Origin: Dactylococcopsis salina PCC 8305
GTDB lineage: Bacteria; Cyanobacteriota; Cyanobacteriia; Cyanobacteriales; Rubidibacteraceae
Length of the DNA stretch: 64,000 bases
Direction of reading: 5' to 3'
Assembly (NCBI RefSeq): GCF_000317615.1
Contig: NC_019780.1
Location: 3,698,722-3,762,721, forward strand
The notes below the pieces were generated by a model, which saw only the letters and a list, made by a program, of their open reading frames with translations, searched no databases and was not told where the DNA came from. Positions 1 to 64,000 of the stretch are shown piece by piece. Positions within the stretch are counted from its first letter, which is position 1. Each line of letters starts with the position of its first letter. The translations under genes and the position numbers were made by a program.

Positions 1-78
1 AGTTAAACAGTTACCAGTTACCAGTAGTTCTCAAACCTCATTAGTAAAAGCGAAAGATTGATCGATTATTGATTCACT

Positions 79-178
79 CTTCACTGATTACTGGTCACTG
101 GTCACTGGTCACTGGTCACTGATTCCTGATTACTGATTACTGGTCACTGGTCACTGGTCACTGATCACTGATTCCTGA
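79..178. repeat. Heptanucleotide tandem repeat (TCACTGG type)
   Basis: A run of 7-bp units close to TCACTGG, with degenerate units such as TGATTAC and TGATTCC, lies just beyond the atpA stop codon. The 7-bp period is directly visible. It resembles the short tandemly repeated repetitive (STRR) heptamers known from cyanobacteria. The same heptamer recurs in the other orientation at 6921-7037. No gene is seen in 1-181. Confidence 0.85.
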
Positions 179-181
179 TTC

Positions 182-1723
<1,542 letters not shown>

Positions 1724-1740
1724 TCATCAACTTTTGTTTT

Positions 1741-2304
1741 TTATGAGACTGTGGTTTCAAGGCTGAAACCAATGCGACGCAGTTGTCCTTTCAAACTGGC
1801 ATCGAGAACTTGTGAACCGACTTTAATCACTACTCCACCAATTAAGCTGGGGTCAAGTGTGGTTTCTAATTCCACGTTTTGAGCATTGGTCATGGCTTTG
1901 ACTCTTTCTTTGACCCGATCGCGCTGCTCGTTGCTTAACTCGGTGACCGATGTCACTTCCGCTAACACCGTCGAAGTGCGATCGCGCACTAAAGCCAAAA
2001 ACTGTTCCAAAATCCCCGTTAAAAAAGCGGTTCGTTTCTTATCCACCACCAACTGTAAAAAGTTCACCAAGTACTGATGTAATCCTTCGCCAGTAATGCG
2101 ACGTAAAACCGCCTTCTTATCATCAATTTTAATCACAGGATTAGCTAAAAACTGCTTTAAATCCTGTGAACTTTTCAACGCTGCGAGTAACTCTTTCGCA
2201 TCATTCCCAAAGCGTTCGATTAAATTTTGAGAATCCGCCAAAGACATCAAAGCCGAGGCATAAGGTTCAACCACCTCAGCACTCATCAAAGTATTTTCTC
2301 TCAT
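1741..2304 (-). CDS. atpH: ATP synthase F1 subunit delta
   Basis: 187 aa OSCP/delta subunit, named atpD in older cyanobacterial nomenclature. It forms part of the peripheral stalk linking the alpha3beta3 head to the b/b' dimer. The N-terminal EPYASALM segment and the C-terminal region with GGVVIKVG are family hallmarks. The ATG overlaps the stop of atpF in an ATGA arrangement, and a strong Shine-Dalgarno (AGGAGGAGAG) lies just upstream, which fixes the start and implies translational coupling. Confidence 0.96.
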   Translation of the reverse strand: MRENTLMSAEVVEPYASALMSLADSQNLIERFGNDAKELLAALKSSQDLKQFLANPVIKIDDKKAVLRRITGEGLHQYLVNFLQLVVDKKRTAFLTGILEQFLALVRDRTSTVLAEVTSVTELSNEQRDRVKERVKAMTNAQNVELETTLDPSLIGGVVIKVGSQVLDASLKGQLRRIGFSLETTVS

Positions 2305-2846
2305 CTCTCTCCTCCTAATTGGGCTAGAGAGCGGTCAATCAACTGCTCTTGTGCTGATTGATCCAAATTATTTGTGAGTTCAGACTCCACTTTTTTCAGA
2401 GCCAAACGAGCAATATACTGTTTAATTTCTGTTACTGCTCGTTCTCGTTCCGCGTCTAAATCCTGCACAGCAGCTTCCTTGATCCGCTCCACTTCTTTGG
2501 CATTTTCCGCCAAAATACGCTCTTTTGCTTTTTGAGCGCTTTCTTGGGCTGATTGACGAATATTCTCGATTTCTTTTTGGGCTTCTGCGAGTTTGCGTTC
2601 CGCTGCTTTTAAGTCTGCGGTTGCTTTTTGCGCTCGTTTCTCAGCATCGGCAATCTCTTCTTCAATTTCAGAGCGACGTTGTGAGAGATTATTTCCCAAA
2701 AATTTACGACCAAAGAAAAATAAAACGGCGATAATAATCGCTAAGTTAATAATATTGGTCTCAAGAATATCAAAATTGAGTCCAAAGCCTTCCTCGGTTG
2801 CTTCGGTTGCTTCTGCGAGGAAGTAAGAAAACATCCCCATGATCAT
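2301..2846 (-). CDS. atpF: ATP synthase F0 subunit b
   Basis: 181 aa peripheral-stalk subunit. One transmembrane helix (about residues 28-46) follows a short acidic N-terminus. A long charged coiled coil then runs from about residue 55 to 150, rich in Glu, Lys and Ala. With the separate b' gene immediately upstream it forms the b/b' heterodimer typical of photosynthetic bacteria and chloroplasts. The first codons MIMGMF offer several possible starts (residues 1, 3 or 5), so the exact N-terminus is uncertain. Confidence 0.96.
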   Translation of the reverse strand: MIMGMFSYFLAEATEATEEGFGLNFDILETNIINLAIIIAVLFFFGRKFLGNNLSQRRSEIEEEIADAEKRAQKATADLKAAERKLAEAQKEIENIRQSAQESAQKAKERILAENAKEVERIKEAAVQDLDAERERAVTEIKQYIARLALKKVESELTNNLDQSAQEQLIDRSLAQLGGER

Positions 2847-2889
2847 CTAATAATGTCCTTTTATCGTCTGTTTGTCTTTCTTAACGGTC

Positions 2890-3378
2890 TTAGCGTTTCA
2901 CTAAGTCCGCACCGACTAATTTTTCCAAAATTTGCCGACTGAGGGTATCCACTTGGGACTCTAGGGACTGGAAAGCCTGCTCTTTTTGCTCTGTAATTTC
3001 GGCAGTGGCTTTTTCCCGTTGCGCCTGTACCTCTTGTTGCGCTTGAGCAACATTTTTCGCAGCTTGTTCTTGCGCCTCAGCTTGGGCTTGAGCAATCATT
3101 TCTTGAGACTCACGACGAACCTCTTTTAACTGTTCGTCAAATTTTTGAGCCAATTCTTCTGACTTTTTCGCATTTTCCTTAGCTTCATTGAGGTTTTTGC
3201 GAATATACTCAGCCCGTTCATCTAAAACCTTTGTTAAAGGCTTAAAGAACAAGACATTCATCAAGGCGACCAAAATCAAAAATTGAATCGCCATCAAGGG
3301 TAAGGTCGCATCAAAATCAAACAGTCCCCCTTCGGTTTCTGCTGCTTCTGCTGCTAGTAAAATCATCCAGTTTGTCAT
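2890..3378 (-). CDS. atpG: ATP synthase F0 subunit b'
   Basis: About 162 aa, the second b-type stalk subunit (atpF2 in some schemes). A single transmembrane helix (about residues 22-40) is followed by a long Gln/Glu/Ala-rich coiled coil. The frame stays open upstream to 3420, but the internal start MTNWMILL is preferred because cyanobacterial b' proteins begin with this kind of sequence just before the acidic LAAEA segment. Neither candidate start has a clear Shine-Dalgarno. It sits between the c and b genes, as in other cyanobacteria. Confidence 0.95.
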
Positions 3379-3457
3379 TTTTAGATGGTGATTGTCGTTT
3401 ACGCTTACATCAATGGGCATGAGGATGGGACTGTCCCACCCTCAAGACTTTTAGGGT

Positions 3458-3721
<264 letters not shown>

Positions 3722-3822
3722 TTAATTAAGGTGATTTGAGTGTCGATCGAAAATCCGTAAAGACGGATACTAACAGAATTGTCATGAAATGGGATTTTAA
3801 GCAAGTGTTTTGCACAAATTGC

Positions 3823-4572
3823 TTATTCTTCTTCCCCATGTTCGAGAGATTCCCCAATGTAGGCTCCTGCGAGAGTGGCAAAAATGAGAGCCTGAATTGC
3901 GCTGGTAAAGAGTCCTAAAGCCATAACGGGCAAAGGCACGAACAAAGGCACCAGTAGCACTAATACCGCAACAACCAACTCATCAGCAAGGATATTACCA
4001 AAAAGTCGGAAGCTGAGGGAGAGGGGTTTAGTAAATTCTTCGAGAATGTTAATGGGTAACAGAATCGGTGTGGGTTCGATGTACTTTTTAAAGTAACCGA
4101 TACCACGTTTACTCAGCCCCGCATAGAAGTAGGCAGCGGAGGTTAAGAGTGCAAGGGCGACCGTTGTGTTGATATCGTTCGTGGGAGCAGCTAACTCGCT
4201 ACTAGGAATTTCAATGATTTTCCAAGGAACTAGCGCACCCGACCAATTAGAAACAAATATGAACAAGAATAATGTTCCCACAAACGGAACCCAAGGGCGA
4301 TATTCTTTTTCACCGATTTGGGTTTTGGCAATGTCTCGCACAAAGTCTAAAGCATATTCTAAAAAATTCTGCACCCCACTGGGAACTCGCGCCAGATTGC
4401 GAGTCCCGAAGAAACTGGCGATGAGTAAGATGGCAATGACGACCCAGGAGGTGATAAACACTTGTCCGTGAACTGTATAGTTGCCAACTTGCCAGTAGAA
4501 GTGTTCCCCCACTTCTAGTTCAGCAGCGAGGGGGAAAGCAGGGATGACGTTTAAGCCGTCTAACAAGGTCAT
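3823..4572 (-). CDS. atpB: ATP synthase F0 subunit a
   Basis: About 249 aa integral membrane subunit (atpI in older cyanobacterial naming) forming the proton half-channels next to the c ring. Several hydrophobic helices are visible, and the conserved arginine sits in LSFRLFGN. The frame can be extended to a GTG at 4599, but the ATG at 4572 (MTLLDGLN) is the more likely start and has a purine-rich GGGGAAA upstream. It follows the protein I gene and precedes subunit c. Confidence 0.96.
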
Positions 4573-4623
4573 GGAGCAAATTTCCCCGTAATCGAACACA
4601 ATAAGTTTACACCGTTGACCCCT

Positions 4624-5037
4624 TTATTCTTGGAAGAGGGTCGTTTGGATAACGTAAACGATGATGGCTGCTTTGTAAGTCAAAAACCCAAGAAAGACTG
4701 GGAGAATCGAAAGGGTTTTAATTTGGGTAGCGATAATCATCACAGCGATAAAAATGCCGAGACGAGCGCCTCCCAATTGAAATCCACCGTTTCCCATCCC
4801 TTCAATATCCCGCGCTAAACGCCGAAAGTAGAGTAATCCTGCACAAGACCCCAGTAGGTAGTTGAGAGCCGTTGGCAAGCTATAAGCGACCCACACTGAC
4901 GCGAAAATCACGACCGTTAAACCCAACATCACTAGATACAGGTTACGTTGGAGTTGATAATACTCCGTCATTTTTGGATCAGATGGTGTGTTTTCTGATG
5001 GGTTGGCAGTGGTTTCGGTGGTGTCTGGGGCTGACAT
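4624..5037 (-). CDS. atp1: ATP synthase protein I (Atp1-like assembly factor)
   Basis: About 137 aa small membrane protein at the head of the atp operon. A Ser/Thr/Pro-rich N-terminal tail of about 40 residues is followed by four predicted hydrophobic segments. The position directly before subunit a is characteristic. Family members help assemble the c ring and are not part of the final enzyme. An upstream in-frame GTG at 5049 is an alternative start; neither start has a clear ribosome binding site. Confidence 0.88.
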   Translation of the reverse strand: MSAPDTTETTANPSENTPSDPKMTEYYQLQRNLYLVMLGLTVVIFASVWVAYSLPTALNYLLGSCAGLLYFRRLARDIEGMGNGGFQLGGARLGIFIAVMIIATQIKTLSILPVFLGFLTYKAAIIVYVIQTTLFQE

Positions 5038-5134
5038 CTGGGTACTCACGATTTTTTTGCTTAGTTTGGGTTGAGATTGATGACGTTACTTAAACGAACC
5101 ACGAGAAATCATATCACGGTGTAGTAACAATTCT

Positions 5135-6031
5135 TTAATGTTTTTGGAATTTCTCTTTTTCTTTTTTAAGTGCGTCTAAAATTTGTTGGGAGATAAAGGG
5201 GAGTAATGCTCGATCGGGCGCTGAGGGCGGTCTCTGGGTAAACACGACCAGTAAATAGGGAGGACAAGCGGGGAGTTGAATATAAGCGCTGTCATGGCGC
5301 ACCCAACTTGTCCAACCTGCTTTTGACCAGAGTTGTGCTTCTGGGGGGAGAATTTCGCCTAAGAAGCCTGTGATTTGATTTTCTTCGCCAGTTTCGGGAG
5401 GGGAAACAGGGAGGGAACGGGACAGTAATTCTAGATTGTCGCGCGATCGCGCCGTTTGACCTGTAATAATATTATGAAATAGCCTCGCCACAGCATCGGT
5501 GGTCAGTCGATTTTCATTTTCTCGGTTGTCTCCTAAAAAAGCCTTTTCTCTTCCGTAAGCGTCCTCTCCCCATGTTTTTTGATTGACATTGATCGGTTCT
5601 AATTCTTCCCAACGTAACGATTGAAAGTAACGGTTAACCAGATTCCGTTGCGATTTCCAAGTGAGGAAACCATTACGAGATAATTCGGGGCCACTGGTCG
5701 TTCCCGTTAGAGTATCAACCACTAAACTGGTTGCATCGTTACTTGAATTAATAATCATCTTCCGAATCGCGCGATCGAGTTCTGGGGAGTCGGCAATTAT
5801 CCCTCGTTGTCGCCATTCTTGTACTGCGACTAGATAAAATAACTTCACCAAACTCGCCGCATAAAACACTTCTCCACCGCGATAATTAAAGCCCTGTAAT
5901 TCCTCACCATACACCAACCAAGTTAAAGCAAGTTGATTTTTTTCTAAAGTTGGAAATGCTTTCCAAACCGTTTCTAAAACTTGCCATGCAATTTGTCTAA
6001 GTGTTGTCCCTTCTTGATAAAAAGCCATCAT
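5135..6031 (-). CDS. Serine hydrolase, class A beta-lactamase-like fold
   Basis: 298 aa. Penicillin-recognising active-site motifs are visible in order: SxxK as ASLVKLF near residue 82, an SxN-type motif in NSSNDATS near residue 115, and a KxG-type motif in WSKAGWTSW near residue 240. No signal peptide is apparent, so a cytoplasmic or unconventional location is possible. Cyanobacterial members of this group are usually of unknown substrate, perhaps peptidoglycan-related; beta-lactam hydrolysis is not established. It stands alone between the atp operon and psaD on the same strand. Confidence 0.75.
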   Translation of the reverse strand: MMAFYQEGTTLRQIAWQVLETVWKAFPTLEKNQLALTWLVYGEELQGFNYRGGEVFYAASLVKLFYLVAVQEWRQRGIIADSPELDRAIRKMIINSSNDATSLVVDTLTGTTSGPELSRNGFLTWKSQRNLVNRYFQSLRWEELEPINVNQKTWGEDAYGREKAFLGDNRENENRLTTDAVARLFHNIITGQTARSRDNLELLSRSLPVSPPETGEENQITGFLGEILPPEAQLWSKAGWTSWVRHDSAYIQLPACPPYLLVVFTQRPPSAPDRALLPFISQQILDALKKEKEKFQKH

Positions 6032-6194
6032 TCAAATCATTATTAAAATTCATCATAAGCGCGTTTATTAGTCTGCTGAGGTACAAACTGAGTCGGTGAA
6101 TGTTATTCGTTATTCGTTATTTGGCAACTCATCAAAGAATAAGTAACAAAGAACCCCAATCAAGAATGTACCCCAAGAAGCGTGAAAACCGCTA

Positions 6195-6295
6195 TATAGC
6201 AATCCCAAATGAATTGTAAATTAATCCCCCCTAACCCCCCAATGATCAGGGGGAACGGTTGATCAACTTTTTACAAATGAATTAGAACTGCTATA
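6195..6295. repeat. Small element with imperfect terminal inverted repeats
   Basis: Both ends read inward as TATAGCA followed by an imperfect match ending in TTTGTAAA or TTGTAAA, giving imperfect arms of about 28 bp around a core that contains CCCCCTAACCCCCC. It is about 100 bp and non-coding. The structure suggests a tiny non-autonomous transposable element. No clear target duplication was found. The rest of 6032-6394 holds GTTATTC heptamers (about 6101-6122) and the psaD terminator; no gene is seen there. Confidence 0.5.
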
Positions 6296-6334
6296 TTGTA
6301 ATCAATTGTCGTAAAATCTAGCGATATGATTCAT

Positions 6335-6367
6335 AAAAAATCCCCAAACCAAAACGGCTGGGGATTT
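6335..6367 (-). terminator. Rho-independent terminator of psaD
   Basis: On the minus strand the arms AAATCCCCA and TTTGGGGATTT form a hairpin, followed by a run of T. It lies about 30 bp beyond the psaD stop codon, as expected for an intrinsic terminator. Confidence 0.8.
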
Positions 6368-6394
6368 GAAAATTAGGAATTTATCTTGATGAAA

Positions 6395-6823
6395 TTAAAC
6401 TTCGTAAGGTTCTTTTCCAGAGAATTTAACCGTCGCTGGGTCAGGGTTAGAACCGATTTTTCGATCGATTTTACCCATGTAAGGACGACCTTCGTTAACA
6501 TTTTCAGGAAAGACACCATCTTTAGGATGAAGATATTCTAACTCTCCATTGGGATAAATGCGGTAAATTTTGAAATCTTCAATTTTGGGTTTAAACTTAG
6601 TCCGCAGTTGTGTTCCCAATGCTAAACACTGCTCTTTGCGGGCAAAATAGAAAACATTTTCCCCTTCCCGCATGATCGCAGCGCCACCAGTGGGCATTTC
6701 AAACACTTGTTCTTGGGAGCTAGTCCAAGTAATACCATATTTTTCTTCGGTTTCGGCTGCGGTTAATAAGCCGCCAGTGCTTCCGCCAAATATAGGAGTT
6801 TGTCCAGAAAGTAATTCACTCAT
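6395..6823 (-). CDS. psaD: Photosystem I reaction centre subunit II (PsaD)
   Basis: 142 aa, full length for cyanobacterial PsaD. It is an extrinsic stromal-side subunit that docks ferredoxin and stabilises PsaC on photosystem I. The N-terminal [12 protein letters not shown] motif, the [10 protein letters not shown] segment and the C-terminal basic region are all family signatures. It is monocistronic, with its own terminator downstream. A short GTTACAAT stretch at 6903-6910 recalls half of an RpaB-type HLR1 site, but the second half is not convincing. Confidence 0.98.
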
Positions 6824-6920
6824 GATCAGTTTTCTAAAATAAAGACATTTATGGGAATGCTATCATTGCGACGTTGCAAGTTTAGTCGTTTTGTCAAGAA
6901 CTGTTACAATCTGCTTTAAT

Positions 6921-7037
6921 CAGTGACCAGTGACCAGTGATCAGTGACCAGTGACCAGTGACCAGTGATCAGTGACCAGTGACCAGTGACCAGTGATCAG
7001 TGACCAGTGATCAGTGATCAGTGACCAGTGACCAGTA
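6921..7037. repeat. Heptanucleotide tandem repeat (CCAGTGA type)
   Basis: About 16 degenerate 7-bp units (CCAGTGA and TCAGTGA) in tandem. This is the reverse complement of the heptamer at 79-178. After it, to 7133, come one GTTGGGT-type hairpin and AATCAGT heptamers. The gap between psaD and arsC contains no gene. Confidence 0.9.
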
Positions 7038-7133
7038 GGCTAGTTGTAGGTTGGGTGAAGTTTACGAAACCCAACAGCAATCAGTAATCAGTAATCAGAA
7101 GTAGGTGAGGTGAAGGAGACGAAACTTAACAAT

Positions 7134-7529
7134 TTAAGAATTAGTAATCAAATGTTCCACACGCTGTTTAATTTCGTCTCGCACGCGGCGGAAAGTGTCT
7201 AAAGGTTGTCCGTCTGGATCGTCTAATTCCCAGTCTTGAAACACCTCTCTTGTTACCCATTCAGGAGGTAAATTAACTCCACATCCACAGAGGGAAATTA
7301 CGATGTTATAGTCTTCGGGATTAAATTCATTGAGGGGGTTTGAGGTTTGCTGAGTGATATCTATTCCGATTTCTGACATCACCTCGATCGCTGTGGGATG
7401 CACTCGTGAGGCTTCTAAACCAGCGCTGGCGACTTTGATCTTACCATCGCAGATCGTCGTTCGTGCGAATCCTTCTGCCATCTGGGAACGACAGGAGTTT
7501 TTTTTACAGACAAATATAAGGTTTTTCAT
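7134..7529 (-). CDS. arsC: Arsenate reductase, low-molecular-weight phosphatase type
   Basis: 131 aa cytoplasmic enzyme reducing arsenate to arsenite for export. The phosphatase loop C-x5-R (CKKNSCR) is at residues 8-14, and further cysteines sit in SLCGCG near residue 80. It closely resembles the Synechocystis arsenate reductase, which draws electrons from glutathione and glutaredoxin. The start MKNLIFVC is chosen over an in-frame extension to 7622 because it begins at the conserved first beta strand and follows the arsH remnant by 4 bp. It is the last gene of the arsBHC operon. Confidence 0.93.
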   Translation of the reverse strand: MKNLIFVCKKNSCRSQMAEGFARTTICDGKIKVASAGLEASRVHPTAIEVMSEIGIDITQQTSNPLNEFNPEDYNIVISLCGCGVNLPPEWVTREVFQDWELDDPDGQPLDTFRRVRDEIKQRVEHLITNS

Positions 7530-7533
7530 GGTG

Positions 7534-7960
7534 TTAAGAGGTGGCTTTGTTGGCAGTTTCTGTAACTTCTTGCTGTGCTTTTTCTTTGCGTTCGCTGTAT
7601 CGATCGGTGAGATAATCGACATGACCGCGCATGAGGAGAGTAATCTTATAAAGTTCTTCCATCACATCCACGACTCGATCGCGATAACGAGACTCTTTCA
7701 TCGTTCCATCCTCATTAAACTCCTGATAGGCTTTCGCCACCGAAGATTGATTGGGAATCGTAAACATCCGCATCCAGCGACCTAATAACCGCATGGTATT
7801 AAGGGCCTTAAAAGACTGAGAACCGCCACTCACCTGCATTAACGCTAGGGTTCGCCCTTGTGTAGGAAATTCTGGCCGCTTCTTCGGCAAGTAAGCGGCT
7901 ATACGATCGCTCTCTTAATGAACCATAAAGAAATAAAATTTTCGGTGGATGATTGCTCAT
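7534..7960 (-). pseudogene. arsH: arsH remnant: internal deletion with frameshift
   Basis: Two pieces of one ArsH flavoprotein (NADPH-dependent FMN reductase family) lie head to tail in different frames. The first starts at an ATG at 7960 and encodes about 30 residues including [13 protein letters not shown], the flavin phosphate-binding start. At about 7870-7890 the sequence jumps to the C-terminal half ([16 protein letters not shown] onward, 118 codons open). Roughly 90 central residues normally present are missing and the frame changes, so no full product can be made. The ATG overlaps the stop of the arsenite transporter gene (ATGA), so the original operon design remains. Confidence 0.85.
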
Positions 7961-9120
7961 GTGTTCTTATAATCTCCTTTAATACAACGGGGATCAAGTA
8001 AGGTGGCTTTATCGGGTTCGCGCTGAAACCAGAAAGCGGTTTTCTTACAAAATTCCACTAACATCAACATCACAGGAACTTCAATTAAAACCCCAACGAC
8101 AGTGGCAACCGCAGCCCCTGAATTTAAGCCAAACAAAATCACCGCAGTGGCGATCGCAACTTCAAAGTGATTACTCGAACCAATTAAAGCAGCTGGGGCG
8201 GCATCTTCATAAGCAAAATTCAACTTCCAACCCGTGATGTAAGTAATCCAGAAAATAAAGTTAGTTTGGATGAAAAGGGGAACAGCGATTAAGGCAATAT
8301 GAAAGGGATTTTCGACGATTACATCTCCTTGAAACGCAAAGAGAAGGATTAAGGTAAAAAGTAACGCTGCGGTGTTGATGGGGCTGAGATATTTGAGAAA
8401 GTAACGGTTAAACCAGTCTTCTCCTTTATTCTTAAATATCCAGTAACGGGTGTACATTCCCGCCGCTAGGGGTAAACCGACATAGATAATGACGGAGAGA
8501 ACCATTGTTTGCCAAGGCACAACCATCTGATTGGCTTGTAATAACCAACCGCCTAACGGGGCGTAAATAAATAGCATGGCGAGGGAATTAATCGCCACCA
8601 TGACAAGGGTATGTCCTTGATTACCGTAGGAAAGATAGCCCCACATTAAAACCATGGCGGTACAGGGGGCAATTCCTAATAAAATTGTTCCTGCAATGTA
8701 GGAGTCGGCGATCGCAATTTCTTGTCCGCCACGAACGATCTCTGTTCCTTCAATTAGTGGACGAAATAACCAGCCTAAAAAAAACTGGGCAAATAAAACC
8801 ATGCTAAAGGGTTTCACTAACCAGTTAATCCCTAATGTCAGGAGTACCGGTTTCGGGGTTTTGGCGGCTTCTACGGCTTGGGAAAAGTCAATTTTAACCA
8901 TGATGGGATACATCATGAAAAATAAGCACACGGCAATGGGAATCGAGACTTGATAAATTTGAATACTGTTTAGCGTCTGTGCCACTTGGGGAAAAGTTCT
9001 TCCCAAGATAATTCCACCAATGATGCAGAAAAACACCCAAACGGTTAGATAGCGCTCGAAAAAGGTCAGTTTTCCCCCTGCTTGCGGGGCGTTTTCGTTG
9101 GTTTGACTATTGAGGGTCAT
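7957..9120 (-). CDS. arsB: Arsenite efflux transporter, ACR3 family
   Basis: 387 aa inner-membrane protein with about ten hydrophobic helices. The conserved cysteine lies in [12 protein letters not shown] (about residue 155), and NHFEVAIA near the C-terminus is also typical of ACR3. It exports arsenite using the proton gradient. It is the first gene of an arsB-arsH-arsC operon, the order known in Synechocystis. A palindromic ArsR-type operator lies about 32 bp upstream. No arsR gene is present in this window. The symbol acr3 would be equally valid. Confidence 0.95.
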
Positions 9121-9151
9121 GTTGCTGATTTGCTACCCGTACCGTTCTAAT

Positions 9152-9171
9152 ATATCAAAAAAAGTTGATAT
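9152..9171. promoter_or_regulatory. Probable ArsR operator, proximal copy
   Basis: Palindrome ATATCAAAAAAAGTTGATAT with arms ATATCAA and TTGATAT. It contains ATCAA-N6-TTGAT, the motif I recall for ArsR repressors including the Synechocystis one. It lies 32 bp upstream of the arsB start codon, over the likely promoter. It is part of a 34-bp sequence (9147-9180) repeated exactly at 9283-9316. Confidence 0.65.
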
Positions 9172-9287
9172 GTAATTGCAGTTGATAGGTTAGCCCCCTA
9201 ACCCCCAATTTTGGGGGAACTTAAAGTAGGGTTTGCCTTGCCCACCCTACTACTTTCTCAGGTGGCATTGCCCACCCTACTACTAAT

Positions 9288-9307
9288 ATATCAAAAAAAG
9301 TTGATAT
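9288..9307. promoter_or_regulatory. Probable ArsR operator, distal copy
   Basis: Exact second copy of the palindrome, 136 bp from the first, within the repeat 9283-9316. The spacer holds two GTAGGG/CCCTAC hairpin repeats and a CCCCCTAACCCCC stretch. The copy lies 58 bp before the antitoxin-like gene at 9365, so it may be a promoter duplicate or a relic of an insertion between duplicated ends. Confidence 0.5.
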
Positions 9308-9364
9308 GTAATTGCAAACGATACCATTTTGAAAAAGTATTGTTATCGCAACGGCAAATTCGTT

Positions 9365-9592
9365 ATGAGTCAAACGACGCAATTCAATGAGATTCTAGAA
9401 ATGATTGATTGTCTTTCTCCTGATGAACAAGAAGATTTAGTTAACATTGTTCGGCAGCGGAGGGTTGAGCAAAGAAGAGACGAAATTGCGACTAATATCA
9501 CTAAAGCGCAGCAAGATTATAAACAAGGTAATTTGTTTAGAGGAGGAGTTGAGGAAGTTATTACAGAACTTAACGATTGTTTTTCGGTTTGA
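9365..9592 (+). CDS. Antitoxin-like small protein (partner toxin truncated)
   Basis: 75 aa using the ATG at 9365 (MSQTTQFNEILEM). The protein is helical and charged, with LSPDEQEDLVNIVRQRR in the first half, like small addiction-module antitoxins that precede RelE/ParE-type toxins in cyanobacteria. Immediately downstream, overlapping its last codons in another frame, is the C-terminal tail of such a toxin, so the pair has lost its toxin body. The last residues (CFSV) may come from the deletion junction. The family assignment rests on context and general resemblance. Confidence 0.6.
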   Translation: MSQTTQFNEILEMIDCLSPDEQEDLVNIVRQRRVEQRRDEIATNITKAQQDYKQGNLFRGGVEEVITELNDCFSV

Positions 9593-9659
9593 GCAAAGTG
9601 AAACTTTAGAAGAAGAGATTCTTTTAATTGATATTGGTACTCATGATGAAGTTTACTAA
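9570..9659 (+). pseudogene. Toxin remnant (RelE/ParE-type C-terminus)
   Basis: An open stretch of 29 codons ending in LLIDIGTHDEVY, preceded by LTIVFRFEQ. This is the typical end of a RelE/ParE-superfamily mRNA interferase or gyrase toxin. The first two thirds of the toxin are absent. The antitoxin gene runs straight into it, so one deletion removed the toxin start. Confidence 0.65.
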
Positions 9660-9869
9660 TATCATAAAGTCTGCTACAGATTTTCCCTTTCTCAGGTGAT
9701 TTGATTTAAGAGAAAGTAGGTTGGGTGGAGGGAAGCGAAACCCAACATCTATTCGTTATATCGATCAAATCCGACTCCCGACTCCCAATTCCCGACTCCC
9801 AAACCATACCGACATAAGTCGATCAGTAGGGTTTGCCTTGCCCACCCTACTACTTTTTCCTGCTGTACC

Positions 9870-11252
9870 CTAAGTGCTAGGTTCTCTGGGAGTGATTTGT
9901 AGTTTTGGCATATTGACGATTTCTTCATAGAGACGTTGGGCGGCGATCGAGTTGGCTTCGGAAGTGAGGTGAATGGGATCAGTAAAAGCCTGATTAGAGA
10001 AATCAGAATAAATGGGATAAAGATTCACGCTATTGACGTTGTTAGGAAAAGTTTGTTGAAGTTGGGCGTTGGCTTTTCTCAGTTCCGTGTAGGCGTTTTG
10101 CACTTCTTGGATATAATCAGTTCCCAGTTCATTGATAATTTCTTGTTCCTGTCGAGGAAGATTCTCTAAATCGCGTCCAGTAATTTCAGGTTGAACGGCG
10201 CTAATGAGGGGAACACCCGCACCGGCGGCAAGACGTACCATTTGAATGCTATTTTGGCGATACCGTTCCACTCGTTCTACTAATTCGCTGGGTTGTTGGG
10301 GAAGATAATTGGCTAAAGGTTCGCTGGGATTTTGATCAAGAACAAGGGTGCTTTGGGTAGTGGGAATGGGAGGAGTTTCCATCCATGCAGTAGCAATTTG
10401 GACTAAATCGCTTTTTTGCGCCCAATTGTTGAGGGGTTTACGCAAATAATCGCGAAAATGTTGAGGGGCATCACTGAGATAAGTGTCAATGAGGGGGAGA
10501 TCGGCGAAGGATTGTTCGCTATTCAACATTAAGTCTTTGTAACCGCCGATGACGATAATTAAATCAGGATCATAGGGGAGAATTTCAAGGGCGAGTTGGG
10601 CGAGTTGATTGCCAGAAGCGTAACCTGGAATGGCGGCGTTGATGACTTGATAGTTTCCTTCTCGCAAACGAGGGATTTTTTGTAGGAGTCGCACGCGATC
10701 GGATTGGAAGTAGGGAAGAACTTCTGGCTGATATTGATTGGGTTGGTTGCGCTGTTGGGCGACTCGATCGTTGAGGAGAGGTTCAAGTTTAGCGGCGATC
10801 GTGCTTTGATTGCTATCGGTGCGATAACCAAACGCACTTGATCCACCCATGATAAAAACACGAATTTCATCACTAGGCTTATTTTGAGGGATCGAAACTT
10901 CTTCTCTTAATCCTTGTTCGTTAATGCGCCAAAATTGACTTTCTTGGTTCGGAACTAATTGATATCCTAAAACGGGGTTTCGTTCAATTTTTAATTTTCC
11001 CCCTTCGGGTAAGCCCTGAATGGGTTTGTTATTGGTCAAAAACTCTAATTGATAGGCTTGAGAGAGAGGGGAGTTATCTTGTTCACTGGCTAAACGGGGC
11101 GGTTTTCCTGTAAAACTAAAAAAGAGCCGAGCGGATACTTCTAAAATAATCAATAATAAGGGAAAGGAAAGAAGAATCCACAGGGGAGATAAACCTTTCT
11201 TGGGCTTTTTCTTACCAGTACGGAGTTTTTGACGAGAAGGGGATTTAAACAT
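9870..11252 (-). CDS. SGNH/GDSL hydrolase family membrane-anchored protein
   Basis: 460 aa with the start at MFKSPSRQK. The basic N-terminus is followed by one membrane segment (about residues 22-40), so the catalytic part is probably outside the cytoplasmic membrane. SGNH blocks are visible: MGGSSAFGY (block I serine), VIGGYKD, and the C-terminal D-x-x-H in DPIHLTSEAN. Such proteins are esterases or acyl-modifying enzymes of cell-surface polymers; the substrate is unknown. An upstream in-frame start at 11354 would overlap the DUF3153 gene by 88 bp and is rejected. Confidence 0.78.
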   Translation of the reverse strand: MFKSPSRQKLRTGKKKPKKGLSPLWILLSFPLLLIILEVSARLFFSFTGKPPRLASEQDNSPLSQAYQLEFLTNNKPIQGLPEGGKLKIERNPVLGYQLVPNQESQFWRINEQGLREEVSIPQNKPSDEIRVFIMGGSSAFGYRTDSNQSTIAAKLEPLLNDRVAQQRNQPNQYQPEVLPYFQSDRVRLLQKIPRLREGNYQVINAAIPGYASGNQLAQLALEILPYDPDLIIVIGGYKDLMLNSEQSFADLPLIDTYLSDAPQHFRDYLRKPLNNWAQKSDLVQIATAWMETPPIPTTQSTLVLDQNPSEPLANYLPQQPSELVERVERYRQNSIQMVRLAAGAGVPLISAVQPEITGRDLENLPRQEQEIINELGTDYIQEVQNAYTELRKANAQLQQTFPNNVNSVNLYPIYSDFSNQAFTDPIHLTSEANSIAAQRLYEEIVNMPKLQITPREPST

Positions 11253-11266
11253 ACTGAAACCATAAA

Positions 11267-12010
11267 TTAGGAATCTGATTGGGCACAAGGGGAGTGAGGA
11301 TATTTGAATCGCAAACCGATATAAACTATAGCAACGATCGCGCTTGCACCCCAACCCAATGGTTCGACTGACCAGAAGACGACTGCTATTTCATTGTTTT
11401 CTCCTGGTTGTAAATACCATATCGTTTCTTTGTCCATTTGTTTCAGGAAAGATTGATCCGTTGAGTCGGGAGTAATGATTTTGGGATTTTGAGGCGTTTT
11501 CAGACGAAATTTTAAGTCTAAGAGAGAATTTGTACCAGTTATCTGAGAGTTTTTGCTTTTAATTGTCCCTAATGCGGTTAAATCAACGTTAAGTTTAAGT
11601 TGAGTGCGCTGAAAGAGTAGAAAGTTTTTCTGTTGGGTGGTTAGTTGTGATTTCAGTCGCACTAATTCGCTAGGGGGTTGGGTGTTGGTGTTGGGATTAA
11701 AAAATTGATTAAACTTGGTTTCTAACTGTTGGATGTTGGCGAAGGGAATGGTTAATTGTACAGATTGCGGAGAGAGTCGTTTGGTTTCTCCTCCGAGTTG
11801 TTTCGATCGATTTTGCAAACTTCCTAACCAGTCTTCAATATCGGCTTGACTAAAGCTAGTTAATTGTTCTCCTAGTTCAATCTGTTGAATGATTTTCCCT
11901 CGATGTAAGCCAGTAATATCAATTCCCACATCATAATTAACGCAACTGGTGAGAAGAAAAGGGATAATAAGGAGAAAGAAGCGTTTCCAAAAAAAGTTAA
12001 TCATATTCAT
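11267..12010 (-). CDS. DUF3153 family lipoprotein
   Basis: 247 aa. The N-terminal signal peptide has a basic start, a hydrophobic core and the lipobox LLTSC at about residue 22, so it is probably anchored to the membrane by a lipidated cysteine. A second hydrophobic segment near the C-terminus (GWGASAIVAIVYIGL) may span the membrane. The middle matches the cyanobacterial DUF3153 family as I remember it; its function is unknown. It is 14 bp upstream of the SGNH hydrolase, and the two are probably co-transcribed. Confidence 0.75.
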   Translation of the reverse strand: MNMINFFWKRFFLLIIPFLLTSCVNYDVGIDITGLHRGKIIQQIELGEQLTSFSQADIEDWLGSLQNRSKQLGGETKRLSPQSVQLTIPFANIQQLETKFNQFFNPNTNTQPPSELVRLKSQLTTQQKNFLLFQRTQLKLNVDLTALGTIKSKNSQITGTNSLLDLKFRLKTPQNPKIITPDSTDQSFLKQMDKETIWYLQPGENNEIAVVFWSVEPLGWGASAIVAIVYIGLRFKYPHSPCAQSDS

Positions 12011-12019
12011 GGGTTTTCA

Positions 12020-14004
12020 CTAAGCAAATCGATCTTCGGTATAGGCTTTAATCGGTTTAGGTTTGACGTTATCCCAAGGATAGCGAGGTTGGAGTTGATT
12101 GAGGGGAAAGCTAGAAAGTCTTTGTTCAATGTGAGTTTTTTCCTGATCACTTAATCCAAACCATTCATAAACAGTGTGATCAATTTTATCCAACACGGCG
12201 AAAAAGTCGGCTTCCACTTGCTGCAAGTGAAGCGAACGCTGTTGATATTCTGCCATGAGTTGGGGATAATTTTGAGGGATGAGAAGTTTTTGGATCACTT
12301 TTCTGGAAATACTGCTGTTTTCTTCCGCGTTGAGGGTGAGAAGTTTATAAACTAATGTGGCGAGATCAGCGTCAGCAACTTCTAAATAAAAGGAGTCAGT
12401 TTCGATGCGATTCCCATTGAGAGTTAAATGTTGCGGGGTGACTGCTTCAGGAGTCCATTGAGAAAAGTTTAATCCTAAAGCGCGATCGGAAAACTATTTA
12501 AGTTATGAACGTGAATCAACGGGGGTTGATTTTTCGGTTGATAACGCAAAAAAGCCCAAGTTAGTTGAAAGTGACTAATAAAGGCGGCGAAGGGATTTAA
12601 ATCAAAGCCCCAAACGGTCTGTTTTAAGTCTTCTAAAACTTCGTTCTGATCTAATCCGCGTTGTTTTGCATCTTCTAAACAACGATGAACATAACGCACT
12701 AAAAATGAACCACTCCCACAAGCTGGATCAATTATTCTTCCAGGTTAGTGACTGAATACAGTTTGATCTAGTAACCAATTAACGATCGAGGCTGGGGTAT
12801 AAAATTCTCCTAATTGTTTCCGTTTTGCTGGGGGTAAAAATGATTGATAAATATCTCCTAAAATTTCTTCTGATAATCCTGAAAAGTCATAAGCATTCAA
12901 CCGCAAAATTAACCTTTGTAAGGGCGGATTAATGTTTTCATGGGTTTGATATAGCCAATCAAATAGATTTCTGGCAAAGGGTTCTTGATAAATTTTTCCT
13001 AAGTCTTCTCCCACTAAACGCACTAAGGCGCTGGCATCTCCTGTTAAATTCTCGACAAATTCTGCCCAATCTTTTAAGCCGCCATTGGATAAACGCCGTT
13101 TTTTTACTAGGTTTAAGTCTTCTAATAATCTTAAGAATAAAACTCGCGCAATTAAAACCGCAACTGAATCAGAAATAAAGGCTTCTTGAATCTTTTTTTT
13201 GGCTTGTTGATTGCTGTTTGTGTTGACTTCTCGACCATATTGTTCTTCAAATGTGGGGAGAATTTCATCGAAGATCGATCGCGCGAGTTGAAACTCATTT
13301 TTTAGTTTAATTAAAGCCCGTCTTTGGGATTCTCCAGTTCCCACTAAGTTTCGTTTGATTTCTGCTTCTTGTTGATGATAGTCTTGATATTGAGCAAAGA
13401 GGAGTTTTAACGCTCGATCGCTACTTTCATTTAACTCCGCAAAGCTCGATCGTAAATCTTTCTTCAACTGTTCTAAGGTGGTGTTATCATCGAGTTTGAG
13501 ATAACTATAAGCAATTTCTCCTGTTAAAAATATCTCCCATTGTCGAGAGTGTTTCGCTTGTCGATGGGATAAAAAATAAAGGGTTTCTCTGAGATGATCA
13601 AGGTTAGTTGCTGATAAATCGATCGGCGCTTCTAACCCTTCTATCGTTTCTCCTGTTGGTAAAATGACCCACAAGTAGTTAGCGGTGAGAAAAACTAAAT
13701 AACGAGTTAATCCTTCGACATATTTTCGTTTTTCTGTCCAAAGTGTTTCCCGTCCAGTTTCTGTGGTCAAATAACGATCATCTTTTTTTAAGTCTCCTAC
13801 TACCCAAGGAATTTTTTCATCAGTAAGAAATTTAAAGTCTGGATACCCTCCTCCCGCTTTATCTTCTGTGACGACTTGATCTTTAGGATAGTCTAATAAA
13901 TTGACCCAAAAATCTCTTACGTCGGGATTATGCGATCGTTCTGGTCGTTCCCAATTTAAACTCAACCATCTTTTTAAGGGATTTTTTTGTTGATTTGGTT
14001 TCAT
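12020..14004 (-). pseudogene. Decayed type II restriction-modification N6-adenine methylase
   Basis: A single ancestral gene lies here in three parts. The 419-codon N-terminal part (12745-14004) ends in the methylase approach helix with KRKQLGEFYTPASI. It is stopped by one in-frame TAA at 12745-12747. After that stop the same frame continues through PGRIIDPACGSGSF, the SAM-binding motif I, to about 12490. There a deletion with a frame change joins it to the C-terminal tail, which runs open to 12020. The catalytic NPPY motif and target-recognition region are missing. The gene is therefore inactive by both nonsense and deletion. No cognate separate restriction gene is seen. Confidence 0.85.
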
Positions 14005-14030
14005 CTGAGATTTATCAATTGAGTAAACTG

Positions 14031-14389
14031 TATATTAGGCATACGTTTTTTATAAATTATTTTGCCCCCTAACCCCTAACTATATATTAGGCGTACGTTT
14101 TTTATAAATTATTTTGCCCCCTAACCCCTAACTATATATTAGGCATACGTTTTTTATAAATTATTTTGCCCCCTAACCCCTAACTATATATTAGGCGTAC
14201 GTTTTTTATAAATTATTTTGCCCCCTAACCCCTAACTATATATTAGGCGTACGTTTTTTATAAATTATTTTGCCCCCTAACCCCAACTATATATTAGGCG
14301 TACATTCTTTATAAATTATTTTGCCCCCTAACCCCAACTATATATTAGGCGTACATTCTTTATAAATTATTTTGCCCCCTAACCCCCAA
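14031..14389. repeat. Seven-copy 51-52 bp tandem repeat
   Basis: Units start at 14031, 14083, 14135, 14187, 14239, 14290 and 14341. Each carries TATATTAGGCGTACG, an AT-rich stretch with TTTATAAATTATTTT, and GCCCCCTAACCCC. Copies differ by only a few bases; the last three are one base shorter. There are no unique spacers, so it is not CRISPR. It fills the gap between the R-M pseudogene and the speA stop codon, where no gene is seen. Confidence 0.95.
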
Positions 14390-14442
14390 GTTTGGGGGAA
14401 TCAAGTGTAACACCACTTTTTGAAAATGGTATTAAGTCAATT

Positions 14443-16425
14443 TTAAGGCTCTTGATTAAGATAAGTGTAATTGCTTAAACTCCGTTCATAATTCTGTAAT
14501 AAGCGACGAGATTCTGGAAGAGAAATTAATTTTCTTTCTAATGCTTGTTCGGTGTGACGGCGGAGATTTTCTAATAATTCTTCTGCGGAATACTGGGTTT
14601 GTGCTAAAACTTCTGTAATGGTATCCCCGCGCACAAATTGTTCAATTTGATATCCTTTGGGATGAGTTTGAATATGGACGACGTTAGTATCCCCAAACAG
14701 GTTGTGTAAGTTTCCCATAATTTCTTGATACGCACCGACTAGAAACATTCCTAAATAATAGGGTTGTTTTTTTTCGAGAGGATGCAATTCTAAAAAGTCT
14801 TTCGGTTGTTGTCCTTTGGGGTTGATAAATTGACTAATTTTTCCGTCACTATCACAGGTTAAGTCAGCTAAAATACCACGTTTACTGGGTTGTTCATTGA
14901 GGCGGTGAATGGGCATAATGGGGAAAAGCTGCTCGATCGCCCAATGATCGGGAGCCGATTGAAAAACGGAGAGATTAATGTAATAAATTGAGGTTAAAAT
15001 GTTAGCAATCTCTTTCAGTTCGTCATTGATATTTTCTTGATGTTTAATGATTTCAAATAGTTTAGCACAACAAGCCCAGTAAAGTTGTTCTGCTCTGGCT
15101 CTTTCTTGTAAACTTAAATAACTAAAGTTAAATAAACTAATCGCTTCTTGCTTAAACTGAATCGCATCGTGGTAGGGTTCTTGATAGTTATTTTCGTTGA
15201 TTAGGGCGTAAGTTTCCCACAAATTTCGGATAATTAAATGTTCTTCTGCTTCAATAACGGGAGGCGGTGTGAGTGGGGGTTCATTACTTCCTAAAACGTC
15301 AAAAATTAAGACTCCTTGATGCGAGGCGATCGCGCGACCGCTTTCACTAACAATTGTGGGAACATTAATCTCTGCTTGGTCACAAGCCTCTTTAATTTCG
15401 GCAACAATATCGTTAGCATAGTTCTGCATATTGTAGTTTTTCGAGGCGTTATTTTTATTGGTTTTTGATCCATCATAATCAACGGCTAACCCGCCACCAA
15501 CATCGAGATAGTTTAAGTTACTACCGATGGCGGTTAATTCGACATAAATTTGGGCGGCTTCTCTAATTGCTTCTTTGATAACGCTAATGGAAGAAACTTG
15601 CGATCCAATATGAAAATGAAGGAGTTGTAAACTGTCTAATTGGTGATAAGATTTGAGAGTTTCTACTGCTTGTAATATTTGCCAGATGGTTAAGCCAAAT
15701 TTTGCTCGATCGCCCGTGGATGTTCCCCATCTTCCTGTTCCTTTAGTGCTTAATTTTGCTCGCACGCCAATCACGGGTTTAATCCCTAATTCGCTACTAA
15801 TTTCTTGAATAATTTGTAGTTCTTCTAGTTGTTCAACGACTAAAATGGTTTGATATCCTAATCGTCGAGATAATAAAGCGGTTTCGATGTATTCGCGATC
15901 TTTGTATCCGTTACAAATTAAAAGGGATTCTTCTTCTTCCTGTTTGCTAATTTGGATGGGATTTAAACTAGCTAAAGCGATCATCAATTCCGGTTTCGAT
16001 CCCACTTCTAATCCTAATTGATGGGGTTTCCCATGTTTAACTAATGCTTCTACTAAATGGCGATGTTGATTACATTTGATGGGAAAAACACCGCGATAAG
16101 TTCCTGGATAATTATAACGGGAAATGGCGCGATCGAAGCAAGCATATAAACGCTCTATGCGATCGGCTAAAATCTCTGGAAAACGGATTAAAACGGGGAG
16201 TCCAATGTTGCGTTTCCTCAATGCTTCTACTAATTCATATAAGTCTAATGATGTTCCTCGATCGCCTTGTGGGGAAACGGTAATATGTCCGGCGCGATTA
16301 ATGGAAAAATAGGGATCACCCCACCCTTCAATTTGATAGGTTTGTTCGCTATCTTCGATCGTCCATTTTTCGGGTGTAGAAGCTGCCAGATGATCCGTAT
16401 TTACTGAGGAAAACAACTGAGACAT
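14443..16425 (-). CDS. speA: Biosynthetic arginine decarboxylase
   Basis: 660 aa PLP enzyme of fold III converting arginine to agmatine, the first step of cyanobacterial polyamine synthesis. The PLP lysine lies in FPIKCNQHRHLVEAL near residue 115. The glycine-rich phosphate-binding stretch (YLDVGGGLAVDYDGS) and the C-terminal active-site region with LTCDSDGKI are also present. Length and ends agree with the SpeA family. A 940-bp region upstream holds two promoter-bearing repeat modules on the same strand, so the gene may have a long leader. Confidence 0.96.
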   Translation of the reverse strand: MSQLFSSVNTDHLAASTPEKWTIEDSEQTYQIEGWGDPYFSINRAGHITVSPQGDRGTSLDLYELVEALRKRNIGLPVLIRFPEILADRIERLYACFDRAISRYNYPGTYRGVFPIKCNQHRHLVEALVKHGKPHQLGLEVGSKPELMIALASLNPIQISKQEEEESLLICNGYKDREYIETALLSRRLGYQTILVVEQLEELQIIQEISSELGIKPVIGVRAKLSTKGTGRWGTSTGDRAKFGLTIWQILQAVETLKSYHQLDSLQLLHFHIGSQVSSISVIKEAIREAAQIYVELTAIGSNLNYLDVGGGLAVDYDGSKTNKNNASKNYNMQNYANDIVAEIKEACDQAEINVPTIVSESGRAIASHQGVLIFDVLGSNEPPLTPPPVIEAEEHLIIRNLWETYALINENNYQEPYHDAIQFKQEAISLFNFSYLSLQERARAEQLYWACCAKLFEIIKHQENINDELKEIANILTSIYYINLSVFQSAPDHWAIEQLFPIMPIHRLNEQPSKRGILADLTCDSDGKISQFINPKGQQPKDFLELHPLEKKQPYYLGMFLVGAYQEIMGNLHNLFGDTNVVHIQTHPKGYQIEQFVRGDTITEVLAQTQYSAEELLENLRRHTEQALERKLISLPESRRLLQNYERSLSNYTYLNQEP

Positions 16426-16502
16426 AAGAATTAAGATAATGTTTTTTTAATGATTAACGATTCTTATTTTAGAAGAAAAATTCTGTGTGAAAGCTATTTA
16501 TT

Positions 16503-16710
16503 GTTAGGCAAAAGGCAAGAGGCAAAAGGCAAGTTGCCTTAGGCAAAAGGCAAAAGGCAAAAGGCAAGAGGGTTGATTGAGCGGTAGGAGGGGAAGGTTT
16601 TGATGCAAGGTGCGTGACGATTGAACAATCAATGAAATTGCATTTTTACCTGAACTTAATCTCCTCAAATCCCTATTTGGTAAAACTTGCAGCTTCCCAA
16701 CAGCAAACCC
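16503..16710 (-). repeat. Truncated dispersed element related to 33057-33287
   Basis: On the minus strand it starts with GGGTTTGCTG, then carries a block shared with the element at 33057-33287 (GGATTTGAGG, TTCAGGTAAAAATGCAA, CATTGATTGTTCAATC, CACGCACCTTGCATCAAAAC). It ends in TTTTGCC / CTTGCCT heptamers. The far terminal repeat (TTTTTCAGCAACCC) is missing. It lies between the speA start and the first leader module. Confidence 0.75.
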
Positions 16711-16720
16711 TAACTTAAAT

Positions 16721-16921
16721 AAAATTTTTCAGGTCAGATGTTTGTCCACCCAGTGAAGCAAAACTTTGGACTCCCAAGCGAAACCCTGAAAAAAATTTTT
16801 TTGAACTGCTTTTTACTTTTTAAAAGTTTGATTCGGAGTAGGAAGATTTCGCTTTCTGTTCGTTTCTTATTATAGCACACCTTCTTTCGAGAGGACAAGT
16901 CATTGAGAAGCTCGATCGAAT
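16721..16921 (-). repeat. Leader/sRNA-like module, copy A (upstream of speA)
   Basis: About 200 bp, roughly 90 percent identical to 17115-17316 in the same orientation. Read on the minus strand it contains a promoter (TTGTCC, 18 bp, TATAAT) near its start. A leader follows with AAAAGCAGTTCAAAAAA, GGGTTTCGCTTGGGAGTCC and a TGAAAAATTTT tail. No convincing coding sequence is present. It points toward speA, about 300 bp away. It could be a duplicated 5' leader or a small-RNA gene. Confidence 0.6.
16869..16898 (-). promoter_or_regulatory. Sigma70-type promoter in module A
   Basis: Minus-strand TTGTCC (16893-16898) and a perfect TATAAT (16869-16874) separated by 18 bp. The pair is conserved in the second module as TTGTCT and TAGAAT with the same spacing, which supports function. 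Confidence 0.6.
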
Positions 16922-17114
16922 CTTTGAGCGATGGGGAGTGGGACTTCTGAGGAAACGTCTCTAAGAGGTGAGTTTTTACAAAGAGCGTGTGGAACGCTTC
17001 CGTGACACTCACTCCAACGGTTTTTCCTTCCTTATATTCCCTAGCATGGCAACGCGATTAGGGTTAAACCCAATCCCTTCCGAGGTTCAGCTTGATTCTG
17101 GAAAGATTGTTAAT

Positions 17115-17316
17115 AAAATTTTTCAGGCTGAATGTTTGTCCACCCAGTAAAGCAAAACTCTGGACTCCCAAGCGAAACCCTGAGAAAAAATTTTTTGAAC
17201 TGCTTTTTACTTTTGAAAAGTTTTTATTCGGAGTAGGAAGATTTCGCTTTCTGTTCACTTCCTATTCTAGCACACCTTCTTTTGAGAAGACAAGTCATTG
17301 AGAAGCTCGATCGAAT
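17115..17316 (-). repeat. Leader/sRNA-like module, copy B
   Basis: Second copy of the approximately 200-bp module. The AT-rich tail, the GGGTTTCGCTTGGGAGTCC block and the promoter boxes are conserved; scattered substitutions separate the copies. It lies just beyond the hairpin that follows rpmF, so its transcript would be independent of rpmF. The 193 bp between the modules contain no recognisable gene. Confidence 0.6.
17264..17293 (-). promoter_or_regulatory. Sigma70-type promoter in module B
   Basis: Minus-strand TTGTCT (17288-17293), 18-bp spacer, TAGAAT (17264-17269). It corresponds base for base in position to the promoter in module A. Confidence 0.55.
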
Positions 17317-17325
17317 TGGTTGGGA

Positions 17326-17351
17326 TCGAGGTGAAGCGTGTTTCACCTCGA
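17326..17351 (-). terminator. Hairpin downstream of rpmF
   Basis: Arms TCGAGGTGAA and TTCACCTCGA around a short loop, 13 bp beyond the rpmF stop codon. There is no T-run, so it may act as an RNA 3'-end stabiliser or a weak terminator. Confidence 0.5.
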
Positions 17352-17363
17352 CAAAGATCACGA

Positions 17364-17537
17364 TTATTCTTCGTCGTCTTCATCCTCGTTTTCAGGATAG
17401 ACGAAGGTAGAACGACCACTCAACACTGATTTTCCGAGAGAGAGTGCTTTTTGCGCTTCAAAGGAGGCTTTTCTTTTCCAGAGTGATTTGTGGGTGCGCT
17501 TTTTTGCTTTTGAGCGTTTTTTCTTGGGAACTGCCAT
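17364..17537 (-). CDS. rpmF: 50S ribosomal protein L32
   Basis: 57 aa. It starts [18 protein letters not shown], the family signature, and ends in an acidic tail (ENEDEDDEE) seen in cyanobacterial L32. It is a small basic protein near the exit tunnel of the large subunit. Like many cyanobacterial L32 proteins it lacks the zinc-binding cysteines. A hairpin follows on the same strand. Confidence 0.95.
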
Positions 17538-17590
17538 AATAGAATCAGTAAGAACGAATTATATTTTTACAACCTTTCTATTATAGTTGA

Positions 17591-18043
17591 TCAGGTGGCT
17601 TGCTGTCGGATGTAACTACGGACACGCATGAGCATTTTACCAAGTTGGTTTTGTCCGCTACCGTCTTTCCCACATCCCCAATAATAATCTTTGGGGGAGT
17701 TTTCAATTAACGATTCCTCTCCTGTCTCTAGTAAAACCCTTTGAATGTCGGGGTGAGTTAAAAATTTAGTTAATACCGCCGTCCACATCACTTCCTGTTT
17801 AGCGGTGTTCCAGTCCACACGAATTGTGCGAGCGCGATCGCGTCCAATGCTTGCGGCTTGTTCGGGGGTTTCTGCTTGGCGAATCACTTCCATTAAGGGT
17901 TGATCAGGTGTTCCTAACAATTTATGTGCTTGATAATAATGTTCAACAGTTTGCCATGGGATGCGATTAATGGTGATCGGATGAGGAGAAAAGTTAGAAA
18001 AGCAACCATAGGGTTGATCGGCTTTATAAAAATAAATCGCCAT
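17591..18043 (-). CDS. NADAR family protein (YbiA-like)
   Basis: 150 aa. The opening FYKADQPYGCFSNFSPHP and the segments WQTVEHYYQAHK and KDYYWGCG are hallmarks of the NADAR/YbiA fold. Characterised members are N-glycosidases acting on damaged riboflavin intermediates or on ADP-ribosylated substrates. Which activity applies here cannot be told from the sequence. It is on the same strand as rpmF, 53 bp upstream, but there is no functional link to that gene. Confidence 0.88.
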   Translation of the reverse strand: MAIYFYKADQPYGCFSNFSPHPITINRIPWQTVEHYYQAHKLLGTPDQPLMEVIRQAETPEQAASIGRDRARTIRVDWNTAKQEVMWTAVLTKFLTHPDIQRVLLETGEESLIENSPKDYYWGCGKDGSGQNQLGKMLMRVRSYIRQQAT

Positions 18044-18177
18044 AGGATCAAGAGGAGAGAGGAAGAGAAAAAAAATCGACTTTTACTCGCTCTCCATTGT
18101 TAATTGTCTGTTGTGAATTGTCAAGATGAGAACTTGGTACAATTAGGGGGATTACTATTAGTAGGAAGGAGAAGAGA

Positions 18178-18765
18178 ATGAGTAAAAAGACGCAGTTATT
18201 AAATCAACTCGCGGGAAAAAATAGAGGATTATTAGCGAGTGAAGGAGACAAGGTAAATATTTTAAGTGCGATCGCGGAATTGGAAGCAGAAAATCGGACA
18301 CCGAATCCGATCGAACGAACGGAATTACTAGGAGGAAATTGGCGACTTCTTTATACAACCAGTAAAGATTTACTCAGCTTTGATCGATTTCCAATTTTAC
18401 AAACGGGACAAATTTATCAATGTATAATTCCCGAAAAAAGTAAAGTTTATAATCTCGCAGAAGTGGTGGGAATTCCGTTTCTAGAAGTGATTGTTTCGGT
18501 GGTTGCAGAATTTACGCCTGTATCAGAAAAACGAGTCAATGTTAACTTTAAGCGATCGATTGTGGGGTTACAAAAACTCCTGGGATACAAAAGTCCTGAT
18601 GCTTATATTGAAGAAGTGGAGAAGGGGAAGAAATTTCCGCCGTTAGATTTTCCGATCGAGCGTAATTCTGATCAAAAAGCATGGTTAGAAATCACTTATC
18701 TAGATGAAGACTTAAGAATTTCCAGAGGAAATCGAGGCAGTGTTTTTGTTTTAAGCAAAGTGTAG
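18178..18765 (+). CDS. PAP/fibrillin family protein (plastid lipid-associated)
   Basis: 195 aa lipocalin-like protein. The motif LLGGNWRLLYTTSKDLLSF near residue 52 is typical of fibrillins. These proteins associate with thylakoid membranes or plastoglobule-like lipid bodies and are linked to photoprotection. A Shine-Dalgarno (AGGAAGGAGAAG) precedes the ATG. It is followed after 14 bp by the PD-(D/E)XK nuclease gene, so the two may be co-transcribed. No transmembrane segment is evident. Confidence 0.88.
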   Translation: MSKKTQLLNQLAGKNRGLLASEGDKVNILSAIAELEAENRTPNPIERTELLGGNWRLLYTTSKDLLSFDRFPILQTGQIYQCIIPEKSKVYNLAEVVGIPFLEVIVSVVAEFTPVSEKRVNVNFKRSIVGLQKLLGYKSPDAYIEEVEKGKKFPPLDFPIERNSDQKAWLEITYLDEDLRISRGNRGSVFVLSKV

Positions 18766-18779
18766 AGAGAGAAGAAACA

Positions 18780-19550
18780 ATGACAGAATCAATTTGGCAA
18801 TTATCGCAAACTCACCTAAATTTATTATCAACTTGTCCGCGAAAGTTCCAATATACTTATTTAGAAAAATTCACGTCTCCCTGTATCGCACAACCGCAGA
18901 GTCACTTAACATTAGGAAATCGGTTTCATCGGTTAATGCAACAAAGAGAATTAGGGCTATCGATCGAGGGAATTTTAGCAGCAGATGAACCGCTAAAACA
19001 GTCCTTTGAGGCTTTAGCAAAAGTCGCGCCGAATGTGGTGTATGGAGAAGCGAACACTTGGCGAGATGCGGAACATCGACGCATTCTCCGTCAAGGAAAA
19101 TTCTTATTTACTGGCATTTATGACTTGTTAATTCTCAAGGAATCGGAAGCGGAAATTATTGATTGGAAAACCTATCCTAAACCCGCGAATCAAGAGGCGA
19201 TCGAAACCAATTGGCAAACCCGTTTATATTTGTATTTATTAACCGAAACGTCCAATTATGTTCCTGAACAAATTAAATTTACCTACTGGTTCATCAAAGT
19301 TCCCCAAACACCAAAGGCGGTGACATTCCAATATAATCAAACCAAACATGAAACAACAAAAAAAGAGTTAAGCGAACTTCTCAAGCAACTGGAAACATAT
19401 TATAAAAAATACCAAGAACAGAAAGAACCGTTTCCCCAAGTAGAAGAAAGTAAGGGATTTTGTGTAGAATGTCCTTTCACTCTACCTTGTGGTCGCAATT
19501 TAGAAACGGAAAAGGTTTCTCCAGAAGCAGTTGAGGAAGTTATGATTTGA
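18780..19550 (+). CDS. PD-(D/E)XK nuclease family protein
   Basis: 256 aa. It begins with the RecB-like helix LSTCPRKFQYTYLEKF (about residues 17-32). The nuclease core IIDWKTYPK (D-x-K) lies near residue 128, and a C-terminal cysteine cluster (CVECPFTLPCG) near residue 227 may bind an Fe-S cluster with the N-terminal cysteine, as in AddB/Cas4-like nucleases. It occurs as a stand-alone gene in cyanobacteria. There is no adjacent CRISPR or helicase gene. The role is probably DNA repair, but this is inference. Confidence 0.82.
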   Translation: MTESIWQLSQTHLNLLSTCPRKFQYTYLEKFTSPCIAQPQSHLTLGNRFHRLMQQRELGLSIEGILAADEPLKQSFEALAKVAPNVVYGEANTWRDAEHRRILRQGKFLFTGIYDLLILKESEAEIIDWKTYPKPANQEAIETNWQTRLYLYLLTETSNYVPEQIKFTYWFIKVPQTPKAVTFQYNQTKHETTKKELSELLKQLETYYKKYQEQKEPFPQVEESKGFCVECPFTLPCGRNLETEKVSPEAVEEVMI

Positions 19551-19593
19551 ACTTTGACTTATAATTAATAAATGGAATCCTACTGCGCGATTA

Positions 19594-20709
19594 ATGATGA
19601 ACTATAACTTCCGCTTTGGTATTGCTAGTGATCTCCATATTGCTGTCGAAGAAACAATTTTCCATCATCCGAAACGTTTTCATTTGGTGGAAGTGAGTAT
19701 TCCAGGTTTCAAACAAGTCATTGAACACTTTAAAACCCTTGATCTAGACTTTCTCTTAATTCCTGGAGACTTAACCCAAGATGGTGAACCACAGAACCAT
19801 GAGTGGTTATCCAATTACTTAAAAACGCTTCCGTTTCCAGTGTATGTCATTCCTGGCAACCATGATTTCCCTACTTTATCAGGAGAAAATCCAGGGAAAA
19901 ATCCTGCGATTACTTATCCCCAATTCCCCAGTTATTACACTCATTGTGGTTACAATCAGACAGATAAACTTTATTACACTTGTGAGTTACATCCAGGAGT
20001 CCAATTAGTAGCGCTGAACTCAAATATTTTTGATAAAACGGGAGAACAATTGGGTTGTATGGATGAGGAACAATTACAGTGGCTAGAAGATTTGTTACCG
20101 AAAATAAGGGATCAATTTATTCTAGTAATGGTACATCATAATGTGATTGAACATTTCCCTGGACAAGCGAATCACCAGATTTCAACTCGTTATATGTTGG
20201 ATAATGCGCCGCGTTTAAAACAGCTTCTAAATCAGTATGAAGTGCGTTTAGTGTTTACGGGTCATCTTCATGTTCAAGATATTGCAAGGGAGGGAAATTT
20301 GTATGAGATTACGACGGGGTCTCTGGTGAGTTATCCTCATCCTTATCGGGTGATAGAAGTGAGTGGGGAATCTCAAGGTGAGATGGAATTAAATATTCAA
20401 TCCCATTGGGTGAAAGCGGTTCCAGGTTGGGAGGATTTGTTAAAGTTTTCTAGAGAATGGATGGGCGATCGAGCGGACGGTTTTATGATGAGATTATTAA
20501 CGAAACCGCCGTTAAATATCCCCCCAGAAGAAGCCGAGAAATACGTTCCCGACTTGCGTTATTTTTGGGCGACGATCGCGCAGGGAGATGCTGAGTTTTC
20601 CTTTCCGAACTTTCCCCCAGGAGTGAGAGAATTTTTTGAAAAATTCAGCGAGGAAGAGAAATTAAAAAGGGAAAAAATCAGCGATAATCACACTTGTTTA
20701 AAGTTGTAA
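19594..20709 (+). CDS. Metallophosphoesterase (calcineurin-like)
   Basis: 371 aa. The dimetal motifs appear in order: SDLHIA (residues 12-17), PGDLTQDG, GNHDFP, HHNVIEH and TGHLHVQD. These are the residues that bind two metal ions in cyclic-nucleotide phosphodiesterase (CpdA) and purple-phosphatase relatives. The C-terminal 100 residues are a family extension of unknown function. The exact substrate is unknown. It runs convergently into the DUF2973 gene with no intergenic space. Confidence 0.88.
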   Translation: MMNYNFRFGIASDLHIAVEETIFHHPKRFHLVEVSIPGFKQVIEHFKTLDLDFLLIPGDLTQDGEPQNHEWLSNYLKTLPFPVYVIPGNHDFPTLSGENPGKNPAITYPQFPSYYTHCGYNQTDKLYYTCELHPGVQLVALNSNIFDKTGEQLGCMDEEQLQWLEDLLPKIRDQFILVMVHHNVIEHFPGQANHQISTRYMLDNAPRLKQLLNQYEVRLVFTGHLHVQDIAREGNLYEITTGSLVSYPHPYRVIEVSGESQGEMELNIQSHWVKAVPGWEDLLKFSREWMGDRADGFMMRLLTKPPLNIPPEEAEKYVPDLRYFWATIAQGDAEFSFPNFPPGVREFFEKFSEEEKLKREKISDNHTCLKL

Positions 20710-21036
20710 TTAATCTTGATCTTCCTCTTGATTATTATTAGGAGAACTGTTATAAAGTGCGTCTAATTTTTCTCTTGCATCATCAACATTCACGGAGCGC
20801 ATAACTAAAAGGGGTTCATTAACGGGTCTTCCCTGTTCGTCTAACAATTCAGGATGGGGAGGATTTTGAGAAGAAGCGTAACGACCGCCATTAAAATTAT
20901 TTCGGTTGCGTTGGGAGTTCCAAGTATTGCGAGTTCTTTGGGTTTCGGTTCCGATATTAATGAGACTGCGAATTAAGTTACTGACAGCGAAAAAAGCAAT
21001 AACGGTAAAAGCGATGATGTATAGGAGGTGTAACAT
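20710..21036 (-). CDS. DUF2973 family small membrane protein
   Basis: 108 aa. One N-terminal transmembrane helix (about residues 4-25) is followed by an Asn/Arg-rich linker and a conserved tail containing HPELLDEQGRPVNEPLLVM and VDDAREKLDALY. It matches my recollection of the cyanobacterial DUF2973 family. It lies just downstream of a DUF2605 gene, a pairing common in cyanobacteria. The function is unknown. Confidence 0.72.
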   Translation of the reverse strand: MLHLLYIIAFTVIAFFAVSNLIRSLINIGTETQRTRNTWNSQRNRNNFNGGRYASSQNPPHPELLDEQGRPVNEPLLVMRSVNVDDAREKLDALYNSSPNNNQEEDQD

Positions 21037-21134
21037 GACTTTCCTTAAAATGTACTGACGTTGTTGTGGAAACTTGATGGAGTAAATCTAACTTTAATTA
21101 ACAGCGTGCTAATTATTTTCTAATATCCTCTATT

Positions 21135-21479
21135 CTAACCTGTTTCATTAATCCCCTGATCGGATGACGGTTGTTGCTGTTGTCGATTTTCCATTGCGAC
21201 GCGCCAGCATTCCGTAACTAATTGATGCCAAGGGGCGATGGTGGACATTTCCACTCCCACATTGCCATCGGTGGCTTTAAATAAACTCTGGGTTGCGGTC
21301 ACTTCTTCTTGAGCGGTTTTAACACGCTGTAATAAGTCCGCTTGTTCTTGAGGAGACAAGACAGTTACGGTTTTATATTCTAATAAGTTACGGGAGCGAG
21401 AAAACCAATACTGGAAGTCATCGAGCAATGGTTCTAAAACTGCTTTTAACAACTTTTGCTGTTCTGATTGAGAAGTCAT
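21135..21479 (-). CDS. DUF2605 family protein
   Basis: 114 aa soluble helical protein. The segment LLDDFQYWFSRSRNLLE and the conserved PWHQLVTECWRVAME near the C-terminus match the cyanobacterial DUF2605 family as I recall it. It is the first gene of a two-gene unit with DUF2973. No function is known for either; conservation of the pair suggests a shared role at the membrane. Confidence 0.72.
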   Translation of the reverse strand: MTSQSEQQKLLKAVLEPLLDDFQYWFSRSRNLLEYKTVTVLSPQEQADLLQRVKTAQEEVTATQSLFKATDGNVGVEMSTIAPWHQLVTECWRVAMENRQQQQPSSDQGINETG

Positions 21480-21638
21480 AGGGTCAGGTTAAAGTTTTAA
21501 GTCTGATACTTGTATCTATTTTAACTTTCTTTACAAAAATTCATATCTAACGCAAGAGGGGGGATGAGCGTTTCCATATTTCCTAGAAATCGAACAAGGT
21601 TGTAGTCTAATAGGGTGCGCCAAGAAGGGAGAAGTTTT

Positions 21639-23177
21639 ATGAGTTTAATTGATTGGGCGATCGTTAGCTTTTACGGAATAATTGTGATTACGATCGGGTT
21701 TTTAGCGAGTCAGAAACCGAGTAATACCAATGAGTATTTTCGAGGGGGTCGCCAATTACCTTGGTGGGCAATTGGGTTTTCAATTATTGCGACTTCTTTT
21801 TCGGCTGCGTCGCTTCTGGGGGGGCCAGGACAAGGTTATGGACATGGTTTTCTCTATTTACAACTACAGTTAGGAGATTTAATTGGCTATGGGTTGGTCA
21901 TTGCGCTATTTTTGCCGTTTTTCGTGAATCTAAATTTAACCACTGCTTACGAATATCTAGAGAAACGCTTTGATGGGAAAACACGCTCTCTGGGTTCGTT
22001 GTGCTTTTTATTATTCGTAATTGCTCGTTTGGGGGCTTTACTCTATGGGGCTTCCTTGGTGGTTTCAACGGTGACGGGGATGCCTCTTTATTTAACGATC
22101 GTCTTGGTGGGTTTATTCTCTATTCTCTACACGGTAACGGGTGGGATTACGGCGGTAGTTTGGACGGATGTGTTGCAGTTTGGGATGATTTTTGTGGGGT
22201 TGGGGGCGGGAATTTGGACGGCTGTTTCTCAGGTTGATGGGGGGTTTGGTCAGTTATGGGCGACGGCGGGGGAGGCGGGAAAGTTAACGGTTTTTAATCT
22301 GTCTTGGCAGCCTGATTCCATCTATTCTTTGCCAACGGCGTTGTTTGCTTATGGTGTTTTATCTTTTGCTGTGGCGGGTACAAATCAGCAATCAGTACAA
22401 AGATATGTTTCTTGTTCGGATGTACCGTCGGCGCGTAAGGCGATTTTTGTGGGCTGGTTTATGGGGTTTGTGGGGGTGGCGGCGACGCTTTTCTTGGGTG
22501 TAATTTTGTTTGCGTTTTATCGTCTTAATTCTGGACTTCCTGATGATGTGATGGGGGATCAGATTTTACCCTTTTTTATTCTTAATCAAGTGCCGCCTGT
22601 GGCTTCTGGGTTTTTGGTGGCGGCGATTTTTGCGGCGGCGATGTCTTCGATCGATTCGGCTTTACATTCTTTGGCGACTTGTATGACGGTGGATTTTTAC
22701 GATCGCTATTTTCTCAGAGAGGAAGCTGAGGGAAAGTCTTTAAAGATGGCGAAGTTGTTGATTGTGGTGTGGGGGATTCTCGGCATTTTGTCGGCGTTTT
22801 ATGTGGCTTCAACGGGGGAGGATTTATTGCCGTTTCTGGTTACTTATACGACGGTTTTTTTGGGGCCGTTGTTGGGGATTTTCTTGATGGGGGTTCTGTT
22901 TCCTCGGGTTAATGCTAATGGTGCGTTTTATGGAACGGTGATCACGGTGATGTTGATGATTGTGGCTTCGGAAGCAGGATGGGTCAGTTTTCCAGGGATT
23001 TGGCGATCGGCAATTACCGCCCCAATTGGAGTGATTATCGGTTATTTGATTTCTCTTTTTGGTGAGATACCAGGTGCTCGATCGATACAGGGGTTAACGC
23101 TATGGACTCAGATTGGACAAGGAAATCGGTTGCTCGATCGTCCTGGTTTAGAAGAGGAGGAGGATTCGGCTGAATGA
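21639..23177 (+). CDS. Sodium:solute symporter family protein (SSS)
   Basis: 512 aa inner-membrane transporter with about 13 hydrophobic helices. The SSS core is visible in YFRGGRQLPWWAIGFSIIATS (about residues 33-55), and a further conserved block reads AAIFAAAMSSIDSALHS (about residue 330). The ATG at 21639, with the ribosome binding site AAGGGAGAAG, is chosen over a GTG at 21615. The substrate cannot be assigned. In a saline organism, sodium-coupled uptake of compatible solutes or nutrients would be sensible, but this is inference. Confidence 0.88.
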   Translation: MSLIDWAIVSFYGIIVITIGFLASQKPSNTNEYFRGGRQLPWWAIGFSIIATSFSAASLLGGPGQGYGHGFLYLQLQLGDLIGYGLVIALFLPFFVNLNLTTAYEYLEKRFDGKTRSLGSLCFLLFVIARLGALLYGASLVVSTVTGMPLYLTIVLVGLFSILYTVTGGITAVVWTDVLQFGMIFVGLGAGIWTAVSQVDGGFGQLWATAGEAGKLTVFNLSWQPDSIYSLPTALFAYGVLSFAVAGTNQQSVQRYVSCSDVPSARKAIFVGWFMGFVGVAATLFLGVILFAFYRLNSGLPDDVMGDQILPFFILNQVPPVASGFLVAAIFAAAMSSIDSALHSLATCMTVDFYDRYFLREEAEGKSLKMAKLLIVVWGILGILSAFYVASTGEDLLPFLVTYTTVFLGPLLGIFLMGVLFPRVNANGAFYGTVITVMLMIVASEAGWVSFPGIWRSAITAPIGVIIGYLISLFGEIPGARSIQGLTLWTQIGQGNRLLDRPGLEEEEDSAE

Positions 23178-23267
23178 GAACTAAGCGCGATCGCGATTCT
23201 GGATAATTTTTGTTAAAATTCTTGAAGCAATGCGAATAGATATTACTTTTAAATACCTTTTTTAATT

Positions 23268-23639
23268 ATGCTTGAGATGCTCCCCCCGATTAACATTGAT
23301 CCGACGACTGTTGCTGGTGCTACGCTTTGGGCATTTGCTCTCTATCTTAGTCTTTCTTCGGTGCGAGAATGGTTGATGACACAGTTGATGCGTTGGTTCA
23401 ATTTTGCAGAGCGATCGATGTATCTTTCGGTACAAGAGTTTGAACGCACCCGTGAGGCGAGAGAATCCCAAAATGCGTTTTACGCTTCAATCTTTAGTAT
23501 TTTCCCTTTTCTAGGTTTAGGTATTTTGTGCAACTATGGTGTAGAGATTAGTTTAGGGCGTAGTTGGGCAATTAGCGTGGGAATTTTGGCTTGTATGGCA
23601 TTTGGGGTATATGAGTTGGGACGACAATCGCAGGAATAA
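23268..23639 (+). CDS. Conserved cyanobacterial membrane protein, unknown function
   Basis: 123 aa. A hydrophobic segment near residues 15-30 is followed by an amphipathic region (EWLMTQLMRWFNFAERSMY). Two hydrophobic stretches near the C-terminus (IFPFLGLGILCNYGV and AISVGILACMAFGVY) follow. I recognise no family. It lies 8 bp before the large membrane protein gene at 23647, suggesting co-transcription. Confidence 0.65.
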   Translation: MLEMLPPINIDPTTVAGATLWAFALYLSLSSVREWLMTQLMRWFNFAERSMYLSVQEFERTREARESQNAFYASIFSIFPFLGLGILCNYGVEISLGRSWAISVGILACMAFGVYELGRQSQE

Positions 23640-23646
23640 TTAATCG

Positions 23647-25383
23647 GTGTTTACTAAGGTTGATGTTTGTTATCGTTGGTTGCATCATTTTTTCACAGCG
23701 CGATCGTTCACTTATTTTTGGTTTGCGCTCAGTTTAACAGTTGTTTTAATTTATAGTTTACTGGGTTTACAAGAAGCATTTATCAGTGATTACTTTGTGC
23801 AAGATGATGCTCGTCAGCACGTTTTTTGGATGCGTCGTTTTCTTGATCCGAGTTTATTTCCTAATGATTTAATTGCTAATTATTTTCAAACAGTTGCACC
23901 TTGGGGATATCGTTTTGTTTATTGGCTTCCAGCACAATTGGGAATTGATCCATTACTTTTAAATAAGTTTATTCCAGTCTTTCTTAACTTACTAACAGCA
24001 TTTTTTTGTTTTAGTGTTGTTTTAGAAATCCTTCCGATTCCTTTTGCTGCCTTTAGTGGAACGATTTTACTGGCTCAAAGTTTGGGCTTACTTTCTCAAG
24101 CTATTGTATCAGGAACAGCGCGATCATTTCTTTATCCTTTATTTCTAGCATTTATTTTATTCTTGCTACAAAAGCGTTTATTTTCTCTTCTCGCAACGAT
24201 CGCGCTACAAGGATTATTTTATCCGCAATTATTACTAATTACATCAGTGACACTTTTTATAGATTTATTTACTATAAAACGAGGAAAACTAAAGTTAACA
24301 TCAGAGCAAAAAAATCGCTACATTAGCATTTTAGGATTAATCGTTGCGACAATTGTCATTCTTCCTTTCGCCCTCAATAGTAACGAGTTTTCTCCTGTTA
24401 TTACTCGTGAACAAGCGATGCAACTTCCTGAATTTTTCCCTCAAGGACGTTCAGAATTTTTTCAAGATGATGATGGGAGTTTTTCTTGGTGGAAGGGACG
24501 TTCTGGATTAGGTTTAGCGAGCGCTTTAACACCAGTAACAAATATCTTAGCTTTTTTTATTCCCTTTTTGATGTTATTTCCCCGCGCTTTTCCCTTCACT
24601 CAAAAACTGAGTCGAAACCTAATTCTATTTCCCCAAATCCTTCTCGCATCAGGAGTAATGTTTACCGCGTCTCATCTCCTATTATTTAAACTTCATATTC
24701 CTAGTCGTTATACTGAACATAGTTTTAGAATCATATTTAGTGTTACGGCGGGTTTAGTTATTGTTATTTTAATTGATGCTGCTTTTAAGTTTAGTCAAAA
24801 ATCAAACTTTGATTCCTTGCTTAAAAAATTAATTCCTCTGGTCACTATCTTAGTGTTAGGAATCCCTTTATTGGGTTATCCCTTATTACAAGATGGGTTT
24901 CCCACCACTGGTTATAAAAAGGGAAATGCACCGGCGCTTTATGAATTTCTTAAACAACAACAGCACGATATTGTTGTCGCATCCTTGAGTTTAGAAGGGG
25001 ATTATATTCCTACTTTTGCCCAACGTTCGATCTTAGTTAGCCCTGAATACGCGATTCCTTATCATTGGGGGTACTATCAACAGTTTCGTCAGCGCACTTT
25101 AGATTTAATTACAGCGCAATATAGTTCCGATTTTGATGTGGTTTCTCAATTCATTGATCAATATCAGATTAAGTTTTGGTTATTGGATCGATCGAGCTTT
25201 ACTCCTGAGTATTTAAGTAATAATAACTGGTTACAACAGTACCAACCAGCGACAAAAAATGCACAGCTAAAGTTAGAACAGGGAATAGTTCCTTTGTTAG
25301 AAACAAGGAGAGAGAATTGCGCTGTTTTTGAAAATGACAAGTTAGTGTTATTATCTAGTTCTTGTATTATCTCCGCCAATTAG
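23647..25383 (+). CDS. Large polytopic membrane protein, possible glycosyltransferase-like
   Basis: 578 aa with about ten hydrophobic helices and a soluble C-terminal domain of about 150 residues. The layout recalls integral-membrane GT-C type proteins of unknown specificity. It shares architecture with the gene at 29474: an N-terminal membrane region with an early conserved acidic loop (FVQDDARQHVFWMRRF) and a C-terminal soluble part. The proposed start is a GTG at 23647. No catalytic motif can be named with confidence. Confidence 0.55.
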   Translation: MFTKVDVCYRWLHHFFTARSFTYFWFALSLTVVLIYSLLGLQEAFISDYFVQDDARQHVFWMRRFLDPSLFPNDLIANYFQTVAPWGYRFVYWLPAQLGIDPLLLNKFIPVFLNLLTAFFCFSVVLEILPIPFAAFSGTILLAQSLGLLSQAIVSGTARSFLYPLFLAFILFLLQKRLFSLLATIALQGLFYPQLLLITSVTLFIDLFTIKRGKLKLTSEQKNRYISILGLIVATIVILPFALNSNEFSPVITREQAMQLPEFFPQGRSEFFQDDDGSFSWWKGRSGLGLASALTPVTNILAFFIPFLMLFPRAFPFTQKLSRNLILFPQILLASGVMFTASHLLLFKLHIPSRYTEHSFRIIFSVTAGLVIVILIDAAFKFSQKSNFDSLLKKLIPLVTILVLGIPLLGYPLLQDGFPTTGYKKGNAPALYEFLKQQQHDIVVASLSLEGDYIPTFAQRSILVSPEYAIPYHWGYYQQFRQRTLDLITAQYSSDFDVVSQFIDQYQIKFWLLDRSSFTPEYLSNNNWLQQYQPATKNAQLKLEQGIVPLLETRRENCAVFENDKLVLLSSSCIISAN

Positions 25384-25596
25384 TGCGTAGGTTGGGTGAA
25401 GCGAAGCGAAACCCAACACCAATTCTAAGCAATTACCTGAACCTAAATATAACCCCCATTTGGGGTGAAATAGAAGGAGAAGATAGTAATGAACTAAGAA
25501 TCGACTTACTGATCTATTCAAGTTTCTTGAAGACGCTACATTAGAAGAGACCTTATAATTATAAATTCCGAGTCAAGATATTTATCAATCTATTCT

Positions 25597-27051
25597 ATGT
25601 TTGACGCACTATCAGAAAGTCTAGAATCCGCATGGAAAAAACTTCGTGGTCAAGATAAAATCACCAGTAGTAACATCAAACCCGCCCTACAAGAAATTCG
25701 GCGTTCTCTCCTCTCCGCAGACGTAAACCTACAAGTGGTTAAAACCTTTATTGCGGATGTGGAAAAAGCCGCTCAAGGTGCGGATGTGATCTCAGGAGTC
25801 CGTCCCGACCAACAATTCATCAAAATTGTCAACGATGAACTGGTGAAGGTGATGGGAGAAAGTAATGTTCCCCTCGCCCAAGCAGAAACGCCACCAACAA
25901 TTATTCTGATGGCGGGATTACAAGGAACAGGAAAAACTACCGCCACAGCCAAACTTGCGTTACATCTGCGAAAACAAAATCGTAGTGCTTTGATGGTGGG
26001 AACAGACGTTTATCGTCCTGCTGCTATTGACCAGTTAAAAACATTAGGAGAACAAATTGATGTTCCCGTGTTTGAAATGGGGACAGAAGCTAACCCCGTT
26101 GAGGTGGCAAAACAAGGGGTAGAAAAAGCGAAAACTGATGGAATAGACACGGTTATCATCGACACCGCCGGGCGCTTACAAATTGACCAAAATATGATGG
26201 GAGAATTAATTGCTGTGAAAAAGGCAATTTCTCCCCATGAGGTTTTATTGGTTGTGGATGCGATGACGGGACAGGAGGCCGCCAGCTTGACAGATACTTT
26301 CCATCAACAAGTGGGGGTTACGGGTGCGATTTTAACGAAACTTGATGGCGACACTCGCGGTGGGGCCGCGTTATCAGTGCGTCAAGTGTCTGGACAACCG
26401 ATTAAATTCATTGGTGTTGGGGAAAAAGTCGAAGCGCTACAGCCGTTTTATCCCGAACGCATGGCATCTCGTATCTTGGGGATGGGAGATGTGGTTTCTC
26501 TGGTGGAAAAAGCCCAAGAGGAAATTGACATGGCGGATGCGGAAGCCATGCAGGCGAAAATGTTGGAAGCGCGATTTGATTTTAATGACTTCTTAAAACA
26601 GATGCGCTTACTCAAAAATATGGGATCATTTGGCAGCATAATGAAAATGATTCCAGGGATGAATAAACTCAGTGGGTCAGATATTGAGAAGGGAGAAACT
26701 CAACTGAAACGCACGGAAGCGATGATCAATTCGATGACGAAACAAGAAAGAGAAGAACCGGAATTGTTAGCTAAATCTCCAGGTCGTCGTCGTCGGGTCG
26801 GAAAAGGGTCAGGACATCAAGAAAAAGATGTTTCTAAATTGGTGGAAGACTTTAGAAAAATGCGTTCCATGATGCAACAAATGGGACAAGGAGAGATGGG
26901 AATGCCTGGAATGGGTGGACTCGGTGGAATGTTCGGTGGTGGCGGTGGCAACCCGATGGGAGGTCAACCGCAGCCTGGTTTTCGTCAAGCGGCGGGTAGT
27001 GGGAAGAAAAAGAAGAAGAAGAAGAAAAAGAAAGGTTTTGGCGATCTTTAA
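25597..27051 (+). CDS. ffh: Signal recognition particle protein Ffh (SRP54)
   Basis: 484 aa. The N domain has the ALLEADVN-like element as SLLSADVNLQV. The G domain carries GLQGTGKTTATAKLA (about residue 107), DTAGRLQID and TKLDGDTRGG. The methionine-rich M domain binds SRP RNA and signal peptides. A low-complexity tail rich in Gly and Met ends in a run of lysines before GFGDL. It directs nascent membrane proteins to FtsY and the translocon. Length is typical for cyanobacteria. Confidence 0.97.
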   Translation: MFDALSESLESAWKKLRGQDKITSSNIKPALQEIRRSLLSADVNLQVVKTFIADVEKAAQGADVISGVRPDQQFIKIVNDELVKVMGESNVPLAQAETPPTIILMAGLQGTGKTTATAKLALHLRKQNRSALMVGTDVYRPAAIDQLKTLGEQIDVPVFEMGTEANPVEVAKQGVEKAKTDGIDTVIIDTAGRLQIDQNMMGELIAVKKAISPHEVLLVVDAMTGQEAASLTDTFHQQVGVTGAILTKLDGDTRGGAALSVRQVSGQPIKFIGVGEKVEALQPFYPERMASRILGMGDVVSLVEKAQEEIDMADAEAMQAKMLEARFDFNDFLKQMRLLKNMGSFGSIMKMIPGMNKLSGSDIEKGETQLKRTEAMINSMTKQEREEPELLAKSPGRRRRVGKGSGHQEKDVSKLVEDFRKMRSMMQQMGQGEMGMPGMGGLGGMFGGGGGNPMGGQPQPGFRQAAGSGKKKKKKKKKKGFGDL

Positions 27052-27079
27052 TTCTGAAAAAAAGGAGAATGATTTTTCA

Positions 27080-27298
27080 ATGCGTCAATCAACAGAAATT
27101 GTCTTTCTTGTGGAAGATGATCCCGATGGGGGTTATACTGCGAGTGCTTTAAATCAGTCGATTTTTACTGAGGCGGATGATTTGCAAAGTTTAAAAGTAA
27201 TGATTAAAGATGCAGTTAGCTGTCATTTTGAAGAATCAGAAACTCGTCCTAAACTTATTCGTTTACATATTGTTCGGGATGAGGTTTTTGCGTTGTGA
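27080..27298 (+). CDS. hicB: HicB-like antitoxin
   Basis: 72 aa. The ATG at 27080 is chosen because it begins the partial RNase H-like fold (FLVEDDPDGGYTASALN) and follows an AAAGGAGAA ribosome binding site. The protein lacks an obvious DNA-binding C-terminal domain, so it is of the short HicB type. The last codon overlaps the GTG start of hicA, a coupled antitoxin-toxin arrangement. It neutralises the HicA mRNA interferase. Confidence 0.85.
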   Translation: MRQSTEIVFLVEDDPDGGYTASALNQSIFTEADDLQSLKVMIKDAVSCHFEESETRPKLIRLHIVRDEVFAL

Positions 27299-27534
27299 AA
27301 CTTCCCAGAAACTTGTCTAGTTATGATTTAATTAGAAGTTTATCTCGTTTGGGATATCAGGTAACTCGCCAAACGGGTAGTCATATTCGTTTAAAGACTG
27401 AAGAAAATGGCGAGCATCATTTGACGATTCCGGCTCATAATCCGATTAAAATAGGAACACTGAATAATATATTAAAGAGTGTAGCTGAACATTTTGATAT
27501 CAGTCGAGATGAGTTGTTAAGGAAGTTATTTTAG
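27295..27534 (+). CDS. hicA: HicA mRNA interferase toxin
   Basis: 79 aa dsRBD-like toxin cleaving mRNA. The catalytic histidine lies in QTGSHIRLK near residue 34. The second conserved segment LTIPAHNPIKIGTL is intact, so the protein looks functional. It starts with GTG, overlapping the hicB stop by 4 bp. It is a complete module, in contrast to the degraded pair near 9.4 kb. Confidence 0.9.
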   Translation: MKLPRNLSSYDLIRSLSRLGYQVTRQTGSHIRLKTEENGEHHLTIPAHNPIKIGTLNNILKSVAEHFDISRDELLRKLF

Positions 27535-27543
27535 TTAATTGTT

Positions 27544-27975
27544 ATGCACAACCCTAATGAAATTCGATTTTTGGTACTTGGTTTAATTAAAGATAATCAG
27601 AATCGTGTGTTTCTCTCGGAAGGATATGATACGACAAAGCAGGAGTATTTTTACCGCGCTTTAGGAGGAGGCGTTGAGTTTGGAGAAATGAGTTTAGATG
27701 CCCTCAAACGGGAGTTTAAAGAGGAGTTAGATGCTGAGATTACTAACATTAAATATGTCAGTTGTTTAGAGAGTATTTTCTCTTTTAATGGTCAGCCTGG
27801 ACATGAGGTAATTCAACTCTATGAATGTGATTTTGTTGACCCCAAGTTTTATGAACTAGAAGCAGTGACGTTTAATGAGGGAAAAAGAAAAAAAGTTGCC
27901 CGTTGGGTTGATTTAGACAAGTGTTCCTCTGGAGAGTTAAAGGTTGTTCCAGAATTATTTAGAGAGTATCTTTAG
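27544..27975 (+). CDS. NUDIX hydrolase
   Basis: 143 aa. The Nudix box G-x5-E-x7-RE-x2-EE is present as GGGVEFGEMSLDALKREFKEE (residues about 41-61), with all metal-binding glutamates. The substrate is a nucleoside diphosphate linked to an unknown moiety. It lies 9 bp after hicA on the same strand and may be read from the same transcript, though a functional connection is not evident. Confidence 0.9.
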   Translation: MHNPNEIRFLVLGLIKDNQNRVFLSEGYDTTKQEYFYRALGGGVEFGEMSLDALKREFKEELDAEITNIKYVSCLESIFSFNGQPGHEVIQLYECDFVDPKFYELEAVTFNEGKRKKVARWVDLDKCSSGELKVVPELFREYL

Positions 27976-28012
27976 AAAGATAATTCTTAATTGTGTAGGG
28001 GAGCCATTTCCC

Positions 28013-28348
28013 CTAAAATTTATTTAAGATGATAATGCCACTGATAATTAAGCTCAGTGCTAAAAGTTGATTGATTCCGAAGGGTTCATTCCAGATTAAA
28101 TGGGCTAAGTATGCAACGACAACATAACTGATGGAAACACTGGGAAAAGCAACGGAAAGAGGAATTTTTTTGAGTGCAAAAATGTAAAATAGCGCCGAGA
28201 GAAAGTAGAGAAATAATCCTCCGATGAGTTTTGGATCAAGGAAAAATAAGATTCCAGTGTTGCTTTTTAACGCACCAGATTTTAAAAGCAGTTGACCAAA
28301 AATCCCTCCCGTGATCGAGATTCCTAAAGCTAGATAGTGATAGAACAT
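28013..28348 (-). CDS. Small multidrug resistance/EamA-type transporter
   Basis: 111 aa with four predicted transmembrane helices, the size of SMR or ArnE-type half-transporters. Recognisable elements are GGIFGQLLLKSGAL in helix 1 and PLSVAFPSVSISYVVVAYLAHLIWNEPF spread over helices 3 and 4. Related proteins in sugar-lipid loci flip undecaprenyl-linked sugars. The glycosyltransferase gene 170 bp upstream on the same strand makes such a lipid-linked role plausible, but drug export cannot be excluded. Confidence 0.75.
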   Translation of the reverse strand: MFYHYLALGISITGGIFGQLLLKSGALKSNTGILFFLDPKLIGGLFLYFLSALFYIFALKKIPLSVAFPSVSISYVVVAYLAHLIWNEPFGINQLLALSLIISGIIILNKF

Positions 28349-28461
28349 TTCTCCTTTAATTAAATTTTATTGATGTTGATTTCGCTATTTTTCAGTTCAA
28401 CCATATTTGAGATATACTATTTTTGAAAAGTCAAGTTACAGTAATAAAATCTGAATTGACG

Positions 28462-28486
28462 GTAGGGTTTGCCTTGCAAACCCTAC
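28462..28486. terminator. Perfect GTAGGGTTTGC hairpin downstream of the GT2 gene
   Basis: Arms GTAGGGTTTGC and GCAAACCCTAC with a 3-base loop lie 34 bp beyond the glycosyltransferase stop codon. This is a member of a dispersed hairpin family (also near 9222 and 9828). It may terminate transcription but has no clear T-run on the minus strand. Confidence 0.4.
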
Positions 28487-28519
28487 AAAATGTAACATCT
28501 ACTTTTTAAATTGGTATTA

Positions 28520-29458
28520 TTATTGATCGATGCCAATTTTTTGGCTGATAATAAATAAAGGGCGGGCTTTTACTTCATCAAAAATTCGTCCAATATATTC
28601 TCCTAGTATTCCGATCGAAATTAGTTGAACTCCTCCTAAAAATAAAATGGCGATAATAATGGAGGTATAACCTGGTAATTGTTCTCTCACAGTGGGATCA
28701 AGTATCCAAGCAAATAAGTAATAAATTGCTACTAAAAAAGACAGAAGAGAAACGATGATTCCAAGAGAGGTAAAAACTTGGAGGGGACGATATGAAAAGT
28801 TGATTAAACCATCAAAAGCTAAACGAATTAGTTTCCTAAAGGTATATTTAGCTTCGCCAGCTAAACGAGCATTTCTTTCATAAGGAATCCCAATTTGTTT
28901 GTAACCGATCCAAGCTCTTAATCCTCGTACAAAACGATTTCTTTCTGGTAAGGAATTAAGATGATCAACAATGGTTCGATCGAGCAAACAAAAATCGCCA
29001 GAATCTAGAGGAATTTTAACAGAAGACATCCAATTAAGCAAGCGATAAAAACTGTAGTAAGCTAGTTTTTTGTACCAGGCTTCTTTTCTTTTTTTACGAA
29101 TTGCGTACACGACTTGATAACCTTGTTGCCATTGTTCTAAAAAATTGATAATTTGTTCAGGAGGGTCTTGCAAATCCCCATCCATCACCACTATAATTTC
29201 CCCTGTGCTGTATTTTAAACCAGCACTAACGGCGGTTTGATGTCCAAAATTACGAGAAAAAGAAATTGCTTTTACCCGATCGTCTTTTTGATTTAATTTC
29301 TGGATAATTTCTAAACTGTAATCGCTGCTTCCATCATCAATAAAAATGACCTCATAATCTTGATTCCAGCCCGCAGAAGCCACTTTAATTCGTTCATAGA
29401 GAATCTCTAAAATTCCTTGTTCGTTATAAATGGGAATGACCAAACTAATCATAATCAA
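28520..29458 (-). CDS. Glycosyltransferase family 2, polyprenyl-phosphate type
   Basis: 312 aa. The GT-A domain has VIPIYNEQGILE, FIDDGSSDYS and the metal-binding DGDLQDPPE (about residue 95). FVRGLRAWIGYKQ is also typical. Two C-terminal transmembrane helices follow (about residues 230-295), as in GtrB/DPM1 enzymes that load a sugar onto undecaprenyl phosphate at the inner face of the membrane. It is divergent from the membrane protein at 29474, which could be a partner GT-C transferase, and upstream of a small flippase-like gene. Confidence 0.88.
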   Translation of the reverse strand: MIMISLVIPIYNEQGILEILYERIKVASAGWNQDYEVIFIDDGSSDYSLEIIQKLNQKDDRVKAISFSRNFGHQTAVSAGLKYSTGEIIVVMDGDLQDPPEQIINFLEQWQQGYQVVYAIRKKRKEAWYKKLAYYSFYRLLNWMSSVKIPLDSGDFCLLDRTIVDHLNSLPERNRFVRGLRAWIGYKQIGIPYERNARLAGEAKYTFRKLIRLAFDGLINFSYRPLQVFTSLGIIVSLLSFLVAIYYLFAWILDPTVREQLPGYTSIIIAILFLGGVQLISIGILGEYIGRIFDEVKARPLFIISQKIGIDQ

Positions 29459-29473
29459 TTCAATCCTAAAATA

Positions 29474-31066
29474 ATGAGATTATTAGCTCGTAAAATTGAC
29501 TATAAATTCCTACAAGCGGTTTTAATTACAACTCTCTTTATAGCATTGGGATTTATCTTAGAAGAAAACATGGGGCGAGTCAATGAAGTTGATATCCTCA
29601 CTTTTTCTCGACAACAGATTAATCCTCAATGGTTACAAGAGGACTGGTATTATAATCTTCCTGCGGGGTATCGCACTCCTTTTGTCCTTATTTTTGGTTC
29701 ATTAGCAACTCAATTTGGCTTATTATTTACGTCAATTGTTGGTCGTTTTTTCGGTTATTTTCTCTTAGCGATCGGTTTAACTTTTTTAGCAAAACAAATT
29801 CAATCAACTTTGCTGACTCTTCTCCTAGGAATGACACTTTTCTTATATGTAAAAAATGACCAGGGATTGGTAGCAGGTGAATGGTTAACTCGTGGAATTG
29901 AACCGAAAGTAATTGCTTATAGTTTTCTATTCATTGGTTTCGGGTTTCTCTTAAAACGTTTTTATATCTGGATGGCTTTATTTCTCGGTTTAGCTACCAC
30001 TTTTCATATTTTAGTGGGAGGATGGTCAGTTTTAGCAGTCATCGTTTTTTTATTATTGCGCGATCGAAGTTCATTCGCAGAATTTCCTAATAATGTCTGC
30101 ATGGGATTAGCTTATTTCTTGGCAACGTTACCCGCGATTCCTCATATTATTAAACAACTGACTTTAGATGTTCCTAATACCATTGATGTTTCTCCCTCAT
30201 TCATTTATGTCTATTTGCGAAACCCTCATCATCTTAATCCTTTATCTTGGTCTAATGATTGGTGGTGGGAACTCTTAATTTATCTGCCGATATTTTCTCT
30301 GGTTTTAGTTTTTATGTCTCGCCAAAGAAAAAGGCTTTCTTCTCAACATTTTGACTTAGCTATTTTAGCAGGAACATTAATGATTCCTTTTTGGCTTGGA
30401 TTGATCGTTTCTCCTTTTGATCAAGAAGGAAAATTTTTACAATATTATCCTTTTCGAGTGGGAGATGTTCTGTTTCCTTTAATCACTTCTTTTTTGTTAA
30501 TTTCAGCGTTAGAAAAAGGCAGTAAAGGAATCGCCAAAAAAATTTTTATTTTTCTCGGTATTGCTGTTTTAACTGTTACTTGTGTCATTCAAGGTCAAGA
30601 TTTTTACGAAACTTTTATCGAGCTAAAAAACTTCCCCAGTAATCCACAATCAGTTAATCAAGAATGGAAGGAAATGTGTTATTGGATTAAAGAAAACACG
30701 CCTAAAGATAGTGTTTTCATCTCTCATCCTGTTGATGGAGTTAGTTTTAGTTGGTTAAGTGAACGGGGGACGATCGCGAAATATAAATTGATGCCTCCGA
30801 GTAGTCTTCCTGTTTTAGAATGGTATCAACGTTTAAATGATTTAAGTGGAGATATTAATCCTTGGCAAACTCAAGGTAAAAGAAATCTCAATAAAGATGA
30901 TTTTGCAACCGCAATGAGTGAAGGTTATCAGGGCTTAACCACAAAACAAGTTGATACTTTAATGGTCAAATACAAAGCCAATTATGCGGTAACAAATGCT
31001 CAACATAAACTGAATTTCCCCATTATTCACAAAAACTCCCGTTATCTTCTTTACCAGAAAAAATAA
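29474..31066 (+). CDS. Large polytopic membrane protein, possible GT-C type transferase
   Basis: 530 aa with about ten hydrophobic helices and a soluble C-terminus. The start MRLLARKIDY is preferred over an upstream ATG at 29417 that overlaps the divergent gene. An early loop (RVNEVDILTFSRQQINPQW) and the C-terminal WIKENTPKDSVFISHP resemble integral-membrane glycosyltransferases of unknown specificity. It shares layout with the gene at 23647. A role in transferring lipid-linked sugars made by the neighbouring GT2 enzyme is inferred from position only. Confidence 0.6.
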   Translation: MRLLARKIDYKFLQAVLITTLFIALGFILEENMGRVNEVDILTFSRQQINPQWLQEDWYYNLPAGYRTPFVLIFGSLATQFGLLFTSIVGRFFGYFLLAIGLTFLAKQIQSTLLTLLLGMTLFLYVKNDQGLVAGEWLTRGIEPKVIAYSFLFIGFGFLLKRFYIWMALFLGLATTFHILVGGWSVLAVIVFLLLRDRSSFAEFPNNVCMGLAYFLATLPAIPHIIKQLTLDVPNTIDVSPSFIYVYLRNPHHLNPLSWSNDWWWELLIYLPIFSLVLVFMSRQRKRLSSQHFDLAILAGTLMIPFWLGLIVSPFDQEGKFLQYYPFRVGDVLFPLITSFLLISALEKGSKGIAKKIFIFLGIAVLTVTCVIQGQDFYETFIELKNFPSNPQSVNQEWKEMCYWIKENTPKDSVFISHPVDGVSFSWLSERGTIAKYKLMPPSSLPVLEWYQRLNDLSGDINPWQTQGKRNLNKDDFATAMSEGYQGLTTKQVDTLMVKYKANYAVTNAQHKLNFPIIHKNSRYLLYQKK

Positions 31067-31077
31067 TTCTCTGTCAT

Positions 31078-32190
31078 CTACAAAACGGATACCATATCAT
31101 CCCGATGAATCACAGTTTCGGCGCTGGTATAACCTAAAATTAAAGGGATTTTTTCGGATTTATGTCCCTGAATTTGTCTAATTTCTGCGCTGCTATAATT
31201 GGTTAATCCTCGGGCAATTTCTTTCCCTTCACTGTCACATAAGGTGACGGCTTCTCCTGCTTGGAAGTCTCCCTCAACATGAGTGATTCCAGCAGGTAAT
31301 AAAGATTTACCTCGATCGCGTATCGCTTTGACAGCACCGTGATCGAGATATAATTCACCAACTGGGACTAAACTATAAGCAATCCAACGTTTACGGGCAT
31401 TTTCTCCGCGCGGTTGGGCTTCAAATTGAGTTCCGATCGAGGCGCCTGATAAAATTTGATGAATCTCTTGTGGTCTTCGTCCATGGGTGATCACCGTTTT
31501 CACTCCCGCACCTGTAGCGATTCGCGCGGCTTCCAATTTCGTCACCATGCCACCAGTTCCCCATTGTGACCCACTTTTCCCAGCATTGGCTTGTAATTCT
31601 TCTAACTCTTTTCGGGTGACGACTTTCTTGATCGGTTCTGCTTCGGGGTCATTTCTGGGATCAGCAGAATAGAGTCGATCGACATCTGTCAGGAGAAACA
31701 AGTAATCTGCTTCCACTAAACTCGCCACTAATGCTGACATGGTGTCATTGTCGCCAAAGTTTAACTCCTCCACCGCGACTGTATCGTTTTCATTGACGAT
31801 GGGAATCACTTCTAAATCTAACAGAGACTGAAAGGTGTTGTAGATATTAACATAAGAATTGCGCTGGATTAATTCTTGACGAGTGAGTAACACTTGCGCG
31901 ATCGGTTGTCGTAGCGTGGAAAACAGATCATCATAAATTCTGATCAGTCTCCCTTGTCCCACTGCTGCCACTGCTTGATTTAGCGCGATCGTGCGGGGAC
32001 GTTCTTTTAAGTGTAACCGTTCGCACCCCACTCCTGTTGCACCAGAGGAAACTAAAATCACCCTCATCCCGTTCGATCGAAGTTCGGTGAGGGTTTCTGC
32101 TAAGGTGGCAATGGTTGCGATCGCCAGTGATCCTGTTTCTGGCTGGGTGACGCTAGACGTGCCGATTTTAACAACTATGGTTTGAGACAT
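31078..32190 (-). CDS. proB: Glutamate 5-kinase with PUA domain
   Basis: 370 aa, the long form with the amino-acid kinase domain (residues 1-255) plus a C-terminal PUA domain (about 275-360). It catalyses ATP-dependent phosphorylation of glutamate, the first step of proline synthesis. Motifs include [27 protein letters not shown], and [10 protein letters not shown]. The start [10 protein letters not shown] is chosen over an in-frame extension to 32229. Proline is also an osmolyte, which fits a saline habitat, but the gene is universal. Confidence 0.96.
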
Positions 32191-32383
32191 AAATAATAAT
32201 AGAGAAATATCTATAAACAACGAGGGCAATCACCCAAAACTGATTGGATAACCGCCCCCATTGTCTCTAATTTTCGTATATTTAGGGTCTTTATCTGGGC
32301 TGACCCCATTTGTATCGTTTTTTATATTTGCATATCCGTTTTTAACGTCATTATTCCTTTATATTTTTTTATATTTTCCCCGA

Positions 32384-32929
32384 TTAGGACTTGTTAGGTT
32401 GGGATCGCGCTGTGTTCTGGTATTTCAGACTAACTCCCAACCATTGAGAAATCTGAACTTCGAGACGGCGGATCGGATAGCTTCGATCGAGCGTTGCGGG
32501 ATCAACCATCGGTTCAACTAGGATCGTAAACATTTTTAATCGGTTTCCCGCTAAAACATCAGTAAACACGCGATCGCCCACCATCGCAATTGCACTCACG
32601 GGTAATTCCATTCCAGTCGCCGCCTCCCGTAAACATTTCCGAGACGGCTTTCTTGCCCCTAAAATGTAGGGAAGATTTAACGATTCTGCAATCCCACCAA
32701 TGCGACTTTCACTGAGATTATTACTCACCAACCAAATTTTAGCCACTTGGCGAGTCTCATCAATCCAAGTCATTAACTCCTCAGAGGCTTGACGAGACTT
32801 TAAGGGAACTAACGTTTCATCCACATCTAGAATCAAACCCTTTAATTGATGTTGTTTTAAGATATCAGCACTCAGGTAAATCACAGGTTTTCCTAGTACC
32901 AAACTCGGCTGTAATAAATCAGTAAACAT
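32384..32929 (-). CDS. YqeG family HAD IIIA-type phosphatase
   Basis: 181 aa. The HAD motif I LILDVDETLVPLK (about residue 35) has the nucleophile and acid aspartates. Motif II is VSNNLSESR, and the later MVGDRVFTDVLAGNR is motif IV. It matches the YqeG family of small phosphatases; a plant relative is a phosphatidylglycerolphosphate phosphatase, so a lipid role is possible but unproven here. A heptamer repeat begins at its start codon. Confidence 0.88.
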   Translation of the reverse strand: MFTDLLQPSLVLGKPVIYLSADILKQHQLKGLILDVDETLVPLKSRQASEELMTWIDETRQVAKIWLVSNNLSESRIGGIAESLNLPYILGARKPSRKCLREAATGMELPVSAIAMVGDRVFTDVLAGNRLKMFTILVEPMVDPATLDRSYPIRRLEVQISQWLGVSLKYQNTARSQPNKS

Positions 32930-33022
32930 TGGTTATTGGTTATTGGTTATTGGTTATTGGTTATTGGTTATTCGTTATTTGTTACTGGTTATTTGTTACT
33001 GGTTATTCGTTATTCGTTATTT
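32929..33022. repeat. Heptanucleotide tandem repeat (TTATTGG type)
   Basis: About 13 degenerate 7-bp units (TTATTGG, TTATTCG, TTACTGG, TTATTTG) directly upstream of the yqeG start. It is the same period as, but a different sequence from, the runs at 79-178 and 6921-7037. The gap to the next gene also contains the element at 33057-33287, and no gene. Confidence 0.9.
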
Positions 33023-33056
33023 GTGTAAGGATTTCCTCTAGAACGTCTCTACATTA

Positions 33057-33287
33057 GGGTCTGCTGAATAAAGCTGAAAGGTTTACTAAATAAGGATTTG
33101 AGGCGATTCAGTTCAGGTAAAAATGCAAGTTCATTGATTGTTCAATCCTCACGCACCTTGCATCAAAACCTTAAACTCCTACCGACAAATCAACCCTCTT
33201 GCCTTTTGCCTTTTGCCTCTTGCCTTTTGCCTTTTGCCTCTTGCCTCTTGCCTTACTCAACCCACCAATGGACTTTTTCAGCAACCC
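33057..33287. mobile_element. MITE-like element with TIRs and 8-bp target duplication
   Basis: 231 bp. The ends GGGTCTGCTGAATAA and TTTTTCAGCAACCC are inverted repeats. The 8-bp sequence CTACATTA flanks both sides (33049-33056 and 33288-33295), a clear target-site duplication. There is no transposase gene. The interior holds TTTTGCC/CTTGCCT heptamers and a block shared with 16503-16710. The right duplication covers the stop codon of the thioredoxin-domain gene, so the insertion abuts its 3' end. Confidence 0.85.
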
Positions 33288-33292
33288 CTACA

Positions 33293-35329
33293 TTATTCAT
33301 CAATTTGTGTCATCAATTGTTCAAGAGTCATCGCTGGTTCTAAACAAGTTAACCCCTTACAAACTAATCCTACCGCCTGCTTTGGTAAAGCCGTTTCCAC
33401 TTGATAAACACAAGTGGGAAGATATTGAGGAATTAAGGTTTGTAACTGTTCTAACGTTGAACGCACCAAAGTTCCGTGCAAATACCAATCTAACCCCGAA
33501 AATAATCCTGGGCAGGCTTGGGGAGACTGTTCCATGATACTACTAAAAGCCTGTAATGTTTTTTCTGCACTCGCCACATAATCGGTTTTTTCCGTTAACT
33601 CAAACAGACGCACCAAGTTCGCAACGGCTACCCCATTCGCTGCTGGCGTGGCATTATCAATATAAGTTCGTTCTCGTATAATTAAATCGCTACTATTGTC
33701 CTTTGCGGTGTTGAAATAGCCTCCCGTTTCTGAACTCCACAAATACTCATCAAACGTTGCTTGGAGTTGGGTGGCTTGATCTAACCATTGCGTTTGTTCA
33801 GGATGACAGCAATATAAATCAAGTAATGCTTTAATGAATAAGGCGTAATCTTCTGATTGAGCAGAAACGGTCGCTTTTCCATCATAGTTGAGACGATAAA
33901 AACGCCCTGCTACCCATTGATTTTCCCCAATAAAGTTCGCCGCCTTAACCGCACATTCCCAGTAAGTTTTCTCCCCAAATACAGCATAAGCTCTCGCTAA
34001 TCCCGAAATCATTAAACTATTCCAAGCCGTAATCATTTTGGTGTCAGTCACGGGAGGAATGCGACCTTCCCAAGCCGTTTGTTTCGCTTCGGTGTTATTC
34101 GTTGCTGGGGGAAAAGGGGTCACGGGTGAGGAAAGATTACCATAACGGGCGTTAAAGAGCTTTTTAAGCGCGGTTTCACTGGGACTGGATAGTTCACCTC
34201 CTGTTTGCCGTTGGAGGACGTTATTGCCCTCAAAATTGCCTTCAGAGGTGACGGTAAACTCTGATTGCAGTGCGTTTAATTCTTCAGGGGTGAGGAGGCT
34301 TTCTAATTCTTGGTAAGACCACACATAAAATGCGCCTTCTTCTGGTTCGGCTTCTTCAGAAGTGGTAAAGCTATCTGCATCTTGGGAGGCGTAAAAATAA
34401 CCTTCAGGGGCGGTCATTTCTCGTTGTAACCATTGTACGGCGTGCGCGATCGCGCTGGCAAAGGCGGGTTCTTTGACTCCACTACTCCACAAATTAGCGA
34501 GATATTCCATAATCTGCCCGTTATCGTAGAGCATTTTCTCAAAATGGGGAACTGTCCAAGTGCCATCAACGGTGTAGCGATGAAATCCGCCGCCAACATG
34601 ATCATAGATTCCCCCTAATGTTAAATCCATTCCCCGTTGGGTGGTAATCGCTTCGGCATCATAACGCGATTCATCGGAAAATTGTGTTTTTCGTCGGGCG
34701 AGTTGCGCGTGAGGAATCATGGGAAAACTAGGCGGTGTCCCACGACTGCTGGTAATTCCGACGGCGGTTTCAAGACCTTTGATCAGTAGTTCGCGGTTGA
34801 GAGGGGTTTCTGAGGAGGGAAGGGTTGCGGAACGTTGGAGTAAGGTCATCACTTCTCCCTTAAAGGAATTGAGTTTTTCCTTTTCTTGGTCGTAAAATCG
34901 ACGGATTGCTTGTAGAATTTGCAAGAAGCCAGGACGACCATAACGGGGTTCAAGGGGAAAATAAGTGCCACCATAAAAGGGAACTCGATCGTGTGGGGTA
35001 AGAAAGATGTTTAGGGGCCAACCGCCTTGTCCCGTCATCATCTGTAACGCCTGCATATAAATGCTATCAAGATCGGGGCGCTCTTCTCGATCGACCTTAA
35101 TCGGGATAAAATTCTCATTGAGGTATTGCGCGATCGTACTGTCGGAAAAGGCTTCTCCTTCCATTACCGTACACCAATGGCAACTGGAATAACCCACCGA
35201 TAAGAAAATGGGTTTATCTTCATTTTTCGCTTTTTCTAACGCTTCCGAACACCAATACCACCAATCAATGGGGTTTTCCGCGTGTTTACGAAGATAAAGA
35301 CTTTGGGTTTCGGCGAGACGGTTGGTCAT
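33293..35329 (-). CDS. Thioredoxin domain-containing protein (YyaL/SPATA20 family)
   Basis: 678 aa. An N-terminal thioredoxin-like domain (DUF255) has SVGYSSCHWCTVM with CxxC at about residue 50. It is followed by an (alpha/alpha)6 barrel-like domain over the rest, as in N-acyl-glucosamine epimerase relatives. The length is typical of the family. The function is unknown. The stop codon sits at the junction with a MITE target duplication, so the last residues could have been altered by the insertion. Confidence 0.9.
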   Translation of the reverse strand: MTNRLAETQSLYLRKHAENPIDWWYWCSEALEKAKNEDKPIFLSVGYSSCHWCTVMEGEAFSDSTIAQYLNENFIPIKVDREERPDLDSIYMQALQMMTGQGGWPLNIFLTPHDRVPFYGGTYFPLEPRYGRPGFLQILQAIRRFYDQEKEKLNSFKGEVMTLLQRSATLPSSETPLNRELLIKGLETAVGITSSRGTPPSFPMIPHAQLARRKTQFSDESRYDAEAITTQRGMDLTLGGIYDHVGGGFHRYTVDGTWTVPHFEKMLYDNGQIMEYLANLWSSGVKEPAFASAIAHAVQWLQREMTAPEGYFYASQDADSFTTSEEAEPEEGAFYVWSYQELESLLTPEELNALQSEFTVTSEGNFEGNNVLQRQTGGELSSPSETALKKLFNARYGNLSSPVTPFPPATNNTEAKQTAWEGRIPPVTDTKMITAWNSLMISGLARAYAVFGEKTYWECAVKAANFIGENQWVAGRFYRLNYDGKATVSAQSEDYALFIKALLDLYCCHPEQTQWLDQATQLQATFDEYLWSSETGGYFNTAKDNSSDLIIRERTYIDNATPAANGVAVANLVRLFELTEKTDYVASAEKTLQAFSSIMEQSPQACPGLFSGLDWYLHGTLVRSTLEQLQTLIPQYLPTCVYQVETALPKQAVGLVCKGLTCLEPAMTLEQLMTQIDE

Positions 35330-35390
35330 TGTTTTTGCTCAGAGTGCATCATTTCTCAGTTTGACACAGCGATCGACCCCTTGATCATTC

Positions 35391-35488
35391 CCCCAAGACA
35401 AGGGAGATGGGGGAGACAAGGGAGATGGGGGAGACAAGGGAGATGGGGGAGATGGGGGAGACAAGGGAGATGGGGGAGATGGGGGATT
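35391..35488. repeat. Purine-rich minisatellite (GACAAGGGAGATGGGG units)
   Basis: Degenerate units of 9 and 18 bp built from GGGAGATGG and GGGAGACAA, on the plus strand, between the thioredoxin-domain gene start and the small gene at 35496. The strong purine/pyrimidine strand asymmetry is visible by eye. It creates spurious open frames on both strands. Confidence 0.9.
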
Positions 35489-35495
35489 AATCAAA

Positions 35496-35738
35496 TTAAT
35501 TCTCCTTCCCCAGACTTTCCCACGCTTGCGCCACAATAGCACTAAGCCACCGTCTTTGTTCCGGTTCTAACCAATGATCGTCGGCTAACACTTCTGCGGT
35601 TAGTTCATCTAGGGTTTGTCCTTGAGAACGGGCGATTTGAACCACTCCTGCGATCGCGGCGGCGATGAGTTCTTCATCAACAGGGTTCTCTTTCAGGGCT
35701 TCTATTTCTTCTGCTGTCGCTGGGATGGGATAATTCAT
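35496..35738 (-). CDS. Small conserved cyanobacterial protein, unknown function
   Basis: 80 aa, acidic and predicted helical, without membrane segments. It begins MNYPIPATAEEIEALKENP and contains SQGQTLDELTAEVLADD. I recognise no characterised domain, although small proteins like this are common in cyanobacteria. It is likely a real gene because the frame and amino-acid composition are sensible and it fills the space before the promoter region of the lycopene cyclase gene. Confidence 0.6.
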   Translation of the reverse strand: MNYPIPATAEEIEALKENPVDEELIAAAIAGVVQIARSQGQTLDELTAEVLADDHWLEPEQRRWLSAIVAQAWESLGKEN

Positions 35739-35892
35739 AGCTGGTTTATAAGACAGTGTCTTTTCTTAAAAAATGATAAGTATGTAAACTTTTATTAAAG
35801 GATTTTAATTTTTAGTATCTGAAAGTTTAGCGTACTTTACCCCGATTTGACTCCGTAATTCTTACAAATTTATTCTGATCTAAAAGACAATC

Positions 35893-37899
35893 ATGGAAGA
35901 AATCCTCTATATCGAAGTTCCTATCAGCGATACTGCTTCAGTTTGTCAGTGGTTACAACAAAATTGGCAAATTGACCCTAATCATAAAAAACTAACGACT
36001 CAAGGATTAAGATTACAGTTCCCGAACACACAGGGAGAACTATCAATTTTTTTGTGGTCAGTACAAAACACCACTTATCTAAAAGTCTTTCGGTGGGGGA
36101 AATTTCCAGTCCCTTTTGCTCGTCGTTTGGCGCAAAACCTGAAATCCTCGCTCCAACACCAATTTCCGCTCACCTATCCAGAACCGCCACAAATCGACCT
36201 TTCTCAAGAATCTATATTTTCCGCTTTACAAGAACATTACCCCAAGACGGTTCATTTTTTCCAAAAAATCCCCAATGGAGAAGCCGCGCTTACTCGTGTT
36301 TATTGGTGGGAACAACGCTGGCGAGAGGAAGCTCGTAATCCCCAACAACCGAAAACAGTGGTTAAACGCACTGAAGTTGAACCCGAATCATCTCCTGAAT
36401 ATGATTTAATTTATGTCGGTGGGGCGTTAGGGGTGATTCAGGCGGCGGTGATGGCGCGACGAGGCTATCGTGTATTATTGATGGAGCGTCTTCCCTTTGG
36501 ACGGATGAATCGGGAGTGGAATATTTCGCGCCAAGAGTTTCAAGCCTTAATTGATTTAGGATTATTTACAGAAAGTGAGTTTGAAACCGTTATTGCGAGG
36601 GAATATAAAGACGGTTATAACAAGTTTTTTGATGGCAATAATCCCCCCGATCTCAAGGGTGATGTGTTACACACGCCAACAGTTTTGAATATTGCTCTCG
36701 ATTCGGAAAAAGTTTTGGCGCTGTGTGGGGAAAAATTGCAAGGGTTCGGAGGAGAAATTTGGGACGAGACAGAGTTTAGAGAAGCAAATGTGAGTAAAAC
36801 GGCGGTAACAGTCGATTGTCAGCATTTACCTAGTGACACCTCGAAAACAGCAACGGGACGATTGTTAATTGATGCCATGGGGTCCGCTTCTCCCATTGCT
36901 TGGCAACTGAACGCCGATCGCGCTTTTGATAGTGTTTGTCCAACGGTGGGAGCGACGATTAAAAGCGGTTTTCCCCCTGGGGTGTGGGATTCTGATTATG
37001 GAGATGTTTTAAACTCCCATGGTGATATTTCTCGCGGACGACAACTGATCTGGGAACTCTTTCCCGCCGCCGAAGAAGAGTTAACCTTTTATCTTTTCCA
37101 TTACCATCAGGTACATCCTCAGAATCCAGGCTCTTTATTAGAAATGTATGAAGATTTCTTTACAATTCTGCCAGAATATCGTCGCTGCAATATGGAAGAC
37201 TTGCAATGGAAGAAAGCGACATTTGGTTATATTCCTGGTCATTTTAGCGTGGGTAAGCGCGATCGGGCGGTTGCGTTCGATCGACTGCTGGCGTTAGGAG
37301 ATGCCGCTTCTTTACAATCTCCCCTGGTGTTTACAGGGTTTGGTTCATTAATCCGCAACCTCGATCGACTGACAACCCTCTTAGACACTGCGCTTAAACA
37401 TGATCTCCTCGAAGCCGAACACCTGAACCAAGTTCGCGCTTACCAAAGCAACGTCGCAGTCACCTGGCTATTTTCTAAAGGCATGATGGTCCCGACAGGG
37501 AAAACCCTTCCTCCGCAACGCATTAACTCCATGTTAAACACCTTTTTTGGCTTACTCGCCAACGAACCCCCAGAAGTAGCAGACACCTTCATCAAAGATC
37601 GTGCAGGATGGGGATTATTTAACCGTCTGGCGCTAAAAGCCGCTTGGATGAATCCAGCGTTGATTGCTTGGATATGGGAACAAGCAGGGGCAAAAGACTT
37701 CTTCCGTTGGGTAGGAAGTTATCTCAGCTTCACCTTCGACTCAATCATCAGTTTTCTGTTTCGAGGCTGGTTTCCGCAATGGCTAAAAAATAATCAATCT
37801 TGGCTAGAAAAGCGCTACCCTTCCCTTTGGTTAAAAGGATTGAGTTTTAGTTATGCTCTCAGCACGGGAATGGGAAACCCGAATCATTATAAACAGTGA
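35893..37899 (+). CDS. cruA: CruA-type lycopene cyclase (FAD-dependent)
   Basis: 668 aa. An N-terminal extension of about 165 residues precedes a Rossmann FAD-binding motif (DLIYVGGALGVIQAAVMARRG has the GxGxxG-like turn). The FGRMNREWNISR block (about residue 207) and the late GDAASLQSPLVFTGFGS are shared by CruA and its paralogue CruP. CruA cyclises lycopene toward gamma/beta-carotene in the thylakoid or envelope membrane. CruA versus CruP is not settled by eye; the DGNNPPDLKG insert and length favour CruA. Confidence 0.75.
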   Translation: MEEILYIEVPISDTASVCQWLQQNWQIDPNHKKLTTQGLRLQFPNTQGELSIFLWSVQNTTYLKVFRWGKFPVPFARRLAQNLKSSLQHQFPLTYPEPPQIDLSQESIFSALQEHYPKTVHFFQKIPNGEAALTRVYWWEQRWREEARNPQQPKTVVKRTEVEPESSPEYDLIYVGGALGVIQAAVMARRGYRVLLMERLPFGRMNREWNISRQEFQALIDLGLFTESEFETVIAREYKDGYNKFFDGNNPPDLKGDVLHTPTVLNIALDSEKVLALCGEKLQGFGGEIWDETEFREANVSKTAVTVDCQHLPSDTSKTATGRLLIDAMGSASPIAWQLNADRAFDSVCPTVGATIKSGFPPGVWDSDYGDVLNSHGDISRGRQLIWELFPAAEEELTFYLFHYHQVHPQNPGSLLEMYEDFFTILPEYRRCNMEDLQWKKATFGYIPGHFSVGKRDRAVAFDRLLALGDAASLQSPLVFTGFGSLIRNLDRLTTLLDTALKHDLLEAEHLNQVRAYQSNVAVTWLFSKGMMVPTGKTLPPQRINSMLNTFFGLLANEPPEVADTFIKDRAGWGLFNRLALKAAWMNPALIAWIWEQAGAKDFFRWVGSYLSFTFDSIISFLFRGWFPQWLKNNQSWLEKRYPSLWLKGLSFSYALSTGMGNPNHYKQ

Positions 37900-38023
37900 G
37901 CTATGATAGTTTAATTTATGTCAGTGAGACGTTCAATTGAATGTCTCACTAATTTAGTAGCGAGGAGATTAAGCCACAATATTTGTGTTGGGTTTCGCTT
38001 CGCTTCACCCAACCTACTTTCTA

Positions 38024-38276
38024 CTGTAGGTTGGGTGAAACGAAGTGTAACCCAACAATTTATACCATTTTCAAAAAGTGAAACTGTAGGTTGGGTGAAA
38101 CGAAGTGTAACCCAACAATTTATACCATTTTCAAAAAGTGAAACTGTAGGTTGGGTGAAACGAAGTGTAACCCAACAACTTATACCATTTTCAAAAAGTG
38201 AAATTGTAGGTTGGGTGAAACAAAGTGTAACCTAAGCATTTATTGTAGGTTGGGTGAAAGGAAGTGTAACCCAACA
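38024..38276. repeat. 60-bp tandem repeat carrying GTTGGGT hairpins
   Basis: Three near-identical full 60-bp units and partial ones, each with TGTAGGTTGGGTGAAACGAA, GTGTAACCCAAC and TATACCATTTTCAAAAAGTG. An inverted partner with GTTGGGTTTCGCTTCGCTTC lies just before at about 37988. Since 60 is divisible by 3, it yields a repetitive reading frame that is not a gene. The gap 37900-38391 contains no gene otherwise. Confidence 0.92.
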
Positions 38277-38310
38277 ATAATGAAGTGTAACCCAACAATT
38301 TAATAAGAAA

Positions 38311-38344
38311 TAAAAAAAGTAGAGATGTACCAGCGCACATCTCC
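38311..38344 (-). terminator. Rho-independent terminator of acsF
   Basis: On the minus strand the arms GAGATGT and ACATCTC enclose GCGCTGGT and are followed by ACTTTTTTTATTT. It lies about 50 bp beyond the acsF stop codon. The hairpin with U-run is a standard intrinsic terminator. Confidence 0.85.
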
Positions 38345-38391
38345 ACAGAAAAAAGAATGAAAACGAATTTTAATCCGAAAAAATCGATCGT

Positions 38392-39468
38392 TTAGTAAAG
38401 CGAACCCCGTTTCGCTTGAGCATCCACCGCTTTTTGTAGATACAAATTCAAGAATTGCCAACCATTAGAAACATAATGAGGTAACTTGCGGAAAAACTTC
38501 ACGACTCGCGGTGCGTCGGAATTAGCAATTTCGCTCAGTTTTTCATTATTTTTCACACAAACTTCTAAACGGTTGAAGAAATTCGGATTCTCCACATCTA
38601 AAATTGTCGGGAAAACTCGTCCTGCGGTTTGATTTGTTTTCTGAATCACATACTGGTCATATTCCCGCGCATCTAATCCTAGTGCTTCATAAAAGCCCGA
38701 TCGTTGCACATCGTTGAGATACATCGTCGCAAACACAGCGAGAAGGAAGAAACGACACCATAAACGGGAAATCAACCCAGTAATCACATAGGGTTGCGCT
38801 TGCATGATCGCATCGAAAAAGTCACCGTGACGGTTTTCATCCTGACACCAATTTTCAAAGAAGCGGAAAAGAGGATAAATCCGATGTTCAGGATGCTTTT
38901 CTAAATGGCGATAGATGGTGATATAACGCCAATAACCGATTTTTTCCGAAAGATAGGTGGCGTAGAAGATATATTTGGGCTTAAAGAAGGTATATTTCCG
39001 ACTCTTGGTTAGAAACCCTAAGTCAAGAGACAGGTTAAAATCGGACATTGCTTTATTCAAAAACCCAGCATGACGTGCTTCATCTCGTGACATCAGAGTA
39101 AAGCATTCGGCAAGCAAAGGGTTAGAATGTTTTAAGCGTCTTCCCAATTCTTTGTAGAGAAGGAAACCAGAAAACTCTGCGGTGCAAGAACGCTCTAAAA
39201 ACTCCACAAACAAACGGCGGGTTTCTGGATCAAGATGTTCCCAAGACTGGTTAAACTCCTCATCACGGATGAAGTGTTTTTGATTATAATCAGCGCGAAA
39301 TTCTTCTAAAATGGCTCGTAATTCATCCTCGTTGACGGAAATATCCATCTTTGCCATTTCGTCGAAGTCTGTGGTGTAAAAACGAGGGGTTAAAAGCGTT
39401 TCCTTCGCGGGTGCTTTCACTCCTGGACGTAATTCTTGTTTGTCTTGCTTATCTGCGGTATTAACCAT
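38392..39468 (-). CDS. acsF: Mg-protoporphyrin IX monomethyl ester oxidative cyclase
   Basis: 358 aa aerobic diiron cyclase that forms the fifth ring of protochlorophyllide. Diiron ligands are visible in [20 protein letters not shown] (about residue 88), [13 protein letters not shown] and [11 protein letters not shown]. The length is normal. It lies near chlM, whose product is its substrate, on the same strand and with 166 bp between. The oxygen-dependent form is expected in an oxygenic phototroph. It has its own downstream terminator. Confidence 0.96.
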
Positions 39469-39634
39469 ATTTTATTGATTGGGTTGGATTAATCTTACAA
39501 TTGCTGGAATTTAGGAATGATTGCCGTTTTGTTTTTTAGTTTATCAACGAGTCACGGCGCGATCGAGCGAACTTGTTAACGATTGCAACAAAAATCTATA
39601 TCTCTGTGTGGGTTTTGTTAAGGTTTGTAACAAT

Positions 39635-40318
39635 TTAAGTCCGTACCGCCTCCAAAATACGGGAATAATAAAAGCGAGTGCTAGTCATTCCCTGACGTTT
39701 AATTTCAAACCCATTTTCCTGTAAGATTTTGATAATCTCTGCTTCTGAATGCTGATAAGCGCGAGTGGTTTTACTCGGTCCGGGGAAAAATTCACCAATT
39801 TTCTTGAGAAGGGTGAGGAAAAAGGTTTTTGGTGCAAAACTAATAATAAAACGAGATTCGGCACAGTTAGCGAGATGTTTAACCATCGTCGGGATATCTC
39901 TATCGGGATAATGAATGAGAACATCTAAACAAATTACCGTGTGATAATTCCCTGTAATCGCTTCTAAATCACTCACGGAAAAATTAATGTTATGATTCTC
40001 TCCTAAAGTCGCTTTGGCTTGGGTTTCTGCTTCTCCCACCATCTTCTCGGAAATATCACTCGCATAAACTGTCGCGCCAGCTTCAGCAAGAGGAATCGCT
40101 AAACTTCCTGTTCCACATCCCGCATCACAGACGGTTAGTTGTGCAAGATTCTCGTCTGTTTTTAACCAACTCACAACGGTTTCAATGGTTTGTTTATGCC
40201 CAATGCGGATGTTTTTTTGGACAGTATTAACCTCTCCATCGCCGTAAATGTTTCGCCAGCGTTCAAACCCAACGGCATTAAAATAGTCTTTAACAATTGT
40301 TTTATCGTCGGTTTTCAT
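39635..40318 (-). CDS. chlM: Magnesium protoporphyrin IX methyltransferase
   Basis: 227 aa SAM-dependent methyltransferase that esterifies Mg-protoporphyrin IX. Motif I VCDAGCGTGSLAIPLAEAG is near residue 63, and the N-terminal DYFNAVGFERWRNIYGDG is the ChlM signature. The next pathway enzyme, acsF, is downstream on the same strand. Its ATG overlaps the nagA stop codon (ATGA), so translation is probably coupled to a gene of a different pathway. Confidence 0.95.
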   Translation of the reverse strand: MKTDDKTIVKDYFNAVGFERWRNIYGDGEVNTVQKNIRIGHKQTIETVVSWLKTDENLAQLTVCDAGCGTGSLAIPLAEAGATVYASDISEKMVGEAETQAKATLGENHNINFSVSDLEAITGNYHTVICLDVLIHYPDRDIPTMVKHLANCAESRFIISFAPKTFFLTLLKKIGEFFPGPSKTTRAYQHSEAEIIKILQENGFEIKRQGMTSTRFYYSRILEAVRT

Positions 40319-41517
40319 AGATTAGTAATTCTCTCCCAAGTTAAATTTGCTGTGGAATCTTCCCAATGCCAACGTAATAAGTTCGCTGGTTGTCCCACTG
40401 CTAAACCATTTTCTCCTAATGCTTCTCTTGGACTTTCTGTTGCTAGTGCGATCGCGCTTCCGATATCACACACTCCCCACTTTACTAGATTACTCACCCC
40501 TGACAACAGAGGTAAAGTAGTTCCCGCTAATGTCCCATCCGCTAGTCTAGCAGTTCCCTGTTTAACGATGATTGTTCGATCGTCCCAGGGATAAGTTCCA
40601 TCGTCTAATCCTAACGCCGCCAAAGCATCACTCACCAGAAACAATCGTTTTGATCCTTCTCCCATCCGTAACAAGAGTTTCAACATCATCGGAGAAATAT
40701 GTTCCCCATCAGCAATAAAACCCGCTTTCACCCCTGAATGAACTAAAGCCGCACCCAATAATCCCGATTCACGGTGATGAAGCGACGGCATGGCATTAAA
40801 CGCATGAGTTACCAGAGACGCACCCTGACGAAACGATCGTTCTGCTTCTGCGGCTGTCGCTAAAGAATGTCCTAGACTAATGAGGATTTCTGGATAGCGC
40901 GATCGAAGTTCCGCAATTATTCTCTGTTCAGAACTTATTTCTGGCGCACAAGTCACCACCCTAACCTGTTGACAATATTTTCCGATCAACCCCCGAAAGT
41001 TGTCAAGAGTGAAAGAAGATAAATATTTTTCGGGATGAGCGCCGCGTTTTTTCGGATTAAGAAAGGGGCCTTCTAAATGAACACCGAGAATTTTAGCAGC
41101 TTCATATTTTTGGCTGTGATATTGTTGAATATATCTAGAAATTGTCGCTAACGATCGCGCTACTTTTTCAGCAGAAGTAGTAACAATTGTGGGAAGAAAC
41201 CCATCCACTCCTTGTTTCCATAAAAACTGAGAGATGTCTAACAGTCGATCAAGATGATTCTCCTCTAAATCAGGAAACGGTAAACCTAAAGCCCCATTAA
41301 TTTGCATATCTACTCCTCCCAGAGAAACCCAATCTCCTTGACAGTCAATGACAGGAATACTCTCTTTTTTTCGGTCAGAGATTTGAGTTTGAATGCTTCT
41401 AATGAGTCCGTTTTCAATGTACAATTCATAACGTTGTTCAACATAATTTTTAGGAAGACGAGCATTGATCAAATAGTAAGAATTTTGACGAAAATGCGAA
41501 TCATTATTGGTGTTCAT
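40315..41517 (-). CDS. nagA: N-acetylglucosamine-6-phosphate deacetylase
   Basis: 400 aa amidohydrolase. Metal-binding and catalytic segments include GVDMQINGALG, HLEGPFLNPKKRGAHP, LGHSLATAAEA, THAFNAMPSLHHRE, and LVSDALAALG. It removes acetate from GlcNAc-6-P during amino-sugar recycling. The length is typical. Its last codon overlaps the start of chlM by 4 bp, giving a nagA-chlM unit. No nagB or transporter gene is adjacent. Confidence 0.93.
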   Translation of the reverse strand: MNTNNDSHFRQNSYYLINARLPKNYVEQRYELYIENGLIRSIQTQISDRKKESIPVIDCQGDWVSLGGVDMQINGALGLPFPDLEENHLDRLLDISQFLWKQGVDGFLPTIVTTSAEKVARSLATISRYIQQYHSQKYEAAKILGVHLEGPFLNPKKRGAHPEKYLSSFTLDNFRGLIGKYCQQVRVVTCAPEISSEQRIIAELRSRYPEILISLGHSLATAAEAERSFRQGASLVTHAFNAMPSLHHRESGLLGAALVHSGVKAGFIADGEHISPMMLKLLLRMGEGSKRLFLVSDALAALGLDDGTYPWDDRTIIVKQGTARLADGTLAGTTLPLLSGVSNLVKWGVCDIGSAIALATESPREALGENGLAVGQPANLLRWHWEDSTANLTWERITNL

Positions 41518-41623
41518 TTCTGTTCAAACTTTCATAATAAAATACAAATCTAGAATATTGTATTGCCCCCTAACCCCCAAGTTTGGGGGAATTAATTTTA
41601 TCTACAAAACAACCTTTTTCAAA

Positions 41624-41680
41624 TCCCCCAGGATTGGGGGAAGGGGGGCAAACTCCCCCAGGATTGGGGGAAGGGGGGCT
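41624..41680. repeat. Short direct repeat of a G-rich dispersed motif
   Basis: Two tandem copies of a roughly 29-bp unit containing CCCCCAGGATTGGGGGAAGG. It belongs to a family of C-run/G-run hairpins present across the window (for example near 9190, 14380, 41565 and 56403). It lies between nagA and dapF. Confidence 0.8.
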
Positions 41681-41689
41681 AATCAAAAA

Positions 41690-42535
41690 CTAAACTTCTA
41701 ATTGTCCCGAAAAAACTTTAGTTGCGGGACCTGTCATATAAACATTATTATCTTCTTGTGACCAATGAATCTCTAAACAACCCCCTGGTAATTCAACCGT
41801 AGAAGCGCGATCGTTTTTATCATTTAAAACGCCAGCCACTACCGACGCACAAGCACCCGTTCCACAAGCCAAAGTTATTCCCGCGCCGCGTTCCCAGACA
41901 CGCATTTTTAAGTAATCTCGTTGCACAACTTCAATAAATTCTGTATTAATTAGTTTCGGAAAAGCTGAATGATGTTCAAACTCAGCACCAATTTTTTCTA
42001 AAGGAATTGCCTCCGCATTTTCGACAAAAGTAATGCAGTGAGGATTTCCCATACTGACACAAGTAACCTGCCAATTTTGATCAGCAACAAAAAGCGATTG
42101 ATTGACAACTTTTTCTTGAGGAGAAGCGAGAGTTGTTGGAATTTCCTGTGCCAATAAATAAGGTTGTCCCATGTTAACTGTTACCTTATTTTCCTCTTGC
42201 AGTTGAGGACGAATAGTTCCAGCAAGGGTATGAATATTATAAACTTGATTCGAGTTTTCTTTTCCTTCTAAATCAGCAAGAAACTGAGCGAAACAACGAA
42301 TGCCATTGCCACACATTTCGGGTTCTGAGCCATCAGAATTGTAGATTCTCATAGTGTAATCGCTCTCTCCCACAGGGGAAAGGACAAAAATCACCCCGTC
42401 TGCGCCAATACCGAAATGACGATCGCAGAGTTTCATCGCTTGTTCAGATGTGAGACAAGGGGTATGATCATTACGATTGTCAATTAAAATAAAATCATTA
42501 CCGAGTCCGTGATATTTTGTAAATTTGATTTTCAT
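41690..42535 (-). CDS. dapF: Diaminopimelate epimerase
   Basis: 281 aa. It interconverts LL- and meso-diaminopimelate for lysine and peptidoglycan synthesis. The two catalytic cysteines are in [13 protein letters not shown] (about residue 78) and [13 protein letters not shown] (about residue 227). The start [15 protein letters not shown] is chosen over an extension to 42586, because family members begin there. It is divergent from the hfq gene with 23 bp between start codons, an unusually tight arrangement. Confidence 0.96.
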
Positions 42536-42558
42536 AGTCAGTTCAATGAGGAATAACG

Positions 42559-42771
42559 ATGACAGAATTTGATACTGGTTTACCAAGTACCCGTATGGTA
42601 CAAAATTTGATTAAAGAAAAGAAAGAGGTAGAGATAAAATTAATGAGTGATGATTTGGTAATGGGAAAAGTGCTTTGGCAGGATCAGCATTGCATTTGTT
42701 TAGTTGATCATTATGACCAATCTACCTTAGTTTGGCGACAAGCGATCGCCTATTTGAAACCTAAAGTATAA
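42559..42771 (+). CDS. hfq: Cyanobacterial Hfq-like RNA-binding protein
   Basis: 70 aa Sm-fold protein. The Sm1 region is [20 protein letters not shown] and Sm2 is [17 protein letters not shown]. This is the divergent cyanobacterial Hfq, which in Synechocystis works with the pilus motor PilB and is required for motility and natural transformation rather than classical sRNA annealing. The start codon lies just 23 bp from that of dapF. The proximal RNA-binding residues of enteric Hfq are not conserved. Confidence 0.85.
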
Positions 42772-42826
42772 TTACTACATCCTACTGATTAAAGACAGTT
42801 ACTAATTATTAAAACAAGTGGAACAG

Positions 42827-43675
42827 ATGAGCAATTGGAAACTAAACGGTTGGGGAATATTGGTGGGATGGTTACTTTTAAGTTTTCCCACCGAAGCACT
42901 AGAAATAAAAATTAATCCTGATAATCCTCAGTTAGGAGATACGGTTTCGGTAACTATAGAAACTGATCCCAATGAAGCTACGCCGCGAGTGACTTGGGGA
43001 GAAGAAAATTATCCCGTTTTTGCAGTAAGAAATAATCAATACCGCGTTTTAATTCCAACGACTCCTTTAGATGATTCGGGGAAATATCCTTTAACAATTC
43101 AGGGAGAAAATACAGTTAGGAATTTTTTGGTTTGGTTGCGCGATCGAAGTTTTCCCACGCAACGACTTTGGATATCAGGAAATAGTTTAAGTGCGACTGA
43201 AATCGAACTCGATCGAGTGGCAAGGTTTAAAGAATTAGTCACCCCTGAAAAGTATTGGCAAGGAGCATTTTTACGTCCCAATCAAGGTTCAGTTTCAACT
43301 ATTTTCGGCGTACGTCGTTATTACAATGGCGAATTTGCCGAAAATTATTATCACAAAGGAGTTGATTATGCTGCACCCACAGGATCACCTGTCGTCGCAC
43401 CAGCTTCTGGAAAAATTGAATTAGTAGGAACAGAAAGTGAAGGATTTAATGTTCATGGAAACACGGTTGGCATTGATCATGGTCAAGGAGTATTAAGCAT
43501 TTTTTTACACTTAAATAATATCAATGTATCCGAAGGAGAAATGGTAAAAGCGGGACAAAAAATTGGCACAGTTGGCTCAACGGGAGCATCCACCGGACCT
43601 CATTTACACTGGGGTTTATATGTGAATGGTCAAGCCGTTGATCCCTCGCCATGGCGTTTTAAGGGTGTTGAATAA
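42827..43675 (+). CDS. M23 family metallopeptidase (LytM-type)
   Basis: 282 aa secreted or periplasmic peptidoglycan hydrolase. An N-terminal signal-like hydrophobic stretch (GWGILVGWLLLSFPTEA) is followed by an Ig-like beta domain and the C-terminal LytM domain. Zinc ligands are in HKGVDYAAP (about residue 180) and HLHWGLYVNG. The ATG at 42827 is preferred over a GTG at 42818. All catalytic residues appear present, so activity is likely, unlike the degenerate EnvC-type regulators. Confidence 0.9.
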   Translation: MSNWKLNGWGILVGWLLLSFPTEALEIKINPDNPQLGDTVSVTIETDPNEATPRVTWGEENYPVFAVRNNQYRVLIPTTPLDDSGKYPLTIQGENTVRNFLVWLRDRSFPTQRLWISGNSLSATEIELDRVARFKELVTPEKYWQGAFLRPNQGSVSTIFGVRRYYNGEFAENYYHKGVDYAAPTGSPVVAPASGKIELVGTESEGFNVHGNTVGIDHGQGVLSIFLHLNNINVSEGEMVKAGQKIGTVGSTGASTGPHLHWGLYVNGQAVDPSPWRFKGVE

Positions 43676-43807
43676 ATGAGAATTAAAGAAATTGTCAATG
43701 TAGGTTGGGTGGAGAAGACGAAACCCAACATAAATTAGTCATTGGTCATTCGTCATTAGACAAAGGACGAAAGACAACGGTTTATCCCCCCTAACCCCCC
43801 TTTGAAA

Positions 43808-43984
43808 GGCAGGGCTGTTTCATTCTATTTTTTTGCCTTTTCCAGATGTTAGGAATAGCAGGGGTTTTACGGCTTTTTTGTTAAGAAAAAGCCAAAAAGT
43901 AAGAAAAAGCGTTCGATCGAACGTACAATAAGGGGTTCAGGCGATCGCATTCAATTTTGACCCCGAGAATGAAACAGCCCTGCC
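43808..43984. mobile_element. MITE with 19-bp TIRs and target duplication
   Basis: 177 bp with perfect terminal inverted repeats GGCAGGGCTGTTTCATTCT. CTTTGAAA flanks both ends (43800-43807 and 43985-43992). Because the target CCCTTTGAAAGG is itself palindromic, the duplication could be read as 8 to 12 bp. No transposase is encoded. The CAGGGCTG tips and 8-bp duplication recall ISAs1-type elements, as a tentative comparison. The rest of 43676-44032 is dispersed repeat; no gene is seen. Confidence 0.92.
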
Positions 43985-44032
43985 CTTTGAAAGGGGGGAA
44001 CAACGAGCAAGTTTGGGGGGAATTAAGGAGAA

Positions 44033-44731
44033 TTATTCCCTAGCAATGCTGTAGTGTAAAAAGACTTCTTGATCGATCGTTTCTACTGATAAAAGTTTCA
44101 ATTGTTGAGCATTTTCAGCACTAACACCGATTCCTTCAATGGCAGTCGGTGCATTTTTTCCCCCTAGTAAAACTGGACAGATAGTTAACCATAATTCATC
44201 TAAAAGCTGTTGTTGGAAAAGAGCAGCTACTAATTCTCCTCCGCCTAAAACAGCTAAGTTTTCGATTCCTTTATTTTTTAATTCACTTAGGGTTTTTTCC
44301 CAATCAATTTCTTGATTTGCGGTTTCAAAGGTAATAATTTCATCAAAGCGAGAAGTGCTTTTAAGGTTCTGATTTTCCCATTGTTTAGCGCCTTGTTTTG
44401 TGGTGAGAAGCCAACGGGGAATCTTTTGTTGAAAAAAGCGAATTTCAGTGGGAATATTACCCGATCGAGTGCAGACAATTTGAAGCGGCTGATCGGGTTT
44501 TTGTTGTTGATTGCGAGCTGCGATTAAATCGGAATTACGCAGAGACATGGCACTACCATGAGCGCGAAGTGTCCCTGCGCCGAAGAGAATCGCATCCGCT
44601 TCCGCCACTTGTCTTTCTAAATGAGCGCGATCGATGCTAGAGGAAAACTCAGCCGCTTTTCGCGCGACATCAGCAATTTTACCATCAGCACTCAAGGCTA
44701 AGACAACAGTGGTGTGAGGACGATTCATCAT
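44033..44731 (-). CDS. RibD C-terminal-like reductase
   Basis: 232 aa DHFR-like reductase domain, without the N-terminal deaminase of RibD. Motifs are TVVLALSADGKIA, ADAILFGAGTLRAHGS and ENLAVLGGGELVAALFQQ. It resembles pyrimidine reductases of riboflavin synthesis. A full bifunctional ribD is present at 53369-54478, so this paralogue may have a different pterin or pyrimidine substrate. The start codon overlaps the rnc stop by 4 bp, suggesting translational coupling. Confidence 0.82.
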   Translation of the reverse strand: MMNRPHTTVVLALSADGKIADVARKAAEFSSSIDRAHLERQVAEADAILFGAGTLRAHGSAMSLRNSDLIAARNQQQKPDQPLQIVCTRSGNIPTEIRFFQQKIPRWLLTTKQGAKQWENQNLKSTSRFDEIITFETANQEIDWEKTLSELKNKGIENLAVLGGGELVAALFQQQLLDELWLTICPVLLGGKNAPTAIEGIGVSAENAQQLKLLSVETIDQEVFLHYSIARE

Positions 44732-45522
44732 TTTTGAGTTAAGTTTTGATAAGCTGATTGAGCGGCAGCTTGTTGGGCAGCTTTTTTCGAGCGCCCTTTA
44801 CCCTGACTCAAAAAGCGATCTTTAAGCCAGACATACGCCGTAAACCGTTCAGGATCATCATAACCCCGTCCCGTTTCCTCAACTTGATAATGTGGCAAAA
44901 CTTTATAATGAGCTTGAGTCCACTCTTGGAGAGCATCCTTATAATTCTGCCTTGCGGGGTCTTGGCGAATTTGATCCGCTTTTTGCTTTAGAATAGGATC
45001 AAGCCAAGGACGGATTAGATTCATGGAGTAAGTGCTGAGATAAAGCGCACCTAACACCGCCTCAAACGTATCCGCTAGGCGCGATCGCGCTCCTGCTTTG
45101 TTTTTTGCCGCACTTCCCGCCATCAATAAAAATCGATCCATCCCGTAACTTTCGGCAAATTCTGCCAACACGCGATCGCTAACTAAAATCGATCGAATCG
45201 CCGCAAAATCCCCCACTGGTGCTTCGGGATACGTTTCCAAAAGGAGTTCTGAAGCCGCCAAACGAACGACCGCATCACCCACAAACTCTAACTGTTGATA
45301 ATTCGCTAAACTGGACGCACTAGGATGAGTGAGTGCTAAATCCAACAAATTCCAATCAATGGTCGTAGTGTCAGTTAACCCTAACCGTTCTACCATTTTT
45401 CGGAGTTCTCGACCACGACGAGAGCCACCTTGTCGATTGCGAGAGCGTAATTCCTCTGATCGGGTCTTCGATCGAGATCGAGACGTTTCGATCGCCAATT
45501 CGGAAGAGCTTTCTGCCCTCAT
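44728..45522 (-). CDS. rnc: Ribonuclease III
   Basis: 264 aa dsRNA endonuclease. The signature LEFVGDAVVRLAASELL lies near residue 80, and ADTFEAVLGALYLS carries the second set of acidic metal ligands. The C-terminal dsRNA-binding domain covers about residues 190-260 (KKAAQQAAAQSAYQNL). The N-terminal 45 residues are Arg/Ser/Glu-rich and low-complexity, which is unusual. It processes rRNA precursors and other duplex RNA. It lies next to the RNase P RNA gene on the same strand. Confidence 0.94.
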   Translation of the reverse strand: MRAESSSELAIETSRSRSKTRSEELRSRNRQGGSRRGRELRKMVERLGLTDTTTIDWNLLDLALTHPSASSLANYQQLEFVGDAVVRLAASELLLETYPEAPVGDFAAIRSILVSDRVLAEFAESYGMDRFLLMAGSAAKNKAGARSRLADTFEAVLGALYLSTYSMNLIRPWLDPILKQKADQIRQDPARQNYKDALQEWTQAHYKVLPHYQVEETGRGYDDPERFTAYVWLKDRFLSQGKGRSKKAAQQAAAQSAYQNLTQK

Positions 45523-45603
45523 TTCCTTCCTATCACACTTATTTAATTACCGTTGCCATTAAGGTTATTCTCTCACAACAGGAGAGGCAAAAAATAGAAA
45601 GAG

Positions 45604-45987
45604 AGTCAGACATAAGCCGGGTTCTGTTCCCAAGACAAACGCTTGAGGGTAGTTATCTATCTGGGACTCCTGTTACCAGAAGCCTCAAGCGGTACTCCCA
45701 AAACGGAAACTGGTAAAAGACCAACCTTAGTTTCCCTCGACCTTGCTTCCGACTGGGGTTTACCGAGCCAACACCTCTCGATGTTGCTGGTGCGCTCTTA
45801 CCGCACCTTTGCACCCTTACCAAAGAGCCTTAACCAACTCCTTGGCGGTATTTTTCTGTGGCACTGTCCTCACGGTCACCCGCACTGGGCGTTACCCAGC
45901 AGTCTGGTCTTTGGAAGCCCGGACTTTCCTCAATTCTCGGTGTCGGAACACCAGAGAACTGCAACCACCTCGCCAACTCTCTTCCTA
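45604..45987 (-). ncRNA. rnpB: RNase P RNA
   Basis: The minus-strand sequence begins AGAGAGTTGGCGAGGTGG, contains the conserved GAGGAAAGTCCGGGC, a CAGTGCCACAGAAAA segment and a GGTAAACCCC core. It ends in GAACCCGGCTTATG followed by a short T-rich stretch. These are the universal P1-P4 elements of bacterial type A RNase P RNA. It matures tRNA 5' ends. The ends are approximate to within a few bases. The long plus-strand open frames across it are not genes. Confidence 0.95.
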
Positions 45988-46069
45988 TTTCTCAGTTTAA
46001 CTAGAATAATCTCTTTCCTCCAATGTTCCTTATGTTTGATTTCGATTTTCCCAAAGGTAAAACCAATTA

Positions 46070-46252
46070 GGGTTTGCTGAAAAAGTTCATGTTTTCGGTG
46101 TAGTAAGGCAAGAGGCTTGCATGCAAGAGGCAAGAGGCTTGCATGCAAGAGGCAAGAGGCTTGCATGCAAGTTGCCTTAGGCAAGTTGCCTTAGTAAGGT
46201 ATAGGTGAGTTTCAACATTTTGGAATGTCCTAACCTGATTTTGTAGCGCTAT
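46070..46252. mobile_element. Short insertion flanked by an 11-bp direct repeat
   Basis: 183 bp between two copies of AAAACCAATTA (46059-46069 and 46253-46263). One end is GGGTTTGCTGAA, like the element at 33057. The other is ATTTTGTAGCGCTAT, shared with the element at 53083-53187. The interior has GGCAAGAGGCTTGCATGCAA repeats. The mixed ends suggest a composite of two element families. The rest of 45988-46373 has no gene, only a CCCCCTCACCCCCC-type motif. Confidence 0.65.
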
Positions 46253-46373
46253 AAAACCAATTAAAAAATCCCCCCTCACCCCCCTTTCAAAGCCGGAGCG
46301 AAGTGAGGAGGTGAGGAGGGATAAACTGTAACTTTACTTTTTAGAAACGGTACTACTAACGGAACTTGTTTAA

Positions 46374-47207
46374 CTAGGGCTTATGAAACTTGAGAATCCC
46401 CCAAGCCATGTAACCACTCTTACCCGCATTGATCCAGTGGTTTAACCCCACTTTCATCCGATCTAAATACTCCTTAGAACATTCAGGTTGTAATTGCTCA
46501 TAATGAGCTTCTAACTCCTGTAACACTCTACTGTAGTGGTTAACTAAATGGTGAGTTTGCTCATCAAATTCCACAAACTGCCAGCCGAGTTCTTCTCCCA
46601 CCTGACGATAGAAACTCACTGAGCCTAAACTATCCAGATGAATCCGAGCTAAAACTGGCTCTAACACTCCTTCTGGACAATTATCCGTTTGCATGGGATC
46701 AGTAAAGACAAAATCGCCCCCAGGTTTCAGAGTGCGATCGACCTCTTCTAACACCTTGCGACGGTTTCCACTGTGGAGAATCGCATCTTGTGACCACACC
46801 ACATCATAACTATTTTCCTCAAAGGGGAGGTCTTCAAAACTGCCGTCAAAGACGCGAATTTTATCCGCAAGCCCCTGTTCTTGGTTCATCTGGCGATTGC
46901 GCTCGTTTTGTACCAAACTAATATTCAAACAATCTACCACAAAGCCATGATGCTTTGCCATATAACGAGCGGAGCCACCATAACCTGCTCCAATATCTAA
47001 CACTTTTGTTCCTGGCGCCCAGTTACTGATTTTGTCGCAAATTCGAGCAACGGTACGCACACTCGCATCATAGATGGGTTCATCAGGAGTGTCATAAATC
47101 CCGATGTGGAGGTCTTCTCCTCCCCAAATGCGATAATAAAAGCCATCGGCACTACCACTGTCGTAATAGTCTTGGGCTTGTTGCGCCACTGCGTCTGCTT
47201 TTGTCAT
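46374..47207 (-). CDS. bsmB: Dimethylglycine N-methyltransferase
   Basis: 277 aa SAM-dependent enzyme converting (sarcosine and) dimethylglycine to glycine betaine, the main compatible solute of strongly salt-tolerant cyanobacteria. Motif I VLDIGAGYGGSARYMAKHHG is near residue 69. The protein is nearly identical in my memory to the Aphanothece halophytica DMT. It lies 46 bp downstream of the glycine/sarcosine enzyme gene, forming an operon. Together they use three SAM per betaine. Confidence 0.95.
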   Translation of the reverse strand: MTKADAVAQQAQDYYDSGSADGFYYRIWGGEDLHIGIYDTPDEPIYDASVRTVARICDKISNWAPGTKVLDIGAGYGGSARYMAKHHGFVVDCLNISLVQNERNRQMNQEQGLADKIRVFDGSFEDLPFEENSYDVVWSQDAILHSGNRRKVLEEVDRTLKPGGDFVFTDPMQTDNCPEGVLEPVLARIHLDSLGSVSFYRQVGEELGWQFVEFDEQTHHLVNHYSRVLQELEAHYEQLQPECSKEYLDRMKVGLNHWINAGKSGYMAWGILKFHKP

Positions 47208-47253
47208 ACTTCCTTTACCTCTATACGTTCGTCAATTGTCCGCTAATCGTGAT

Positions 47254-48051
47254 TTAGTCTTTTTTGGCAACGTGAATGTAGAAGTCTGGATCATCTTGAT
47301 GATAAGTTTCTTGGAAGTCACCATAAGTGGTCACATCTTGGAAACCTACCTCATGGAGAAGACGGCGCACATAATCTTTACGCAAAGGGAACATATTGAG
47401 GTGATACACCGATTCATCAGGGAACTGATAACGGAAACGAGCTAAACCATCATCCACATATTCTGGTTCTGCTTTTACGTTTTCGCCACAGTAGTAGTAA
47501 GTATGCTTGCTTTTGAACCCTTCATCCAGAATTAAGTCGTAATTCCGTTGGTCTAAAATTAAAATTCCGTCATGTTTCAAGACGGAATAAAATTCGGCGA
47601 GTGCTTTACGGCGATCTTCTTCTGAGAACAGGTGAGTGAAGGAGTTTCCTAAACAAATCACTGCGTCAAATCGTTCTTGTACGTCACGAGTTAACCAGCG
47701 CCAGTCCGCGTGAACGGTACTTAAAATTTGATCCTTGCGAGTGGCGTTTTCAAATGCTTTTACTAACATCTCAACGCTACCGTCAACACTAGCAACGTTA
47801 AACCCAGCTTCAATTAAGCGAATGGAGTGGAAACCCGTTCCCGTGGCAGCATCTAATACCCGATCGGCGCCATGTTCTTTTAGGGTTTTGATGAAAAATT
47901 CCCCTTCACTGGTCGATCGCGCTTGCCAATTGATTAACTCGTCCCATTTTTCTACGAACCCTTCAATGTATTCATTTTGGTAATGATCACTATCCCGGAC
48001 TTCAATGGGATTTTCGCCGTAGTTTTGGACTTTTTTTTCTTTAATTGCCAT
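47254..48051 (-). CDS. bsmA: Glycine/sarcosine N-methyltransferase
   Basis: 265 aa enzyme methylating glycine to sarcosine and dimethylglycine. Motif I is VLDAATGTGFHSIRLIEAG near residue 62. The N-terminal NPIEVRDSDHYQNEY and the HTYYYCGENVKAEPEY stretch agree with Aphanothece GSMT as I recall it. It is the first gene of the betaine operon. The 518 bp upstream, shared with a divergent histidine kinase gene, should contain salt-responsive regulation, though no operator can be named. Confidence 0.95.
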   Translation of the reverse strand: MAIKEKKVQNYGENPIEVRDSDHYQNEYIEGFVEKWDELINWQARSTSEGEFFIKTLKEHGADRVLDAATGTGFHSIRLIEAGFNVASVDGSVEMLVKAFENATRKDQILSTVHADWRWLTRDVQERFDAVICLGNSFTHLFSEEDRRKALAEFYSVLKHDGILILDQRNYDLILDEGFKSKHTYYYCGENVKAEPEYVDDGLARFRYQFPDESVYHLNMFPLRKDYVRRLLHEVGFQDVTTYGDFQETYHQDDPDFYIHVAKKD

Positions 48052-48569
48052 GGTTTTTTTGGATTGTGTTTACTTTCGTCGAGATTGACACGCCACCACA
48101 CACTGCAACATTACTTTGAAAAGCTGTTTCCTTGTGTTTTGACAAAATTGGAGGAGTTATTGCTGATTTGCCTTTTTTCTTGTGGCTTTGCTCGTGTCAT
48201 TTGTCTCTTGTCTTTCCCTGCTGATTAGGGTTTTAGTTCATTCAAAGTAATGTCATTGGGAATGATTTTTGAAAATTGGCAACACTTTCCCCAAAATATA
48301 AATGTCTTTTTACAATTTGGCTACATTAGCAACCCCTTACATTGAATCGTTTATTTGGATTTCTGTCTAGGGGGAAATCAAAAATTAGCAAATTGTAATA
48401 AAAATTAATAATAAATCTATCTTAAGAAAGAAGTGAAATATATTAAATTTAAGCTAAAAGCAAAGGCGTGGAAATTGCCACTAATTCGTTCGGTTCTACG
48501 GCTAGAGAGACAAGAAAGAAAAACGATAACATAACGATGACGAAAGTTTAGCGATGGAAAAAGGGGCAA
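48052..48569. other. Divergent intergenic region between bsmA and the kinase gene
   Basis: 518 bp without a gene. The middle (about 48360-48470) is very AT-rich. Plus-strand TTGACA hexamers occur near 48085 and 48143, but no well-spaced partner is obvious for either direction. It presumably holds both promoters. Confidence 0.5.
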
Positions 48570-49931
48570 ATGGTGAAAGTTCAGCAGTTGCCAAGGTTAA
48601 GCCAAATGATGGGGACACAAAAATCATCGCCTCTAGAAGCGAGGGATCAGTTGCAAGGATGGAGAGAATGGTATGGCGCGATCGGTGCTTTAAATGCTTT
48701 ACTCACCTCGATCGAGCAAGGAATCATTTTGTCAAGCCCCACACCAATCATCAATTCGTCACAATCAAAGCCTAATCTAACCTCGGTGGTTTTTACCCCG
48801 AATCTCTCTTTTCTTGGCGAAAAAGGTTCACGTTTACTCGGTGTTGCACCCGTCACACCTAGAGACAACGGCGACTCCCCGCAAGTCCAATCCGTACCGT
48901 TATCTGCCCATGATCCCCTACAAAATGAGCAATTTTGCTTAGTGTTGACCCCTGAATTTTCTCTGTTAATGGTGCTAACACTCAACGCCGATGGGGAATC
49001 TCATTTTGATTTTTCCTTTGATCCAGACGTAACCCAACCCTCATGGCTGCGGCTTCGATCGCGCCTACAAAGTAATGCACCAGAAAAACTGCAACAACTA
49101 GAATCAAAACAGTTCCCCTTTTGCGCTCCTGATTACCGTCTCGTTAGCCAATTTACCCGTGAAATGTTGGCTCATCTTCCCAGAGAACAAGGCACAAACC
49201 AAAACAGTAAAATAACACCTTCTTCCGATGTAGAATTGTTGCAAGCGCTCACCCATGAAGTGAGAACGCCACTAACAACCATCCGAATGCTGACTCGTTT
49301 ATTATTAAAGCGCAAAGATTTAGGTGCAGATGTCCAGAAACGTTTGCGAGTCATTGATCAAGAATGCACCGAACAAATTAACCGCATGGAATTAATTTTC
49401 CAGGCAACAGAATTAGAAGGAAAAAACGAGTCAGAAGTAGGAGTTAATCTCACTCCAACTCCTTTAGAAGAGTTACTGAATAAAAATATTCCCTATTGGA
49501 AAAAACAGGCAAAACGTCGTAACGTCGAGTTAGATGTGATTCTTCCCGAACAACTCCCCACTGTGATTAGTAATCCTCAATTACTCACGCAAGTTTTAAC
49601 GGGATTAATGGAAAACTTTACCTCCCGTTTAGGAACAGGGGGTAGAATGAAAATACAAGTTACCACCGCAGGCAGTCAAATCAAGTTACAGTTACTTTCT
49701 CAAAGTTATCATCCCCAAAGTCTAAATCAAAGTATTGATCATCCCCAAGAAAAATCAATTGGTCAGTTGTTAACCTTACAACCAGAAACAGGAAATTTAA
49801 GTTTAAACTTGAATGTAACCAAAAACTTATTTGAAGCGATCGGTGGTAAATTAACGGTGCGTCAACGTGCCGAAACAGGAGAAGTATTAACGGTATTTCT
49901 GCCAGCAAATCTCATTAAATCATCGGAGTAA
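48570..49931 (+). CDS. Sensor histidine kinase, soluble, degenerate ATPase domain
   Basis: 453 aa without membrane segments. An N-terminal region of about 220 residues of unknown type precedes the H-box LLQALTHEVRTPLTTIR (about residue 228) and dimerisation helices. The ATP-binding domain has an N-box-like LTGLMENFTSRLG and a final GNLSLNLNVTKNLFEAIGG, but the DxGxG motif is not recognisable, so ATP binding may be weak. No response regulator is adjacent. It is divergent from the betaine genes; an osmotic role is a guess. It is 5 bp before grxC. Confidence 0.82.
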   Translation: MVKVQQLPRLSQMMGTQKSSPLEARDQLQGWREWYGAIGALNALLTSIEQGIILSSPTPIINSSQSKPNLTSVVFTPNLSFLGEKGSRLLGVAPVTPRDNGDSPQVQSVPLSAHDPLQNEQFCLVLTPEFSLLMVLTLNADGESHFDFSFDPDVTQPSWLRLRSRLQSNAPEKLQQLESKQFPFCAPDYRLVSQFTREMLAHLPREQGTNQNSKITPSSDVELLQALTHEVRTPLTTIRMLTRLLLKRKDLGADVQKRLRVIDQECTEQINRMELIFQATELEGKNESEVGVNLTPTPLEELLNKNIPYWKKQAKRRNVELDVILPEQLPTVISNPQLLTQVLTGLMENFTSRLGTGGRMKIQVTTAGSQIKLQLLSQSYHPQSLNQSIDHPQEKSIGQLLTLQPETGNLSLNLNVTKNLFEAIGGKLTVRQRAETGEVLTVFLPANLIKSSE

Positions 49932-49936
49932 TTATT

Positions 49937-50284
49937 ATGTTGAAATCTTTACTGGCTTTATTCGGACGAAAACCGCAAAACTATCAAGCAAACGTAGAAA
50001 TTTATACCTGGCAAACTTGCCCATTTTGTATCCGTGCGAAAATGCTATTGGGTTGGAAAGGAGTAAAATTCACTGAATATAAAATCGACGGCGACGAACA
50101 AGCAAGAAACCAAATGGCAAAACGTGCCAATGGTTGTCGCAGTGTTCCTGAAATTTTTATTAATAATGAGCATATCGGCGGTTGTGATGAATTGTATGCT
50201 TTAGATAAAACTGGAGAACTGGATCAAAAATTAATGCAGTCTGCGAATGCGTGCGACCTGAACTGGTCGGTTGAATCGGTGTAA
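49937..50284 (+). CDS. grxC: Glutaredoxin, 3' end interrupted by a group II intron
   Basis: The glutaredoxin fold has CPFC (about residue 31) and the cis-proline RSVPEIFINNEHIGGCDEL. It is the GSH-dependent reductant for, among others, ArsC-type arsenate reductases. The genuine coding sequence runs to 50250. The intron starts at 50251 (GTGCGACC), so the unspliced frame adds ten foreign residues and ends at 50284. After splicing the frame resumes at 52602 and stops at TGA 52609-52611, giving a normal length of about 107 aa. It is 5 bp after the kinase gene. Confidence 0.9.
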   Translation: MLKSLLALFGRKPQNYQANVEIYTWQTCPFCIRAKMLLGWKGVKFTEYKIDGDEQARNQMAKRANGCRSVPEIFINNEHIGGCDELYALDKTGELDQKLMQSANACDLNWSVESV

Positions 50285-52601
50285 CCCTTACACCACAGGG
50301 ATTTCCACCCCTGTCCTTCGTGGAAAACTCTCCCCATTCGGAGAATGGCGACGCTGGTAGTAAGTAATGAAACCAGTGGAATGCACGCCCCAAAAGTAAC
50401 GGTTGCTGGTAGGATAGACTGGTTTCCGTGCGAGAAGGAGAATTGGAAGGATGAACATAGTCCAAGCTGATGATTAAACTGCGTGATAGACTGAACAGCC
50501 AAATTATTCCTGATAGGCTGTAACCAAAACGGTAAGAGGGTGGTTTATATTCTGTATTTTGATATAAACGTGGAAACTCATCCCCTCCGCAGAATAGTCA
50601 GCCATCCCAACCAATTCGTATGTTCAATCGATACAACAGGGTAAGCCCTACAGAGTCTTTCGACTGGTCGAGTCGGGAGTAGGGAGGAGGCAACGAACCC
50701 ACAACTCTCTGGAGGGTAGAAGATGAGGCAAAAAGCGAACGCCAGCCTGTAATGGGTTGGATAGGGGTTGAAACATTATCCCTGACCGAAAGGAAAGCAG
50801 ACTTGCCTTTGGTCTTATACGAAAGAGAAAACAACAAGGAAACTAAACGGAGATAGAAGTTAGATGTCAAGCCCTAGTTTGATAAATGGAGTCGATGGAC
50901 AGTTGACCGACTGGAGTCAGATTAACTGGCGAAAAGCTCGGAAGATTGTTAAGAATCTACGTGGTCGTATCTTTCGTGCTAGAAGTCTTGGTAAGTGGAA
51001 GCAACTTCGTCGGTTGCAGAAACTTTTGTTACGAAGCCGTGCTAATTTGCTTTTATCAGTGCGACAAATCACTCAAGTTAATCTAGGTAAGCGTACCGCA
51101 GGGGTAGATAAGGAGGTACTAAATACCCCAGACGAGCGAGTGAAACTTGTGAACAGTTGGGAAATGCCAAAGGCTAACCCGACACGACGAGTTTACCTAC
51201 CCAAACCTAACGGGAAGAAACGTCCCCTCGGAATCCCTACCGTTCGGGATAGAGTCGCACAAGCAATAATTAAAAATATACTAGAACCCGAATGGGAAGC
51301 GGTATTTGAGCCTAACTCCTATGGGTTTAGATGCGGGCGGAGTTGTCACGATGCCATTGAACAATGTTTTATTAAGTTCAGGGCTGGAAATAAAGGTGGA
51401 CACCTCTGGGTTCTAGACGCTGACATTAAGGGCTTCTTCGACAACATTGCCCATGAATCCATCCTGACAGCAATTGAGTCTATACCACGTGGAGACTTAA
51501 TTGAAGGATGGTTAAAAGCTGGTTACCTCGATAAGGGTGTACTGAATCCGACCGTCATGGGAACACCACAAGGTGGAGTGATTAGCCCACTGTTAGCTAA
51601 CATTGGGTTACACGGGCTGGAGGACTTCATCAAGTCAGTCAACCCTAAGCTCGGAGTCATTCGTTACGCGGATGATTTCGTGGTCACTTCAAAGGATAAG
51701 GAAAGCCTAGAACACATACTTGACCAGATAAAGCAGTGGATGTTAGAACGAGGTCTGGAAATCAGCGCGGAGAAGACGAGAATTGTCTCGATGGAAGAAG
51801 GTTTTGACTTTCTTGGGTTCAACTTACGTCACTACGGTGGCAAATTACTGATTAAGCCCCAGAAAAAGAAGGTTCTCACCTTCTGTAAAAAGATTGGGGA
51901 AACTCTAGATAATATGAAAGCTCGCACTCAGGAAGATGTCATTAAAGCCCTAAATCCACTTCTTCGAGGTTTTGCTAACTACTACAGAGGAGTGGTTAGT
52001 AAAGAAACCTTTAACTATATCTCAAATCGAGTATGGCACTACCTCTTTAATTGGGCGTTACGGCGGCACCCGAATAAATCAAAAAAGTGGGTCTTCCACC
52101 GCTACTTTAAGCGTTTAAGAGGGAGAAACTGCTTTGCGTGTTACGGCACTGGTCGCGGAGGTAAGGAAAAATTCTTTATGCTCCACGATATCAGTAGCAC
52201 CCCTATCATCAGGCACGTAAAAGTTAAAGGGACAGCAAGCCCTGATGACCCCTCACTTCGGGATTACTGGCAAAATCGAAGCCTCAAGATAGGAAAACAA
52301 AAATGGGCAAAAGGTTCTAAATACGAGCAAGTAGCCAAGATGCAAGAGCATAAATGTCCTGTCTGTGGTGATAGCCTTTATAACGGAGAAGAAATCGAGA
52401 CTCACCATATAGTACCTGTGAAAGACGGTGGCTCAGACGACGCTGAGAATCTAGTCCACTTACACAAAGCGTGTCATAAGCAGGTACACAGTTCAAAAAC
52501 CAAGACGAAGGCTGGAAGTAAGGCTTGAGCCGTATGATGGGAAACTGTCACGTACGGTTCTTAGGGGAGGGGAGAGAGGCGACTCTCGAACCTTACCCGA
52601 T
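50251..52601 (+). mobile_element. Group II intron 1 (in the grxC/tadA overlap)
   Basis: 2351 bp. The 5' end is GTGCGACC (GUGYG consensus). Domain V lies at 52527-52560 (GAGCCGTATG, GGGAAACTGTC, CGTACGGTTC), overlapping the stop codon of the encoded protein. Domain VI follows, and the 3' end reads CCTTACCCGAT. The maturase gene lies in domain IV. Excising exactly this segment joins GAATGC to AGTGGGATGAG, which restores both grxC and tadA. The intron is in the sense orientation and looks intact. Confidence 0.92.
50864..52528 (+). CDS. ltrA: Group II intron reverse transcriptase/maturase (intron 1)
   Basis: 554 aa multifunctional protein. The N-terminal RT0 region is followed by RT motifs including GIPTVRDRVAQAIIKN, DADIKGFFDNI and the catalytic YADD (about residue 266). 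The maturase X domain follows, then a C-terminal HNH endonuclease with CPVC, ETHHIVPVKDGG and HKACH (about 500-545). All key residues are present, so splicing and mobility are plausible. The protein is about half as similar to the second intron's enzyme, as judged by eye, so the two introns are distinct lineages. Confidence 0.95.
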   Translation: MSSPSLINGVDGQLTDWSQINWRKARKIVKNLRGRIFRARSLGKWKQLRRLQKLLLRSRANLLLSVRQITQVNLGKRTAGVDKEVLNTPDERVKLVNSWEMPKANPTRRVYLPKPNGKKRPLGIPTVRDRVAQAIIKNILEPEWEAVFEPNSYGFRCGRSCHDAIEQCFIKFRAGNKGGHLWVLDADIKGFFDNIAHESILTAIESIPRGDLIEGWLKAGYLDKGVLNPTVMGTPQGGVISPLLANIGLHGLEDFIKSVNPKLGVIRYADDFVVTSKDKESLEHILDQIKQWMLERGLEISAEKTRIVSMEEGFDFLGFNLRHYGGKLLIKPQKKKVLTFCKKIGETLDNMKARTQEDVIKALNPLLRGFANYYRGVVSKETFNYISNRVWHYLFNWALRRHPNKSKKWVFHRYFKRLRGRNCFACYGTGRGGKEKFFMLHDISSTPIIRHVKVKGTASPDDPSLRDYWQNRSLKIGKQKWAKGSKYEQVAKMQEHKCPVCGDSLYNGEEIETHHIVPVKDGGSDDAENLVHLHKACHKQVHSSKTKTKAGSKA

Positions 52602-53131
52602 AGTGGGATGAGCGTATTTATCAAGAACATTGTCGTTGGATGGAGTACGCCCTCCAACTTGCCACAGAAGCAGGAGAAGCAGGGGAAATCCCCGTTGGTG
52701 CGGTAATTGTTGATGATCACGGGGCGATCGTGGGGGAAGGAAATAACCGTAAAGAGCGCGATCGTCTTCCCACCGCTCATGCAGAAATGATCGCCATTAA
52801 TCAAGCAGCCCAACGACGGGGGAATTGGCATCTTAATGATCTGAGGCTTTATGTGACCCTTGAACCTTGTCCCATGTGTAGTGGGGCAATTATTCAGGCT
52901 CGTTTAGGAACATTGGTTTATGGTGCAGACGATCCGAAAACTGGTGCGGTGCGAAGTGTTTTAAATCTTCCTGATAGCGCCGCATCTAATCATCATCTGA
53001 CAGTTATTGGTGGCGTTTTAAATCAGGCTTGTCGTCAGCAATTAAAACAGTGGTTTGCAGAAAAAAGACCTAAAATACAATCTATAGCGCTACGCGCTAG
53101 GCAAGAGGCAAAAGGCAAGAGGCAAAAGTGA
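52602..53131 (+). CDS. tadA: tRNA-specific adenosine deaminase, split by intron 1
   Basis: Exon 2 of TadA. Zinc and catalytic motifs are HAEMIAINQ and PCPMCSGA. It converts the wobble adenosine of tRNA-Arg(ACG) to inosine and is essential in bacteria. Exon 1 is only four bases (ATGC, 50247-50250). The spliced start reads MQWDERIYQEHCRWMEYAL. An in-frame TAG at 52601-52603 shows that the unspliced frame cannot be read from upstream; an internal ATG at 52640 might give a product lacking 13 residues. The last 16 or so residues are encoded by a dispersed repeat (53083-53187). Confidence 0.9.
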
Positions 53132-53187
53132 GTTATAGGTGAGTTTCAACATTTTTGAATGTCCTAACCTGATTTTGTAGCACTATA
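53083..53187. repeat. Short dispersed element with TATAGYGCTAC ends
   Basis: About 105 bp. The ends TATAGCGCTAC and GTAGCACTATA are inverted repeats with one mismatch. Its right half (about 53137-53190) is nearly identical to 46201-46256. It supplies the last codons of tadA. No target duplication is evident. GTTGGGT-type hairpins follow up to 53368. Confidence 0.7.
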
Positions 53188-53329
53188 AAACGTAGGTTGG
53201 GTGGAGGTAACGAAACCCAACACCAACCAGTGACCAGTTAAGCAGTTACCAGTTACTCATAGCTCTCAACCCTCATTTGGTGAAAGTTAATGAAAACTAA
53301 TAGCCAATTTGGATGAAGTTGGGTTTCGC

Positions 53330-53357
53330 GTAGAGACGTTCCATGGAACGTCTCTAC
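53330..53357. repeat. Perfect 28-bp palindrome nested in a GTTGGGT hairpin
   Basis: Arms GTAGAGACGTTCCA and TGGAACGTCTCTAC meet at CCATGG. It sits between GTTGGGTTTCGC and ACCCAACCTACG, so one hairpin family is inserted in the loop of another. It could serve as a bidirectional terminator for tadA and ribD, which converge here. Confidence 0.75.
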
Positions 53358-53368
53358 CCAACCTACGA

Positions 53369-54478
53369 CTAATCGATCGAAATATTACCTTTCAATAAAT
53401 AATCATCTCCCAGCTTTTCCCAAGTCAGTTCCTCTAACTTTAAAGCCTCCGTCATCTGTTTTAAATCTAAATTTCCCACAGGAGAAGGAGCATTAACCCC
53501 ACCAATAATTTTAGGCGCAATAAAAGCAAGAATTTGCTGCACTGCTCCTTCTTTAATTGCTTTCGCCCCTAGAGTGCCGCCGCATTCCCATAAAACTCTC
53601 GCCATTCCTCGCTCATACAAATATTTCATTACCTCTGATGGCGTTAAAGGAGATAACTGGAGAACTTCTACGCCTTGTTTTTCCAGTTGTTTTTGGACTT
53701 CTAAGTTTTCGGTTTCTGTTAAAACTAACGTTTTCACTTGTTCCGTTTCAAAAATATGAGCGCTGGGAGATAACTCTAAATTTCGAGTCATTACAATTCG
53801 CAGGGGATTATGTTCGGTTACGCCATGAGTGGTTAAATAAGGATTATCCTGACGCACTGTATTTCCCCCAACAATCACCGCATCACATTGGGAACGTTCT
53901 TGGTAAACTCGTTTCCGTGCTGGTGTGTCTGTTACCCATGCGCTATGTCCAGTAGTAGTGGCAATTTTCCCGTCTAAAGTCATGGCATACTTGAAAATGC
54001 CAAAAGGACGTTGCTTAACTATCCGTTGGATAAAACCCGCGTTTAATTCACGACAGGCTTTTTCTTCCACTCCGACAATGACAGAAATTCCTGCATGTTC
54101 TAAACGTTGTTTTCCCCCAGAAGCGGTGGCGTTGGGATCAGCCATTCCCATCACTACTTTTTTGAGGCCAGCGTTAATGACGGCTTCCGAACAGGGCGGT
54201 GTGCGTCCATAATGGTTACAGGGTTCTAAGTTAACGTAAAGGGTTGCGTCTCTGGCTTGTTCGCCAGCTTGACGTAAGGCGAATACTTCCGCATGGGGTT
54301 CACCCACCCCAGGATGATAGCCTTCTCCCACGATTTTCCCGTTTTGAACGACCACCGCGCCAACCAGGGGGTTCGGTGAGGTTTTGCCCATTCCGTTACT
54401 CGCTAGGCTTAAACAGCGTTTCATCATGGCTCGATCGAACGGTGTACCGATAACAGGGGAGATGATTGGGTTGTCCAT
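53369..54478 (-). CDS. ribD: Bifunctional riboflavin deaminase/reductase RibD
   Basis: 369 aa. The N-terminal deaminase domain has GEPHAEVFALRQAG and CNHYGRTPPCSEAV (about residues 45-90). The C-terminal reductase domain has KYAMTLDGKIAT and SQCDAVIVGGNTVRQDNP. It performs the second and third steps of riboflavin synthesis from GTP. The start MDNPIISPV is chosen over an in-frame ATG at 54508. A second, reductase-only relative lies at 44033-44731. Confidence 0.95.
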   Translation of the reverse strand: MDNPIISPVIGTPFDRAMMKRCLSLASNGMGKTSPNPLVGAVVVQNGKIVGEGYHPGVGEPHAEVFALRQAGEQARDATLYVNLEPCNHYGRTPPCSEAVINAGLKKVVMGMADPNATASGGKQRLEHAGISVIVGVEEKACRELNAGFIQRIVKQRPFGIFKYAMTLDGKIATTTGHSAWVTDTPARKRVYQERSQCDAVIVGGNTVRQDNPYLTTHGVTEHNPLRIVMTRNLELSPSAHIFETEQVKTLVLTETENLEVQKQLEKQGVEVLQLSPLTPSEVMKYLYERGMARVLWECGGTLGAKAIKEGAVQQILAFIAPKIIGGVNAPSPVGNLDLKQMTEALKLEELTWEKLGDDYLLKGNISID

Positions 54479-54632
54479 TGGGTAAATTGTTAGGAGTAGA
54501 GTTTGCAATTCTAGTTGTTAATATAAGTTTTTCTAATTAAAAAGTAGCCCAAAATACTAGAAGACTTATCTGAAAATTGTTAGAGTGAAAGTTGCCTGAC
54601 AAAAACGTCTTTCCTGAAATAAGTGATTAACC

Positions 54633-55382
54633 ATGATTTTAGAAACTCTCCCGAAAATGGAATCTTTTTCTCAGCCCAGTGGGCGAACTGAAGTGTTAAC
54701 TGTATTTTGTGATTTTGATGGACCATTAGTTGATGTTTCCGATCGTTACTACAATACTTATCAAATTGCCCTTAATCAAACTTATGAGCATTATCAGGAA
54801 GATGGCTCGTTTTTAACGCCTAACGTGCTGACAAAAGAGCAATTTTGGCAGATGAAACAAGAGCGAGTTTGTGATCAAGAAATTGCTTTACGTTCAGGCT
54901 TACAATTGCAACATATTCCTTATTTTGTTCAACAAGTGAGGGCAATTGTCAATGAATCTTTCTTGCTAAGAAAGGATAAGTTTCATCAGGGAGTGAATTG
55001 GGCGTTGGCGCTTCTCCATTGCCAAGGGGTGCGTTTGGTTGTGGTGACGTTACGCTGTCAGGAACAAGTGACCCAGCTTTTAAATAATTATGGCTTGTTA
55101 CGGTTGTTTAGTGGCGTTTATGGAACAACCGATGAAACGATCGCCTATCGTAATAATGTCGAATGCAAAACCGCCCTGTTGAAAAAAGCGATCGCGGAAC
55201 ATGGGGACGATCGCGCTTGTATGGTTGGCGATACGGAAGCCGACATTCTCGCCGCCCAAGCCACAGGAATCAGCGCGATCGCCCTCACCTGTGGCATTCG
55301 TAGCAGTAATTATCTCCAACAATTTCAACCCGATTACATTGAAAACGATCTTCTTTCGCTTACAAAAACTTACCTGAGTTAA
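54633..55382 (+). CDS. HAD family hydrolase
   Basis: 249 aa. Motif I is VFCDFDGPLVDVSDRYY (about residues 24-40) with both aspartates, motif II LVVVTLRCQEQ, and the late ACMVGDTEADILAAQATG carries motif IV. An alpha-helical cap is inserted after motif I. The family is phosphoglycolate-phosphatase-like; the exact substrate is unknown. It converges on mreD, the two stops overlapping by 4 bp. Confidence 0.88.
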   Translation: MILETLPKMESFSQPSGRTEVLTVFCDFDGPLVDVSDRYYNTYQIALNQTYEHYQEDGSFLTPNVLTKEQFWQMKQERVCDQEIALRSGLQLQHIPYFVQQVRAIVNESFLLRKDKFHQGVNWALALLHCQGVRLVVVTLRCQEQVTQLLNNYGLLRLFSGVYGTTDETIAYRNNVECKTALLKKAIAEHGDDRACMVGDTEADILAAQATGISAIALTCGIRSSNYLQQFQPDYIENDLLSLTKTYLS

Positions 55383-55882
55383 TCTTTGTCCAGTTTGTCC
55401 CAAAAGTAGTTTAAGGGATAGTAAACCACTGGCGCCCATAAACTACTCAGCAACGCCGAGACGATCGCGATCGTTTGATGTTGAGTCCAAATTGTCGTCA
55501 AGCGAGAAAAGTCTAAAATCGTATATTGAAGGGCGGTAAAGGTTTCTGCAATCACTGCCATCACAAAGACAATCAGCGCGATCGAGATGAAGTCTTCTTG
55601 AATATACTTTTCCTTATCAATCCGTCCTGTTAAAAATCCCACTAAAGCTAAACTAAACACATGAGAGGGACTTGATAGGCTCATCCCATCTTGAATTAAT
55701 CCCGCTGCCATCCCTCCGATTATCCCTTGCCAAGGCGGTCGTTTAATACTCCAAGCCACCACCCAAATTAACAACCAATGCGGTCCCAATCCCAATAAAA
55801 CTGTCCCTTGAAAACGGGTTGGGGAAAGGAGGCCACACAAAAGCAGGGAACTGATAGTAATTAGACAATTCACAATTCGCAA
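55379..55882 (-). CDS. mreD: Rod shape-determining protein MreD
   Basis: 167 aa with five to six predicted membrane helices. Motifs such as PHWLLIWVVAW, GIIGGMAAGLIQDGM and the final PLNYFWDKL agree with cyanobacterial MreD. It is part of the elongasome with MreB, MreC and RodA. mreB and mreC are usually just upstream on the same strand; here upstream lies repeat-rich DNA, so mreD is separated from them. Its 3' end overlaps the HAD hydrolase gene. Confidence 0.85.
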   Translation of the reverse strand: MRIVNCLITISSLLLCGLLSPTRFQGTVLLGLGPHWLLIWVVAWSIKRPPWQGIIGGMAAGLIQDGMSLSSPSHVFSLALVGFLTGRIDKEKYIQEDFISIALIVFVMAVIAETFTALQYTILDFSRLTTIWTQHQTIAIVSALLSSLWAPVVYYPLNYFWDKLDKD

Positions 55883-56010
55883 TTAAGAAGAATAGAAGAC
55901 CAATAATGGTAACTCGCTCTCGACAGTGATGGATGTTGGGTTTCACCGAACCTACGGTGTTGATTGTTCGATTTTAAGGAATTATATCAGGTTCGCCCGA
56001 TCGATAAATT

Positions 56011-56068
56011 AGTCATTAGTCATTAGTCATTAGTCATTGGTCATTAGTCATTAGTCATTAGTCATTAG
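56011..56068. repeat. Heptanucleotide tandem repeat (AGTCATT type)
   Basis: About eight 7-bp units (AGTCATT, one GGTCATT). The surrounding 55883-56356 contains GTTGGGT-type hairpins and an imperfect copy of the GTAGAGACC motif, but no gene. Confidence 0.9.
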
Positions 56069-56356
56069 GTAGAGACCTTCCATACTTCGACAAGAGTTCG
56101 GCGAGGCTCACTCGAGCCGCTCAGTAACAGGAACGTCTGTATATTAGTCATTGGGAAAACTGATCTCTTACTAATCACGAAGGACAAAGAACGAAGGACA
56201 AAGGACAACCATGTAGGCTCTTGTGAAGCTAGCGCGAAACCCAACACCAATCATAAGTAAATACTCGATCGGGTCAGGGTTTCAGTTTAATTCAGCAAAC
56301 CTAAACTAGAACTCAATCCATACAGTGATCGATGTTGGGTTTCACCCAACCTACTA

Positions 56357-56516
56357 CTGACCGATCGATGTTGGGTTTCACTCAACCTACCATTCATCAA
56401 AGCCCCCCAGAATTGGGGGGTTGGGGGGCAACTCCCACTGACCGATCGATGTTGGGTTTCACTCAACCTACCATTCATCAAAGCCCCCCAGAATTGGGGG
56501 GTTGGGGAGCAACTCA
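56357..56516. repeat. 81-bp tandem duplication of dispersed motifs
   Basis: Two units starting at 56357 and 56438, each with CTGACCGATCGATGTTGGG, a CTCAACCTACC arm and a CCCCCCAGAATTGGGGGG hairpin. The copies differ by about one base. A third partial copy of the GATGTTGGG part lies at about 56331. Confidence 0.9.
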
Positions 56517-56536
56517 TCTATTCTTCGTGCTGGAGA

Positions 56537-56588
56537 CTCCCAATATAATCGGTAACTGAGCGCGGTCGAAGTTCTGATTTATTGGGAG
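56537..56588 (-). repeat. Probable right-end hairpin of the isrB element
   Basis: On the minus strand CTCCCAATAAATC, which covers the isrB stop codon, pairs almost perfectly with GATTATATTGGGAG about 25 bp further on. Such subterminal hairpins mark the ends of IS200/IS605-type elements that carry IscB-family genes. It could also act as a terminator. Confidence 0.55.
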
Positions 56589-57676
56589 AGGAAAGCACGT
56601 CCTCCTGTTTGTGTGTTTACGATTAAGTTAGTGTTTCGTTTCAAAAGTTGAGTCTTTTTGGCTGAAAATTGTCCCAATCTTTTCCAATCAAAATCGGAAA
56701 CCGATACTTGAGTTTTTGTATCACCCCCTACCCAACCTCTGAACTTAACTCCTTTCCTTTCTGTCTCGACATAATCTCCCTTACGGAAACCGTGTCTGGT
56801 TACTGTTCCTCCGTACTTCCGTCTTACCCCACCTTTAGCTGGAAGCATTAAGTGAAGCTGACGGCGACTAACTGGAGGTCTCTTGATGACAGAAAAAGGA
56901 GCATTAGTTATCTCAACACTTCCCTCAAACCATCCTTTGTCTCCTTTTAAGTATTTGTACTTTAAGAAATCGTGGGAAGCTAAAGCCACGCCATCAACGG
57001 CGTGAGTGGCAGGATTCTGATTTGATTTCTCTCGGTCTTTTTCCAAGCCTAGAGAATCTCGTCGTCTTGCTGTTTCCCACCCGAATTTAGTGGTGACGGG
57101 AGCAATGCTCGGCAGCCACTGTTCCGTCATTACCTTTTGTCCTACCATAACAGGAGAGAACCCCTTATCCCCTTTCGCTTTCAAGATTTCGTAGATGATT
57201 GAGGAAATGGGAAAAAGTTGGGATAACTCTTTGACCACACGATATTCAAGCTGTCGGTTTGCCTTGATACTGGGAGGGAGTTTATGACCTCGGCGGTTAT
57301 CAAACCGTTTCTGACGATGAGCGCGTTGGTCAAAAGGGAGTTTACGGTTAATCCGCCGTCCTCTTCTTCCACGGCGCATCATGGCTCTGGTTTCCATGCG
57401 GTCTTTAACCCGTTGAAAGGGCAACTCTAAATGAGCAGTAAACAAAGTGGCTTGGGAAGACTGAACTCCTATTCCTGAGTAATGTTTCCCTGGGTCAACT
57501 CCCACCGCTATGGGTTGGATTTCTTCTCCAGAGTCAACAGTTAACTGGATAGCGAAGGAATGTAAGTCGTTTTTGTAAATCACCGCTTTTCCTTCTTTGA
57601 GCCAACGTCTAGCACGACTTGTTTTAGTCGGCATTAGTGGTCTTCCTTCTTTACTGATAACTGGTACACGATACAT
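56579..57676 (-). CDS. isrB: IsrB-family RNA-guided nickase (IscB relative without HNH)
   Basis: 365 aa. The N-terminal PLMP domain has GRPLMPTKTSRARRWLKEGK (residues 11-30). RuvC-I is GVDPGKHYSGIG with D61, followed by an arginine-rich bridge helix (RRGRRGRR near 102-108), RuvC-II with E163 in IYEILKAKG, and RuvC-III with H225 and D228 in THAVDGVALA. No HNH domain lies between RuvC-II and III, and the segment SPVMVGQ to GLEKDREK matches IsrB. IsrB proteins nick DNA under guidance of an omega-RNA encoded just upstream. All catalytic residues are present. Confidence 0.85.
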   Translation of the reverse strand: MYRVPVISKEGRPLMPTKTSRARRWLKEGKAVIYKNDLHSFAIQLTVDSGEEIQPIAVGVDPGKHYSGIGVQSSQATLFTAHLELPFQRVKDRMETRAMMRRGRRGRRINRKLPFDQRAHRQKRFDNRRGHKLPPSIKANRQLEYRVVKELSQLFPISSIIYEILKAKGDKGFSPVMVGQKVMTEQWLPSIAPVTTKFGWETARRRDSLGLEKDREKSNQNPATHAVDGVALASHDFLKYKYLKGDKGWFEGSVEITNAPFSVIKRPPVSRRQLHLMLPAKGGVRRKYGGTVTRHGFRKGDYVETERKGVKFRGWVGGDTKTQVSVSDFDWKRLGQFSAKKTQLLKRNTNLIVNTQTGGRAFLSQ

Positions 57677-57829
57677 GGATATAATCCTTACGCTCTGGAA
57701 GTTTTAAGTCTCCTCGCCCACCTAACTCAAGATGTCCCTTCTTAAGGCAACCCTCCAACAGGTTTTAGAGAGGTACAAACTGGAGAAGAATTTGTACGTC
57801 CGTGCCAGAGTTAGGCTCAATGGGCTATT
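57677..57829 (-). ncRNA. Predicted omega-RNA scaffold of IsrB, 3' part
   Basis: 153 nt between the intron and the isrB start codon, highly structured by eye. A long-range stem pairs CCTAACTC (57808-57815, minus strand) with GAGTTAGG (57721-57728), extended by GCCCA/TGGGC. Inside is a hairpin GTACAAA/TTTGTAC (57773-57797). IscB/IsrB omega-RNAs are encoded at this position. The expected 5' part, including the guide, lies beyond the intron at 60492 to about 60575, so the RNA gene appears interrupted. This is inference from family rules and pairing. Confidence 0.55.
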
Positions 57830-60491
57830 GTTACCTAAGCCAGAAGGTCGCCCTCCTGACTCGGCTTCAGAACGGTACGTGAAACTTTCGCTTCATACCG
57901 CTCCTCTTCAAACTACGCTGTACTAACAGAACTTCCCTGCGTAGTTTCCGATTTACGACCTTTCTTTGTTTTCTTTTGGGCTTTCTTTTGCCCTTTGTTA
58001 TTCATTTGTCGTTGTCGGTCTTCAGCAGTTTTCTGATGGTGACAATGACGATGAAGTAATTGTAAATTCTTGTAATGGTCTTTGCCCCCTTCAGCTTTAG
58101 GGACGATGTGGTCAACCTCCACTACATCTTCATCCTTGATGTAAAGCCCACAACGAGTGCATCTGCCTTTCTGACGCTTCATCAGTGTAGCAACCCGTTT
58201 AGATACACCAGGGTATTCTCCCCGACGTTTACTCCAATACCGCCAATCTCCATCGTAAGGAGACCTTGTACCCTCGATTTTTATATGTCTTTCAACTGGT
58301 GTCCATGCGTGTTTCCACAATTCGTGCGTACCCGCAACAGGAGAATTTGGTACATCAGAAGGAGTTGAGAAGACCCATTTGTCTTTTCTATCCTCTTTAG
58401 TTAAATCTTTCTCCTTAGTCAAATGAAAGTATCTCTCTTCACACCATTTGAGGGTTTTGTTAGGATGACGGCGTTTAATCCAGCGACGTAATTTGTTATA
58501 AACTAAATGGTCTATGTGTTTGAATGTCTCTTTTGAGCAGACTGTTTTGTGATAGTTGCACCATCCTATAATAATCGGATTTAGCTTCTCAATGATTACC
58601 TCTTGGGATTTACCTCTCATTGAGTCCAACACTTCCACAATCTTTTCATAGTGTGTTTTGACACTTTTGTCACTAGGTTTGATTATTGTCTTGAATCCGA
58701 GAAGATGACCACTACCATTCTCTCCAGAATGTTTCTTCCCGACCTTATATTGTCGGACGTTCCATCCTAGAAAATCGAACCCTGCTTTCGTTTCATCCGT
58801 ATCATGCAAGGTGTGGCAAATTCTCGTCTTGCTCTCGCTTAATTCTAAGCCTAAGTCTTGTAACCATTGTTCAATCAGCATTTTTGCTTGTTGGATGATG
58901 GATTTATCCTTGTGGAGAACAACAAAATCATCTGCATACCTTACGATGGAGATACTCCGACGGTTTACCGACTTTCCTCCTCTTCCTTTCCAGGTTTCAG
59001 CCCATTGTTTTATGTACTCCTCCAGTCCATGCAGGGCGATGTTTGCCAATAGAGGACTTATCACCCCCCCTTGTGGTGTTCCCTCATTTGTTGGCATCCA
59101 ATCACCTCTATCCAAGACCCCCGATTTCAACCAAGCTCGAATTTGTCGAGCCATAGTCGGGGCTGTATTAAGTTTTTGTAAGAGAACCTCGTGGTCAATA
59201 CGGTCAAAGCATTTAGAGATATCTGCATCTAAAACCCATTTGGATTTTTGTTTAATAGTCCCATATATTGCTTCTCTCGCATCATGGCAAGAGCGTCCTG
59301 GTCTAAATCCGTACGAATTCGGCTCAAATTTTGCTTCCCATTCTGGCTCTATAGCCAATTTGAGAAGTGCCTGCCTCGCACGGTCTTCCATTACTGGAAT
59401 ACCCAAGCCACGTTTATCTTTGCGACCTGGTTTCGGAATCCAGACCCGTCTTAAGGATTTACCCTTCCCTGTAAGGGTCAGGTTTTCAGCAAGGCTCAAT
59501 CGTTGTTTAGGACTTAGGCTTTTTACACCATCTATCCCTGCGGTATTCTTACCCTGGTTATCCTGCGAAATGCGCCGTACAGCTAAGAGTTTAGCGCACC
59601 AAGACCTCAACAATAATCTTTGGAGTTTGTGAACTTTAGCCACGTCACCACTTAGAGAAGCTCGATAAATCCGTTTTTGGAGCTTAAACACCCGTATTTC
59701 AACCTCCTTCCAGTCAATCTGACTCCACTCCGTCTCTGCCATGAGATTAAACCCAAAGCCTAACCAGAGCATTAAAAAGGTCTTTGTCCGAGCATCACAT
59801 TTATACTTCATTGAGTTCATAACTTTACCCTACTTCACTTATTATCTTCGTAATCTAAAGTGGCTACGTCTGCTTATCCTCCTTGTTAAAGAAGGCTTTT
59901 GCTTCTTAGCCAATCCTGCCCTCGTCCTACCTGACAAATGAGCCAGAGATTGCATCCCGACAGACTACTTGAGAAATCGACCTTCCCCAAGAGTATGAAC
60001 GAAGGTTATTTCGTTTCTGATTTCCATTCATTGAGACTTTAGCCCCCTACTATCCTCCGAGTAAATCTATAGGTGTGATATAAGCTACTTGATACTTATA
60101 TCATTTTACTCTGGTCTTATTTCGACCCTTGCGACAGCCTTTACGCAAGTTCCTAATTACGAAGGTTCAAGCATAGGTTTGTTGACTAGACATAGCCTCT
60201 TGCTAGGGATTTACCAGTTTAGGCTTCCAGCAGTGACCCCATTTAACCCTGCTTCATCCTCAAGTGGTCAACTCTGTAGATGAGGGTTACGCTGTCCTCT
60301 CACACCCTGAGAGGGATGGGCTTGAATTAACGGGTTAGACCCTACCTATTTCTTAGCTGTTGCTCCACAGGCTCTCACCAACATGAAAATCAAATTGTCA
60401 AGGTTTTATACCCATAGGGTTTAACCAAGCTCTGGCTTATACCTTAGAGTTCGAGGGAACTAAGCGCGATTTCACCAGAAACGAATCGCAC
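57830..60491 (-). mobile_element. Group II intron 2 (between the VWA gene and isrB)
   Basis: About 2660 bp, minus strand. The 5' end is GTGCGATTCG (GUGYG consensus) at 60491. Domain V lies at 57870-57903 (GAGCGGTATG, GCGAAAG, CACGTACCGTTC). The 3' end is near 57830 (GGTAAC), uncertain by a base or so. About 670 nt of ribozyme precede the maturase gene. Its orientation is the same as isrB and the upstream VWA gene, so splicing from their transcript is possible. Confidence 0.9.
57913..59742 (-). CDS. ltrA: Group II intron reverse transcriptase/maturase (intron 2)
   Basis: 609 aa using the start MAETEWSQIDW; the frame is open to 59820. It has RT motifs including GIPVMEDRARQALLKL, DADISKCFDRIDH and the catalytic YADD in SIVRYADDFVVLH, a maturase X domain, and a C-terminal HNH endonuclease with CTRC, EVDHIVPKAEGG and HRHCHH. 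The last 40 residues are Lys/Gln-rich and low-complexity. All key motifs are intact, so the intron may be active. Confidence 0.95.
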   Translation of the reverse strand: MAETEWSQIDWKEVEIRVFKLQKRIYRASLSGDVAKVHKLQRLLLRSWCAKLLAVRRISQDNQGKNTAGIDGVKSLSPKQRLSLAENLTLTGKGKSLRRVWIPKPGRKDKRGLGIPVMEDRARQALLKLAIEPEWEAKFEPNSYGFRPGRSCHDAREAIYGTIKQKSKWVLDADISKCFDRIDHEVLLQKLNTAPTMARQIRAWLKSGVLDRGDWMPTNEGTPQGGVISPLLANIALHGLEEYIKQWAETWKGRGGKSVNRRSISIVRYADDFVVLHKDKSIIQQAKMLIEQWLQDLGLELSESKTRICHTLHDTDETKAGFDFLGWNVRQYKVGKKHSGENGSGHLLGFKTIIKPSDKSVKTHYEKIVEVLDSMRGKSQEVIIEKLNPIIIGWCNYHKTVCSKETFKHIDHLVYNKLRRWIKRRHPNKTLKWCEERYFHLTKEKDLTKEDRKDKWVFSTPSDVPNSPVAGTHELWKHAWTPVERHIKIEGTRSPYDGDWRYWSKRRGEYPGVSKRVATLMKRQKGRCTRCGLYIKDEDVVEVDHIVPKAEGGKDHYKNLQLLHRHCHHQKTAEDRQRQMNNKGQKKAQKKTKKGRKSETTQGSSVSTA

Positions 60492-60523
60492 CAAGTCTTT
60501 AGGACTCCGTTGGTAGAGTCAAT

Positions 60524-60553
60524 CTCCCGTTATACCCGAAGGGTTAACGGGAG
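60524..60553 (-). other. Strong hairpin downstream of the VWA gene
   Basis: On the minus strand CTCCCGTTA pairs with TAACGGGAG around an inner ACCC/GGGT. It lies about 10 bp after the VWA stop codon and 32 bp before the intron. There is no T-run. It could be a terminator or the first stem of the omega-RNA, whose guide would then include the 3' end of the VWA gene. A second small stem GACTC/GAGTC follows at about 60504-60522. Confidence 0.6.
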
Positions 60554-60561
60554 TTCTTGAA

Positions 60562-61182
60562 TTAATCAGTAATTGCTTTCAGCAACACATCTGGGAGGCT
60601 ACTATTTCCCATTTCCGTCATCGTAATCGTGTCAACAATATCAAACTTTGCTCCCGCGTCTAATAATTGATCATCTAAGGCTTTTAAATACTCAGTAACC
60701 TTCGCATCCTCCCCCACTTGAATCAGAGAAATGCCTAACTCATCATCGCGATCGAGCTTTCGGGAGGTTTCTATAATAAAACGCATCACTCCTTTACGAT
60801 CTTCAGGTTCTCCATCCGTAATCACTAAAATCGTTTCTCCGTTGGGTTTGGTTTCACCAGCCGCTTTGCGTTGAAAATAGTTTTCGATCGCATCTTCTAA
60901 CGCAGCCAGCAAATCCGTTTTTCCCATCGGATCATTTTCCGCATACACCTGAGAAACCTTACCTGATGTTACATTATCGTAACGTCTAAAGCGACTAGAA
61001 AAGAGATAAACCGTAATCCCATCGGGATCATATTCTTCGCACTGTTTCGCTAAAGCGTAAGTCGATTCTTGCGCCACTTCCCAGCGAGATTTCCCCCCTG
61101 GCTGATCTTGAGTGGACATACTCTGACTTTTGTCGATGAGTAATGTGTAATCTCGATTCCGAATTAAAGCATTTTCTTCCAC
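60562..61182 (-). CDS. VWA domain-containing protein
   Basis: 206 aa single von Willebrand A domain. The MIDAS motif DxSxS is in LLIDKSQSMS (about residues 15-24), with further metal-site residues in GKTDLLAALE and VITDGEPED. There is no signal peptide, so it is cytoplasmic. Stand-alone VWA proteins often help AAA ATPases or scaffold complexes; TerD-type stress systems contain similar ones, but none is adjacent. It is 24 bp downstream of ndhN and probably co-transcribed. Confidence 0.85.
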   Translation of the reverse strand: MEENALIRNRDYTLLIDKSQSMSTQDQPGGKSRWEVAQESTYALAKQCEEYDPDGITVYLFSSRFRRYDNVTSGKVSQVYAENDPMGKTDLLAALEDAIENYFQRKAAGETKPNGETILVITDGEPEDRKGVMRFIIETSRKLDRDDELGISLIQVGEDAKVTEYLKALDDQLLDAGAKFDIVDTITMTEMGNSSLPDVLLKAITD

Positions 61183-61206
61183 GACTTCACCTTCCTGTCT
61201 CTACTT

Positions 61207-61683
61207 TTAAGCAGCGGCTAACAATGATGATAATTTCTCCCAACGGAAAGCGCGATCGCCCCCTAATTCCACAACCACTCTCACTTTCGGTTCAATTTCG
61301 TGAAACTTCGCCAAATAATCCAATTCTTGGCGGGAGAGAACAAACCCTTCAATCAGCCATAAGACTAACCCTTTTTTATTCTCAGGTAAGATATCTAATT
61401 GAGAATCCACGATCGGAGGCAGAAAATAAACATCTCCCACCGCCGCACTTTGACCAATATTTTTCTTTCCCAGATGAGCGGGACGAACGCCATGCACCCT
61501 TTTTAAGTAGGAAGCGGGGTCTCCCAACCCTTTCGCCGTCAGATGCAGGGTGACATATCCCTTCGTGCGTAAACGACGCTGATAACGCCCTTCAAAGCCT
61601 CCTTCGGACGGCGCATAAACCGCCAGCGCCCCAGATGTTTCCAGATCACGAATAAACTTGTTACCAGTTGTTAATAGTGGCAT
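61207..61683 (-). CDS. ndhN: NAD(P)H-quinone oxidoreductase subunit N
   Basis: 158 aa subunit specific to the photosynthetic NDH-1 complex, on the cytoplasmic arm near the membrane. Signatures are GGFEGRYQRRLR, HLTAKGLGDPASYL, GVRPAHLGKKNIG and the final VELGGDRAFRWEKL. It takes part in respiration, cyclic electron flow around photosystem I and CO2 uptake. It is divergent from the S10 ribosomal operon, an arrangement I recall from other cyanobacteria. Confidence 0.95.
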   Translation of the reverse strand: MPLLTTGNKFIRDLETSGALAVYAPSEGGFEGRYQRRLRTKGYVTLHLTAKGLGDPASYLKRVHGVRPAHLGKKNIGQSAAVGDVYFLPPIVDSQLDILPENKKGLVLWLIEGFVLSRQELDYLAKFHEIEPKVRVVVELGGDRAFRWEKLSSLLAAA

Positions 61684-62189
61684 CGGTTACTTTAATTTTT
61701 ATAAAATCCTCAAGCCATATTTTGACACAATCTTAGGGGATAAAATCAGTTCTCATTGCATCTTGCATAAATCCTTTAGATTTGATATAGTTATTGATTG
61801 TGACTCAAAAATCGGAAAAAGCAGTGTAACGCTCAAAGCACGAACTGCTGAAAACCGAATGAACCCAAAATAACACCGAGATCGAGTCGCCTCGTCACGG
61901 AAACTGGAGAAACCCTTATCAGCTTTCTTCAAGTCTTGACGAAACCCAAGCGACTGTAGAAGCTCAGATTCTAACTAATCGCCCTTCTCAGACTCAATCA
62001 ACAACACGAACAGTGGGTGTAGTGCGAAAACAATTGCAGTCGAAACCAGAAGGGAAAACCTAGATGAAATCGTTATTCTTGAGGACGCTAGTCGCTCCAA
62101 ACCTCAATTGTATGGGGTAGAGCCGTCTTTGGGTCGCATCTTGTCATGGTAAATCTTATATTGTTGTTTATTTTTAAGGGGGATCATCT
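61684..62189. other. Intergenic region between ndhN and the S10 operon
   Basis: 506 bp. A candidate promoter lies at 61763-61791. Around 61870-62063 about 60 plus-strand codons are open but have no start codon and resemble nothing I know, so they may be a gene relic or chance. No dispersed repeat of the types seen elsewhere is present. Confidence 0.4.
61763..61791 (+). promoter_or_regulatory. Candidate promoter of the S10 operon
   Basis: TTGCAT, 17-bp spacer, TATAGT on the plus strand, about 400 bp before rplC. The boxes match the consensus in 4 and 5 of 6 positions. It would give a long leader, which in S10 operons can carry autoregulation. Confidence 0.35.
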
Positions 62190-62831
62190 GTGTCTGTCGG
62201 TTTAATGGGTCGAAAACTGGGAATGACTCAAATTTTTGACCAAGAACAAGGAACTGCAATTCCCGTAACAGTGATTGAAGTCGGTCCCTGTACCGTCACC
62301 CAAATCAAAACCCCCAGTACGGATGGTTATAGCGCCGTTCAACTGGGTTATCGCAATACAAAAGAAAAACTGCTCACGAAACCCGAATTAGGACATTTGA
62401 AAAAAGCAGACGCGCCTAACCTCAGTCACTTAAAAGAGTATCGGGTGCAAGATACCAGCGAGTATGAACTGGGACAATCTTTAAACGCGGAACTATTTAG
62501 TGAAGTGGAATTAGTAGATGTTAGGGGAACGAGTACGGGTCGCGGTTTTGCCAGTAATCATAAGCGTCACGGCTTCGCACGGGGTCCCATGACTCACGGC
62601 TCGAAAAACCATCGTCTTCCAGGGTCGATCGGACCTGGAACAACTCCAGGGCGAGTTTATCCAGGAAAACGAATGTCGGGACGCATGGGCGGAAAAACCG
62701 TCACCACCCGCAAATTAAAAGTGGTGCGAGTCGATAGTGAGAAAAACGTGATCTTGGTTAAGGGGTCAATTCCTGGGAAATCGGGAGGATTATTAAGCAT
62801 TACTCCCAGTAATATCGTCGGGAAAGCCTAA
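62190..62831 (+). CDS. rplC: 50S ribosomal protein L3
   Basis: 213 aa. It begins with GTG ([16 protein letters not shown]) after an AAGGGGGA ribosome binding site. The conserved loop reaching the peptidyl transferase centre is present ([24 protein letters not shown], about residues 148-171). It is the first gene of the cyanobacterial S10 cluster, which lacks rpsJ at this position. It is followed after 29 bp by rplD. Confidence 0.97.
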
Positions 62832-62860
62832 GTGAAAGGAAAACTGGAAACAAACGAACT

Positions 62861-63493
62861 ATGGTTAACTGTGTCGTAAAAAATTGGCAAGGAGAAGCGG
62901 TGGGGGAAGCCACCCTAGAACTAAAAGTCGCCAAACCTGAAAACGCAGAACATATTGTCCATCGGGCAGTGGTTCGGCACACTACCAATGCGCGTCAAGG
63001 TAGTGCTTCCACGAAAACGCGGTCAGAAGTGCGCGGTGGCGGACGCAAACCTTGGCGACAAAAAGGAACAGGACGCGCTCGCGCGGGTTCGAGTCGTTCC
63101 CCGTTATGGCGCGGTGGTGGTGTCATTTTTGGACCGAAACCCCGTGATTTCAATATTAAAATGAACCGCAAAGAACGGCGGTTGGCGTTGAGAACGGCTT
63201 TGGCAAGTCGAGGGGAAGATTTATTTGTGGTTGAACCCTTCGCGGAACAACTTCCCCAACCGAAAACGAAAGATTTGGCACAAGCGCTGACTCGTTGGGG
63301 GATTGAACCTGGCGTTAAGGTGTTGATGATCTTAGATGAGTTTGCGGATAATGTCGCTCTCTCAGCACGAAATTTGCCCAATGTGAAGTTAATTCGAGCC
63401 GACAGCTTGAATGTTTATGATGTTCTCTTGGCGCACAAGATTGTCACCACCCCCAGCGCGATCGAAAAAATTCAGGAGGTTTATGGTGATTGA
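62861..63493 (+). CDS. rplD: 50S ribosomal protein L4
   Basis: 210 aa. The tunnel-lining loop with [19 protein letters not shown] (about residues 57-75) is diagnostic. The later [17 protein letters not shown] is also conserved. In some bacteria L4 autoregulates the operon. The last codons overlap the start of rplW by 11 bp. Confidence 0.97.
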
Positions 63494-63788
63494 AAAAACT
63501 GAGCGTGACTTAATTGATTTAGTCCGCAAACCCGTGATTACGGAAAAAGCGATCGTTCTCTTAGAGCAGAACAAATATGTGTTTGATGTGGCAAAAAAAG
63601 CCACTAAACCTGACATTAAAAAGGCGATCGAAACGTTATTTGAGGTGACAGTGACCAAGATTAACGTGCAGAATCTGCCTCCGAAAAAACGCCGCATGGG
63701 GAAATATATGGGGAAAAAAGCTCAATATAAGCGGGCGATCGTCACGTTAGCCGAAGACGATGAAATTACCCTATTCCCAGAAGTTTAA
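63483..63788 (+). CDS. rplW: 50S ribosomal protein L23
   Basis: 101 aa. L23 sits at the tunnel exit and is the docking site for trigger factor and SRP (Ffh is encoded at 25597-27051). The ATG at 63483 follows CAGGAGGTTT, a strong ribosome binding site, and gives [14 protein letters not shown]. The conserved [11 protein letters not shown] and [14 protein letters not shown] are present. An upstream in-frame extension to 63411 overlaps rplD and is rejected. Confidence 0.96.
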
Positions 63789-63823
63789 ACTATTGTCTGT
63801 TGTCATAGCGCAAGGAAAAAAAT

Positions 63824-64000
63824 ATGAGTATCCGTTCCTATCGCCCTTATACCCCAGGGAGACGACAAGCCACCGTTTCCGACTTTGCAGAGATTACCCG
63901 CTCGAAACCAGAAAAATCTCTTACCAAATACAAACATCGTAAAAAAGGACGGAATAATCGCGGCGTTATTACCAGTCGTCGTCGCGGTGGTGGTCATAAA
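63824..64000 (+). CDS. rplB: 50S ribosomal protein L2 (partial)
   Basis: The first 59 codons are visible, running off the window end. The start [15 protein letters not shown] and the segment [18 protein letters not shown] are typical of L2, a core protein near the peptidyl transferase centre. An AAGGAAAA ribosome binding site precedes the ATG. It is the fourth gene of the operon, as expected. Confidence 0.97.

Follow-up and report, generated by a model that had tools for sequence, protein, structure and literature searches.

Rhizobial families and LhrC of Listeria are multi-copy trans-acting small RNAs, encoded by tandem or dispersed paralogues that share a conserved exposed motif. Among the cyanobacterial RNAs, PsrR1 (SyR1) is a trans-acting small RNA encoded by a single-copy gene, and Yfr1 carries the motif ACUCCUCACAC. 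For the Yfr2 RNAs, the passages of PMC2662882 that deal with them describe own mapped start sites for some members and a strong promoter for Yfr2a. Here we describe two sequence modules, A and B, located upstream of speA in Dactylococcopsis salina PCC 8305, within the window (the whole stretch of 64,000 nucleotides that was analyzed). We consider it probable that they belong, as tandem paralogues, to a multi-copy family of cyanobacterial small RNAs, free-standing and acting in trans through a conserved tail. Comparison of sequences gives strong support to the part of this reading in which the modules would be RNA genes. The family, which has no match in Rfam, is new as such but ordinary as a kind.

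The twin modules between rpmF and speA

The preliminary description of this region reported two modules about 90% identical and 394 bp apart, and both the repeat search and BLAST bore this out. With one copy as query, BLAST gave 92% identity over 205 bases, on the minus strand and at that distance. The repeat search returned two overlapping blocks (D1/D2) with a register spacing of 394-395, the RNA-bearing part (16718-16829/17112-17223, 92% identity) and the promoter-side part (16790-16921/17185-17316, 84% identity). Modules A and B lie between rpmF (L32) and the arginine decarboxylase gene speA, all of them on the minus strand (Table 1). The sequence GGGTTTCGCTTGGGAGTCC was found in both, and what had been called their T-rich end corresponds to AATTTTATT. 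A scan detected no intrinsic terminator at the tail end of A or of B; such a terminator is common in trans-encoded small RNAs, yet it is no strict requirement.

The same promoter boxes at the same 18-bp spacing were likewise confirmed on the minus strand, TTGTCC-18-TATAAT in A (16898..16869) and TTGTCT-18-TAGAAT in B (17293..17264), with the TG of an extended -10 in both. The 1.2 kb region holds 3 promoter-like sites, compared with 1.7 (sd 1.3) in shuffled sequences. Taken alone, the boxes of A and B are not beyond chance, and their weight comes only through the enrichment observed in the family. The modules were also said to contain no protein frame, and indeed none is common to A and B, the ORFs that run over them being different in the two copies.

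Table 1. Predicted features of modules A and B, in window coordinates.
Feature	Position	Strand	Basis
Module A, whole repeated unit (promoter and RNA)	16718..16921	-	Repeats D1/D2; model R2 match 16718-16773, 72.7 bits
Module A, -35 box TTGTCC	16893..16898	-	Promoter scan
Module A, -10 box TATAAT, TG extension, 18-bp spacing	16869..16874	-	Promoter scan; family enrichment 64/69
Module A, 5' part of predicted RNA	16772..16862	-	Inferred (start ~7 nt after -10); alignment
Module A, conserved hairpin (5-bp stem, 1x3 internal loop, 3-bp stem)	16744..16771	-	Covariation
Module A, conserved tail AAACAUCUGACCUGAAAAAUUUUAUU, presumed single-stranded RNA end	16718..16743	-	R2 match; tail conservation
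Module B, whole repeated unit	17112..17316	-	Repeats, BLAST; model R2 match 17112-17167, 77.3 bits
Module B, -35 box TTGTCT	17288..17293	-	Promoter scan
Module B, -10 box TAGAAT, TG extension, 18-bp spacing	17264..17269	-	Promoter scan
Module B, 5' part of predicted RNA	17166..17257	-	Start inferred; alignment
Module B, conserved hairpin	17138..17165	-	Covariation
Module B, conserved tail AAACAUUCAGCCUGAAAAAUUUUAUU	17112..17137	-	R2 match; tail conservation

Other features of the window were recorded. Positions 52525-52601 and 57810-57906 match group II introns, and an RNase P RNA is located at 45598-45980. The heptamer GGCAARA forms short tandem arrays at 16504-16582, 33194-33252 and 53100-53127. 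Its presence near A, C and D made it a candidate partner, which was discarded because the pattern has 664 matches genome-wide and is therefore not specific.

Copies, hairpin, tail and predicted promoters of the family

A DNA search of the 3,781,008-base contig revealed a third copy, C, at 1.09 Mb of the same genome, 82% identical over 225 bases. Among 40 genomes, the DNA search found matches only in this genome and in G001, a member of the same genus, where the match covers 51 bases. In G001 the copy follows rpmF, as A and B do, and a TnpB-type gene stands in between; in G003, which also belongs to the genus of the window, a diverged copy is placed directly after rpmF. A covariance model, R1, was built from these five sequences (A, B, C and the G001 and G003 copies) and, at E<=0.05, had matches in 5 of 60 genomes. 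The copies found with it differ in stem sequence and keep the complementarity (GTCCA/TGGAC, GGCTA/TAGCC, GGTTG/CAACC, GGTCG/CGACC and GCTCA/TGAGC).

Of the 291 genomes sampled from the order, 18 were matched by model R3 at E<=1e-4; the matches number 112 in total and 1 to 15 per carrier. A homologue search in related genomes had been suggested in the preliminary description, and copies were indeed present in all six genomes of the window's genus. The other carriers, which extend the range to several families, were seven genomes of genus g13 (7-15 matches each), G013 (10 matches), and G014, G030, G035 and G225 with single matches. The window's own genome has ten R3 matches, one of which (2331307) is inside a coding frame, leaving nine credible copies. 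Six of the nine form three tandem pairs: A/B, two copies near 0.827 Mb and two near 0.149 Mb. The tail was also found in named records from Prochloron, Spirulina CS-785/01, Phormidium OSCR, a Halothece MAG and "Cyanobacteria bacterium SW_9_44_58"; an alphaproteobacterial record matching the tail is devoid of the hairpin. Model R2, run over 386 genomes of the phylum, matched 49 at E<=0.01, many of them weakly and in the AT-rich family f47; in the sample inspected these f47 matches look like chance, and they were left out of the counts.

At the gathering score, Rfam 15 assigned no family to modules A and B, nor to 20 loci with copies. Lowering the threshold produced only chance-level matches to eukaryotic families; with A, B, D1 and D2 as queries, a cutoff of E=10 brought up no cyanobacterial family. 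Searches of the open-licence PMC literature showed no report of this RNA family among the papers listed.

The 69 distinct copies analyzed below come from 72 places in the fetched loci, out of the 112 R3 matches in 18 genomes; the matches outside this set are above all those of G085, G157, G170 and G193, and for a few of the 69 the only hit came from R2 or from the tail. We dropped L101 and L064, which are in coding frames, and L065 by its likeness to those two; L120, L124 and L125, where the hairpin is absent; and also G209 (L087), L118 (its RNA equals that of L198), the weak f47 matches, G225 and G003:C97.

The hairpin plan, taken from a MAFFT alignment of eight copies (A6), comprises a 5-bp stem, a 1x3 internal loop and a 3-bp stem. 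In A6, which unlike the model-fitted alignments A7 and A8 was not fitted to the structure, all 64 cells are paired and seven of the eight pairs have changed on both sides, so that the structural covariation that the preliminary description proposed to check is present. The covariation score was 0.821, versus a mean of 0.316 in shuffled alignments (0/500) and at most 0.170 in slid versions. With 31 model-aligned copies, in an alignment that leans to the structure, 96.5% of the cells are paired and 83 cells have changed on both sides (0/500). Stems that close at the first C of the tail were also counted without an alignment. One of 5 pairs is present in 46 of the 69 copies, against an average of 8.0 and a highest count of 15 in shuffles and 0-29 in slid controls; for one of 4 pairs the numbers are 56 copies, an average of 23 and a highest count of 31 in shuffles, and 0-50 in slid controls. 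The control that gives 50 is slid by +12, where in g13 the AAGC/AGGC of the tail could pair with that same strand upstream and so form an alternative fold. The 4-pair test was failed by 13 copies, ten of them from G013, in which no more than a 3-pair stem is seen by eye.

Minimum-energy folds were not significantly stable for A (z -0.40), B (-0.65) and the G001 copy (-1.37), and C gave -2.24. The single-sequence folds of A and B are ordinary in energy and bring the leader into pairing with the hairpin, so that the hairpin of the two modules rests on comparison and not on energy. Ten g13 copies yielded a consensus fold of 20 pairs, 7 of them changed on both sides, including five in a 5' hairpin. 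None was obtained from seven other copies with diverse 5' parts, and a common 5' hairpin is therefore claimed only for genus g13. The hairpin of the family has an asymmetric internal loop or a bulge, in A, B and most copies of the window's genus the 1x3 loop (one base facing three). The units thus combine a conserved secondary structure with the lack of a protein frame, as expected for a trans-encoded small RNA.

Directly 3' of the hairpin lies the tail, CAAACAUCUAnSCUGnnCAAUUUUA. Across the 69 copies the information content is 1.4-2.0 bits at positions 0-9, 12 and 14, and about 1.0-1.9 bits at positions 18-24, the conservation at positions 0-9 (and in a few loci at 11-14) being partly by construction, as the anchor expression fixes or restricts them and leaves 15-39 free. 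Conservation extends to about +28 and is 0.18 bits or less from +29 on, and this sharp drop past the tail suggests that the RNA ends near it.

By a single criterion, set after many of the sequences had been viewed, a promoter-like sequence was identified within 180 bases upstream, on the RNA strand, in 64 of the 69 distinct copies. The controls gave 13/69 on the opposite strand, 4-14/67 in six flanking windows on either strand, and 21.6% in shuffles. In the 43 copies scored, a few of them with doubtful box assignments, the distance from the -10 to the hairpin end ranges from ~31 to ~150 nt; the 5' part is accordingly variable, and the RNA of the shortest copies would start with the hairpin.

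Two arrangements in G013 were observed besides. The copies at L219 1676 and 2927 have nearly identical RNA and different promoters, which would fit homogenisation of the RNA part or its copying without the promoter. At L218, ~1561-1617, two convergent copies stand tail-to-tail with their tails a few bases apart, and their RNA ends would be largely complementary.

Two candidate roles for the tail were tried and rejected on the sequences inspected. A small protein was suggested by a frame over the tail (TGWTN..) that is alike in B, C, G001 and G003; by eye, a TAG just upstream closes this frame in C and in the G001 copy, and in A it ends early. Pairing of the tail with translation starts, for which its complement reads AGG-n-UAG-AUG-UUU-G, was not borne out: of the 11 own-genome sites inspected among the matches listed, none is convincing as a translation start. 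By eye, there is no fit either at the cpcB starts of G000, G001, G017 and G035.

Genomic positions and alternative explanations

We found 27 cross-species pairs of copies with both flanks homologous, distributed over nine loci: 26 pairs at eight g13 loci, and one locus in the genus of the window, where further loci share one flank. In 33 locus pairs, chosen by hand and not independent (16 of the 27 two-flank pairs, 16 one-flank pairs and one tied by rpmF only), mean identity was 88% in the hairpin, 89% in the tail, 80% in the 5' part, 69% just downstream and 63% upstream. The proposal in the preliminary description that the modules are paralogous small RNAs gains support from this conservation, which centres on the RNA unit and comes from loci that are mostly orthologous, as well as from the further copies in the same genome and in relatives, their promoter-like sequences and the compensatory changes.

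Position also bears on a rival reading, in which the units are small dispersing MITE-like DNA elements whose promoter and structured RNA are part of the element, spread by insertion and without a cellular job. Copy C is found in a 546-bp gap between the genes for RNase III and an AI-2E transporter, and in four of the five genomes searched (G001, G002, G003 and G005) these two genes almost touch and there is no copy; in the fifth, G004, the transporter is not shown at the locus. Judged from these sequences, copy C looks like an insertion. Similarly, G005 does not have the unit that G001 carries before a 92-aa gene, nor G004 the one that G003 carries after rpmF, absences that could also be losses. 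Patchy distribution across the sampled genomes and the end of the homology of A, B and C at the tail likewise favor an element. On the other hand, both flanks are kept in the 27 cross-species pairs, the RNA unit is more conserved than its surroundings, and the compensatory stem changes would be unneeded by an inert DNA element. No terminal inverted repeats were noticed by eye at the copies. Among the minority of loci with ORFs listed, a linked transposase was present only in G001, where a TnpB-type gene (424 aa, OrfB_IS605; L008 1529-2803) is placed on the opposite strand between rpmF and the small-RNA gene. That the modules are fragments of a known insertion sequence, which by the preliminary description would have refuted its reading, was borne out neither by these loci nor by the plasmid (72,556) and phage (50,697) records, none of which was matched by copy B; the aspect of copy C is, however, that of an insertion. 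Orthologous copies keep their place, but the site of copy C is empty in four relatives, so copies have also been gained or lost. On balance we regard a MITE-like element as unlikely.

Another candidate role, like that of the Csr/Rsm RNAs, is that of a decoy: hairpin and tail would together form the binding site for one RNA-binding protein, which would be titrated according to the copy number. The multiple copies would suit it, as would a hairpin with an asymmetric loop or bulge joined directly to a conserved tail, a design whose presence in genomes of several families suggests one conserved partner. However, the authors of PMC2662882 could not identify homologues of RsmA/RsmE in cyanobacteria, according to the portion of that work concerned with them, and we consider such a decoy an unlikely role.

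A dispersing element of a different sort would be a self-dispersing small-RNA gene whose promoter and structured RNA are copied to new sites, such as that of copy C, with selection keeping the RNA at the old ones. We think this rather improbable; if true, it would represent a bacterial RNA family midway between a regulator and a SINE-like element, with ~15 copies in one genome.

A duplicated cis-acting speA leader sensing polyamines, the other proposal of the preliminary description, was rejected as very improbable: A and B are upstream of the arginine decarboxylase gene and on its strand, but between A and the start of speA there are nearly 300 bp, in which heptamer repeats occur, copy C and the other-species copies inspected are not beside speA (which does not follow the G001 and G003 copies downstream of rpmF), and the genes that come after the other copies are diverse, in many cases lying on the opposite strand.

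In the reading that we favor, small RNAs acting in trans, each unit would be a complete gene with a sigma-70-type promoter (often with an extended -10), a 5' part of ~0-110 nt, the hairpin and the ~25-nt tail. Transcription would start ~7 nt after the -10, and the RNA would end near the tail, close to AAUUUUAUU. The hairpin would give the RNA stability and expose the tail, either to pair with target RNA(s) or to be bound by a protein; having multiple copies would raise the dose and allow separate inputs at the promoters. A promoter, a hairpin and a conserved exposed tail, with nothing conserved thereafter, is by analogy the design of trans-acting small RNAs.

Comparison with described small RNAs

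The family would provide a testable regulator candidate in halophilic and mat-forming cyanobacteria beyond the model strains, and the covariance model together with the tail sequence suffices to seek it in any genome. The copies that remain in place and those present in a single species make it a good case for how small-RNA genes multiply.

Among the known systems, the rhizobial families and LhrC resemble it in having paralogues, both tandem and dispersed, that share an exposed conserved motif, a likeness of organization for which no sequence relation is claimed. PsrR1 is set apart, by description, as a single-copy gene versus the multi-copy family found here. Yfr1 differs in its motif, for which a search of the window tolerating 1 mismatch gave 0 hits. 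Still, Yfr1 and Yfr10 are likewise short RNAs of cyanobacteria whose pairing site is a conserved single-stranded motif, as the relevant part of PMC6778093 presents them. The Yfr2-type RNAs are alike in being multi-copy, in having neighbors that are not conserved and in joining a conserved unpaired stretch to a stem-loop (PMC2662882, in its account of these RNAs). Compared by the description given there, the conserved stretch of Yfr2 is unpaired and 5', with a 12-nt loop on a bulged stem, whereas that of the family described here is a 3' tail.
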